A stretch of DNA of 64,000 nt from Apostichopus japonicus (taxonomy: Eukaryota; Echinodermata; Holothuroidea; Aspidochirotida; Stichopodidae), in assembly GCF_037975245.1 (NCBI RefSeq), contig NC_092568.1, positions 2,108,001 through 2,172,000 of the forward strand. The letters run 5' to 3'. Positions 1 through 64,000 of the stretch are shown piece by piece. Numbering within the stretch: the first letter of the stretch is position 1; each line of letters starts with the position of its first letter. The translations under genes were made by a program, and so were the position numbers. The notes beneath the pieces were generated by a model. That model made no database searches. It was not told the DNA's origin and was given only the letters and a program-made list of their open reading frames with translations.

Positions 1-947
1 TAAATACTATTACTCATACTAACTTTAAAAGTAGTCTATCCTAGTGACTAAATTTAACAGCAATAACTGGTGTTTGTATGTAGACATGGCCTAAAACCAT
101 CCAAATGATCTCTGATACCTTTTTTTTTTAAAAGAAAAGTCAACCAAGATATTGTCTAGACACGAAACCGATCGTCGACAGCCTATACGAACTTGCTTGA
201 CTAACTGAAGAATTCATGTTCATGTGTTGCTTTGGTAGACTTCCACATAGTTTCTTCCTTTGGACACGGTTATTTTAGTATGTACTATTTCTTTTCATCA
301 ATACACCCTTCCTTTATATTTCTTCTTTATTAAAATCTTTCATGACATTTGAACAAATCAGTAGTCTTCTTTTAATGTTTGAAAGAGATTAATGCAACTA
401 TATGGTTAAATATGGAAGATATTTAAAGTACATCCCTACAAATAATAAATATATTCCCCACTAAATAGTAGTCAAGCCCTAAATTATTTTAAAAGCGTTC
501 GTTGCTAGGCAATAAACACAGGTGCCGTGGTACGTTCGTTGTCGAAGAAACTTCAGCAGCTTATAAAATGACTTTTTGCTGATAACTGTTCAGTGCGTGA
601 AAGAATGCTATCTGGAAGTTTGTGATTCTCGCTTTGATAAGGACAAAAACTGATGAAAAAAGGTTTAACTTTTTGATTTTTTTCTGTTATACAGTGGTTG
701 ATTAATCTTTAAAGGTTGGTTCCGTACAGGCCCAGAGCCGTATATGGCGGGTTGCGCCCTCACATCTGTTTCAGGGACTGAGCTATTTGGACAGCTAGAG
801 GGTGCCTCTGAAAAAGTTACATTGTGATCGTTGTGATGCGTATGTAGACTACATGAAACTATAATTTCTTATAAAGGAATTCTTCTTCCTTCTTAATATA
901 TTACATAGCCATATACATAAAATTCCAATGTTTACTAATTAAGGTTG
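1..947. other. Non-genic, nothing identified
   Basis: AT-rich sequence without convincing exons. The stretch 728-825 (gagccgtatatggcgggttg, gagggtgcctctgaaaaagtta) partly resembles, in inverse, 7215-7240, so it may be old transposon debris. Confidence 0.4.
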
Positions 948-955
948 TGTTTATC

Positions 956-1255
956 CAGGCGCATAGCCAGGAATTTGCCAAGGGAGGGGCGAAACTGTAG
1001 ATTCTGCATTGCAAACTATCTAAGCGTAGCGCCACCATGGTTGGCGCGAAGCGTACAAGAAAATTTTGGCTGTAAATGCCTCCCAGATCGCCGGAAATGG
1101 CACTTCCCATGCCTTCTTAGTTGCATCTTAGCATTTTCTCTTTTGAAAATACTAGCGATATCATAAAAACCTTAAAAAAAATTGTAAAAAATATGCTCAA
1201 GGGGGGGGGGGGGGCGGCTGCCCCCTTCGCCCCCCCCCCCTTGGCTACGCGCCTG
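956..1255. mobile_element. hAT-type MITE, 300 bp, TSD tgtttatc
   Basis: Terminal inverted repeats CAGGCGCATAGCCA and TTGGCTACGCGCCTG, flanked by a perfect 8-bp duplication tgtttatc (948-955 and 1256-1263). An internal core (CTATCTAAGCGTAGCGCCAC...) is shared with the elements near 32.8, 33.2 and 58.0 kb. G-rich and C-rich runs lie next to the right end. No coding capacity. Confidence 0.85.
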
Positions 1256-1485
1256 TGTTTATCATGTAGCTTTATTACTGCCAGTACAAATGATTCCAGA
1301 TGTAGAATCGTTGTTATAACGGTTCATATAGAATGTTTTATCGATCACTTAATGCTCCTGAATTGCAAAGCATCGTGGAAATGCATGTTAAGTTGTCAAA
1401 TCAGGATGTTCATTGCAAAAAAAAATATGCTTGAAGTTAACGTTTGTACGAAGCTCAAAAGAGGACAAGGAAACAAATTAATTTA

Positions 1486-2145
1486 TTACGTACGTACTTA
1501 ATAATACGTACGTACGTTCACTACCTAAGAAGTAGCAGTACGTACATGCTGTAACATACTGGCCTACATGCAAGATACGTGCCTATCTGTACGGTTTTAT
1601 TATATTATAATATAAAAGTACTTCTGGTTCACTGTATCTCGTATGTGTCAATCATCCAACCACAGACGTCAAGCTAAGTTAAACGATTGAGCCGCGGAAT
1701 AAAAAATGCCGGACAAGTTCATCCCTCTCCATCTTTGAAATGAAATGTATCCCACAGTATATATCGTTAGACAACGTTACGTCAGACAAGTGTTAACATA
1801 GGAGGCTATATCACGTAATAAAAACACGTACGTACGTAGCTCTACATTCCTTATAATTATTACGTACTTAGTGGTGTTTTTAACGTACGTACGTAGTAAT
1901 TATTACGTACGTAATAATAATCAAATAAATACGTACTTAATAATACTTCATACGTACGTGATAATTATTACGTACTTACGTAGTAAATATCACGCACGTA
2001 CGTAATACATATGTGGTACGTTCGTAATACCTATCACGTACGTACCTGATATCATTACGTAGGTACGTACGTACGTACTATTATTACGTACGTACGTGGC
2101 AACTATTTCGTACGTACGTAGTGTTATCACGTACGTTACGTAATA
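1486..2145. repeat. TACGTACG-rich satellite
   Basis: Dense runs of acgtacgt/tacgta over ~650 bp, interspersed with aataatta spacers and broken by unique sequence at 1590-1820. The core is fully palindromic. No gene. Confidence 0.9.
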
Positions 2146-3650
2146 CTTTTTTACCATGTCCTCTGTAGAGCCTTGTACGTTTGACACAGTCAACGTATGC
2201 CTCCAGAAAAACTTAAACCACGCCCCTATTTTGAAAGATCACCAATATAACATGTTACGTGCTAAAAATCAAAAGATTGAAACTCGACATGATCAACTTA
2301 TTTTAACGAGCACTTTACAGCCACTCACATGGTATATTCCCTGAAAAATATCATCTCGATGTATTGAGAATAAGTTTGAAGTTGAAAAGAGCAACAAAGT
2401 TTTTTTTAATTTTTTTCTATAACCCAGATTTTTTTATTGTAAATTGAGTAATGGGAGTTAGATGCAAAATGGTGCTATGATTTCCAGCAGCATTTTGATA
2501 CATTAATGTAGTACAAATGTCCTGATTTTTAGCGTGTGTTATTAGCCTAAGTGTCTGCCATTTGCAGAAAATCTGATTGTTTTGGAGGGGAGGGGGAGGG
2601 GTAGGGGAGGGGGGACGGTGGGGGTTTGCCATGCCTTCATTGTGGCTACGGCCTGATCTGTGCCCCAGCGCATTTCTTCAAAATAAAGTATTAGGCCCAA
2701 CAGCCTGCTCCCTAACTTTCGTAGCAGGTGGAATTTCGGATGCAGCTAATCGGTGCAGGAGTAATACACGACCGCTGTACGAAACCTGTTCCCCAGTCTT
2801 ATATATAGCGGTTCACCTTTCTCTATAAAGGATTCCTCAAGTCACAGGACATTACTAATCCACAACTGTGTAGAAAATCTGACAGTGTTGTGCAAAGAAA
2901 TACAAGAACAAGGGCAGGTTTATTGTCACGACGGCATTTGTGAAAGCACTTTTTATGCATTTTACAATCCAATACGATCTTATAAGATTATAAAAAAGAA
3001 AAATAATTACGGCTCTGACTTACAAATTATTTGTCTGATTTTAAGTAGAAATTGTTACATCAGCTTCTTCCAGTCATACAGCTGGGTCCGACATGTATAC
3101 CCAATGCGTTGTTAACTATACTATAATTAATTCACATGGCAATGATTGACTGCAAATTGTTTTGTTAAATATAGAGTCTTTCTCATTTTAACCTCCAGAA
3201 GCGACCAATAAAATTGCTCAAATTATGGTATAACCATTTCATTTGTTGGTGGGATCTTTTCCCCGTTTATCTTGCTTTAATACTTCGTCAGGAATCAAAT
3301 TTCAGACAACATATGTCTGCGCAAATATATGCCAAAAAGGTTAACTCGGTCACGGTTGGATTGTTTTCAGACTGTTTTTTCCCCCCTGAAAGTACATTTC
3401 CAAGTTCTACTTAAAGAGCCCACAAAATGATTTTTGCCATTTTCTCTGTTCCATCGTTTAGAGAGAAAAAAGGATCTGTAGAACATTGAGCTTGCATTGA
3501 TTTTAAGATCCGGATCCAGTTGTTTTGTCTTACGTGTGTACTGGCATATCTTGACTTTTCTCGCAAGTTCTACATCTTCCTGAAAGGGTTTTTTCATCGT
3601 CGTTTCTGGCTTCTAGTAATAGACATCATCCAAAACTTACTGATTTTAAA
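2146..3650. other. Upstream region of the TGF-beta gene, no exon recognised
   Basis: Contains a G-rich run at 2584-2625. No TATA box or non-coding first exon could be assigned. Confidence 0.4.
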
Positions 3651-6311
3651 ATGAGGGGTTTACTGTTCACCGTGCACTTCTGTGCTACCGTAGTGCAAAT
3701 CTTACATTTCATCATTTTCACCTCAGCAGTCAGCGTAGCGTACGATGAACCTAGTTTACCATTGGTGTTACATAATAAAGTTACCCAGGACGGCATTGAG
3801 AAACAGGGCCTTGACGTGGTACCAGCCTTCTTAAACCACCTCTACGATTTCATCCAGTCCGACAGAATGTCTTCGTTTAGTCAAATTCATCTGCTGGCTA
3901 ATCCGTGTCAAAACGTGTCACGTGAGTATACAAATTGATTGCTTTTAATCGTAACTGCGATAAGCCTTTTTCACTGTTTTCCACACTCTTTTTTGTTGTT
4001 GCTATTTCCCAACTAACTTGGAATTATCATGAAGACCTATAAAGTCTTAGATACGGTCCATGTTATCTATTGTCTTATTAAGGCATCACGTACAGGATCG
4101 TTTCAAGCAGTTGGTTCATAGGAAAGCACATTATTTACTATCGTATACGCCTCCTCTCTCTAAGAATGATATATCTTCGAATCTAACGAATATTCGTGTT
4201 TATATATAGCCAATAATGCTGAAATATAGGGATCGTGTCGGACACCGAGATCGTGACCCTTGGTGAACAGTCTTTAGGCGTGCCACTCAAGATACGCGTT
4301 CGACATAGGCCTATATATAATAGTGTCAAGTGCATGCTTCTTCTCGATACAGAATATTTCTCCTCCGAGTGATTGGTTACATTTTCTAAAACTGGGCAGT
4401 TGACTTCGGGAAACGCACGAAACACACACACACACACACACAAAAACACTGCAGACTGACAGTTTGGAAAAAGCGCTGCTTGTAAAGTTTTCCCAACTGA
4501 AGACGGTGCAACGTAAATCAGGCTAACTCGTGATCTTAATTAAATGTAGATGTGGGCACACTGCCCGACTATCCACAAGTTTCATGTAACAGGAAAAGAT
4601 CGGAAATGAGGGGAAAATTGTGCTAGTGTAATGTTTGATTTATCTCTTCTGGCAAAGTTCAAGATATTGTTAATTTCTGGAATACCGCTAATTGATGATA
4701 ATTTCAATACTAAACAGTAATATTAATCCTTTGTTACATAATTTCAGTCAGATATATGGCTCAATTAGGGACGACAGGTTCTTTTAACGACCAAGTATTC
4801 TACCATGACAGTCACCGCAATTTGTCCTTAACGAATTTCGATCAGTTGTAATAAAGATATTATATTTTTATGAGGCCATAAACGTTTTATGTTTGCTTAT
4901 TGAGTTTTTTTGTTGTATCTGAGGAAGTGACCTGCGATGGCATATTTGTTAGCTATGATTGTTAGCCTATATTAAATAGTCCATGTTTATAGCCACTCAT
5001 TCCTGATAGGCCTGAAGAATGTTAAGAGGGACAGTAGTACTTCTCAAAAACTATAATTGGTATTAATATACAACCGAAACAGATAGCAGGTTATCTCATT
5101 GATCTATACTATAAATCAAAATCAATTTCGTGCGAAAATGGCAGTTTTATGCAAGCGGGTCTATTAATGGACAAGTTGAACTCCGTTAGAGAGGTCTGTG
5201 AAAAATCGTTATAGCTTGGTCGGTTACTTATTATGCAATTTGTGGAAGCATTTGTACTAAATCATCCGTCATTTTGGCTTTATAGGCCTACATTTAACGC
5301 CAGAACCTGCCGTAAGAACGAGATTGGCGCGCGAAATTATCCAAAATATGTTTATTACGCCTAATTGCCATTAGTGAGTGCAATTTTTTCAACATTTTTG
5401 TGTAATATATATATATTTTTTTTATTATTTCAGGAATCGAGAACGAAACTCGTGTATCCTTTGTTTTGGATGACGATGAATTTGCGAATCTTAAACAGAA
5501 TTTGCTGGTAGTCGCCGTAGACGAATACGAACATGAATGTGAACATGATCATGAGAGTCTAGTCGACGAAATGGCATGGACACAAAAAAGTATCTACCTT
5601 GAGAGTCCATCGGACGGAATCGTAAATCTGACAAGATGGGATTACGAAAATGCTACAAATCTTGGCAGATATAAAATTTTCAACGTGACCGACATTGTTT
5701 CGAGAATCATATCTGAGACCAACGTTAATAACTTAGCTCGGAAGTCGTCCACCGTGATTGGGTTTCATTTCATGAACGTAACAGAATGTATTAGCATTGA
5801 ATCAGGAAACAGTTCACCTCTTCTTGTGGCCTTTGACGATTTCGAATTTGGAAATATTGAAACTGATTTTTTCCTCAATCAGCGTGAAAACAGTGATCAG
5901 AAATCCGCGCCGCTGATGCCAAGATTACGAGACGGGATGAAAGTTCGAAACAGGCGAAAAACTCCGGATACAAGCTGCCAGGTACGTGATTGGTACGTTG
6001 ACTTCACCGAAGTCGGTTTGGATCACCTTATTTACGTACCGTCTGGTTACCATGCCAACTTCTGTTACGGTAGCTGTCATTATGAACATTTCCAGACTGA
6101 AGTGGAGAAGTCCAGGGACGCCATTGTGAGGGGAATCTCACGTCGACATATCCATAGCCACGACCAATGTGGCGATACCACAATGCCCCCATGTGCCACA
6201 TGTGTTCCATCCTCTTTCGCACCATTAACATTAATTTACCGGACAGAAAGGTCCAATTTTGTCATTGACAGCGCCCAAAATATGACTGTGACGGCTTGCA
6301 CTTGTATTTGA
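3651..6311 (+). CDS. Secreted TGF-beta superfamily ligand, two coding exons
   Basis: Exons 3651-3921 and 5434-6311, joined across a GT-AG intron with polypyrimidine tract (phase 1, completing an Arg codon), give 382 residues. Residues 1 to about 29 are a hydrophobic signal peptide (MRGLLFTVHFCATVVQIL). A ~235-residue prodomain with several N-glycosylation sequons (NVS, NLT, NAT, NVT) follows. A furin-type site RNRR at 262-265 releases a 117-residue mature peptide. That peptide has C-x-G-x-C (C301-C305), WYVDFTEVGLDHLIYVPSGY like the BMP finger 1, and a C-terminal CTCI. Oddities: the usual adjacent Cys-Cys is C-A-T-C (344, 347), there is an extra Cys at 336, and both finger-1 tryptophans of the BMP GWxxW motif are Leu. 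The subfamily is not resolved: BMP-like at the front, GDF15/Maverick/inhibin-alpha-like at the end. The start has A at -3 and is followed directly by the signal peptide. Confidence 0.9.
4422..4442. repeat. (CA)n microsatellite
   Basis: About ten CA dinucleotides inside the intron of the TGF-beta gene. Confidence 0.9.
5961..6308 (+). other. Mature cystine-knot domain of the TGF-beta ligand
   Basis: Region from just after the RNRR cleavage motif to the last residue. Eight cysteines (272, 301, 305, 336, 344, 347, 379, 381 in the precursor) fit the seven-cysteine knot plus one extra. Confidence 0.85.
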
Positions 6312-7687
6312 CCGAACAGAATCGGGACAATTTAGGGAATAGGTGGTTTTCGCAAGACTTACCATCAAAACCGCTATATAGCACGTATTTAGATTTGGGC
6401 CTATAACTCTGGCCTATAACTCTTGCCTATGCATAGATGGTTTGACCACAACACATGATGGTGCATATGTTGGTGTTTGTTTATTATTTTAGAATGGTGT
6501 GTAACGGGGAACAGTGGGAAGGGGTGGGTACGTACAATGTCGAGAGATATGTTAGTAAAATCTTACATATTCTTGCCTCATTTTGATCTAGAAGTGTATA
6601 TGTTATTGACGTTTTAATAACATTTATTTATTTTTAACTTTTGAATATCACCTATAGCATATTTGATCAACACAACAGGTGCTCACTTATATATTTGTTT
6701 TATATTTTTGAAGTTCATTTGTATTTATTGCTCTACTGTTCCGGCCGAGTAATTTTGCCATGCAGACTACCCAATCACTTGAATACTATCAAGATATAGG
6801 CTACTATATTTTGAAGGTCATGCTGGATGTTTCATCCTCTCGCGTATATTAGAATTTGCTGAGTAAATTCTAATAGGCTACGGGTATGCGGGAGAGGGCG
6901 CAACCTTAAACTATTTCCCGCTTAAAGGGTGTGACGACTCGCGCACTAAGAAACGTCTCATGCCGGTAATCTGACCTAGTTTCGAATGAGGTGTAACAGA
7001 AGTGTTAGACACCACCATCGATCCCAGAAAACACACACAGCTTGCTACCGTCGGTAGTTAGACACTAGTGTACAGTCAATACATACAGCTACGGTCAATA
7101 CCCACAACACAATGTATCTAGCAGCGATGGACATCTCAGGTCTAGATAAAAGTTAACAAGGTATCACGCTTCATTTCTGCTTTTTTGCATTTTTTAGCGA
7201 CAAGAAAAAACCTCACTTGCAAGCAACGGAAAGTTAACTTTTTCAGAGGGTGCCACGCGGTTTGGGGCGAGTCTTCAATGCCTTTAACTGGCTACGATGG
7301 TTTCATGTGAATGGGACTTGTCAAGGACTACTTGATAAAAGGTTGTGGATGATGTGTGTATAGATGGAGAGAGGTTAATGCCCAGGTGCCTCTTGTACCA
7401 AACGAGGTGAAAAAAGAACATGTGCAAATATGTCTTTATTGCTCTATTTATGTCTTATTATCAACAACAAAACCGATTTTTAAAACATTGCCTACTTGTT
7501 TTGTTTTTTATCTTTCAAGTTAATGTCAAAACTAATACTAGTTTAAGACCACTGGCAGGCTTCATGGTTTTAAACAATGTACGAAGTTCTTGAAGAGAAT
7601 ACGCTGAAACCAGGCCCGTTGCCAATAATACGATATGAAAAATTCTTTGGCAGAGTATGGCACTCAGTTGAGACAATTCTTCTAAGG
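6312..7687. other. 3' flank of the TGF-beta gene, no further gene seen
   Basis: AT-rich; holds a possible old repeat at 6880-7260 with gagggcgcaacc and cagagggtgccac. No clean AATAAA close to the stop was found. Confidence 0.35.
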
Positions 7688-8086
7688 CAGGGTTGTCCAA
7701 CCTACGGCCCGCGGGCCACAGTCCAGCCCGCCGCAGGGTTGCGTCCGGCCCGCCAGAGATGCTCTACGGTGCAAAATTTTAGTGAGCAGATTTATTGATA
7801 ACAATTTGCAGCTATATAATCATTCGAACCTTCTGGGTCCAAAAAACTGCATACAGGTCAGTTTGTGTGACACTCTCAGCGGAGGGGGGGGGGGCTGGAC
7901 TTTATTCATTTGTTTTATCAGGAAGGAAAATAAATCAGTGCGCTCCGCGCGCAGTGCTCACATTTTTTTGGGCCTTGGGCTTCGGGCAAAACAAAAATCG
8001 AAAATCGAGCGTAGGGTTCATGCGGCCCCCTCCTTCATCATTATCATTCCATGTGGCTCTCCTCTGCAAAAGGTTGGACAACCCTG
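7688..8086. mobile_element. hAT (Charlie-like) MITE, 399 bp, TSD ttctaagg
   Basis: Inverted termini CAGGGTTGTCCAACCT and AGGTTGGACAACCCTG with a perfect 8-bp duplication ttctaagg (7680-7687, 8087-8094). GC-rich subterminal 'cggcccgc/gcggccc' blocks are typical of this type. No transposase frame. Confidence 0.85.
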
Positions 8087-10232
8087 TTCTAAGGCGTACT
8101 TTCTATGTTCCGTTTCCAAGCACCTCCAGTGATAGTCCTGAACAGTATAGCCAAATGAAAGATTAGGAATTGTTCGTACTGTCAACGCGATCGCTTTGAA
8201 ACATTATACGGGAGGAGAATATAGAGTGGTGTTATAGCATTAGAAAATTGTTTAAACTGACTGATTATGGCAGTCCATAAATTTGCCTTATTCATAAACG
8301 CCTTTCCCAAAACGCACACAACTGGATGTTCCACATGCTCGTACAGATGCCGGGAGCGAACATTTCAACTTCAGAACAGCGTCAAACTATCAGCACGGGA
8401 ACCAGAGAAGACGCGAAAATCAGCATTTAAGAACCCAACAGCTCCTAAGCCCACCCCAGTTGATGTTTCCGGACTTTTGTAGATAGGCCATGACCCTTCA
8501 TGGTGGAGTGCCCAAATTCTTCCCAGACTTGACACGAAAAATCCCCTGACTGAACGCTTCTCGCCCAACTGGACCATGGAGGTGGGGAGGGGTGGTCTCA
8601 TGGCAGGAGGGGTCGTGTTGCATCTGTCAACGAAGGGCTGCTGATACAGTTCTTTATTTTATGCTGATGTCAACTGTAACCATTCCATCAATGGGACGGG
8701 GAGTGTACCAAATTTTGGTTGTGATGGCCTTTTTTATTCACCACCATGCATAATTAATAACAATGGGGTTTTAAATGAAGGACTCCGGGACAAAAAAGGT
8801 ATTTAATACTTTGTAATTATTTTGCCATTGTTAAAAATGAAAGTGGACTTAAAAATAACCAGCCTTGAATTCATATTTGAAGTCCTTACTCTAAATTTGA
8901 TGGAAACACAGGATATCCAAGAAGAGGAGTAAGGGGTGGGGGGGGGGGTTGGGGGAGGGTTCTAAATGACCCTCCTGCCAGACTAATTTATGTAAGGGAA
9001 TGAATGTTTAGGGAAGGGCTTCATGGGTCCAAAGAACTGGTCTCATTTTACCGAACTGAATGTAAGAAATCCCACACACTGAACATTTTACCCCCAATTA
9101 GTGGGAGTGTGGGTGGGGGACAAATACCTCCTTTGCAAATGTCACTGGATGTAAAGGAATAACAGAAATAGCTTAGCTGCACATATTTAAATACAGTTTG
9201 CCTAGATAGTTTCCAAGCACTGCGAACATGAAAGTAAACATGTGACCAACGGTTCACAATAATTAGCCAAATCCAAAAAGGAATTTTTCTTTGCTTTCTC
9301 AAAATTTTGGTTCATTTTCCACCATGCTTTACATGTTTAAAAAATCTTGAATATAGTAGTGAACTGTCAAATATGAATTTTCTTAGCCAGCAAAACATTT
9401 GAGAATTTATTAAAAGAAAAATGCCTCCTGATATTGTCTACTTTTGGCTCAAGTGCCAAAGGTGACAAATCTTGGCTTAAACCTGGCAAATTTATTCCAT
9501 TTTCATCGAAGAAACATAAAAAAGGACTTTCGGGATACATTTTAAATCTGTGACCATATGTTAACAACCCCAGAACAGTCTTTTAAAAGGTGACAGTGAA
9601 TTGATTGGCTTGTAAATGAATTATTCAATTATAAATGCCACTTGTATAAATTGCTATGTAGTATTACCTAAACAAGACACTGTCATATCGAGATTAACTT
9701 TTATGCAGGGTAAATTTTTTTTAAAAAAAGCCCCCAGGTTTTGTGGAATCATTTCATAAAAGATTTCTACCAGTCATCTGCTTGACGGAGCAACTGAGGC
9801 AAATTTGATCAAGAATAAAAGTCAGAACCATTACATCAGGTATTTTCTAGCAATCTCGACCATTGCAAAATACAAATTTATTTTACTTCAATCTAAATAA
9901 ATTTAACAACATTTCGAAATTTTGGGATGAAAAGAGTCGTGTTTGTCAAGGTCCCACCAATGTATTAAAGCGTATTGGCTCTCTGGCTTAAGGGAATTGC
10001 TATTTGCAATCCTCAACGGATTTTTATCTTCTGACAATGTGGTGCCACAGACTCCAGACTAACCACCAAGCAGATCCCAGCTCAAACCTGATGTGCAATA
10101 CCGATGAAAGCCGATCGAAAATCGGAACTTTAGAACAGAAATTTATGAAATATGAGTAAACGAATAATGGAAAAACAAACTGGGGAATTTTTTCAAAATG
10201 GAAAAGAGCAAAGAAATATGATAGCTAGAACT
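8087..10232. other. Non-genic stretch
   Basis: No exon-like segment recognised on either strand. Includes a poly-G run near 8936-8958. Confidence 0.4.
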
Positions 10233-10325
10233 GAATTTGGACCAGTGACCTCTGGGTTACAAGCCCAGGGCTCTACCAACTGAGTTAACTAGTTCTCAGT
10301 TAACTGAGCTATCAATCCAGCCCCT
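10233..10325 (-). repeat. tRNA-derived SINE head (tRNA-Thr-like)
   Basis: The minus strand reads an A box (TAGCTCAGTT), the anticodon arm CTGGG-CTTGTAA-CCCAG (anticodon TGT) and a B-box region (GGTCACTGGTCCAAATTC). The D-arm is duplicated (two 'ctcagtt' segments ~30 bases apart), so it cannot fold as a normal tRNA. Confidence 0.65.
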
Positions 10326-10832
10326 TAGAAATGTATGATAGAATCATAAGAAGATACTAGCGATAATTGCTTCAAATGATCTTGGACCTTCATCAAAACC
10401 AATAGCTCACTAAAGGAGTATCGACACGAAGAAGTATGAGATTAACCAAGGCTGAACTGGTTGACTTGAATCTGGGTATTCTTATACTTAAATAATAAAT
10501 ATAATATGCATGTTAGAAGAGCACATTTAATCAATGCTATTATTATAATAAGATATTCCAACTGCTGGTTTGTTAATACTTTCTGCTACAGCAGCAATGT
10601 TTTGCAGAAGTCATGTAGGACATTGGATTGATAATTTGAATAGGAAATCAAGTTAAGTAATGGGTACATTGCCCCTCGGGCAGCCGTGGGTTCGTTGAAT
10701 AATACCACAAAATTAGTCCACATCACTACAATGGTGTGGAATAGTAATACTGTAACACACTCCCTGCAAAACTATTGTCATGATTCATCTTCCCAATAGT
10801 GGAAAAAATTAATATTTTTATAATGATGCACA

Positions 10833-10838
10833 TTTATT
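10833..10838 (-). terminator. Candidate polyadenylation signal of NEMF
   Basis: AATAAA on the minus strand about 355 bases past the NEMF stop. It is the first clear hexamer I found downstream; the cleavage site itself cannot be read from sequence. Confidence 0.5.
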
Positions 10839-11193
10839 AAAAAAAAAATCCCAAACGAATGTGAGAAAATAGTATAATGTAACTTGGGTTTCCTTCCAAA
10901 GTTGAGATTTGGGCAATAAACATGATACGAAACAAGCTGGCATATGCCGGACATAACTCTGTGAGTTATCGCACAAAATTACTATGTGAGGAAGTATTAA
11001 GGCCAGACATACACCAGAATCCATACACCATAAACCATCCACTCTACAGAGGACTTCTGTTAGGTAACGTAGGTTTAAAATGCAGCCAACTCCATTAGCC
11101 AAATTATGACACGACTTCTGCTTGGAGTCTGGCAGCTCGGACTTCTGTCTCTCATCAGAGAAATGATGACTACCGCTTTCACCGTCATAGATT

Positions 11194-11283
11194 TCACTTA
11201 GACTTTGCAGCTTTCTTGGCCTTTTGCAGGTTTGGAGCGGATATTTTCACTTTTCCAGGCATGTTTCTCGATAAATCGACATC
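11194..11283 (-). CDS. NEMF: NEMF last exon with stop codon
   Basis: Encodes [20 protein letters not shown] and ends KKAAKSK then TGA (11194-11196). The matching human C-terminus is DTDLSRNIPGKVKVSAPNL. Acceptor aataacag. Confidence 0.95.
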   Translation of the reverse strand, partial: DVDLSRNMPGKVKISAPNLQKAKKAAKSK

Positions 11284-14200
11284 CTGTTATTAGGAAAAGA
11301 TTAATATGGATAACATTTCCAAGGTTGAGAAACCCAGTCGATGCTGGGGAAGGGTAGAGGAGGGGAAAATGGGATAAGGAGAAATTTTCTGTACTTAAGA
11401 GAGAGAAACCTCTTTTCTTTAGGGGAGGTGGGGGGGGGGAGAGCATTGAGTATAGCAAAAAGTAGGAAATATATTCCCGAATTACCCAGTCATCAAATTT
11501 TCTGAGAAACGTTTCATTTTTCAATATTCTACAGCAAATGTATGCGAGCATAAGTCTTTATGCTACCCAAAGAAGTTTTGCTCGCTTTTTCAATGAATTG
11601 GGAAGACGATGTTGATGCACCTCTAGAGATGATAGACCCCTACAATTCCTCGGCAAAGGAGTAAGAAGTTAAGAAACCACATGATTGATTGCATCATTGA
11701 CCTGAAGCAGACATCAAAGTCACGGCTAAGATTTTGAACGAGATTATTTACTTCACTTGTAATTGAGAGAACTGTTATCAAACCCAGATGAGGGATCGGT
11801 GACCATGTAATAAACTGAAATTACGTCAAATCCCATGCAGAGGGAGACGAGAGGAGCAGTTGCCGAGAAATGACGACACCAATTTTTTTAGAAAACTTGA
11901 GAGCTCATTGGTAAATTAAAAGGAGCTTCATATCTCCATTCAAAAGGCTCAGTGATTGGAGAAGGTTCCAGCTAACATGGAATTGTATCAGTAGCCTCCA
12001 AAACAATGATTCTTCAAGATTTTACTCTTAGGCACAAAATCCTTCTTTTAATATTTTGTAAACTGGACAAAATTGCGACTCTCAGTGCATGTTGTATTCC
12101 TACATCGTTTTCTCATTTTTACCAAAATGATCCATTCAACATCTGAGGCTCATCAATGAAAACAAGGTCCATTAGGTCAGTTGTTTAGATACAAAAACAC
12201 AATAGGGAATATAAGCAGGGGTGTAGCGAGGTTTTTTTGTTGGGGGGGTGTGGAGAATTTGATTTGCCGACGGATCTGGAAGTGGTGACTGAAATGCGGG
12301 AGGGGTCTAAGGGTAGGGGGTGTCCCCCTCCCCTTTGGCAATTTTTTAGTTTTGAAACGTCCTTAGATGCAATCTGGTGCATATTTTAAGTCAAATTTGA
12401 TTTGCCGACGAATCTGGAAGTGGTGACTGAAATGAGGGAGGGGTCTAAGGGGAGGGGGTGTCCCCCTCCCCTTTGGCAATTTTTTAGTTTTGAAACGTCC
12501 TTAGATGCAATCTGGTGCATATTTTAAGTCAAATTTGATTTGCCGACGGATCTGGAAGTGGTGACTGAAATGAGGGAGGGGTCTAAGGGGAGGGGGTGTC
12601 CCCCTCCCCTTTGGCAATTTTTTAGTTTTGAAACGTCCTTAGATGCAATCTGGTGCATATTTTAAGTCAAATTTGATTTGCCGACGGATCTGGAAGTGGT
12701 GACTGAAATGGGGGAGGGGTCTAAGGGTAGGGGGTCTACCCCTCCCTTTTGGAAAAATTAGTTTGAACGTCCTTAGATGCAATCTGGTGCATATTTTAAG
12801 TCAAATTTGGCACGGAAGAAGCTCCCGTTCTCCTTTTTGTATTCAGCTTTCCTTCTTTCTTCCCCTTTCGCTCTCTTCACCTTTTCTCCTTTTGCCGACA
12901 GACCCAAAATTTGCCGACAGCGACCAAATTATTGGGGGGGTGTGACACCCCCCCACACCCCCCCGCTCGCTACGCCCCTGAATATAAGTACAATTTCATG
13001 GCCTCAAATTAATTGTCATTTAAGGATAAACGGTGTTGAATGTCATCCCAGGTGCTTGTTATTTCAATAATAATAATAAAAATCATTATAATAATAATAA
13101 TAATATAAATATAAATAATAATAATAATAATAATTTTATAATAAAACAAAGTCTTAACCACTTAGGAGCAAAGGAACACTTGGTACATTTTATGTCTTGA
13201 TAACGGTAACAGTTACCGAAACATTACTTTCATAAGGCAGGTTTTGTTTGTCAATGATATATAAGACTAGAGCTCCTCCTTTCAGACTTTGTTTTACAGT
13301 TTGAGTTCATTAATCACGTGGGTTACTTCACAAGCACATCTAGCTTCTTAAACAGATACATACCTTGCAACCTTTGAATAAATCTTTTTCCCTGTTTGTG
13401 CAATCCCTCGAAGTCTGGAACACATGGAGGGCAGACTTGGCAGCTATTCAAAGGAGAAAAGTGATACTACATATGGCTTCCTTTGTCATATATCAACAAC
13501 AAAAACAGACCTGCCAAATCCTAAAGGCAACCATTTAAAACAACTGCTACCATGTTACACTTATAACTGTCAACATCTTTATCTCTTCCCTCCTTTTTTT
13601 TTTGGCGGGGGGGGGGTTATGGGGTTGGGATGAAAAAGTGTAAAATTTCCTATGTTTGTGCAGGACAGGTGAGCTGGTTTGCAAAAACCAAAACAAGAAT
13701 AACAACAGCATTTCCACTATCCTCACCAACACTACAGCAGAAATACAACAACATCAGAAAAGTAAAGAAAGTAAAGAACATCGAATATGCAGAATCACAG
13801 AGAGCAAGGAAGGGATGCCCTTTAAAAAAGCTTCTTTTTTTTTTAGGGGGGGGGAAACAATTAAATTCCATCTAAGTTATCTTTGCTTTTTAATAATCTA
13901 CTGAGGCATGCTTGAGCATTTCTTAAGTTGTCTACTTGAACTTACCACGCCCTTTTTTCCCAGTACCTGGAGTCACTTTCACCTTGTACCTTGAAGAAAC
14001 GTCAAAAATGAGAACCAAGTTAAAACAAACGCGACCGACAGTGTAAGTAACAAAATGCACTTCATAAAAATTTGCACTATTGTTATGAAACGTTACTATG
14101 ACGATATTCCCAACGTTTAAAATTTATTATTAAAAATTAGATACAATAAGTTGTCAATTAAACATCAGAAAATTGTTCAATTGCTCAGTTAAAGCAAATG

Positions 14201-17200
14201 AGCAATCCAACATTTTCCTGACTTTTGATAAGATGTTATCTTGTTATCTAAACAATTTACTGAAAAATGTCAATGGGCAAAGTTTTTCTTATGTTGATGG
14301 CACTTTTAAGCTTCCGTAGTTCCCAGCAAAAGAAGAATATATACTAAGCATCCTGGTCAAATTTGCAGGCAATACTAACACATTATGATTCAAGATTACT
14401 GACAGTTGAATTTGAAGGGAACAGGTGTGGTGTCATAGTTGCACATTGAGGAGCGGAATGTTGGGTTTTCTCTCACGGTTTTCAATTTAATATTTTGACC
14501 TTGGATGAGATAGGGTTCAAATTTGATTGAGGGGATGTGAAACCATCGATATCTTAACCACTGCAGTGTATTCATATGTTAATGCATTTGGATTTTGAAC
14601 CAGAAAAATTTCATCGACATTTCGAAGAAAATCATGAAACAAATATTCCAGAGTGCACCTGTTTGCTCAACGTTCCCCTTTGGTACACCGCATGTCAACT
14701 TCAAATGTATTATCTCGTAAACGAGATACAGAAATTGGATACAAATTTCACCAATCGTCATCAGTCAAAACTATATATTCCTCTGGACTACCCTTTCCAT
14801 TTCAAACTGTGTCACCCTGAAGTCAAGCTATATCTTGCACCTTATCATATTCCACCTTCCTTCCTAATAGTAAGCCCTCCTTCCCTAAGCAAGAATATAG
14901 AACCCCTCCCATGTATTCTTGGCCATACTGTTTCTATATATGGCAATTGTGTGCATGAGAAAAAAAATCCATAACACTCCATCTCCCCCTGTCCCTGTGT
15001 CCCCTCCCCATGACCTAATAAAAATTTAATTCTGTCTAATAAGGAGGTGAGAATCCAGCAAAATCTCTTTAGACTGCTCAGTACAATTACTTAAATTTTG
15101 CCTTGCACTGTATGGCACGCAAACTGGCACAGCAAAATCTCTTTAGACTGCTTGATACTCTTACTTATAATTTTGCCTTGCACTGTATGGCACATAAACT
15201 GGCACAGCAAAATCCCTTTAGACTGCTTGGCACACTTACTTATAACTTTGCATTGCACTGTATGGCACGCAAACTGGCACAGCAAAATCTCTTTCGACTG
15301 CTTGGCACACTTACTTGTAATTTTGCATTGCACTGTATGGCGCACAAACTGGCACAGCGAATAAAAGGAAATCCTCCTCGTGCGGACAACCAGTCAAGGA
15401 ATCGACAATCGATGAACTCTCCTATGTAAAACGGGCAGAAATATATAAACAAGTCACATACCATTGTTTGGCTGCCTTACGGTGTTAGGTAGACGTTTAT
15501 AGACACCTATGTATGAAATACGTGATGATATCGGCAGTAAAATGTCTGTTGGAACTGAAAAGTAACTGATCATTACTTGAAACTCTAGCATATTTGTCCT
15601 CATTTTGTTTACCTTTACCTCATCCCACGCCCCCCCATATAGCTTATCCCGGTAGCCTACCCTCCCTCCTTACACGATCCCCTCCCCTTAAACTGCAGAC
15701 ATGAAAACACTGTGTTCTCTCAAGAATCTAACAACACATCGCAAGGATGAGAAATATCAAAACAATGACACTCGTGTCAATATGTTTGGGTGGAAATATT
15801 TTCCATCATGTTAAGAATGATTCTAGTCACAGTTTTATGGAGGAAGTGTCCGACATTCTCACATATTCAAATAATCCAATCCCTAACTGGAACAAGCTAA
15901 TGAGTTTGAAGACTAGGCGACTGTCATGAGAAAACTCAATACCAAGTTCTAGCCTCCTCCTCCTATAAATATAACTCAAAATGCAGCTTTTCACAACTAC
16001 CTAATTCCCGGTCATAAGGTTATATCTTACAGAGTGATGTATGAACTTGTTACCCACATTGAGATTAATAGTAGATTGACCCCTTACATCACATTTAAAA
16101 AAAAAAAAAAAAAAAAATCGGGTAGAATTGAAAAAAAGAGTTAAAGGAAACCTAGTCGAATGGGAAAATTGGTTAACTACAGAATTCAAATTTTTGATAT
16201 ATAAATTGCAAGATTCCTGTGCTACCCCTGGTCTATGAATCCATACATGGATGAAACCAGGAAAAATCAATTTCAGCCAACAAAATGAGCATAGATGAGG
16301 GAGCAACTAATGATCAGCTTCTTCCTAAGTAACACCCCCCCCCCACTCCCCTCCTCGCAAAGAAAAGCCTGGTTCCTCTCTACAAGGTATGCATATCAGT
16401 TGTCATCTCAAATCCCACTGAAAAATACAATTTTTCCCAGCACCAATAGAATGTGGAATTTTACACTTTGTATTGTTTATCTGTGGAAATCTCCATGGTG
16501 ATACTAGTGGTGGCTGTTACTGAAACCAATGTTAGTAACATCTGATATTGTTAGAAACATTTAAAACTTTTTAACAAATAGTGTTGAAAGTATCACATGT
16601 AACCCCAAATTAGTTAATTTGAGTATTACTGAAGTAAGGAAATTAATGCTAAAGAAACCAGTCCAAAATTCAAACATCGGGTAATTATCTGTGATGTCAT
16701 TACTAGATTTGCTTTTATTTTTTCACATACTGCCTGTACAATAAACACATGGAAGTTCTGGTATCTCAAAAAAATTGTTTTAAGCTTTTTCAGCACATAT
16801 TTTATCCGTGGTTTATATATCTTTTTAATCAAACATACCCAACTGTGAATGGCTAAAGGTTACAGAACACTTACCAATTGATTAATAGCAGTAACCATGA
16901 AAGGATGGTCATGGGGTGAAATTGTTTTTGACATATTCTTAGCATCCTGGTGAAATTTTCCCTCAATCTTTTTATCCTGCTTTTGTGGCTCAATAATTTG
17001 AATTTTTTCATATTTTGTACCAAACATGAACTGGAGACAAACGGGTGTAATGTCATAGCTGCACATTAACATTAATTCCCCCCTCCCTCCTCCCCTTTTA
17101 TGTTACATTAAAATGAGTCAGTGTGTTTGGAAGTAGAAAATTGGATGCAAATATTGAACGAAAAAAACAAAACAAAAACATTGTGCATCTGTGCCATACC

Positions 17201-20200
17201 AGCTGTTTGGCTGCAATTTAATGTCTGGTGTATAAGAAGGCTTCAAATTCAACTTTCACTATCTCAAAATGCTATGCACGAATTATATTAATGCAAATTT
17301 TCACCACGATGCTTATAATATGTTCCTCTTTCATCAGTGCAAAATATAAATCTACCCCTGGACAGTTCTTTTAACTTACAGCAGCAACCTTTTAACACAA
17401 AAGACCTAACTTGATGCAGTTTAAGTCATTTGATGACGATTGAAAAATTGCAGAAACACCATGTAGTACTATGTTGTACTTGCTAGTACTATGTTGTACT
17501 TGGTAGTACTATGTAGTTCTAGGTTGTACTTTGTAGTACTAGGTTGTACTTTGCAGTTCTTTGTTGTACTATGTCGTACTTTGCAGTACTATGTTGTATT
17601 TTGTAGTACCATGTTGTACTTTGTAGTACCATGTAGTACCACGATGCACTTTGTAGTACCATGCTGTACTTTACAGTACTATGTTGTACTTTGTAGAACT
17701 ATGTTGTACTTTGTAGTACTATGTTGAACTCTGTAGTACTATGTTGTACTTTGTAGTGCTGTTGTACTCTGTAGTACAAAGTTGTACTTGGTAGAACTAT
17801 GTTGTACTCTGTAGTGGTCATAATTGGCTTAGACAGAAACTTGACTTTTTTCTGGAAGATTGGAAACAAGTGCAATTTAATCATAAATTTTGTGTTTAAA
17901 AATTATGTTTCTCTCAACAGAACAATACTATACATTGCAAACGCAACAGACCTTTTTTTCATGTGTCTATTTCGTTTTTATCAAGTTTGGTTTTAAAACA
18001 TATTTCAAAATAGCTTCTTGACTGTACATAAAAAAAAATAAAAAAATGAAAAAAATATGTGCAAAACTGACGATTTTAATCCTTATAATACAACGGATAA
18101 TTTTTCTTTGCTCAAGCGTCACACAAACCTCGATATTTGAAATGCCATGTAATTGGCAAGCCGACAAGTTTTAACATGTGTATCTCACTTTGTAGTAGTT
18201 TCGATTGATCATCTGTTTATCTGAGACCACTGAATTGATAAATAATATTTATGTTCTGTTGTCTTAATGACATATCATCTTTGATTTTATCTGAGATTGA
18301 CATAATATATCAGAAAGTCTATCCATAAAATTGAATAGGAAACAAATTTAATTCCTTGAAAAAAAAAGAAAAAAAAAAGTTCTTGATTTCATCAAACCAT
18401 CCTTTTCTTCTTTTGAAGATTAAAGTCTAACATTACAATAAGGTGAAGTCAGGTAAGTCATAAAATATGATTTAATCAAACCAAACAAAAGAAAAACAAT
18501 ATGTTTATTTGTAATCCTATACTTGCTGCTATTTCAAAGACAGGGTTAGCTTTCAAAATCTCAAGACAGGGAAAAATTGATCCCATTTGCTCTCAGGATA
18601 ACCAAGGAGGCAGATGATCAAAGGGTTACATTCGTACCTTATCTGTTGCAACCAATATGTCAGGTTCAAGACACCTTACCACTGGTATGTCACTGTGACA
18701 ATGAATTGTCCTGGTACCCCCTTGTGGATCATGTGACTATTACGTTAATCTCGTAACTATTACGTTAATCTCTCACCTGTTTGAGTTGGCCATCAGCTGT
18801 ATCGTCGTCATCTGACGGCACCTGTCGAAGATGAGTGATGAAGATTAACGTAACAAAGAGATTAAATTCGCACCTATACATCACACGCTCGGTATCCTAG
18901 GATGGGGTTACATACTTACCTAAAAGGCCGTGTAACTTGTCTGATGTGTCCGTTATCTGTATCTACGGCAATTTATCGCAAAAGAATGCTTAAAGATCCA
19001 AGATGACAGTGCTGAATTATAATCTGTCAATTCGATACAAGCATTGCATATAGACAGAGTTTCGGGAAATAGTCTTAATAGCACCAGCACAAGGCATGGA
19101 ATGACAGGGAAGGATGAGGGTGAAGGGGGTGGGGGAGGGGTTAGAGTCATTGGACAGGTTTTTTATAAGGAGCAACATGGTCACATACTTTCTGTTCTAC
19201 TTTTAGTGATTTTTTTTTTAAGGCCAAGTCACACTTGAATTAGCTGTCTGCAAACATTTAGGCCTACCACCCAGGATCTTTTGTAGTGATTGGGGCACAG
19301 CCTACCAGAGGGCCCCCCCAACCCCACCCTATTGGAACGATGCTCAGATTCAAAAAGAGCTAGTTTGGGGGATGGACTTGATGTTGAAAGAAGGTAGCTT
19401 CATTGATATTTGACAGCAAGGTCTGAAAACTAGATAAATTTCCCAACATTTGGAAAAATCTCAAGTGACCTCCTTTTGACCTCCTCTGGAGCAAGCTTAA
19501 TAGTTGAGCATTTAACTAGCAAATATAAACGCATAGTGAACTAGGACTGTGTAATCATCATAGCATAGTTTGGAACAATATTCAAGCCTTATCACCAACT
19601 CATGTTACCTGATGGCATCTCCATACTATGTACCTTATACATATCTAGCCCCTTCCCACTATAAAACCAAAGTTGACCAGACGACAGATGACACGAGGTT
19701 TAAAGGAATGTTTCCACTTTCCCACAGCGGGCATCTTTCGCAAAGCATCAAAGTAAAACTTGTGGTTTGCTACCAGATAGGGACTGCACTATTTAACACA
19801 AAGACCTTTCTTGGTAGGCCATCTAATACCCATGACAAAAGTTAAATGCATATTTGAAGATAAACATTGTGTAAAAGGGAATAAAGTAACAGGTCAAACA
19901 TGATACAATCCACGCGGTCCTCTCTCGCTTCATCTGTCATGACTAATCCATTTAGCCCTTGCCCTCTAAGAGATAAACCAAATTAAAGGGATATGCTAAG
20001 TGCCAGAAGTTGAAGCTTTTCTAACATTTGTTGTAAAGTTTCTACAATCTAAATGAAAAACAAAGGGCTAATGGCAAAAATATAAAAGGAATAAAAAAAA
20101 AAAAGAAAATGGTTCCTTTGGTATCTTATTTGGCAATGCAGAGTGACATAATTATGGATATGGAACTGAGAATGTCTCAGTTTATTACATGTTTATAATT

Positions 20201-23200
20201 TACAAAAGGTTTGTTAACAATGTTTATATGTTTATAATGTACATAATCAATGTACAAAAATCTCTACCCATAAAAGGAACATAATATTTATTCATACAAT
20301 AAACTTTGAATGTTATTTATATATGTTAATAATAATCAGCCATTTTTTTATGATGCTTAAGTTGCCACAAATGTGGGAGAAACCTGCAAGGGCTTATGGC
20401 TTCCAATTCAACATTTTAACTCAAATTTGGAATCTTTTCAATTTTAGGTCATTTCAGTTGGGAAAACCGTAAATTGCTCGTGGATGAAAACCCCACCATA
20501 CTTTGACCCGGCTGTCAGTGGCGTCACCAGACTTTTCAGTCTGGGGGGGCACCAGCATTTGATGGGGGGGCACTTAGGTGGATACGGATCGCCGTCCTGG
20601 GGGAGGGGTCTTTGGAAAATTTTCGCATACGGAGGATGGGCTAGATGCAAAATGGTGCCACATTTGATGCTAAATTCGATCTGAAGATATCTCCAGAAAT
20701 TGCTATTTTTGAGGTAATGATTTTAACAACGCGCAGAATTTTGCAAAGGATATGAACCACATGCTGTCAATATTATGCCTTACCCTATCAATAGAACCTA
20801 CATTGGTTGAATTAATGTGTGCATGACACCCGACTCCTTTCTTGTCCTTCTCGTTTTCTCCCATTATCTATTAAGATGTAACAGATTCCAGCATCGTTAT
20901 TGGCTCCTATCCTATAGCCGCTGGTATGGCGTGAGCACTGACACATTCAATGTAATATCGACACCTGTTGTGATGGCGCAGGTTACGACTTCGATACCCG
21001 ACGGTCAAGGATAAACTTTTTCATTTTTTCGCAGCTCATTTGAAGAAAATACGAATTACTGTGCTTCTTTGTCCTTATGAAAAACCAACTCAGATGATGG
21101 GAGTTGAATATAACAAAATATATATATTTTTTTTACCAACCCAAATCTCAGATGGGGGGGCACTCGGGGGGCACTAGGTTTTCCAGGGGGGGCACGTGCC
21201 CCCCTGGCCCCCCCTTGGCGACGCCACTGCCGGCCGTGTATCGAACCCAGAACCTCCCGATTGCTTAGCCTCATTGCTTCAAATGCCACAGCACCTTCAT
21301 GCCCATTGCGGATAATTTGCTTCAGGAAATGAAGGGTAGACCTCTGGTATTCAAACTTGCTTTAAAACTTGGTGATCCTCAATTTCCTCCTTCATTATCT
21401 TGGCAACCCTCTATGCTGTGACCTGGAGAATGGCTCTAGGGCCTGGGGGGTATCCCCCTTCCCCCTCTTTTCATCATTAAGTGTGCATTGTTGCACAATT
21501 GTGTCATATATTGCAACTTTCATAGTACTTTATGTTCAAGCTATTCCACTTTTTGTTTTTTTCCACAAATATCAGCAATTTTTTTTTTACGACAGAATTC
21601 TTTTGCCGACCCGTAGTAGGGTCATGCCCCACTTTGAATACCCAGGGGAGACTATATGATAAAAAAAAAGACAACTTCAAATTGATCTTCCTGACCCTAC
21701 CTCTAATTAGGTCTGGATAAGAGGTGCATAATGAGAGACCTTGAAAGTATAGGGCAGCAAAAAAAAAAAAAACCATCATGCAAGTCAGCAGAAGCAAATT
21801 CTACAAATCCAATCTCTTGAGTAGAAGATATCTTACCTCTTCCCCTTTATCCTTCCAATGATGTTTCACTTCTACAGGTTCCACACCTTGGATGGTTTCT
21901 GTTAAGAGACAGGTAATAGTTTACAGGAGCAAAGTTCAGTCAAAATTTGTCAATTGTTATGTAAATGGCTAGTAAACACAAATTTCAAGGGATTGGGTTC
22001 ACATTTCTCAAGTATACAGCTGCAAATTGATATTTGAACTACCTGTGAGTGGCCTGCTTAGGCAAATACTGCATTCATACTCTTATTGGGGGTTACTGAT
22101 ACAACTACACATGATGACCACAGCAATGCACTTCAGACTGTTCAGGGCCACTAGAGGGATGGTCTGCAAACTGTGAGGCGCCACAAAAGTGAGTCCAAAA
22201 AACCAAAAAAATGTGGCTCAAAGGATTTTTCCAGTCATTGGAATAATTATCTTTTGTTTTAGAGTTTGCTGAGGAAAATGGAATTGGATATTTTTTCATA
22301 AAATAAAGTTCATAACTTAGCTCGTTTACATAAATTCTGAGACTTGATTCTCATCTGAGAGGTGGGAATCTGGTGAGTCTCGGCTCAGTCCTTATGGAAG
22401 ATACTGGGTGATTGCAGACCAATGCACTGTAGTAACTATATATCAGCTAACAATACAGTAATATACTACAGGATTACCATAGCAACAGATATGCACACTG
22501 TTATATAATATATTAGTTTTCAAGACAAAGGAGTGTTCCACAATTGATTCAGTGACGATGCCACACAGTCAATAACAGTAGTCATTCACTTGGATACTGT
22601 TTGGTGCACTGAAGTATATCAGCTACTGCTAATCTTCTGTATGTACCCCATTACTGCTGCAGTCTATCTTGACACATGCTGGACAGGCCTATACAATGTA
22701 TGTTTATGACAAATAGCCTACTGATATTAATAAACAAAGACAAAGATAAAGATAATGAAATGCAATTTTGCAATGTCAACAACCCAGATGATTTTACCTT
22801 CAGATTCATCCTTGATGGCAAGTTTTTCAACTTCGTCAATGACATCCGTAGATTCTTCTGATTTGGTCACCTGATCAGTCATGAGGGTTTCATCAGATGT
22901 AACAGCTTTAGCTGTGTCTTTTAGTACAACGAGTTGTTGATGTTTCGGCTGTGGTTTCTTTACCGTTTCTTCATTATTTCCTGTTCGATTCTTATGCTTG
23001 GCCTTCTTTCCTTTTTTAACTTTGGTATCTTTTGGAACACCTGAGGACTATAAAGAAAAGAACACAGTGTTTGTCGATGGATAATTGGTCTAAGAATTTC
23101 TAGAATAACGATGTGATTACAAAGTTTGCTATGTGAGAGATAATGGTGCATACCTCTCAAGTGGCACAGAACTTTCATAAATTACACAGAAGTGGGCATA

Positions 23201-26200
23201 AAACAAAGATGTATGAAAATGATAAAATATTTCAAGGAATTTTGGTTTAGGCAACTGCAGAACTGTATATGGTAAAAATTTGCAAAAAAGAAAAATACTC
23301 TGAGCCATTTCTGGGCAATGGTAAGTCCATAAAACTATTGTATAGGCCTACATGGTAATGCTACATTTATCTAATAGGGATAACCCTGGAAAACTTTGGA
23401 TTCTAAACATTAAAGTGAGAGATCCCTTGAAATATCAAATGCTGGAGAGGAATGGTGAAGTTATTATTTTGGAAAGCCTTGTCTCCTATGTGTAGCTGGT
23501 GTAACATTACTCCAAAGAAGCTGAGTATTATTTACCTAAATAGCCTAATGTTAAATCCTACCACATAGTGTGATGCTGCTTGCTTCTCTTTTCAGTGTTT
23601 GGCTGGTACCACAGCTTTAATATATGTCAGAGCTAGATTTATGCTGTGTGCTGTTATGAGAAATTCCAAATTTTCCTAACCCTCAAGAAGGATTCAACTG
23701 CAATACTTTCCTTGAGTTTGATAGTATAAACTGGCTTTTAAAAACACCTTCTTTGCACCCTTTTGACATAGTGACATATGCTTCACCTGTTTGAAGAGAT
23801 GCTTTATCTAACACATTGAGATTGCAGACAATAACAACAAGTACAATGGAATAAAACTTAGATGTACATTAAATGTCAAATACTTTAAAGAAAAATAGCA
23901 CAAATGTATTAATATTTCATAGAGTGAAGATAACAAAAGGGAAAATTTGAAAAAGAACATTGTTAAAGGTCTATAAATTTCCTTACAGCTAATAGTTCCA
24001 TCTTCAACCTTCTCTCTTCTTCGTCTTGGTCTCGATACTTTTGTCTCATTTTCTTCAATTTATGCTGGATGAAAATTGAAAAATGAAACTGTTAAGTTGT
24101 AGTCTGTAGTATTAGTCAAATATTATCACACAGATAGAATGAAAAAGTTGCAAGATGAGTCCTACAAATTCTGCTAGGCTACATTCAACGAGACTAACAT
24201 GTATCATTAGCCACAAGAGTGAAAAAAGTGAGAATGCGACAGAAAATGTGAGGAATCACAGCCTTTCAGTTTTTGAGTGGTAACAGGTATCAAAGAAGAG
24301 TTGTACGCAAAATCAATTTTCAATAAGTCAAAACATTCTTTACAGCTTTATCAATTGTAACAACTCTGGAGAGGCAAGCATCAAGCTTTATCTGGCTCCA
24401 CAACAGTCCCTTGTGAGGTAAAGCTATCAAAAAAAAATAGTTGTTTGACAAAACTTGGGGTAAAAATACACCAAAGAGACTGTAAAATTAAAAAACAAAA
24501 TGGCACTACTTTGAACATCAGTTTACCTTTTGACCTCTTTTCAGAGGTACAGGATTTGATGAGGTTACATCTGGGATCTGCAAATCAAAGAAATAAAAGT
24601 TCAGAGCTTGCAAATGTAAGCAGATATCATTGACTAACTAATGAATTGTCATTCAATTGACTGATTGTCCGGCCACACTGAAACCTTTTCAGTTGAGTCA
24701 ACTATGAATCTCTTATTATTTACAATAAGCTACAAAATCAGAATATAACAAAAGAAAAACAGAAAATATTTGTATTAGGGGCAAAATCGTTTTAAATCAA
24801 AAGAAATCATTGACTCCTTGTTGATAACAATCGTGTTGTACAAAGATCTTGGGAGTGTCTCAGTCTTGATCGATTGCAACCGTAAGCTGGATGATATCTA
24901 AAGGTTTAGTAATAATACAGACAAAATGGAGATAAGAGACAATTACACTGAAGGGGACAAGCATCCATGGAATCAAATTTTAAATGGTCACAACAAAGAA
25001 ACAAGTCCATGTGATGAAGTAAAACCACATTTCTTTAAAATGATCTCCAAATGATATAACCTCTGAGGTGGTGCCATTCTTTCCCTCTTTTAATCTGTCT
25101 GCTTTCTCTTCTGCTCTTTTCCTTTCTGCATCTTCTCTTTCATCCTCCCCTATCCTCTCTTCCTCTGCAACCTCCATTTCCTCGTTGGTCCATCCTTGCT
25201 TCTTTTTCTTTAATTCCCTTTAAAGGTTATAGTAGAAATGAAATAAAAACTTAAAAAGAAACAAAGCAGGAATGCAAAAATCCAGTTTTGAAAGCTCACC
25301 TTTGTGGTTTTATATTTTCAGTAAGGGGGGGTGGGGGGGGGTCTTGAAAGCACTTTCAAGATTTCTGACACTAAGGAGGGATCTGAGGGTCACAGTAATG
25401 ATTTCCACACAGAAGAACCACCCTAATGGAAATTTCAACACCACTGTAAATTGGTCTATCCCTTTCACCCACCCCACCCCACCCCTACCCCCACCCCCCA
25501 TCTCAAACCTGTGTTGGGGTCCCAGACCTTCATATTTTATAACTGACTACTGTATTCCAAGGCAGTGATATGCATATAACTCTATTGCTTAAACAGTCCC
25601 ATGACCAAATAGGTATGAAATCACTGGGTGTTGCTGCCTGGGCCCATTTTATTGAAGGGGGTGAGGTTTGGAAGGGAGGGAGGGAGGGTTGGCAAGGGTC
25701 GGTATGTTGAGGTACTGCAGTGCTCAGTCAAGTTCCAATACTTTAACATAGTATAGTCATTCCCAGACACTATCATGTATACACTATTAATATTCCTTAA
25801 TTCCTATGTGAGTTTTGTATCACAGATAATTGTCAGCATAAATAGAAAGGCTGTTCCATTATAACACCCCTTCCCCCCTGTCTCCGAAGCCCATTGTGAT
25901 AGCTCTGTTTACTTACCTCCGTTGCTTAGCTGAGAAATGCTTCTTTCCTGTATTACTGTGAGATGCGCTGCCAGGTATCTGCAACGGTTCTTTGTCACCG
26001 AGATATACCACAACATCCTCTTCGTTAGTACTTGATGCTTTACTGCTAACGCTCAGCATGCTGGTACCACGGGACCTGCCACGTAACAAAAAAACATCGA
26101 TGTCAGGTATGAAATGAATACATAGATGCTACATAGTATTAAGGCCATGACATAAGACATGTTCACTAACATTGCTCACAACAGAGTTTTTCTGATCATT

Positions 26201-29200
26201 TAGGCATACATGATCCTCTAAGAGGGATTCACCAATTTCTACTTTCCGTCTTTGTAGCTTAAAGAATACCAACTGAAGAAGGTTTATAAACCAATGTCTG
26301 CACAAAGATATACATATCCTGTCTTATCACCTCAAACTTGACCTTTAACTATGCTATTTAACACTACTTCTGGTAGTGAAATGGAAGACTTTTTTGTACA
26401 CCTCTTACTAAATTTTCTTTGTGTGTTAAATTGTTTTCTATTGTTTCAATGGTTAAAGTATCAATGAATGAGATGCATATACCTAGTTCCTGTTACGTGT
26501 TGAAGATCAATGGATGTATCTGGAAATGCAAACTCTCCATCCTCTCTGCTATCCTTTCCTTCATCCTGACCGTCTTCCTCTTCTCCTTCATCTTCTAATT
26601 CTTTCTCATCTTCTTCTAATTCATTCTCATCTTCTTCTTCTTCTACTTTCTCTTCTGTAGTCTTTGCTTCCTCCTCTTCTGCCTCCTGAGAATCATCACC
26701 GCTGACGTTCTCCATCTCATCTTTGGGTTTGCCCTCATTGGCTGCTTCTGTAGCAGAGAGATATAAATAATCAATTTGGAAATTTTTCTGTTTTGCTAAT
26801 TCCAACTCGAGTCAAAACTTAGCACCATAAGATGTCAATAAATGGCACCATGTGTACAAATGTGTTGCATGTTTTGTCTTTGTACTAGTTAACATAATCA
26901 AGCACCAGACTTGTCATTAGAGTAAACGAGTACAACAGCATGATCAGGACAAGTACAACCCCCTCCCACACCCCTCTACCTATCCCCTGGGTGTGAATAC
27001 AAGGCTCTAAGCACTAGTAAGAGTATTTCATGTAGCACTTGTATATATTACTAGATTTTCAAAATGCCTTGAGAGTAGAAGGTCAAATCCACTATTTACA
27101 AGGCAGACCTGCAGTATGATGTGCACATGCAAAGTCATGATCACACAATGGTTTATTCGTAGTAACCTTTAATATTGGTTAAATTCCTTTATCCGGTAAC
27201 TGGTGAAGGAAGGTAAAGGATGAATTACAGTGTGCCAGTGGGGTATGGGAGAGGGATTAGAGCTTGCAGAGGGACCTAAAGACAGAAGAAGGAGATAAGG
27301 AGAGACAAGAGCTTGGGATGGCAGAAGGCAATTGTGTGGAATGGAGGCAGGGAGTAATACCCTAATTGAAGGCAGAAAACCATTCTAAAGCAGCTCTTGC
27401 ACCATCCAAGATATTGGTTCCATATTCCCAAGGTCCTGTAATACTGTAAGACAAAGCATCCACTAAAGGGATCTTATATACTTGCACATGAAATAACTTA
27501 CCTTTTGTTTCTGCTATTTGTAAGTCTTTGATCTCTTCTTCAGGTTGAACCTCCGATTCTTCCTCCAAATTCAGTTCTTCTTCAAAATCACCCTACATTT
27601 TTGTTTTTTGCAAAATAACAACAAAATCAATTATTAAGCTCTTTGAATTATCCCTAAGCCTTTGGCATCACAAGTAATATAGATGGTGAATAAAACAATT
27701 TTCATTTTGAATATCTGTCCAGAGGCCCAACATCTACTAGACAGTATTAATAAATGGTAAAGTTTTGTACTACTTTGAACACACATATATAGGAAAGCGG
27801 ATGAACAAAATATTGATTCATGGCTGGAAATAAAACTAAAGTTATAGGTACAAGGTGAAGTTACTTTATACTGGTGGATTGCTATTTAACAGACATAACA
27901 ACCCATTTCATTCATTGAGGAAATTGACGATTTTGTTGGTTAGATCAAACCTAATAAATATTTTTATTTGAGCTAATTTTCAATTTTATGTTAAAGTTGA
28001 AAAGACTCACAACAGAACTAACTGTGAATGAAGACACATCCTCATCGGTACCGGCCCAGACTTTCCGCTCTCCTTTATGTCGCCAAACACAAGTATCTTC
28101 CACCTTTGTAGTGAAACAATAGAGAACAGTTCATCGTTGATTTATCTCTTTGTTTATTCTTACCCTGATTTTTCAAAATAATGCATACATTATATTCCAA
28201 AACAATTAATTTGAACTTACCTTAATTGACTTTTGTATAAATTAAAAAAAAATTTGCCCTGTCCCTCACAAACATTCTTCTACATATTTAGTACTCTGTT
28301 TAAGCTAAAAGCATGCTGGAATTGATGATAATTTTTATAATAAATTTTAAATCAAGGCAACTTGACACTACCTTACATTATATATTTCCCATTTTTAATT
28401 TTATTTTGGTAAACTTTAAGTTTTCTAAGTATAAGCTAATCTCTTTGGGTACAAATTTATTCACTTTAGATTAGATATGAAATAAGAAAGTACATAGAGA
28501 ATCAAGTTAACAATAACATTAAATCATAAAAAACCAATTTTATAAACTTGTTTGATAATTAACCCCAACTTAGCAGAAAACAATACATAAATAAAATTTG
28601 ATTTTCAAGGTATTAATAATTTCAATATATCATATAACAGCTTTGCTTTTACCATGATAGGGTATGTAAAGTACCAACCTTAAACAGAAATCCAAACCCC
28701 ATCATTAGCTGTACAGGTGGTAGGTAATTTTTCTTCCCTGTGATTCAATAATAAAGATAAGACTTTTGGCCATTCTTGATTTTTCACACACACACATATA
28801 TATACCCAAACAAGAGTTATATGCTCTGTGAATACTTCAAACTGTTTTATTATAGATGTAAAATATGTGGTATTTAATATCCTAAATTGAATAAACATGT
28901 TTCCCCTTCCCACAACATTCAAATTCATAAATAGTACAATGAAGCATATTCAAAGATATGAAGACTTTTAAATTGCAAACACAACCAGCTATGAATGATT
29001 TCAAAACATCCAAAATATACCATATGATTGCACTATTATAAAGTGCAATGACAATGGTTAACATAAGCTCTGGAGAGGTCGAATGTTTGAAGCAGTTTCA
29101 ATCGGAAATTTTATCAAACAACAAATACGAACAAAGAGTTGATTGTTTTTAAAAGACACATCAATTTTTTTTTTGGGACACTGAGCAAAATGATATGAAA

Positions 29201-32200
29201 TAAGATAGTTTGTAAATTACTATATAGCTTGCAGTCTGTGTTATATTTCAAGACTAACTAGACCTTGCAAAAAACCTGATTTAAAACTTACATAAAAATC
29301 ATAAAGTCATCCATAATACACATATTTGCCAAGTCCAGTTTATTGGGTGGGTGACCAATACGAGGACTACAAGAGCTCTGGTAACGTAAATGACTACTCT
29401 AAAAAAGGGAGGGACTAGATTATCTTACCTCTAATCATAAAACTACCAGTGGATAGGTATTCCCCTGTTGGAGCAGTTTTAGAAACCTACAAGAAAAATA
29501 AATCAACGGTCAATAAGAGAAGGATTCTCTCAATTTGATGGGATCCAGACTTTAGTTTCTATGAAACCATCATCATTTTCCGACTTTTCTTTACAAACAC
29601 ATCCACTCACAAGACACCGAATTTGCATCTTGTTGTTAAATTCAGGGGTGGATCCAGGGCGTTGAGATTGAGGGGATGTCGCTGTTGGGTTGTTGAAGTG
29701 GACTCCCACGAAGGGCTTCGTTTTAGTGGTCATCTTGGAGAAATTTACATTTTTGACTTTAAAATTGAGGCAATTCAGAGGTGTATTTTACACTATAAAT
29801 TAAGTCTATAATTATGTCTAAATGTACTATATTGCTAATGACTAATCACGCTCTGTTATTTAAAGGCACTGACTTCACATCATACTCATTTATTTGCCAA
29901 TATTAACTATACAATCAGCCAACAGGGACTTACTACACATCACAATGTGTCTTTTACAAACTGCATCAGGTTTTGTTTTTTTCTAATACCAGATGAGTAT
30001 TCATCCCCCAGGTACTTGTTATCACCTATTTCTCCCATGAGACACTAAAGCAAACCCACCATACGTAATCCCATTACCCGGTATTAGTAACTTACCTGAT
30101 CTGCATTCACCCACCAGGTACTTCCTATCACCTATTTCTCCCATGAAACACTAAAGCAAACCCAACATATGTAATCCCATTACCCAGTATTAGTAGCTTA
30201 CCTGATCTGCATTCACCCACCAGGTACTTGTTATCACCTATTTCTCCCATGAGACACTAAAGCAAACCCACCATATGTAATCCCATTACCCGGTATTAGT
30301 AACTTACCTGATCTGCATTCACCCACCAGGTACTTCCTATCACCTATTTCTCCCATGAAACACTAAAGCAAACCCAACATATGTAATCCCATTACCCAGT
30401 ATTAGTAGCTTACCTGATCTGCATTCACCCACCAGGCACTTTTTATCACCTATTTCTCCCATGATATGCTACACAAACCCACCATATGTAATCCCATTAC
30501 CCGGTATAAGTAACTTACCTGATCCACATTCACCTACCAGGCACTTGTTATTTCTCCCATGAAACACTAAAGGTAACCCACCATATGTAATCCCATTACC
30601 CGGTATAAGTAACTTAGCTGATCTGCATTCACCCACCAGGTACTTGTTATCACCTATTTTTCCCATGAAACACTAAAGCAAACCCAACATATGTAATCCC
30701 ATTACCCAGTATTAGTAGCTTACCTGATCTGCATTCACCCACCAGGCACTTTTTATCACCTATTTCTCCCATGATATGCTACACAAACCCACCATATGTA
30801 ATCCCATTACCCGGTATAAGTAACTTACCTGATCCACATTCACCTACCAGGCACTTGTTATTTCTCCCATGAAACACTAAAGGTAACCCACCATATGTAA
30901 TCCCATTACCCGGTATTAGTAACTTAGCTGATCTGCATTCACCCACCAGGTACTTGTTATCACCTATTTCTCCCATGAAACACTAAAGCAAACCCACCAT
31001 ATGTAATCCCATTAGCCAGTATAAGTAGCTTACCTGATCTGCATTCACCCACCAGGTACTTGTTATCACCTATTTCTCTCACGAAACACTAAAGCAAACC
31101 CACCATATGTAATCCCATTACCCAGTATTAGTAGCTTACCTGATCTGCATTCATCCACCAGGCACTTGTTATCACCTATTTCTCCCATGAAACACTAAAG
31201 CAAACCCACCGTATGTAATCCCATTACCCAGTATTAGTAGCTTACCTGATCTGCATTCACCCACCAGGCACTTGTTATCACCTCTTTCTCCCATGAAACA
31301 CTAAAGCAAACGCACCGTATGTAATCCCATTACCCAGTATTAGTAGCTTACCTGATCTGCATTCACCCACCAGGCACTTGTTATAACTTTGGCCTCCCAA
31401 GCAACACTAAAACAGACGGCCATAGCACCAGCTTCATTCAGTGTTTTTGGAGGGATGGGTCCACCTAAAAAGAGGTCAATAAACTTGGCACATGATTCAA
31501 GCTGACACTCTTGTGCAGTAACCTGTTTTGTTGTTTCTAAGTTTTGCACAAATTTGACAAAACTATATCTAAAATATAAAATCACTTGAATATATAAAAA
31601 TAGATAAATTGAACGTTTTGACTCTCATAAATATAAAGAAATAAACAGTTAATAAATAATACTTGGCCTCACCTGTATGATTTTTAATGATCACACTACT
31701 GGCTCCGTGGAGGTCGGCATGAACATAAATGTCTCCTATTAAAAAAGACCAAAAGAAACAACATTGAATGTCGTTCCTTACACTAAAATATAATATTTTC
31801 TGGTGATGTCTTCCTTCTGATTTGCCTCTTGAAAGTTAATGTATTACAATTCTTCCTTTTTACCATGTGATAATAATTCCTGCCATTTATGAAAATAAAA
31901 GTTTGTCAAAAAATAAACAACTTCTTTGCTGCGATAAATAATTAGATATTATTATGATTATGATGATTATACAGAATATCGTTATTATTGTTATTTTTAT
32001 TTTGCACCTAAAAGATATCTTTTATAAATTCTTACCTTGTAGAGATGTGTAAGACTTATGTTTAAATGTTTGATTAAATTTGTTATTCATTAGTCTGTTT
32101 CCATGGCGCCCTGACATCTGACTAGAAATATATATATGTTATACTCTACACTCACCTGGCCTCAGATATCTCTTGTAGACAATTTCATTCTGTTGTTTGT

Positions 32201-35200
32201 CCCGACCAGCGATTACCAGGAAATTCTCTGAGCTAATAAACCAGAAAAATTTCTCAAACCTGTTGCGGAGAAAATAAAACCAAAGGAAATGTCAAAATGA
32301 AGAAGATAATGTCAAACTAATAATGAAACATATGGTTATTAGATCAATTAAGTCGATATGGTTAACTATGGTTTACTATACTTGAACATGTCACACCAAT
32401 AAAGATGCACAAAAAAGGCACATTTATAAATATTTACCAGTAAGTTTTTCTTGTTTTGTTGATACTGGTCACTATGGCAACATCTTTCAGAGCTTGTTTT
32501 GTCTTCTTCTCAGCTGACTTGATAGCCTAATGAGAAATCAACAAACCATACTTGTCAAAGTTTTTAGCGTAATGATTTGTAAATTTATATCGCAATGGTA
32601 CAAACTTGAAAGGAGCATTGAAGAGGAATGCATGACATCAACCCGAAATCAAAAACACAAAAACTTCTACCAAATTTGTAGTACGTTGGTGCAATGGAAA
32701 CTATTTTTACCATCTTTTATTACATCACACCACAAATTCACAATTATCACTGAAATTTGTGATGGGTACTTTATGCTGACAATCTTCTCATAAGCAGGCG
32801 CGGCGGAACGGAAAAATTATTGGGGGCTAATGTGTGGAGACTATCTAAGCAGAGCGCCACCATCGGTTGGCGCGGAGAGTACAAGAAAATTTTGGGTTTT
32901 TTCAAACCCCCAGATGGCCGGAAACGGCACTTCCCGAGTGTTTTATGCTGCGAATACCTAGCCCTAGAATATGGGTCTCAAGCCTGCAATTTCTCAGATT
33001 GCACGTAAAAGCCTGTAAAAACATTGTAATTTGTATATTCGATGGTGTTTTAAGAGAGTACTGCTATTACTCGTAGAGTACTCGCAAAGACGTTTTTGAG
33101 TGTAGTAAGGGCAGTGGCGGAGCTAGGGGTATTGGTCAGGGGGGGCCAAGAATAGTCTGTAGGGGCGCTTTCGACACTATCTAAGCAGAGCGCCACCACA
33201 GGTTCGCGCGGAGCGGCCAGAAAATTTTTGAGTTAAGACTCTCCCTAGATTGCAGGAAATCACCCTTCCCGGGCCTTACTAATTTGCAGATAAACGGAGA
33301 ATAAATAGGTGTCGTCGCCATTTTGTCGGAAAATTACACCAACAGAATATGACAAATGTCAATAGGCATATGAGAGCGCAATAAAATAGTCAATAATCGC
33401 GAATAAGTAAAAAGTAGTGAAAAGCTGAAAAGGGCGCCAGCAGTCCATTTGAGTCCGTCAGGGGGGGGGGGGGCATCCGGCCCTGACTGTATATATGGAC
33501 GCTCCGCCACTATGTAAGGGGATGTTGGAGAACTGGCTGAAATGAGGCAAATCATTGGCCTAAGACGAAGTTGTATTACGCTTACCGGTACTCACACTAA
33601 CTTCTTCCACTTTTCACGGGGCGTGAAGACGCGGTTGGGGTGACAATGTGGTCTATAGCCAGGGGACGGGTCGAGGGTCCCCCAGCAATTACTAAAATTA
33701 TTACACCTATATAGTATACGTGTGCATCGGACAGATCGACAAGTATGCATTGAAAAATGGGCAGATGCACGTTTCAGAGCCTTGGTAAATATTGGGGGGG
33801 CTTATCATGCATTTGCCTCCTCAACTTTTTCATTGGGGGGGCTGAGCCCCCCAAGCCCCCCCGGTTCCGCCGCCACTGCTCATAAGCTCTCATTCCCTTC
33901 CATAGTTGTGTTTTTTCCCTCTTTTGTTATATAAAACAGCACAACACAACATCTCCTTTCCTACCACTTTGAATAACATGAATATGCATGAGTTAGGAGT
34001 AAATATTATTATCACAGGTAGGCATACATTCAAGGGTACATCCACAGAATGACAAAAGAACATATATCAGTCTCATATCTTCAAAAATAAAATAATTTTC
34101 TTTGGATATTTCTCAGCGAATATGTGGATAATTGGGTTGAACTGTATTTGCTACTGTAAGGCTAAAACTGAGCAGGAAAAACAACAAACAATTAAGTTTG
34201 ATTTTCATTTCACTACTCATGATTTGATGCATAGGCAAAACAACGATTGAAGAAACAAGAATAGGTCAAAGTTCAGACCTTAGTGGCAGCATCCTTTGTC
34301 TTTTGTTCCTTCTTCCTGGAGTGCTTTTTCATGTCAAAATATCTGGCAAAGGCACACAAAAAAATGTAAGAAAAAATATTTTGGGTAAAAATAATCTGGT
34401 TAACGAATAAAGCTTGCTGTGGGACATAAAAGGACCTGCAATTTATACAAAATGTTTTAACATTGATGTAGTCTCTATACATTACTGATGCAAAAGACAT
34501 TTCTCTGAAATAGCATATTTCACCACAATTTTCCACAATTAGAAAAGGAGATCAGGTATGCCACATTTGGAACCAAAAGTATTCATATGAATTACTGTAT
34601 AAATGTGACAATCCCTGTGCTTACAAAACTTGCGGAAAAAATGTCAGACAAATTAAACTAATAAATATATGAATCAATCAATCAATAAAATAAATCAATA
34701 AAGAAATGGAAAACTAGCTGGGAAATTAGAAACTTGAACAAAGTTTGACTAGAATGGGATTCACACTAGAGACCTCAGAATTAAGAAAGCTTTCTCTACA
34801 GTGGACAGGACTGCATGTCCTGAGATCACTGGATCGATTCAAATTCTAGCCCAAAATTCGTAGCTCTGTTTTTGAAAACAACAAAAATGAAGGTGCATAA
34901 ATGGTAAAAGAAAGGAGATTAAAATCCCATTATTCCCAAATTCAATGTGATACAGGACAAGAAAATGAAAAAGACAACTCACTTCCTGGCATTAGCATAA
35001 GCAGACAGCCCAAGATCAATGTCAATCATGATTGGTTTATCTTTCACCGCTGAGTCATTTGGATCACTCTCCTCCACATCAACTCCAGAATATGGATTCC
35101 TGTAGGAATGGGGAAAAAATTTAATATTATTTTTTATTGCAGCATATTCGTTTTCAGGTGTTGTTCTTCAATTCTTTTTTGACCAACCAAATCCTTAAAC

Positions 35201-38200
35201 TTAGGCAGGCAGTAGGCTCAAGTGGTTCAAACTTACACAAACTTCTTGATTCATAGAATTACTTTCATTACAGACTGTTTAATCCAAATCCTAGCGAATT
35301 TGAGACTAACATGTTTGTCGACATAATCACTGATTAACAAAACAGATTAAGTGGTTAACAATTGCACAAATTGAACAACTGGTTTGGAAATCAGAATCAT
35401 CTGAAAATTGACATATTTTTCTGTGTCATAGAAACACAAAATTAATCATCACTTGAATGATATTCAAATAAATAATGCAGTTTTCTATGCAACTCACTGT
35501 AACATAAGGGTCATGTGGTTCATCTCAAGCTTCAACGATTTAACCGCCTTAGCAACCAAATCTCCTTGCTTCTGCGCATCTTTGATAATCTCATCGATTT
35601 CCTTCCAATCGATCTGATTGGCTATTGCACTACGGACCACCCGTATTGCTTCATCAACCTGGAAGACAAAAAGTAACAGAAGGAAATTTCATAACTTCTT
35701 GAAATTTAAAAGGAAAGTAAAGGTTACCGTATTCTCAGAACAAGTGCCCACTCCATTCTCTCTTAGGGAAATTTTTTAACTTGATCAACATTACTTGCTT
35801 GAGTACATAGTTTAATTTAGGCTACATGGGATGAATTCTAAGAAATCTTGGAGAACAATAGGTCAGACAAGAGGGTGTGTTTCTATGATTAAAGGTTGGT
35901 GTGTCCAAGGACTCAGTTTCTTCTCACTTTCAATGATTGTAGAAACCATAATTACGACTAGCAATGGATTAACTTCTGATGTCTGATGTGAGGTCTGATG
36001 TGAGGTCAGATGAGAGGTCTGATGTTAGGTCTGATGAGTGGTCTGATATAAGGTCTGATAAGAGGTCTGATGAGGTCTGATGTGGGGTCTGATGAGAAGT
36101 CTGATGTGAGGTCTGATGAGAGGTCTGATGAGTGGTCTGATGAGAGGTCTGATGAGAGGTCTGATGAGAGGTCTGATGTGAGGTCTGATGTGAGGTCTGA
36201 TAAGAGGTCTGATGAGGCCTGATGTGGGGTCTGATGAGAGGTCTGATGAGTGGTCTGATGAGAAGTCTGATGTGAGGTCTGATGAGAGGTCTGATGATTG
36301 GTCTGATGAGAGGTCTGATGAGAAGTCTGATGAGTGGTCTGATGAGAGGTCTGACTAGCAGTCTGATGGGAGTCTCATGGGGTCTGATGAGAGGTCTGAT
36401 GAGTGGTCTGATGATTGGTCTGATGAGAGGTCTGATGATTGGTCTGATGAGAGGTCTGATGAGTGGTCTGATAAGAGGTCTGACTAGAGGTCTGACTAGC
36501 GGTCTGATGGGAGTCTCATGGGGTCTGATGAGAGGTCTGATGAGAGGTCTGATGAGAGGTCTGATGAGAGGTCTGATGTGAGGTCTGATGGGAAGTCTGC
36601 TTAGATGAGAGGTCTGATGAGAGGTGTGATGTGTAGTCTGATGTGAGGTCTGATGAGAGGGCTCATGAGAAGTGACCACTGTTTGACTGCATAGCATATT
36701 TATGATAATTCAGATGATCTTTATTAAAGCCAACATTATAACTATAAATACCACTCATTTATGTTTAGCTTAAATCTCACCAGTGGAAGATTCATTTCAA
36801 TGAGCTCCCCTTTCAAATGGTCTGCAGTCTACAAAAGAAGAGAGTTAAAGTAATTAAAGTGAATGTTTCGAAGAATGATGTCTATACTTACTCTTCATGT
36901 ATGGTTTTTAGTAGTATAATGTGAATACTTACTCTTCATGTATGTCATTTAGTAGTATAAGATTCATACTTACTCTTCACATATATCATTTAGTAGTATA
37001 AGATTCATACTTACCTCTTCATGTATGTCATTTAGTAGTATAAGATCCATACTTACTCTTTATTTATGTCATTAATAGTATACAAATAATAAATGGTTAT
37101 GAATGCAATAGTGCAAATATTTCATGAGTTGAAAGATGGAATGTTCCATTCAAGGAGGCGCAGCCGAGTTGAATGGAACAAATTACATCTTTCAACAAAT
37201 GAAATATTTGCACTATTGCACGAATGGAAACCATTCATTATTTGTTTTATACAACACCTTTGGATGTAAAATGCACTCATGCAACAGACTGTTTTGAACA
37301 AACAGGTTTCTCTGCTCTTTACCATTGAAAAAAGTGCTATCAAAAAAGTATAACACATGGTTCTTTTTCATAGGGTGCAATAGAGCGGATTTTGCACACA
37401 ATCGACGAGCAATTGACCAATCAAATGGCCGGAATATAATTAGGTGTTGTATAATATGAGATCCATACTTTCTCTTCATGTATTTCAATTAGTAGTATAA
37501 GATCAATACTTACTCTTCATGTATGTCATTTAGTAGTATAAGATCCATACTTACCCCTTCATGTATGTCATTTAGTAGTATAAGATCCATACTTACCCCT
37601 TCATGTATGTCATTTAGTAGTATAAGATCCATACTTTCTCTTCATGTATTTCAATTAGTAGTATAAGATCAATACTTACTCTTCATGTATGTCATTTAGT
37701 AGTATAAGATCCATACTTACTCTTCATGTATGTCATTTAGTAGTATAATGTGAATACTTACTCTTCAATAGTATGATGTGTATACTTACTTGAGACTGTT
37801 GAAGTGAGTTGATTCTCCTTTCCTGATCCTTCTTAACATTATCAAGTTTCTTCAGCACATCTTTTTCCTGTCATGAGTGAAAGAGTGAGGTTTGGGTGAA
37901 AAAATAACATCTCCTTTAAGAGTGGCCAGATTGACGAACAAATGCACACACTAATTTCTTTATCCAACAAAATATCACATTCTACAAACAATCATGTTTT
38001 CTAAGCAGTGTGAACAAAGGACAATATCTCTTTCTGTTGACTTATTGATTTATTCAAGAGCATCAGTGATGTCAATGCGTTATGTGGATATGAACAAGGA
38101 ATTTGATAAAACAATGCACTGTCCAGTATTTCTCAACCAAACGATAAAAACAAACACAGAAGGGGTTGTTTTAAATCATTTAATAAAAACATGTCAACAA

Positions 38201-41200
38201 CTGCTGTCGAAATGCTGTCACTCTTGGATTCCCCTTAGTGTTCAGGATTTTTACAAAGTTAACGCATAAAATACCTTCCGTGGAGGGTGGAGGGAATAAC
38301 TCTACAGGAAAGGTATTCAAGATCCAACAAGTTATGACAAGTTTTTTCGAATTTCAATTCCAAATCCTTCTCTGTGGAAAATTACAGAATGATTGTCTTA
38401 GGATAATTGCGCATGCAATACTTTCTTTTCTTTACAATAAACACACACAAAAAATGTAAAAACAAAAGCTAAGGTTCACTTTTTGAAAATGTACGAGCAT
38501 TTGTTTACCTGCTGTAAGGCTTTCATGTCCAACTTTTGTCCCTCTTGCTTGGAGAAGAATTCATCCAAACACTGGAACAAACAAACCAAGTACAAAACAG
38601 TAATTATTGCGGTTAGAAAGAGTTTCCAACAGTAGTCAACAGATGAGAGGTTCTCACTGGTAAGACATTCTAAAATTATTAGCTCACATATATGCTGTTG
38701 TGAAATCTATTATTCATTCAAAAGGTCACACTTACTTACATCTTACTTGGTTTATTAAATTGATAATTGGTAGAACAATCCAAGGTGAGTTCGAATAAAT
38801 CTTACCAAGAGTGTCCTTCTGTCTTTGACAAAGTATCTCAAGGCATTATGGGAGATTTGTTGATATTGTCATATATGACAATTTGTCAAATGGATATTGA
38901 AAAACAATGAGTGTCATTAGAACGTAGACCATATTTAAGTATGTACACTTGATAAATGTGCTTAAAAGTGTTTTTAACCAGAAACAACGTTAAGTATTGC
39001 CAGATAATCACAAGTGTTGCAATTATCTCAGTGATCCTAAATTGGGAACTTAATTTGGAAGTCAAAATTGGATGCCAATACTGAAGCAGAAACAAACCAA
39101 AAACCATATTTAAATTTACAGCTATGACACCATACTTGCTTGCGATTCACTTTTGATAAAGCCGACAATGAACTTCAAATGTTTATCTCAAAAGTGTACG
39201 TTGGAACTGAATACAAATTTGAACAGGGTTATTGAGAATGTATTCCACATTTGTATGTCAAACTAACTTTGCTCCTGGATTATAATTAGATGAGACATTC
39301 TCTTCCACCCATTGAATGTAACAAATATGGTATAAAATGATATGTGATGATGTAACAAAGAAAATCTGTATACTACCTCTGTAAAGGAAGGGAACTCCAG
39401 GTAAGGGCCTCCTTCAAATTGTTTGAAGAGAAAAGGATGGAACTCAAAAAATCTAAAAAAATTAATATGAGAAAAAAATAAAATAAATATGTAAGTATGA
39501 CTGCAACAGCAAGGATTATTTCACTTCATAGTTGCCAATCACCTTAATCAGAAATGTTGTTGGTACTATTAACAACTAGCAATTAATATGATCTACTGAG
39601 GAAGTACTTAGCCTTCAAAGCAGTTACTTACAGACAAATTCTACTGCAGCTAGAGAGAGTCATACAACACTGTCAGTTTTATCTCACGTTGGCAACCACT
39701 GCAGAATATGTTCGATCATTATAAAGATTGGTGTACTTTTTAAACAATGTCTCCTTTTTACCACAAGAAGTGTAAACGTAACTTGAAACCTTCAATTTTT
39801 GTTCTTTCCACTAATTATATATTTTTTATTATGCCTTGATTGCTTGTATCTTGCAATAAATACAGATCGTTTGATCTTACGTCAGTAATTCAGCAGCTTC
39901 TGTTTCTCCTTGAGAGGCTGATGGCTTCTTTTCCTTCCTTTGTATGATGTACCCCTAGAAATTAATATTAAATGAAACAAATCATAAGCAGATTACACAT
40001 TTAACAATATATTTTACCATCATGTGAGGGAAAAATCGTCCAAAATCCAGCCTTTCTCATACTGTCAATAACGTGTACATGAGAAAACTTATTTTCTGAT
40101 CACTTTCTCCTTGAATAAAACAAATAAAAAGGGGGACGATACTGATCAATAATGCAGGAAACAATACCTTAGAACTTTCCTGGCCCGATGATTGCAAATA
40201 TTGTTGTGCTTGGGTGAGCGCCTCCACTATACGTTGCGCATCTACGAAAAAGGAGGAAAACAAAGTTTCTTTTAGGATGAAATGAAATATCCAATATATA
40301 CTTGATTACAGTATCATGTCCAGAGAAATTGTTCAACAGGTTAATTCTGAAAATTCAAATATTTGAGAACTGACCTTTCTCAGAGTCGACATCTTTGCCC
40401 AAGGCTGCATTCGACGGAAAACCGACTGACAGAAGGCAATGTTCAATGAGAGCAGGACCAAACACTGACAAGAGAAAGAGGAAAGTGAATGTATTAAACT
40501 TAGACTCTTATGATTGACACAGTGATAATTACAAAGGCAACATGCTTATAGCACACCTATGAAAACTGAATATATGTACCTTTCAAACCCCCTCCCTGTA
40601 ATGTAGTAAAGATGAAGTAGTATACTGCCAGCTTTCTGTTATTAACTCTATAGACAGTACTGGGCGATAACGGACAGATTTGAAGATGAGAATATACTAC
40701 GTAGAGAATCATAACACACCTCTTTGTTCATTCTCTATTCGTACCCTTACCTAACACTGAAGGATATCACACTCCCCTATGCACCCCCCCCCCCCCCCCC
40801 TCAAAATATTCTTTTCATTTCTTCTTGTACAAAAAGGTGTAACCAACTGGCATATTAACCTTGCTAGTTTTAATAGTGACAAGAAAATCTGTTTCCAACC
40901 TCTTTTCATACACAAAATAACCAAGACCTATACACTTCTGCAGCCTATGAAAGTATTGTAGGCCTTGACCAAGTCTTTATCATAATTTGATTACATGCCA
41001 TTTTAATCTGACTAATGATTGGTAGGTTTTGATATTATTTCCAGAAATAGGGTCCATACCCAAGTCATTTAATGGATCACTGCATTGGGGTAACTAGTTA
41101 TGACTTGAGTAACTCAAGATCAAACGTGAAGTGACTCAAGTGACAATTTGGTCAACTATTATCCCATAAGACAGTGACTCGAGTCTAAGTCTTGACCAGA

Positions 41201-44200
41201 GTCTTTAATCAAGGCATGAGATATCACTGTCTAAGACTCAACTTAACCCCAGTATATGAAGGACTGACCACAGCTCCAACTCACTACATGACAACAGTCA
41301 ATTGTTCACTGTGCAAGTCTTTGCACAATGATATGTCAGTTGGTCAGTGTGAATGTATGTTTGTCACAGCTGAACAGTACAGGAAGTTAAAACAAAGATG
41401 CCATCTTCTGTGAAAAACAGTGAATTCTTAAAACTGTGAGTACGAAATGGGAGGAATCATCAAGCAATGGCTTTCAATGTTCTATTTGAAATTATTCTTA
41501 CCAAAATTAGGGTTTAATATCTTCTTCAGGTTCTGACCTGGCTTTGCATTTAGCAGGATTTCTTTAATTCTGAAAATAAATAAATAGAAAGCAGAATAAT
41601 TCTGAATTGTGAGAATGTGAAAATGCAAACATATCTAGGGACTAGTTCTAGAGACTGAGAGGTAAACATAAACAGGAACATGTGATGACAACTTAGAATT
41701 CTGTATTTGATGTCAAAACTTTGTTATTTTCAATCCCTTCACACCCCCAACTTGCTGATTTCTTCTTTCCTTAAAAAAATTTACCCTTATCTCTCAGTCA
41801 CTAATTATGTGTCTTGGTCACTAGGAATGACAAGAATCATTTCTAAGTTCTGGTCTCAATTCCATCTGGACCTCAGATACTGTGGACTCAGGTACAACAC
41901 TGTGTATCAAGCAAATAAACTACTGAACAGATCACTTGCAGCCCAACCCCCCCCCCCCCAACCCTCCCACATGCATCTTCTTTTGTTACCCATCTAGTTG
42001 TGCTGTCAGGTCAATTACATGGTACCAAAACAACAATGAACTAATTACCTATAGTAGTGCAAGGTTCACTATGTCAATTTCATCTCATTTATATGTTTCT
42101 CACATCATGCATTTAATATTTAAAATAATCAGAGTGTAAGAAGAGAGTGATAAAAGAGACATGATGTGAAGGAAGTAAAACAAAAAACCCAATTAAAGCT
42201 TGACGAAGTGCCCTACTCCCTATAATCAAAGTATTAGAAAGAAATTTTACAGTATACAGTATGTACAATATAAGGAACACACTCAAATAGAACAAACCCT
42301 CCAATCCCTGTGAACTCTATCCCAACACACAAATGCCTGACCGAAAACTACCCATTCACCACCATTCCCATCACAACTGACTACCTGCTTCAATACAACA
42401 ATACAATAAAAGAGTGCAGGGTTTCTTTTTGTCAACATTTTTGGAACTGAGGTGCTTTTACCAAACACCTTCCTTCTTCAAACAGTCCTTTTAAGTTCAG
42501 TTTAACAATTGCATGCAAGCCTACTATGTGTTGAAACATTCAGTAGTTGACACTTAAAAAACTTCTTTTTTTTCAAATGTGATTCAGAGAAGGAATTACT
42601 TTGTCTCGTCAGGCAGGCCTTCTGTTTGTCGGATATTTTCCAGTGGATATTTCTCCCTGACTGCAAACCTTACATCTTCCCCATCTGAACGGGCTCGAAG
42701 CACATTCAAAATGGTGTACTCATGATCAGTAAGGGCAATGTTACCCTGGGAATGAGGAAAATAAAATAAATTAAAATATAAATAACAGAAACAGTAAATA
42801 ATTCTGTTTAATGAATGTAAATATTCAAACTTTTAATCCAAATAAAGAAAAATGCAGATACTACAGGAAAATATGGTCTAGAAGATTCTTTCTCATTGAA
42901 TACACTGAGGATTTACTGCATGCTAATTGTTTGCATCAGTTGGTCAATATAGTGATTTAGTTTCAAGTGTGCACCCTACAAATGATTTAAAAAAAAAACA
43001 ATACAAACAAACAAACAAAGGATAACAAAGGTTACTTTTTTATGAGAGCTCTCAATTATTTCTGCAACGAAAGAAATCAAAAGAGAGAGCCCTCTTTGCA
43101 AAGACAAAGAGACGACAGTGGATCACATTCTCATTTCGCTCAACAAATAAACTTACTCTGTCATAAATCTCCACGAGCAGATGGTAAGCTGCCTCATTTG
43201 AGCCAAACTGCATATCCACCGCACGATCCATTCCAAGCTGCCTTATACTTTCCAGTCTGCGACCCCTTATGTGCTTGCGAAGTTTCATACTGAAGTTAGA
43301 GGGCATGTTATTCTTTGGCCAGTCAAAGGAAGTCATGTGGACACGAAATCCAGATTCCAAAAGAAGGACTTCTTTAACATCTTGACTAAAGGTTGAAAGA
43401 AAACTAGAGTGACAACTCTCCCCAGCGGTGACTTACAATAGTAGACTAACTGAATTTATTGCCACAGCTTTTACGCACTGATTTTGTCCCCTTTCTTAGC
43501 AGGAATGGGTATTGAAATATCATAAAGATGTAGTTTATCAATGTTATTTATTAGCAAACCGTTGACTCCTACACATCATCAAAGCAATCTTAAATATTGT
43601 AAACTTTAAAAACCTTTTCCAAGTTCTATTAAATTTAATGATTGAATTTTCACATCACTTGAATTTACAGATTTTATTTACTACATTGCCGAGGAGAAGA
43701 AAGCTGTGCCTAAAGCTTTCATGTACCACGGGGCAGTAATCTTGAGTTTAACAATCTCAAGGGAAGTACTCACTTGGCGGTAGATTTCAAATGTCTCATT
43801 GCATATATACACAGCAAAATTTTCAGGAGATGAGAGTGGAACAATCCGAGGAAACAAAAACCCTTGCAGACCACTGACGCAAATGTTATCCCAGACCAGA
43901 CATACCCTTAATAGGTATGAGATTATAATTCCAAAAACACACTTGTTAAATGAACAAAAGAAGTAAGGTAAAAGGTATTGGATTGGGTTTTTTTCACATT
44001 TAACCAATATATTGCCACTTTTCCTGCCAGTAGATTAATAGTAGACTCCCCGGTCACCCTCGCTGCAAACATCATCAACCCAGTAGTGAGTGAGCTTAAA
44101 TGATGAATGTTTGACGTAAAGATAACATTTCATTCGATCAAGGAACCATTAAGGATATTTATCATATGGGATTAACATTCCATAAAGCTTGGGTCCAACT

Positions 44201-47200
44201 TTGTGGTAGTCTGGGGCTCCTTGTGATACTGTTAATCAGTGAGAAAACTTCTCAACTAAGTTTAGTATCTTTTAATTATAAAGTTACATGAAAAGGATAT
44301 CATTTTGAACGAAACAGATACTTTACTAATTATTTTATTACATTGGCAATGATTCTGAATGCCAGGAAGACACCGGGGTGGACCCCCTTATTTATGGATT
44401 CACCTATCTACAAACATGTTTTTAATTGCTTTCCAATATAATTCAAGCAAATATCTAACAAGTTTCCCATTGAACTCATAGTTAAAATGACATGTAGGTC
44501 TGTGAAAATTGTGTAGAGCATCTGACATTATGATAAAATACTTAACAATTCAACGACTTAAGATAACTTACCCAGTTAATCTGATTAGATAAGTCTTGTT
44601 GTTTATGTCATAGATGTTTGCAACCCTCAAACCCAGGAGCCTGTGAAAAAAATTAATGTATTAAATGTGTTCATACTATCTATTCACATATTTAACATTA
44701 AAGTCATATCACTACCATTGATGTTCTTGGTTTCATACTCACAGATTAAATGACCTACCAATTTGTCTTACAAAAATTAGGGAGATTTATAATTTTTCAT
44801 CCCCCAAAATTGGGCAATAAGGGAAAATGTACTGAGAATTGGGTAAATATCCAACTAAAACAAGATAGCGATATAAATATTAGCATAGAAAGTTAGAAAC
44901 ACTTAAGGCTATGCAAAAGTAATTGTTGAACTAGTGTTGTCCATGCAGAATATATACAGTACTGATTTCGCTTAACTCCCGTTAAAATTCGTTAAAAGGA
45001 AAATAACCGAATTTCCACGTTTTGTCATCGAAATTCCCCGATTTTTATCGAAATTCCACGAATTTTAACGATTGGTTATTTCGGTCATTTCCTTCGTGGA
45101 ATTTTCAACGATACGTTGAAATTCTTTTTTAAACGAAATAGAAGGTCAATGTGTGGTTACGAGAAACGTCGGAAAACGAGCAACTTCGATTATTAGTATT
45201 GATTAGACTTTGGAACAGTCGTTTGAAGGCAGGAATTTTCTCAAGAACATTCCTGTACTTACTGAGTAGTGACACTCAAAGAAACATGTAGTGAAACTGA
45301 CGGGGGACGTTTTCTAACTGTGAACCCCAAACACAGTGACATAAGTCTTAACTTCGCCAGGTCGTAAGAGAGGTTGCAGTCAAAGCTATGTACCACGAGG
45401 CACCCTTCCAGATAAATTATGAGTGCTGTTTAACCATTTAAATAACAATGAATGGACATATAAACTTGGTTTACTTGCAGATTACGAAACATAGTTATTT
45501 TTTAGAGATGTAAATTGGTTTTTTATTAGAGTTGGAGTATGAAACTTTGTTTCTGCGCGAAAACATGTAACTTGAAGCAAAATAAAGATGCCCCGCCCAT
45601 TCTGCGAGGACGCTTCCATTTTTCGAAAAGGCGTTTTCTCTTTTTATTTTTTCTATTTTGTTTACTTTTAAACATGAAAATTATTTTAAAATATGTAAAG
45701 AACTTAGTAATGTACTGCAAACTATCTATAAAAACAAAAAAACGATGTTTTAGGCATGAATAATGTGTTTAATATAACTAAAGTAGTAGGCCAATCGTCA
45801 TGAGCTCATGATGATAGTGTCGTCAATTCGTTTTCTCAGTTTATATTTGCGACATATCACCCGTGTACATCGATCAATGGCATGGTGAAAACCCCGTGTG
45901 AAAATATGTTGACCTCAAAAGACGCAAATGGCCGTTCTAGAAAGTACCGTCATAACATTAACAACACAAGGCCAGTTTGCTCTCTCAGGTCCGCACGTGT
46001 ACAGCCATTTTTTCACACATGATATTATGCTGTGCATGCATTGCGGGCGCGATTGCGGCAAACATAAAAGAAAATGAATGAAACTGAAAAACTTACGATA
46101 TTTTTTCACAAATATTGATGCTTAGATAAGTGCTTCCTCACAATCAACGAGCCGCCCTAAAATTCGCTCCGCTTACGGAAAAACTTCTATATATATAACA
46201 AATGGAAAAACCCGAGTTTTTACACACATAATTCCAACTGACATTGGTCACAGAACATAAGTAGGTCATTGACATTCGAACTTGGCAACTTGCCCAAGTT
46301 CATCGCACCATGGGAACGACACAACACATTGAACATGATGTTATATTCTCCCGCCATCTGGACGCCGAGTGTAATATGCAAATTATGAATGGTACTGCGC
46401 AGCGTGGTTAAATCTTAACATATTGCGACACAAATTTTTGGAAGCTGTTGTTTGAAGTAACTTTTGTATCAAATGTAAGGTACTGTATCATGTATGTGAC
46501 CAGGGGCGTAGCGAAGGTTTTTTGTGTTGTTGGGGGGTTGTGGAGAATTTGATTTGCCGACGGATCTGGAAGTGGTGACTGAAATAGGGGAGGGGTCTAA
46601 GGGGAGGGGGTGTCCCCCTCCCCTTTGGAAAATTTTTAGTTTTGAAACGTCCTTAGATGCAATCTGGTGCATATTTTAAGTCAAATTTGACTTGCCGACG
46701 GATCTGGAAGTGGTGACTGAAATGGGGGAGGGGTCTTAGGGGAGGGGGACGGCGGGAAACGGCGTTTAAACGTTTAACCGACCGGCAGGGGATACGGTGA
46801 AACGGTTAGCGAAATATCTGATAGGTCACACCCTTATTTAAACACACACAACAAAACGCCCTTATTCAATGAAAATATACTGAAAACCATATCGCAAAAA
46901 CACAAAATCGCTTATAACTCGAAAACGGAAGGAGACATCGACTTTTGTCGGCTGTATAGGGATTTCCTAAACCGAATTTTGATGCGCTCTATCCACCTGT
47001 GTCATTTATGAGCTTCTCTGACGTAAGCTGCAGTAAGTAATTTCTCTGTACCAGTTCCGCGAAATTTATTTACGCAGTAAACATCGTTCATTATGTTTTC
47101 TTTCACAACGAATATTCAAAGTTGTGCTCCACACGCTTCACAGATATTGTTTTATGTCGTTCATTTTCAATTCTACTTTAAAATTACATTTTCGAACGAT

Positions 47201-49589
47201 GCATTGCATGCCTTATCAAGCATTCCTGATTAGTAAAACTAAGGAAGGATATTCAAATATATATTATTTTCATTTGACATGATTTTATGAGTTGTTCCAC
47301 TTGAAAAACGATGATAAAACCGAAAAACAAAACATTTACTTTTCATGTGACGCATACCGGGAGACTCATAAAAACTCCCCCTACTCATTAAAATAAACTT
47401 ATACATGCCGTCAGGCCAGTTGAAAGCCGTCAGGCCAGTTGAAAGCCCTCCCCAATAATGTTTGATCAGCTCTTCCCAATATACAATACTCAAATAAGCA
47501 ATGAAAATATATTCATTTTCCACAGAAATCTACCCAACGTGGGCCCCAAGTCACTGCTTTATTTTCTTAGTAGTCATGGAAACAATTGTTTGCAACTCTC
47601 TTGCTGGCCAGGTGTTTTCAAGTTTTATTAATAGCACGACTTTTGATTGGTTCATTCAAGATAAACTTTCTATCCCTGCTGGATTGTTCTACTTATATAT
47701 ATATGAATGAATATTTGGTTTTCAATTAACTAAGTAACAGATAACATCCATTCCATTACGAACAGTAAGGGTAAAATAATGTTTGCTTCTAGAGGCAGCC
47801 AGCCATGAAGGTTCTGCGGTGCTAAACCCCCCACGAAGATAAATACTATGCTAATTAACATAAGGTAGGCGTGAATTTGACAAAGCCAAGTTTATGATTG
47901 GACTAAGCCTTTCAAAAAAGTTTGGTGGTGGGGATATCCAGGGTAGGGAATGCACATGTAAGCAGCATACTACAGGTGGCCCAGACCCAGGCTGCGACCT
48001 TACCAGGGCAGTCCATCTGCTTTCGCGGGCAACTTACAGTAACGGGTTAGGGGAAAAATAAGTTTTTTTTTTTTTTTTTTTTTTTTTTGCGTGCATTGAA
48101 GTCGGGGGAGATTTTTTGGACGGAATGCGCTCTCAGAAAAGTTTGAAAGTGAGTGCGGTTCTGTAGTAAACGGTACCGTAGTACGTCAAGTAACACAGGA
48201 ATTTTTTGGAAATAAAGATCTCTTTGATATCCAGCTACGACTGTTTCATTGTTGATATTTTTTTCTTGTTTTTTTCTGACACTGCGTTCCTTGGTGAGTT
48301 AACTTAAACTTATCCTAGTTTAATACTAGCCTATAACTTAAGAGTCATAGAATGTGCTTGCTACGATCGACCAAGACTAGTTTTTATTATCCTAGCCAAA
48401 TCATTTTTCAAACACCTAGTACAGAACTTACTCCGTCTTATATACAATCACACTTTTGCAACGTTTGTAATATTCCTCGGCAACTTCTGGTAGAGTCTGA
48501 AAACGGCTGTAGTTACACTAAGGATTCAACGCAAGTCACAACCTTGATATGTCTAGAATTGCCTTTGCGGTTTTTGATCGCGATAACTTTCGTGGAAATT
48601 TCGTTGAAACTTCGTTGAAAACCGTGCCCGCAGTAGTCTAAATCTTGTCAACGAAATTAACCGAATTTCAACTTTTTATATCGATTTTTAACTTTTGTTA
48701 TCGATCGTTGATTTTTTTTCAACGGGAGTTAAGCGAAATCAGTACTGTATGACATAAAACACTTCATAAAATTATTTTGTGAGAAATGAAGTGGATTTCC
48801 CCACGGTCCTAACGCAGGTAAAAACATACGCACAGTCCATTTCTGATCTCTAGTTAGAAATCAAATTTGCCGAGAACATTAGCACATCAAATTGGGAAAT
48901 TGTGATGTTCCCTAAAAAACTGAGAGGACTGGTAACTCTGGTAGAATACATGTTCAACAAAATCAGTGCTATAATGAATCATGGCTTGATTTAACCAAAT
49001 TTAATTTGTACAAAGGATTATACCTGTTCCCTGTAGAGAGTGTACTTAGTCCAATGCAAATTCCACTTCAACAAACAGTAAATTGGTATACAATATATTA
49101 TTCACAATATAGAACCAACTTGCAGTAGTTGACAGAACATTGTCAAAACTGATCTGTTTCAGAGATACTGCCTGAGTGCTTTTTCTCATCTGCCACAACA
49201 CAACAAAGTCAAAAGTTTAAAAATAATATTAAACTACTAAAATAATAAGTAATGAAAAGATGGGGGAAAATCCTCGTGACACTTGAAAAGTTTTTCGGAC
49301 GCAACAATGGAGTTTTCATTCCCAAGGTCTCGTTCGGTTATGAAGACATTTCTTATAAGTTATAGTATAACTCAGGCTATTCAGGCCTACAGTGACTGTC
49401 GTTCTCTCGTGGAACTGGTACGCATGGGACAGCCTATGGAATTACTTGTCACATTATGTTAGGCCTAAGTATTCTCAAATTTCCCTTTTTGTGATGTTTC
49501 ACTGACAAAAATTCACACGGTTCGACTAACCTGTTGCCAATTTCTGAAATGGCAGCTCGTAGATCAATTGTCGTGAATCTAGTCTTCAT
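11194..49589 (-). CDS. NEMF: NEMF / Rqc2-family ribosome quality control factor, complete gene of 35 coding exons
   Basis: Spliced reading frame of 1158 codons including stop (human NEMF is about 1076 residues). Coding exons in transcript order: 49531-49589, 44572-44640, 43157-43385, 42600-42745, 41502-41569, 40375-40464, 40168-40241, 39881-39954, 39377-39452, 38509-38571, 37790-37867, 36781-36828, 35498-35658, 34983-35099, 34279-34342, 32438-32526, 32156-32259, 31673-31735, 31352-31464, 29429-29486, 28679-28737, 28011-28103, 27502-27592, 26483-26747, 25917-26075, 25061-25217, 24527-24577, 23987-24064, 22798-23047, 21837-21898, 18777-18821, 15315-15421, 13946-13989, 13364-13443, 11194-11283. 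Every junction is GT-AG and the phase is kept throughout. Residues 1-270 are the NFACT-N part with [13 protein letters not shown]9 and the D96-R97 pair. Residues about 290-410 are the helical middle. Residues about 500-640 are NFACT-R ([13 protein letters not shown], then SAWWVNADQ). Residues about 665-1035 are acidic then lysine-rich linker. Residues about 1055-1157 are NFACT-C ([31 protein letters not shown]). Family knowledge: binds 60S-peptidyl-tRNA complexes, recruits Listerin and supports C-terminal tailing. No exon is missing and no frameshift is seen. Confidence 0.95.
12216..12980. mobile_element. hAT-type MITE with four internal 138-bp repeats, TSD aatataag
   Basis: Termini CAGGGGTGTAGCGAG and CTCGCTACGCCCCTG, with perfect duplication aatataag (12208-12215, 12981-12988). 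Inside, a 138-bp unit beginning gatttgccgacg repeats at 12261, 12399, 12537 and 12675. Each unit has a G-rich block followed by a C-rich block that can pair with it (gggggtgtccccc). It lies in a NEMF intron. Confidence 0.85.
13063..13145. repeat. (AAT)n microsatellite
   Basis: Interrupted aataataat runs over ~80 bp in a NEMF intron. Confidence 0.9.
14330..14760. repeat. Ancient dispersed repeat, also near 16.9-17.3 kb and 39.1-39.25 kb
   Basis: Shared phrases: agcatcctggt-aaattt, aggtgtggtgtcatagttgc and cttcaaatg-t-atctc-----tacaaatttca. Copies are diverged and no ends can be placed. Confidence 0.4.
15076..15362 (-). repeat. 75-bp tandem array copied from the exon 32 / intron boundary of NEMF
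   Basis: The motif cactgtatgg occurs at 15106, 15181, 15256 and 15331, exactly 75 bp apart; the last is in the real exon. Each unit holds the last ~44 exon bases, a donor-like ATAAGTAAG/ACAAGTAAG and ~31 intron bases. Because 75 is a multiple of three, long repetitive open frames arise on both strands. Confidence 0.95.
15315..15421 (-). CDS. NEMF: NEMF exon 32, NFACT-C exon whose 3' end seeds a 75-bp array
   Basis: Encodes [18 protein letters not shown] and [18 protein letters not shown], close to human [23 protein letters not shown]. Acceptor tttacatag; donor TACAA|gtaagt; the last codon is completed by the G of exon 33. The final ~44 exon bases and donor are repeated three more times downstream in the intron. 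Confidence 0.95.
17455..17830. repeat. ~20-bp GTAC-rich minisatellite
   Basis: Units of the form ttgtactttgtagtactatg across ~375 bp in NEMF intron 31. The agtact core is self-complementary, so single strands can fold extensively. Confidence 0.9.
18740..18853. repeat. Inverted arms flanking NEMF exon 31
   Basis: TTACGTTAATCT at 18740-18751 and 18760-18771 (inside a ~20-bp tandem duplication) and its exact complement AGATTAACGTAA at 18842-18853. The arms enclose the 45-nt exon. Confidence 0.85.
18777..18821 (-). CDS. NEMF: NEMF exon 31, 45-nt microexon between inverted repeats
   Basis: Encodes [15 protein letters not shown], aligning to the acidic stretch before the C-terminal domain of NEMF. 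It is 45 nt, a multiple of three, so skipping would keep frame. Acceptor cttcgacag, donor CAG|gtgag. The 12-base arm at 18842-18853 is the exact reverse complement of two arms at 18740-18751 and 18760-18771. It is the least conserved exon in the model. Confidence 0.75.
20516..21229. mobile_element. hAT-type MITE, 714 bp, imperfect 8-bp TSD
   Basis: Termini CAGTGGCGTCACCA and TTGGCGACGCCACTG. Flanks ccggctgt and ccggccgt differ at one base. The interior is non-coding, with G-runs near the left and right ends. It lies in NEMF intron 30. Confidence 0.75.
26483..26747 (-). CDS. NEMF: NEMF exon 24, acidic linker
   Basis: Largest coding exon (265 nt). It encodes a Glu/Asp-dense stretch ([20 protein letters not shown] type) ending in [17 protein letters not shown], which aligns to the conserved human NYPDTTIDLSHL segment. 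The open frame runs past both splice sites, so the exon can be mistaken for a small separate acidic gene. Acceptor ctctgctacag and donor AG|gtata support an exon. Confidence 0.9.
29985..31351 (-). repeat. 106-bp tandem array copied from the exon 19 / intron boundary of NEMF
   Basis: Donor-proximal unit starts at 30096, 30202, 30308, 30414, 30519, 30618, 30724, 30829, 30928, 31034, 31140 and 31246, with the real exon at 31352 as the 13th and a decayed copy near 29990. Spacing is 105-106 bp except two 99-bp units. On the minus strand each unit is about 63 nt of exon-19 sequence (ACCTGGTGGGTGAATGCAG), donor gtaag, a TACTAAT branch-point-like motif and tttgctttag. The longer units fall into two alternating subtypes, so blocks were also duplicated. 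Confidence 0.95.
31352..31464 (-). CDS. NEMF: NEMF exon 19, NFACT-R exon whose 3' end seeds a 106-bp array
   Basis: Encodes [17 protein letters not shown] and then [11 protein letters not shown], with donor CAG|gtaag. The last 63 nt of this exon plus the following intron sequence recur in tandem at 29985-31351. The real exon reads WEAKV where the array copies read WEK followed by TAG, so only this copy is coding. It is in frame with exon 20 ([20 protein letters not shown]). Confidence 0.95.
32795..33878. mobile_element. hAT-type element with a nested insertion, TSD ctcataag
   Basis: Termini CAGGCGCGGCGGAAC and GTTCCGCCGCCACTG, with perfect duplication ctcataag (32787-32794, 33879-33886). It is the same family as 57981-58586 but carries a second element at 33112-33512. 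It lies in a NEMF intron between exons 16 and 15. Confidence 0.85.
33112..33512. mobile_element. Nested hAT-type MITE inside 32795-33878
   Basis: Termini CAGTGGCGGAGC and GCTCCGCCACTA with 8-bp flanks agtaaggg and tgtaaggg (one mismatch). It contains the same CTATCTAAGCAGAGCGCCAC core as its host element, so a related MITE jumped into a relative. Confidence 0.75.
34741..34860. repeat. Possible inverted pair of tRNA-SINE fragments
   Basis: Minus strand (34745-34780) has gaggtctctagtgtgaatcc and plus strand (34820-34857) has gagatcactggatcgattca, both resembling the B-box side of the 10.2-kb SINE. Weak similarity. Confidence 0.3.
35975..36670. repeat. 12-bp minisatellite (GATGAGAGGTCT-type), about 58 units
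   Basis: Near-perfect 12-bp units across ~700 bp in the NEMF intron between exons 13 and 12, with a few variants (tgatgtgaggtc, tgactagcggtc). The period keeps one frame open on each strand, giving long low-complexity translations ([11 protein letters not shown]) with no sign of being genes. Confidence 0.95.
36880..37789 (-). repeat. 41-bp tandem array beside the exon 11 donor of NEMF
   Basis: About 15 units, split by a fold-back element. On the minus strand each has GAAGAGTAAGTAT and TACTACTAAATGAC. The phrase acttac (donor complement) recurs at 36886, 36927, 36968, 37009, 37051, then 37508, 37549, 37591, 37674, 37715, 37756, and at the true donor 37784. Three units are mutated (actttc in at least two). 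Confidence 0.92.
37079..37455. mobile_element. Fold-back (hairpin) element inside the 41-bp array
   Basis: Arms 37083-37153 and 37168-37244 are near-complete reverse complements around a 14-base loop. A 13-bp inverted pair ttatacaacacct / aggtgttgtataa lies at 37247-37259 and 37442-37454. It interrupts an otherwise regular repeat unit, so it arrived after the array formed. Confidence 0.7.
37790..37867 (-). CDS. NEMF: NEMF exon 11, donor abuts a 41-bp minisatellite
   Basis: Encodes [19 protein letters not shown] and following residues of the middle helical region. The donor is CAA|gtaagtat. The intron bases right after it are repeated, with the GTAAGTAT motif, about 15 times over the next ~900 bp. 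Confidence 0.92.
43157..43385 (-). CDS. NEMF: NEMF exon 3, NFACT-N core with the D96-R97 pair
   Basis: Encodes residues 43-119, including [28 protein letters not shown] and [12 protein letters not shown]. Counting from the start codon puts the Asp-Arg pair at 96-97, as in human NEMF; in the family this pair is needed for C-terminal tailing. Arg86 is also kept. This is the most conserved block seen in the N-terminal domain. Confidence 0.95.
44957..48747. mobile_element. 3.8-kb inverted-repeat transposon flanked by TA, non-autonomous
   Basis: Near-perfect terminal inverted repeats starting CAGTACTGATTTCGCTTAAC and continuing TCCCGTT, with TA on each side (44955-44956, 48748-48749). This fits a Tc1/mariner-like TA target. 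Subterminal DNA repeats motifs such as atcgaaattccacg and cgttgaaattc. No transposase-size reading frame is visible. It holds a truncated MITE, a 29-bp poly-T (about 48062-48090) and a duplicated gccgtcaggccagttgaaa (about 47407-47445). It occupies most of NEMF intron 1. Confidence 0.7.
46504..46745. mobile_element. Truncated copy of the 12.2-kb MITE family
   Basis: Begins CAGGGGCGTAGCGAAGG and carries just over one copy of the 138-bp unit, then stops in a G-rich run without the right terminus. It sits inside the 44957-48747 element. Confidence 0.7.
49531..49589 (-). CDS. NEMF: NEMF exon 1, start codon
   Basis: The ATG at 49587-49589 has A at -3 and opens [18 protein letters not shown], which matches the conserved NEMF/Rqc2 N-terminus including the aspartate at residue 9. 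The donor is CAG|gttag. The following intron (44641-49530) is almost 4.9 kb and contains a 3.8-kb inverted-repeat transposon. Confidence 0.93.
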
Positions 49590-49755
49590 TTTGCCAGATG
49601 ATCAGCAGGTCTACATGCGCCTGAGTCCAATCGCCACAGAAATGCAAAACTTGTTAACATACATGTGTACAATGTTATGATGTGTGACGTCATCTCAATT
49701 AGATTTTCGTCACGTGCGCAGTTGGAACCACTTTGGCCTTGATTTCTTAATCCAG
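49590..49755. promoter_or_regulatory. Candidate bidirectional promoter, NEMF and methyltransferase
   Basis: NEMF starts leftward at 49589 and the methyltransferase runs rightward with a likely donor at 49755. The spacer holds a perfect cAMP-response-element palindrome TGACGTCA (49685-49692) and an E-box CACGTG (49711-49716) in the context GTCACGTG. No TATA box is obvious, as usual for divergent housekeeping promoters. Confidence 0.55.
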
Positions 49756-50428
49756 GTAAGCTAATATGTAGAGCGAAAGTCAGTTAATTCGTTATTTGTT
49801 CCAAAGGTTTTATAATGCCAGGACGTATATATTAATGATTCTGAGGCTCGGCTACCACAGCAAGGAATTAACATTCGGAGTAAGCCAGGTATTACTACTG
49901 TACTACTATACTACTAGTAGTTTTTTTAAGGAAAAGTCGCCCAGGAAAGAACCTGGGCACGAAAACCAAACTACCAAACGACTGATCCGCACTCAGCCCC
50001 ATTCCCCTTGCATCGGGACTGTGACTGTGTGATCATCGTCAGGTGTGCATCACCATACATTCCCATCGAAAGGGAACAGATACTACACATGATCTTAGCC
50101 AAAAGGCCGAGAAGTAGTAGTAGTAGTACTGTACAGTGAGTGTACTAGCACCATAGAATGACTAGCACTAATACTAATAACCAGGCTAGCTACAGCATGA
50201 TAAGGCCATCAAGTATGACATTGACACAACGGTCAACCAAGGCGTGATGACACGACTGCTGCATGCTGACATAGTGACAGCCCTATAATCGAGCCCTAGT
50301 CTAACTCTGCTGTGATCAGTCAAACATGACTCACACTAATAGAAATACTATTTTTAATGCAGATAACACTTTGTTCTTGCTTTCGTTTATTTATTAATTC
50401 ATTCTTTTTCTTATGTCTTAAGTTGTAG
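49756..50428 (+). other. Probable 5'-UTR intron of the methyltransferase gene
   Basis: A strong donor (cag|gtaagc at 49755/49756) lies just beyond the shared promoter. A strong acceptor with long pyrimidine tract (ends 50428) lies 47 bases before the ATG. This would make 49590-49755 promoter plus a non-coding first exon, and puts the U2-like sequence inside this intron. Inferred from splice signals only. Confidence 0.5.
49932..50117 (-). ncRNA. U2-snRNA-like sequence (variant, pseudogene or U2-headed SINE)
   Basis: On the minus strand, from about 50113 leftward, TTCTCGGCCTTTTGGCTAAG is followed by ATCATGTGTAGTATCTGTTC. This matches the first ~45 nt of U2 snRNA, including the branch-point-pairing GTAGTA. 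Similarity then stops: the expected U2 Sm site and stems IIb-IV are not present. The remainder ends in TTTGGTTTTCG followed by a strong hairpin (GCCCAGG, 6-nt loop, CCTGGGC; 49938-49957) and an A-rich run. Total length is about 185 nt, close to real U2. Flanking TACTACTA-like direct repeats suggest retroposition. Confidence 0.55.
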
Positions 50429-50475
50429 GTCAGCCTGCATCTATACGTACTACAAGGACCTATCACAGTGAGGAA

Positions 50476-53400
50476 ATGTCATCTCATCAGGAAGACACCA
50501 GATTGTTCCAAGGAAAAGACCATTCAGTTACATACCAAAGATACAGACCAAAGTATGAGGGATACAATATTGTTGAAAAATTTATGACATTCCTACAAGA
50601 GCAGGTAAAGATAGTTGTGAATATTATATTGATTGGTGTTGTCATAGGCCTATCTTAGTCTAAAAAGTAAAAGTAAACAAAAATTATGCCTATTATCAAT
50701 CGTAATTGAGGAGGATGAAACTGCTCAGAAGGTGCATGACACTTGACAGAAGGAGATTTGCAATGTACAGGAGAATCATGGTACTCTTATTATTACCTAT
50801 CTTTCTTGAACTAGACATTTTGGGACAGTTCTGATTCACTTAGTTAAATGCATGCAAGGCAGCTAATCAGATTTATTAACTAGTGTTAATCAAGGAGATC
50901 CCCCCCAACAGACCATTGGTCACAGCCAGGTGTTTCCCATACATTTATATTTTGATTTTATGGGATGTGTTGCCCAGCTCTGCAAGTGCCTAGTAGAACA
51001 TTACATACATGGAAGGCCTTGGCTATTCTTACGACTAGTCGTAACAATTATTTATAAACTATTAGTACAACATCAGCGAATTCATGCGCAGTAAAGTAAA
51101 TAAAGCAACTGCGCGTGTAGTAGGGGTAACCCTAAATCCTAACCCTAACAGGAAATTGTTGTTACTCATGGTCGTAAAAATAGTACTCTTGGTTGTAAAA
51201 AATAGCAACTGCGCATGCGTAATCGGAAATTATTCTTACGACTCGTAGTAAGAATAGCCACTTTGTACATGGAAACATCACTCACACATGTTATCTGGGA
51301 ACTTTGAGCAAATAATGCTTTAGATTCATTGTTATCTTATAGTGTCCTCCTCCATATCAACTTGCGTTGGATCTGGGCTGTGGATCAGGTCAATCAGCTC
51401 ATCTTCTTGCCTCTCACTTCAAAGAAGTCATCGGCATAGACTGTAGTGAAGAACAGATTAAGGCAGCTCAGGGATCATCCACTTTAACCAATGTGTCGTT
51501 CAGGTAAGAAAGCAGCTTATGTGAATGTTCCGTTATAATAGCAACTTAAGCTTCTCCAGTCTCCAAGGAAATGAAATTTAACTCTGAAATAATATTTTGG
51601 CTTATTGCGAATATATGTTAATGGGTAGGAGAGAAAGAAGACTTTTCCCCTTGGCAGTAATCAACTCATGCTGAAGGTGGAAGGACTACAGCTTAGAAGG
51701 TTATTGGACATTAACATGAAGTGTGAATTGGGGGACATATTGACAGTTTAATTGGGTTAATTGAAGAAAGGAGAAAACAGTTCCCCTGAAAATAATGGAA
51801 TCATCCGTAAGAGATTCATGGACTACCACGTGGGTATTTCAAATAAGTGTGAGTGGTTGGTGATATCATACAGCGCAGTCAATTTACTTTCGTTACTAGC
51901 CTACCTGTTACTGATGCAACTCTGTTACACATACATCCCACTGGGGATGATCCACGATTTGAGAGGAGTGATTAATTCATTCATGCACACAACTGAAAGT
52001 ACCCATTGTAGTTGTTCTTAGTACATGTTCACAGTAAACATAATCAACCAAAACTACGGGGGGAAATTGTTATCCGATTTTGCATCGCAAACTAGACATA
52101 TTGCTATACAAGTGCAAAGATGTAAAGAGACAGTTCAAAGCTTTCAAAACTGCTCCACAAAATTTGAACACTAAATTATTCCCTTACCGACTTTCATTTC
52201 ATTGGTATTCTTGGACAGCCTTCAAAGAAAATCCAGTGTAGTGATAATAAAGCAAAATTTCTTCAGTCCAAGGTATATATATGAAAATGAAGTGAAAGTC
52301 CTGGTTAATTGAGGGTGCCTTTCCAGCGCTGTCAATTAATGCACAATGTAACTTTGTTGTTATTATATTGTTACTGTACATAGTACATACTGCTCGTCAT
52401 TTCACTTTCTCGATCGTTTCATTAATCGAGCAGATGTGGAGATGAGAGTAGTCTTGGTTCTATTCAAGATGGCTCTGTTGATCTCATAACATGTGCACAG
52501 TCCATTCATTGGATGGACTTGGATGTCTTGTACAAAGAGATGGACAGAATATTGAAGCCAGGCGGCTGTTTGGCGGCCTATGGCTATCATTCAAACACCG
52601 TTCACGTCACAGACGACCACTTGGAATTGGAAACTCAACTACAGGATATTGTGCAAGAGGTGAGGAATTAATGAATGGTTAATAATAAATTTTGGTGTTG
52701 GCCTCAAATTTTGACATATTAAAGGTTATTAGATTACAGTAAGACTGCTCATAGAACTTTGAGCATGATTTACCCTTGTATTAACTTTTTAACATATTAG
52801 TGATGCTATTTCCTAGAGTCTGGTGTGCAATTGTATTAGTACAACGTGTGTTGAATAAGTGTTTCAGTTGATGTCTTTTCTGAGTTATATCGTCTGTTTT
52901 ATTTTGACCTCTTATACCTAGGTTATATGTCATTCCATTTTGAAAGTACTTAATCTACAATGTTTCATCCACAGATTAATGACTGGATTATGCCATACTG
53001 GTCAGAAAAGATTAATTTGATATACAGTGCCTATAAGGACTTACCGTTGCCCTTCACTGACAATAAAAGGTATAGGAGTGATGCTTTTATGTCCCCTGAA
53101 CAAAGTATAGAAGGGAATAAGCTTGGTGCTGTCAGTCTACAATTCCTTTGGTTTCCTTACTACATTTTATTTCTGTCGCCATGACAACAACATGAACGAA
53201 TAATTACATGTCATAGCCTCTATCAGCATTCGTATCTTAGTTTGAAGGTATCTGAAATAAGATAAATGTGTGGAATGTAAAATGTTTTATTGTTTTGTTA
53301 TTCCTGTCCAAAGGCAAAACTTGTTATGTGGATCCAAATAAGTGAGTACAAGTAAACTATTCATATTTGAAAAGGTCAAAGGTCGTTTGACCTCAGAAGA

Positions 53401-55537
53401 GGTCAAAGTCTGAAAATCTTTTAATTGGATAGATTCAAAAGTTTTCAAAGTTTGGATGAATTTTGTACGTGACATGTAGATCTATCCGCCTTAGAAAGTG
53501 CTGCAAAGTAATTTCCTTACAGTTCACCTAATTCAGCAAGAAGGTATGTCAGATATAACTTCTTTTTTTTTTTTAGCACTTTTAACTTAAAACATTTCAA
53601 TTTTTGTTGGGTGTTGATAGTTACTTAATAACAAGGTACATGTGATGACAGATCATGTCCTTAATCAGACCATGAAGCTTCAATTCTGCAATTCATCATC
53701 AGACGCTGAGAGATTAACCCCTGGCAAATGATCATTTGCCTCAATTTCACATATGTTGTTTTTTGTCATGCCTCATCTGTTCACTGATTAAAGTAGATTA
53801 TGTAAATATAACACCTGCTCTGTTTATATAAATGAGGTTATGCCTGTCATAGTATACCAGTGTGATGTTTAATTGATAAGGCACATGGCATAAAGTTTGT
53901 TAATTCCTAGTCAAAAATCATTGTAAGGGAGGAATATAGTCTTTCTTTTTTAGTAAAATAGTGAAAATACTAAGGCATTGTATGTACAGACACTGTTACT
54001 GATCTCTGCAACTTTTTATAGCAACTCGGAAATATTACACAGCGTTTTATAGAAAAGTGATGTTGAAATCATAACATTTTGAAACAAAAACAGCACTTAC
54101 TGTCTAAAAAGGGGAATTTTTATGACACCATTAAAGTTACAAATTATATAGAATTTTCTCAAGTTTTTGTCATGTAAAGAGTAAACTTTCCAATGCATTT
54201 TCCGTAAAGTACCCAGACAGCATAACCTTATTCGAGACATTAGAATTTTGTAGAATTAATCCTTTTTGAGGCATTTTGCTTCCTTTTGTTTATGATTGGC
54301 TTAGCACCATCTATAAAAAAAGAGCAAGCAATACAAATAAAAAAGAACAAGCAATACAAAAATAGGAGAAGAAAAGAAAATTTGACTGAAGCAGCCACGT
54401 TGTATGGCAACAGAGTTCAAATAGATTCTCACCCGGTAAATATATTCACCACTGCATTCGATCTTTGACGGACCACATTACTTGAATAGTGATGATGTGC
54501 AGGTGTAAGTTAAGTATATCAACAAGATATATATTAGCATAATGATCAAATCCAACTTGAGAAACAAATCAATTATTAGTTGAGAAGATGAATTTAAATT
54601 TTTTTTTTTTTTTTAGGTCGAGTCCATGTCATGGTCTTTGTGCGAAATATTTGTGTTTCTCGTGTCACTTTGATTATTTTTTGGATAACAGGTACGTCGA
54701 TGAGGTAAAGTACCAGGAAATGAATGCTGAAGGAGTCTTTGGACTGATTGAGTCTTTCTCTGCTTACCAGATAGCAATTAAGAAACACACAGATGGGACT
54801 AAACGGTTCAGGGATTACAGAAAGAAGTGAGTGAATGTACTGAAATAAGGGGTGTCATTATGAGAACCGTTCGCAAATCTCCTCAGAATGGTCAATTAAC
54901 TAATTATATGTACACGATTTGCTTGATATTTGAGTCACTTTGTGAGATAGAATTTATATATATGTCATACTGAGATGTTTTCATTTCGTGATAGGTTTGT
55001 CCAAAAGGGCATGGACACAAGCAATATCTATTTTGCATATAAATGCAAGAGAGCCTACTAGGTGGGGTTAGTTTGGCTTTTCTGGGAGGGTTTGTGGGTG
55101 GGGAGGGGGATAGAAGTAAGTCTTAATTTTTTGTTGAATTAAAGTAGTACCTTTTGTTTGAAAATATTTGAAAAGTGTAAGATTCTGTCTAAATAAACCA
55201 ATCAACTGTTAGCGGGTTTTTCAAGTGATTTTAAATTTTAGATGAAGATCTTTTTTTTTTAACCACACATACTTCTAGGTTCCTATCATTTAATGATTTA
55301 TAGAAGGGGGTGAGCTCATTATGCTTGTCTTAGTCTTCATTGCATTCTTCATTACAGTGATTCAAATTTTTAATTTTTAATACATTATTTATACATTTTA
55401 TCACTGAACACCTTTTCTGTCTCCTTTCCAGATTTGTGGACTGCATCAGGAAATATTGTGATCAGCCAGAGGAATATAAGCTGAAGTACTCATCCAATCA
55501 TTTCTTAGTTCTATCGAGGAAACCTGCAAACAAATGA
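50476..55537 (+). CDS. Class I SAM-dependent methyltransferase (Methyltransf_11 type), six coding exons
   Basis: Coding exons 50476-50604, 51343-51503, 52434-52659, 52975-53069, 54692-54826 and 55432-55537 join in frame to 283 residues plus TGA. Motif I is LDLGCGSGQS (residues 52-61), the SAM-ribose-binding acidic residue is in VIGIDCSEEQI (D76), and the post-II/III region is DLITCAQSIHWMDL and LKPGG (137-141). The N-terminus, HSVTYQRYRPKY, is the type seen in the widely conserved but poorly characterised proteins annotated as 'putative methyltransferase DDB_G0268948' or trans-aconitate-methyltransferase-like. The substrate cannot be told from sequence. The exon 3 acceptor could be 3 bases upstream (NAG alternative), adding one residue. 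No membrane segment or signal peptide is seen, so it is probably cytosolic. It lies head-to-head with NEMF. Confidence 0.88.
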
Positions 55538-57980
55538 TTTAAATAGTATCACTCAACCTATTCATTAATTTACCCAGTTAAAAGGCATTCCATGTTCTCG
55601 AACAACATAGCATTTATCTGGTTCACAACTATCGAATAATGTCTTTTAATGTGTGTGAGAGAGAGAGCTGGTCATTTGTTGCATTAGATGTAAGTACTGT
55701 ACCATGAATCATCTACTGCTAAAAACTCTATCATAAATGCTGCATCAAGCTATCATTATTTGCATATAAAAATATTCTGGGCTGATTATATTTTCGTCTT
55801 TGCCGTATCAGGCCAATGAGGACCCAACGACACCGTTATTGGAAGAGGAGAAATTCCACATATCATTTGTACAATTAAAACAATTTAGAACTCATGGATG
55901 TGAGACGTCACTAAAATAGAAGGTTCTGAAAGTGGTTGAAACGGCTGATAGAATGTGTTCAGACACTGCATAGTTCATTTGTACGCAAAACCCCAGCAGT
56001 GCTGCTGAGCTCTGAAGCAATAGATCACCAATCAAAGGATTATAATATTGATTACATTGAGACTTTAAACAAAGCATTATTTAAAAGAGCTCAAGCACTG
56101 TCGGTCTATTTTATATTCTCTTTTATATTTACTTGAGGGAACCGCTGTTGGAATTCTTGTCTTAATTACGTTTGGTATTTTCAACCTCAATGTAACTTGC
56201 TTTTGATGATATGTACATATGTATGATCTTTGTATTTGCATATAAGCATCAGGGCACAAACAGATATATTTGTTTACTGGTGTAGTGGACTACAGGTGTA
56301 ATTGCATTTTTTTTCTGAGATACTAAAGAAATACTTTGTAATATATAATGACCGCATTAATTACTTGGATGAGTCCAGCCAGTTCTATCAATTTTCCTAT
56401 GCTAATACCACTGTAAATTCTCTTCCCAAATCATTCGTATGGACAGTATGAACAATTTCTAACCTTTATCTGATAGAAACTTGTTATTCAATCAAGTGGT
56501 TTAAAGGGGAACATGGAATATTGCAGTATAGAAAAAAAATTGTCCCAACTGGGTGGATGAATCAGATGGGAAGTTGCATATGCCTAATTAGCTATAGAAA
56601 TTAAACATTACATAATTTTTGAAATAATTAAGATCGCTATAATAAGTTTTATATTTCTTAAAACATTTTTAAGAAAGCTGCAGGGTAATCATTTCTGGGA
56701 CTAACAAAAATATTCATTTAATGAAAAGGATTACTGACAGTGTGTTTTATTTTCATACTTACATTGTAATATTTAATGCAAAATAAAAATATATGAAATG
56801 TTTATTTAAACATATTTCCAATAGCTGCTGTGGTTTTTCGTTTTGTGGCAATCTATACAGTGTCGCCAAGTCCCCTTCTCATGTTAAAATTTCAGAAGTC
56901 TTTGAGGAAAACAAAGCAAAAGCTAGTCCTAAGCATTATACTAAATTGTTAGAATTAGGAAACTTACTAGCGAAATTGAAGACTCGTGTAAACCTTGTCT
57001 GGGCTAGAGGAATTCAGGGGTGGTGCAGCTGGGTGTGTGTGTGTGGGGGGGGGGGGAGATGTGATGAGGGAGGCAAACTTTCCCCTCCTTTTGTGGAAAC
57101 CTCAAAAAGTCCTTTTTTTGTCAATTAGAAGTGCTCCTTGTCAATTAGAAGAAAAGAAATTGAAAAATTGCCCAGCTATGGAACATGAAATTAACGGTAA
57201 TGAAAAAGGGGTCTTTTTTTTATAAGTCAGACCAACTTTACAATACGGAATTTGAGACATAGATGAAAGCACAGAATACCCATTTTGTTGGTGTAACTTT
57301 ATGGTTTGCCACCTCAAATCAGAGTACTATGTCCCACTAGCTCTCGAAGCTTGTACCCTCTACCCCATCCCCAGATGGAACCCTCAATTTCCTTCCTTCT
57401 CTAGAGAAATTCTTCCTTCTATGAAAAAGGGAAAGTAATTACTCCACAATAGGGAAAGAAGACACTAGACTTTATTGCCCTAGAAAATATTCATGGCCAG
57501 GAAAATGACACCCAGAAAGTACTGCAGATTTGCGCGGTGGCAATTGGTCCTTTACAATGGCGACACTTTATCTGCTCCTCTTCAAGCCAAAGTTTAATCT
57601 CTTCTTTGTAACTCGTGATATGCCAGGCTGCATATTCAAAATTTTGCTAATGAAGAACTTTGACACACTGAAAAGGAAAACCACCTTTGTCCCAGAGAGG
57701 TTCTAGGGTCCACAGCCTCTCGAAACAATAATTATTCGCATAGTTGTATTTCTCTTCTGTGGGGAGGATACACCCAGACTCCCTTACATGGGGCGTCAGC
57801 TGCAACGACCCCAGAGCCGCATTTATCCGTTTATTAATCATGGATCCGCCCTGATGATCACTGACGTGCCCAAGGTGGTCGGGACCATGCCCCCCACACC
57901 CCCATCGTCGGTCGGGGGAAATGGTTCACTCGTGGCATTTAAAAAGCAAATATTCAGCCAGGGAAGAATTAGACCACAAC
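55538..57980. other. 3' flank of the methyltransferase gene, no gene recognised
   Basis: Short open frames here (for example 56793-57128) show no family motifs and cross a poly-G run at 57043-57055. Confidence 0.4.
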
Positions 57981-58586
57981 CAGGCGCGGCGGAACGGGAA
58001 AATTATTGGGGGGGGGGGGCTAATGTGTGGAGACTATCTAAGCGGAGCGCCACCATCGGTTTTTGGGTTTTTCAAACCCCCAGATGGCCGGAAACGGCAC
58101 TTCCCGAGTGTTTTATGCTGCGAATACCTAGCCCTAAAATATGGGTCTCAAGCCTGCAATTTCTTAGATTTGTATATTCGATGGTGTTTTAAGAGAGTAG
58201 CTATTACTCGTAGTGTACTCGCAAAGACGTTTTTGAGTGTAGTAAATTACTACTTGCAATTAAATGCAATAATTAAATAAATGTCATAAGAAAAAACGGA
58301 AAGCATTTCTTAATGTCAACAAATGGGTGTGAAACCATTTGCAGTTGCCAACAAATTTCTATGAACCAAGCACTGTCACGAATGCATGTACCCCCAGCAT
58401 TTACTAAAATTATTACACCTATATATAGTGTACACGTGTGCATCGGACAGATCGACAAGTATGCATTGAAAAATGGCAGATGCACGTTTCGGAGCCTTGG
58501 TAGATATTGGGGGGGGGGGGGGCTTATCATGCATTTGCCCCCTCAACTTTTTCATTTCAACATTTTCCCCCGTTCCGCCGCCACTG
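57981..58586. mobile_element. hAT-type element, 606 bp, empty-site sibling of 32795-33878
   Basis: Termini CAGGCGCGGCGGAAC and GTTCCGCCGCCACTG; flanks accacaac and tccacaac (one mismatch). It is colinear with the outer element at 32.8 kb but lacks the nested insertion. Confidence 0.82.
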
Positions 58587-58594
58587 TCCACAAC

Positions 58595-61487
58595 TACGCG
58601 TCAGAATTTTCCTATTAGACGTTTATATTGGTAGTCGCATTGAAATGTTTCCAGGACAACACCCATCCTTTACAAAATCCTTGATTCGCTCGCCTCTGGT
58701 CCTTCTATTCCATAACGGTTCAGGCCGCTTCCTAAATCAGTCGCAAGGAATTTTGAATTCGAAATCTGCGCACGCCATTGTTGCTTAAAATGAAAGGCTT
58801 AGCGCTTAGCAAGTGTTGGTGCGTTAGTTTATATTTTCAAGAAGCAAGATGATTGATAATACGAAAAGGGCCAAATTACTTACTGCAGTGTTTCCTTCTC
58901 TCCCCCCCCTTCCCCTTATATTAGAATATACAGTGCGGCATCAGAATTTTCAGAGTGGGGTGAGGGTGGGAAGCAAAGTGAGGGCAAACAATGAGTTAAC
59001 TCATCCCAATTGGGATGGAGGAGGTTATGGAAGTGCAAACACGCACCTGTAGATAAAGTGCACATCGCATGCAAATTTAGGGGCACATGTCATTTCCCCT
59101 CCTATCGAATGCGCCATCGGTGAACCAACTTTTTACTTCTTAAGATTATAATTTTTGCATGAAATTCAGATGTGTGACAAAACTTTAATGTCATATAATC
59201 AGGGGGCGTACACTGACCATTTACAAGAGGGATGCTGATCGATATCGAGACTGACCAGCTCTTTTGCGATAGAATGCAATGACTAAGCTGAGTAAAGATT
59301 CGTAAAAATAAAGCAACAAACGGTAACTTTCTTTAAAATTATAGCAGACTGTATGTACTGTTATTAATAAGTCAGTGCTGAGGGTCCTCTAGAAACTGTA
59401 TAATTTTAGATAGTTCTTGTTTGTCTCCTTGGCGGATTTTGGAGCCCAAATATATATCAGAAAGCCGAGCAATCATCTTACATTTCTCTAGAATGTATCC
59501 CAGGGCCCCTAGATGGATCCAGGGGCGAAACCCCGGAGGTCAAGCGTTTCCAGATATTTCTTACTCTCTCGTAGAGAGTTTGAAGCGCCATTAGAAACGT
59601 GATAGAGATCAGTTCAACTATAGAAGGTATTCTATGCTCTGGCGGGGGGTCCGCAGTCCTTTCAGATAGTTCTCTTGCAGCTATTTTAAATTAAGCGCTG
59701 GTCCATCTAAGGAGCTTCGAAGTTGGAGCAATTTGTTAGCCTGTAACCTTTACCCAAATCTGGGAAATGTAGACGTAATGGAGAATGTTTCAGTTTTATT
59801 TAACCTCTCGATGTGAGTTGGGAGGGGGGGGGGGGTACTTTGGGGAACAAGCATCTTCATGGGGGAAGCCCCCCCCCCTCATCATGAGCGCAAATATGGA
59901 TATACTGGTTTGACTGTGTATGCGTTCAGTGTAATTCTTGAGGTACACTGACGCTGCTGTTAATAGGTTGACCAACTTTAAATGATGCATTGAATGTTAT
60001 ATATTCGCTATCCCTTTAAGAGTACACCGGAAAAATAGGAAAAAAGGTGATAATTTTCCTTTCTCCTCATATGTGTATGTGTCGTTTTGGAATAACATGC
60101 CATTATTGCCTTCTCAAATATCTTTAAGAGAATGTACCAAGTATTTTATGATTTCTTAAAAAACATAAGTCATGTTTCTCACTTCTCTGAAATGTTTACT
60201 TCCACGACGTGGGTATGTATCTCCTTTGAAATACGATCATACTGTATAATTGATATAAGTGATTCATTTGAAGCAAGACGAATTGTTGTATAAAATTTTA
60301 GATGCTAATGAATAAACAAAATTGTACATTAAATTCAAAGTTTGAATAAAAGATGGCAAAAAAAAATTGAAGTCTCTTACTATTCTAATGAATTAAAAGT
60401 GATGAATTATTAGTTTCCGTCTGACCGCGCTAATGTATGATTTCGAAATAACTTTACCACGATAAACTGCCGACACACTCGCATGTGCATATGAAACGTA
60501 AAAAAAATATATATATATAAAAAAAAGCGAACAATAACAGAGTGGAATTAGTCATGGAAATTAATTACGGCGCTGTGTGTTCAAGCAAAAATATATGTCT
60601 CCGATCATGTAATGAATAGACTTGCATAATCCTCCTACCGGAAACAATGATGTCTTCCAAAATGAAAAGCCGTCTGAGAAGAGATTCATCACAAACTTAT
60701 CTATCAACCCCGTGAAGGATTAGTTAAATTAGTATATAGTTGAACAAAAGAAGAAATAGTATAGATATTAATTTTCTCCAACTAAGGCAATTTTCTAGTG
60801 TCGATGTTATTTGCAGGTGATATTCGTTGGTTCATACATTTTTCTGAAGTAACCTACATCACACACAATACTATAGAATAATACAGGTATTGCAGATTCA
60901 TTAAATCCATATATATACATCTGTAAAGTTAAATTTAAGCAACGTCTTTCTGGCGACATCATTCATACTAACCTCATATAAATATGGCCACAAGAAAGAA
61001 AGAAAGAAAAAGGCAAGCTAAATTAACTTTTCGAAATTGTGTTATAGGTTTCAGATGGAAGTGACCTCTTGTAATTTCAACAGGTTGTACTTGCGATGGT
61101 CATCTGTATTAAATATAATATACCTGCACCTCTACTACTTTTTAAGACGCGTCCTTTCAAACAATGCGTGTAACGTATCAATAACAATATCCAATATCCT
61201 ACACAATTTATATCTAAACGATCTTCAGTTTTTTCCTCAAACAGCGAATTATATCAGGTAGGACTTTTGATTAACCTCTCAGCCTGCCAGGCAGTGATAG
61301 TGGGAAACATACATGGATACAAGTATGGTCCCTTTGTAGATGAAATTGAGGGAAGGGGGGGGGGGCTGGAGGGGGATCATGGAGGAGAAATGATTTCCGA
61401 CAACTGCAGTGCAAGAATGGATCCGCATTGCAAAGGAAGATGAACACCTTACATCAATGAAAAGAATTTCGCCCTAAGGGGTTGTGA
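58595..61487. other. Non-genic stretch
   Basis: No exons recognised. Contains G-runs (59822-59834) next to C-runs (59870-59879) that could pair, a gatccaggggcgaaaccccgg fragment near 59515, an (AT)n tract near 60508 and an AAAG run near 60993. Confidence 0.4.
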
Positions 61488-61572
61488 GTAGGGTTGTCAG
61501 TAGGGTTGTAATTGGGTCTTGAGTATGGTTGTGAGTAGGGTTGCGAGGAGGGTTGTGAGGAGGGTTTCTGGA
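61488..61572. repeat. Short GGGTTGTGAGTA tandem array
   Basis: Around seven 11-12-bp units (gggttgtgagta, gggttgcgagga and variants). Telomere-like in G-richness but not a telomeric repeat. Confidence 0.8.
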
Positions 61573-63049
61573 TCGGTCATTATAGAGAATAGTAGAAAGG
61601 ATCCATGCAAATTATGACGCAATCCCCGAAATGGATAAACTTCCCTCAGCGTTTCACTTTGCGTTATAGTGCGAAACAATGGCCGGGTGCTGTGTGTTGT
61701 ATGTTTTTCCACACCCTGCAGTGTGTAGTGGCCTATATATTGATCAACATCTGATGGGAAACTATCAGAGCAATAATCTGCAGTGACTGGTCGCTAATTA
61801 GTGCTTAATTTACAATTTTATTCGATTCTGATGTAAAGGTGTCTCTCAAATGCATACGGTACTAACGACGTAATGTTAGTATAATAAAGTGGCTGTTTTC
61901 AGTTAACTGGTCTCCAATTTCCGGTGAGATTTCCAAACATAATATACCAAATATGTCTCACACTAACATTGGCTTTGGTGAAGAGAAAAGGATATCGTCC
62001 TAAATATTTTCACCAATTAAGTGAATGTTTACTGGCGCGTAAGTTACCAATTTTGTCGTTCGTTCAAAGACGCTTTTATGGGAAATATATACAATATTTG
62101 GTTTACGAAATGATCTTTGTTACTTGAGATTGACAAGGTGATTGAATGATTCAACTTAATGTGTTCACGCTGATAAAAGTGCACTTAATGAATGGAATTT
62201 GATAACGAATGGTCTATAAAACAAGAGACCACAAATCAACGATAAACTTGCCGTTTAATCATATATAGTCCAATCGACCCTTTGACCAAATATTTGCCCT
62301 AAATGAATGTAAAGTTAACGAACTGCTAATATCTATATCGAAATTATCCTCATGAAAGATAGTTAACAGAGAGTGTTTGATTAAAAGCTTCAGTTCTTGA
62401 TTCAGACCAGAGATGTTACAGAACTATGATGAAGAATACCTTCAAGGAAAAAATTCAGACACGTATTTGCCAAGACCTTAATAATGCATTTATTGGAAAT
62501 TTACAAACTGCGAATAGAGCCTGATGTGCAGGATTCATTTAAAAAAAAAACTTAATTGTATGCTAATGATAAGCGGAACACTGATGTTTATACTAAGAAT
62601 GAAGAAGAAGAAAAACAACTTGTCTATAGTCTGTTTGAAGGGAAGTTTGAATCTTTGTGCATTCTCCCTTAGTTGAGTTTGAAACGCAATTACTGTCAAC
62701 TGTTATAGGCTATAAACAAACTAACTGATAATTAATTGATGAAGTGTCAAAACAGGTATAGCACACAATGCATGTAGAAAAAAAAGGTTAAAAAACACAT
62801 TTAACGTAGTTTTGGCCACATATTATAAAGTAGGAATATTGTGTCGTGAACAGAAGAATCACAATAGTCGTTAAAGCAAACAATATAGTTCGGCTTGCTG
62901 TGACCGAATTTATACTTTTTTTTTCCATTTTGAAAGCATAATTATATCTATGACAAGCCAAATGCTCAATAGCCTGAGTGAGATATTCCAGGTTTATAGG
63001 TCGAAGAATAAGGATTATCAACCAAAAAATCCATACTTTTCAACGTTAC
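61573..63049. other. Non-genic stretch
   Basis: AT-rich, no recognisable exon or repeat family. Confidence 0.4.
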
Positions 63050-63700
63050 GATAAAGGAAAAAAAACCAGGAATATCGCCAATAAACTTTGATTATCAATA
63101 GAAAATATTGGATTATGAATAAAAGATCTTGGATTATGAATAGAAGATCTTGGATTATCGGTCGATATATTTGAATTTTCGACAAAAACCTGGAATATCA
63201 ATAGATTTTCGAGGTATATCTATACCGAGGCACCCGGATTATTGGCGAAAAACCTGCCTTAACGGTGGGTATTCCAAGATATTCTCGAGAAAATCCAGGT
63301 TCATCGGCGATAATCGTAGATTATTGGTCGGATATCCATGTTTATCAGTCGAAAATCCAGATTTACCGAACGATAATCCATGTTAATTGATCGAAAATCC
63401 AGGTTTATCATCGATAGAAGATCCAGGTTTATCAGACGAAAATCAACGGTTTGAACCGATAATCCAGGTTTTCCAAGTGATAATCTAGGTTTATCTGTGA
63501 AAAACCTGGATTTTCCGTCGATAATCGTGGTTTTTCAAACGATAATCCAAGTTTTTCATCGATAATCCAACTTAAACGGTGATAGTCCAGGTTTTCGAGT
63601 GAGGTTCCAGGTTTATCGTTCAAAAACCTGGACTTTACGTTGATAAACCTGGATTATTGGTCAATATTCCAGGTTTATCGGTCCACATTAAGTTCCTTCG
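63050..63700. repeat. Degenerate ~20-21-bp satellite (GATAATCCAGGTTTATC-type)
   Basis: About 30 diverged units. Many read gataatccaggttt and others the near-complement aaaaacctggatt, so both orientations of the core occur. It ends in ordinary sequence near 63700. Confidence 0.85.
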
Positions 63701-64000
63701 AAAACCCTGGAATCTCTATCTATTGGGCAATCAGATTGCATATGTATCTGACCCTTTGTGGGTCAATTTAAATGCGTAATCGATGACGTATAATGTCCAA
63801 GAAACGGCTACGTAATCCCATCTTAAACTCTCTTCAAAAACACTTAAGAGGACAGTGGATATATAGTCCAGAAGTGGAGTCTATATTACCATGAAAGAAC
63901 TATGCTGGTATTTCAAACAGTACACACAATAGCATTACGATTCTCTGACTGATATCGTGTGCTCTACCTAACCAGCGTTATAGATTCTGTAATGATAATT

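Follow-up and report, generated by a model that had tools for sequence, protein, structure and literature searches.

The NEMF gene and its tandem arrays

The window, by which we mean the whole 64-kb stretch of DNA analysed, carries the NEMF gene on its reverse strand, with exon matches running from 49589 down to 11212. Exons were mapped with what we take to be the human NEMF sequence, residues 561-640 of which agree with PDB chain 9gy4_Z. The peptide of exons 18-20 matches the NEMF chain 9gy4_Z as well (E = 1.5e-38), and exon 19 is therefore a genuine NEMF exon. A match to PF05670 (NFACT-R) at 31346-31492 takes in exon 19. NFACT-R is presumably an RNA-binding domain, and the description of this exon in an earlier note as part of a conserved catalytic domain has to be withdrawn. 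The features around exon 19 are the following:

31352..31464, reverse strand: NEMF exon 19, founder of the array (9gy4_Z match of exons 18-20, PF05670 match and boundaries)
31346..31351, reverse strand: authentic 5' splice site of exon 19, GTAAGC (donor spacing and matrix scores)
29999..31384, reverse strand: 106-bp tandem array with 13 donor positions, made of an exon-like tail of at most 67 nt, a donor and the intron start (TRF, spacings and homology)
29429..29486, reverse strand: NEMF exon 20, its acceptor being the top-scoring AG of intron 19 (12.7)

The 106-bp array is real. TRF reports it at 29999-31384 with a period of 106, 13.2 copies, 89% matches and a score of 2198, and also gives an overlapping row of 310 bp. 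Its donor positions run from 31351, the true end of exon 19, to about 29999, at spacings of 106 (8 of 12), 105 (two) or 99 (two). GTAAG stands at 11 of the 13 positions (the authentic donor and ten extra ones) and CTAAG at the other two, 30927 and 30617. The earlier note had recognised an amplified exon-intron boundary of NEMF, which is borne out: exon 19 tail, donor and intron start recur in tandem with a period of 106, the array begins with the end of a coding exon, and each further copy holds an exon end and a donor, decayed in two of the 13. Its count of 13 units holds for donor positions but includes the authentic donor, so that there are 12 downstream copies, ten of them with an intact GT. 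Homology with the exon 19 tail extends over as much as 67 nt. The first copy keeps the last 33 nt of that tail identically. Mean mutual identity of the units is 92%, against 73-86% with the exon 19 tail, and no copy of the unit was found elsewhere in the genome, all four matches among the best-scoring candidates lying at the NEMF locus. Units 8-10 repeat units 5-7 with 97-100% identity, and a recent duplication of three units was thus one step in the growth of the array; in this one assembly, the near-identical blocks suggest a recent change of copy number.

Five TRF rows in NEMF have a period of at least 25 and at least 2.5 copies, and four of these belong to three arrays, each starting at a genuine donor, with units of 106, 75 and 41 bp. 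Apart from the array at exon 19, these comprise:

15315..15421, reverse strand: NEMF exon (human residues about 978-1010, from exon mapping), founder of the 75-bp array
15056..15358, reverse strand: 75-bp array, 4.1 copies, with about 44 nt of exon tail, a GTAAGT-type donor and the intron start
37455..37789, reverse strand: 41-bp array, first block, starting at the authentic donor 37789 (exon end 37790)
36884..37082, reverse strand: 41-bp repeat, second block, with five GTAAGTAT positions, about 370 bp from the first

In the 75-bp array, the authentic donor (15314) scores 9.9. In the 41-bp array, the first block has nine positions, seven reading GTAAGTAT and two GAAAGTAT, and no exon-side homology was found. 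Between the two blocks (37083-37454) lies a 39-nt inverted repeat (37104-37142 and 37182-37220, 92% complementary), and the segment seems to be a foldback element that has broken up one 41-bp array. The fifth row, an array of 138 bp at 12256-12809, has no donor motif; its unit resembles 46512-46676 by eye and is probably a dispersed repeat. By coordinates, none of the five rows reaches a mapped acceptor. Additionally, a NEMF intron holds a 12-bp array at 35981-36670, with about 58 copies of GTCTGATGAGAG.

Minisatellites are common in this genome (11 arrays in 200 kb), and the 106-bp array is best explained, with a probability of roughly 0.74, as a minisatellite founded by duplication across the exon 19 5' splice site, neutral and tolerated since the first donor works. 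Specifically, a tandem duplication of a segment crossing the exon 19/intron 19 boundary would have founded it, and single-unit duplications together with one block of three would then have enlarged it. A duplication just 3' of the donor leaves the exon intact, and would have been tolerated for that reason. Counting for this reading are the decay within the array (two of 13 donors, four of 13 TACTAAT motifs), the three-unit duplication, the weak copied acceptors, the stops in the inner splicing products and the absence of visible constraint on the copied GT. Three arrays at donors in one gene count against it, as do the copied donors that outscore the authentic one.

Donor-bearing arrays elsewhere in the genome

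The genome (671,581,487 bases in 35 contigs) was searched for three AGGTRAG at spacings of 39-69 bp, and among the matches listed this pattern gave 13 regions on C1 between 1 and 12.88 Mb (14 if two blocks at 4.70 Mb are separate). Together with nine arrays from a stricter search with CAGGTRAGT (100 of 130 matches), 22 arrays were examined. Six start at exons with a database match, three at plausible and two at weak exons, and for 11 no founding exon was found:

L029: Kri1_C, 4.8e-28; 27 donors at 54 bp, array at the exon end
L034: Saf4_Yju2, 2.8e-12; array at the exon end
L048: zf-C2H2, 2.1e-6; array at the exon end
L043: USP6NL, 9e-7; array at the exon end
L032: ATP13A2, 1.3e-6 (Pfam only 0.049); array at the exon end
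L040: C1:9594700-9595900, P-loop exon, AAA_5, 5.9e-5; array at the exon end, from locus position 534
L031, L035, L045: open frame behind a plausible acceptor, without database match, where the arrays start
L036, L039: weak cases of a founding exon, with no Pfam match

The L031 exon is one that we take to be VPS39-like. L028 and L042 have an exon-like stretch some 100-200 nt upstream, which is not the founder of the array. Some of these loci have features of their own. L040 is a 28-bp array with about 18 further donor-like positions alternating between GTAAG and GTAGG. L045 (C2:23926400-23927600, reverse strand) has 51-bp units with no in-frame stop in the 246 nt that follow the putative exon end, and its array could extend a protein by 17-residue repeats. 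L047 (C6:2576500-2577600) and L049 (C10:17513900-17515000) have 50-bp units that are almost the same, as well as similar flanks, and probably represent a dispersed element, part of which is tandem.

Such recurrence raises the possibility that arrays form preferentially at 5' splice sites, by a mutational preference beyond random seeding and tolerance, an explanation that we regard as doubtful. The three donor arrays within NEMF speak for it. So do the 13 regions with the donor pattern against four with the reversed motif in the same part of C1 (listed matches; binomial p = 0.049), and against the control density of 18 regions in 50.4 Mb of C1 and C2 (listed matches; Poisson P = 0.001), but this reversed motif is the single control. 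An acceptor pattern (TTTNCAGG) at like spacing gave 26 regions among 100 of 361 matches; for 17 of them 371 nt at the 3' edge were taken, nine being left out as dispersed families, one tRNA-like family and others. Six of the 17 stretches still end in repeats, and of the 11 in which the edge was reached, a single one terminates at a genuine exon start. This is L054 (C4:12138700-12139070, reverse strand), where copies of an acceptor and exon start precede a Patched exon (7.5e-30). Arrays at an exon edge thus number 9/22 for donors and 1/11 for acceptors (Fisher p = 0.109), or 11/22 against 1/11 with the weak cases (p = 0.027), which also favours a preference, but with homology-supported cases only the figures are 6/22 and 1/11 (p = 0.378), so that polarity is not established, and the two motifs differ in sensitivity. 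AGGTRAG fits 4 of 25 NEMF donors. Some polarity is moreover predicted by tolerance alone.

Raw match counts against the reversed motif fail to separate donors from acceptors: AGGTRAG gave 4238 vs 2432 (1.74x), the strict CAGGTRAGT 130 vs 113 (1.15x), TTTNCAGG 361 vs 596 (0.61x) and TTNNCAGG, with palindromic families among its listed matches, 3903 vs 2587 (1.51x). They were discarded as evidence of donor enrichment genome-wide, since a small number of long arrays, along with dispersed families, account for most of them.

A sample of 200 kb from 20 loci held the 11 arrays mentioned above (period of at least 25, at least 2.5 copies). Two of them carry a donor-like motif in their units, neither of these was seen at an exon, and not one of the 11 was seen at a donor, which also weighs against a preference for donors. 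Given this frequency, unit lengths of 50-100 bp and one donor per 1-1.5 kb of gene, a rough estimate would put chance overlaps with donors in the hundreds genome-wide, and random seeding with tolerance can then explain the class of arrays. For NEMF itself, three donor-starting arrays compare with a rough expectation below one, an excess that is partly post hoc because the window was picked for such an array.

Splice signals and coding effect of the copies

Donor and acceptor weight matrices were built from NEMF itself, with 23 donors in the donor matrix. The ten downstream donors with an intact GT reach 9.8 or 12.2, compared with 3.4-11.5 for the 23 matrix donors, and four of the copies (12.2) outscore the authentic exon 19 donor (9.8). 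By contrast, AG is retained in 13/13 units, but these pseudo-acceptors score from -4.7 to 2.3 against 5.1-16.6 for 25 genuine NEMF acceptors, all 13 being weaker than the weakest of these, whereas the authentic acceptor at 29486 is the best of 122 AGs in intron 19. Judged by these scores, the array repeats good donors and no good acceptors, and the earlier claim that all splicing signals are repeated in series can be kept for the donors only.

Splicing would then join the first donor, 31351, to 29486, the only good acceptor, and the ten further GT donors would be passengers giving at most rare transcripts with early stops. Since four copies outscore the authentic donor and folding gives it no advantage, use of the first donor would depend on position alone. 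In folding, no accessibility advantage was found for the authentic donor over the copied ones, and RNA accessibility is thus unsupported as the reason why the first donor wins. As a separate observation, the intact donors (31349-31376 and copies) can pair with UGCCUG/UACCUG about 20 nt upstream in the exon tail, in a hairpin of about -9 to -12 kcal/mol.

The copied donors may leak into splicing. One could go further and regard them as alternative 5' splice sites, whose early stops would lead to nonsense-mediated decay so that copy number tunes NEMF output. The strength of the copied donors and the folding result are in keeping with this proposal, as is the stop met in the fourth codon when exon 19 is extended to any of the 12 downstream donors. 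Two of the donors have decayed, though, and the copied GT is under no visible constraint: in 11 arrays, off-majority bases number 8/210 at the GT of downstream copies and 268/5022 elsewhere (Fisher p = 0.43), in a sample biased towards conservation, as eight of the 11 arrays had been picked for intact donors. These arrays are the three of NEMF and eight others (without L040), and the comparison takes in only part of some arrays: the copies within the fetched stretches, and for NEMF two downstream copies in the 75-bp array and block one of the 41-bp array. Selection on the copied donors was thus not seen. Use of the second donor has no consistent effect either, a stop coming first in six arrays and none before the second donor in five, so the 11 arrays share no common logic of poison or extension. 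Altogether, tuning by copied donors seems to us quite unlikely.

The earlier note had parsed each unit as a 51-nt mini-intron with a TACTAAT followed by a pseudo-exon, and had named these decoy exons. Decoy exons linked to intron retention are intronic pseudo-exons with strong donors; strong donors are common to them and to the NEMF units, but the NEMF acceptors are too weak and the copies repeat the end of a real exon. According to such a proposal, 55-nt pseudo-exons recognised at both ends would hold back or poison intron 19. The array has twelve complete pseudo-exons (ten of 55 nt and two of 48 nt), each of which would bring a stop, and joining one to three of them between exons 19 and 20 gives a stop in 298/298 combinations. 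Every product tested has a stop, and coding use of the array was rejected. The AG present in all units also fits poison exons. By matrix score, however, the pseudo-exons have no usable acceptor. The mini-intron spacing is 51 nt in 11 of 13 units and 50 nt in two, and TACTAAT is retained in nine of 13, reading TACTTAT in four, only about 10 nt from the donor. A 51-nt intron with a branch point so placed is unlikely, because the NEMF introns found measure at least 133 nt (a figure unaffected by the few computed lengths in which missed acceptors pair a donor with the wrong exon). The decoy reading is thus only half supported: the intact donors are strong, but the acceptors are weak, the mini-intron is far too short for this gene, and every inclusion tested carries a stop. 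We consider it very improbable. Finally, an assembly artefact is hardly credible: substitutions and indels distinguish the copies, the array measures 1.4 kb, and the assembly, provided that it is that of A. japonicus, comes from PacBio HiFi long reads (PMC10344927).

Known systems and significance

Under the minisatellite reading, the closest known case to the NEMF array is the 31-bp VNTR of human CBS, c.1444_1467+7(16_21), with a polymorphic copy number of 16-21 (PMC2630376). By its coordinates, the CBS unit takes 24 nt from the exon end and 7 nt from the intron start, with the boundary in each copy as in NEMF, whereas the NEMF units are longer, the copies fewer, and besides the three arrays of this gene there are more in the genome. 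The same paper describes CBS 844_845ins68, a duplicated intron 7/exon 8 junction of which the spliceosome strongly favours one copy (PMC2630376). Like the NEMF array it is a local duplication of a splice junction; unlike it, it is a single duplication, at the other intron end, and the more distal copy is favoured. In intron gain by tandem duplication, a duplication across a splice signal supplies the new splice sites (PMC4974935). There the new intron is spliced out and the protein is preserved, while each inner product tested in NEMF has a stop and none of them was open. A search of titles and abstract openings, covering few subscription papers, found nothing on the NEMF array or on the genome-wide class. 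What seems to be new is that such arrays recur within one gene and across one genome.

In its strongest form, the proposal would be of a widespread class of arrays born preferentially at 5' splice sites, with near-identical donors behind one exon, whose varying copy number sets the share of unproductive transcripts, making them heritable dials on gene output; we would give this a small chance. If it were true, the arrays would be natural experiments on how the spliceosome settles on the first among many equal donors. A lone array is a curiosity for which a human precedent exists, whereas recurrent arrays are ready-made test cases, for instance the 27 donors behind the KRI1-like exon of L029. 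Such arrays could bear on donor choice, whether by position, strength or exon definition, and on how often duplication makes usable splice sites.
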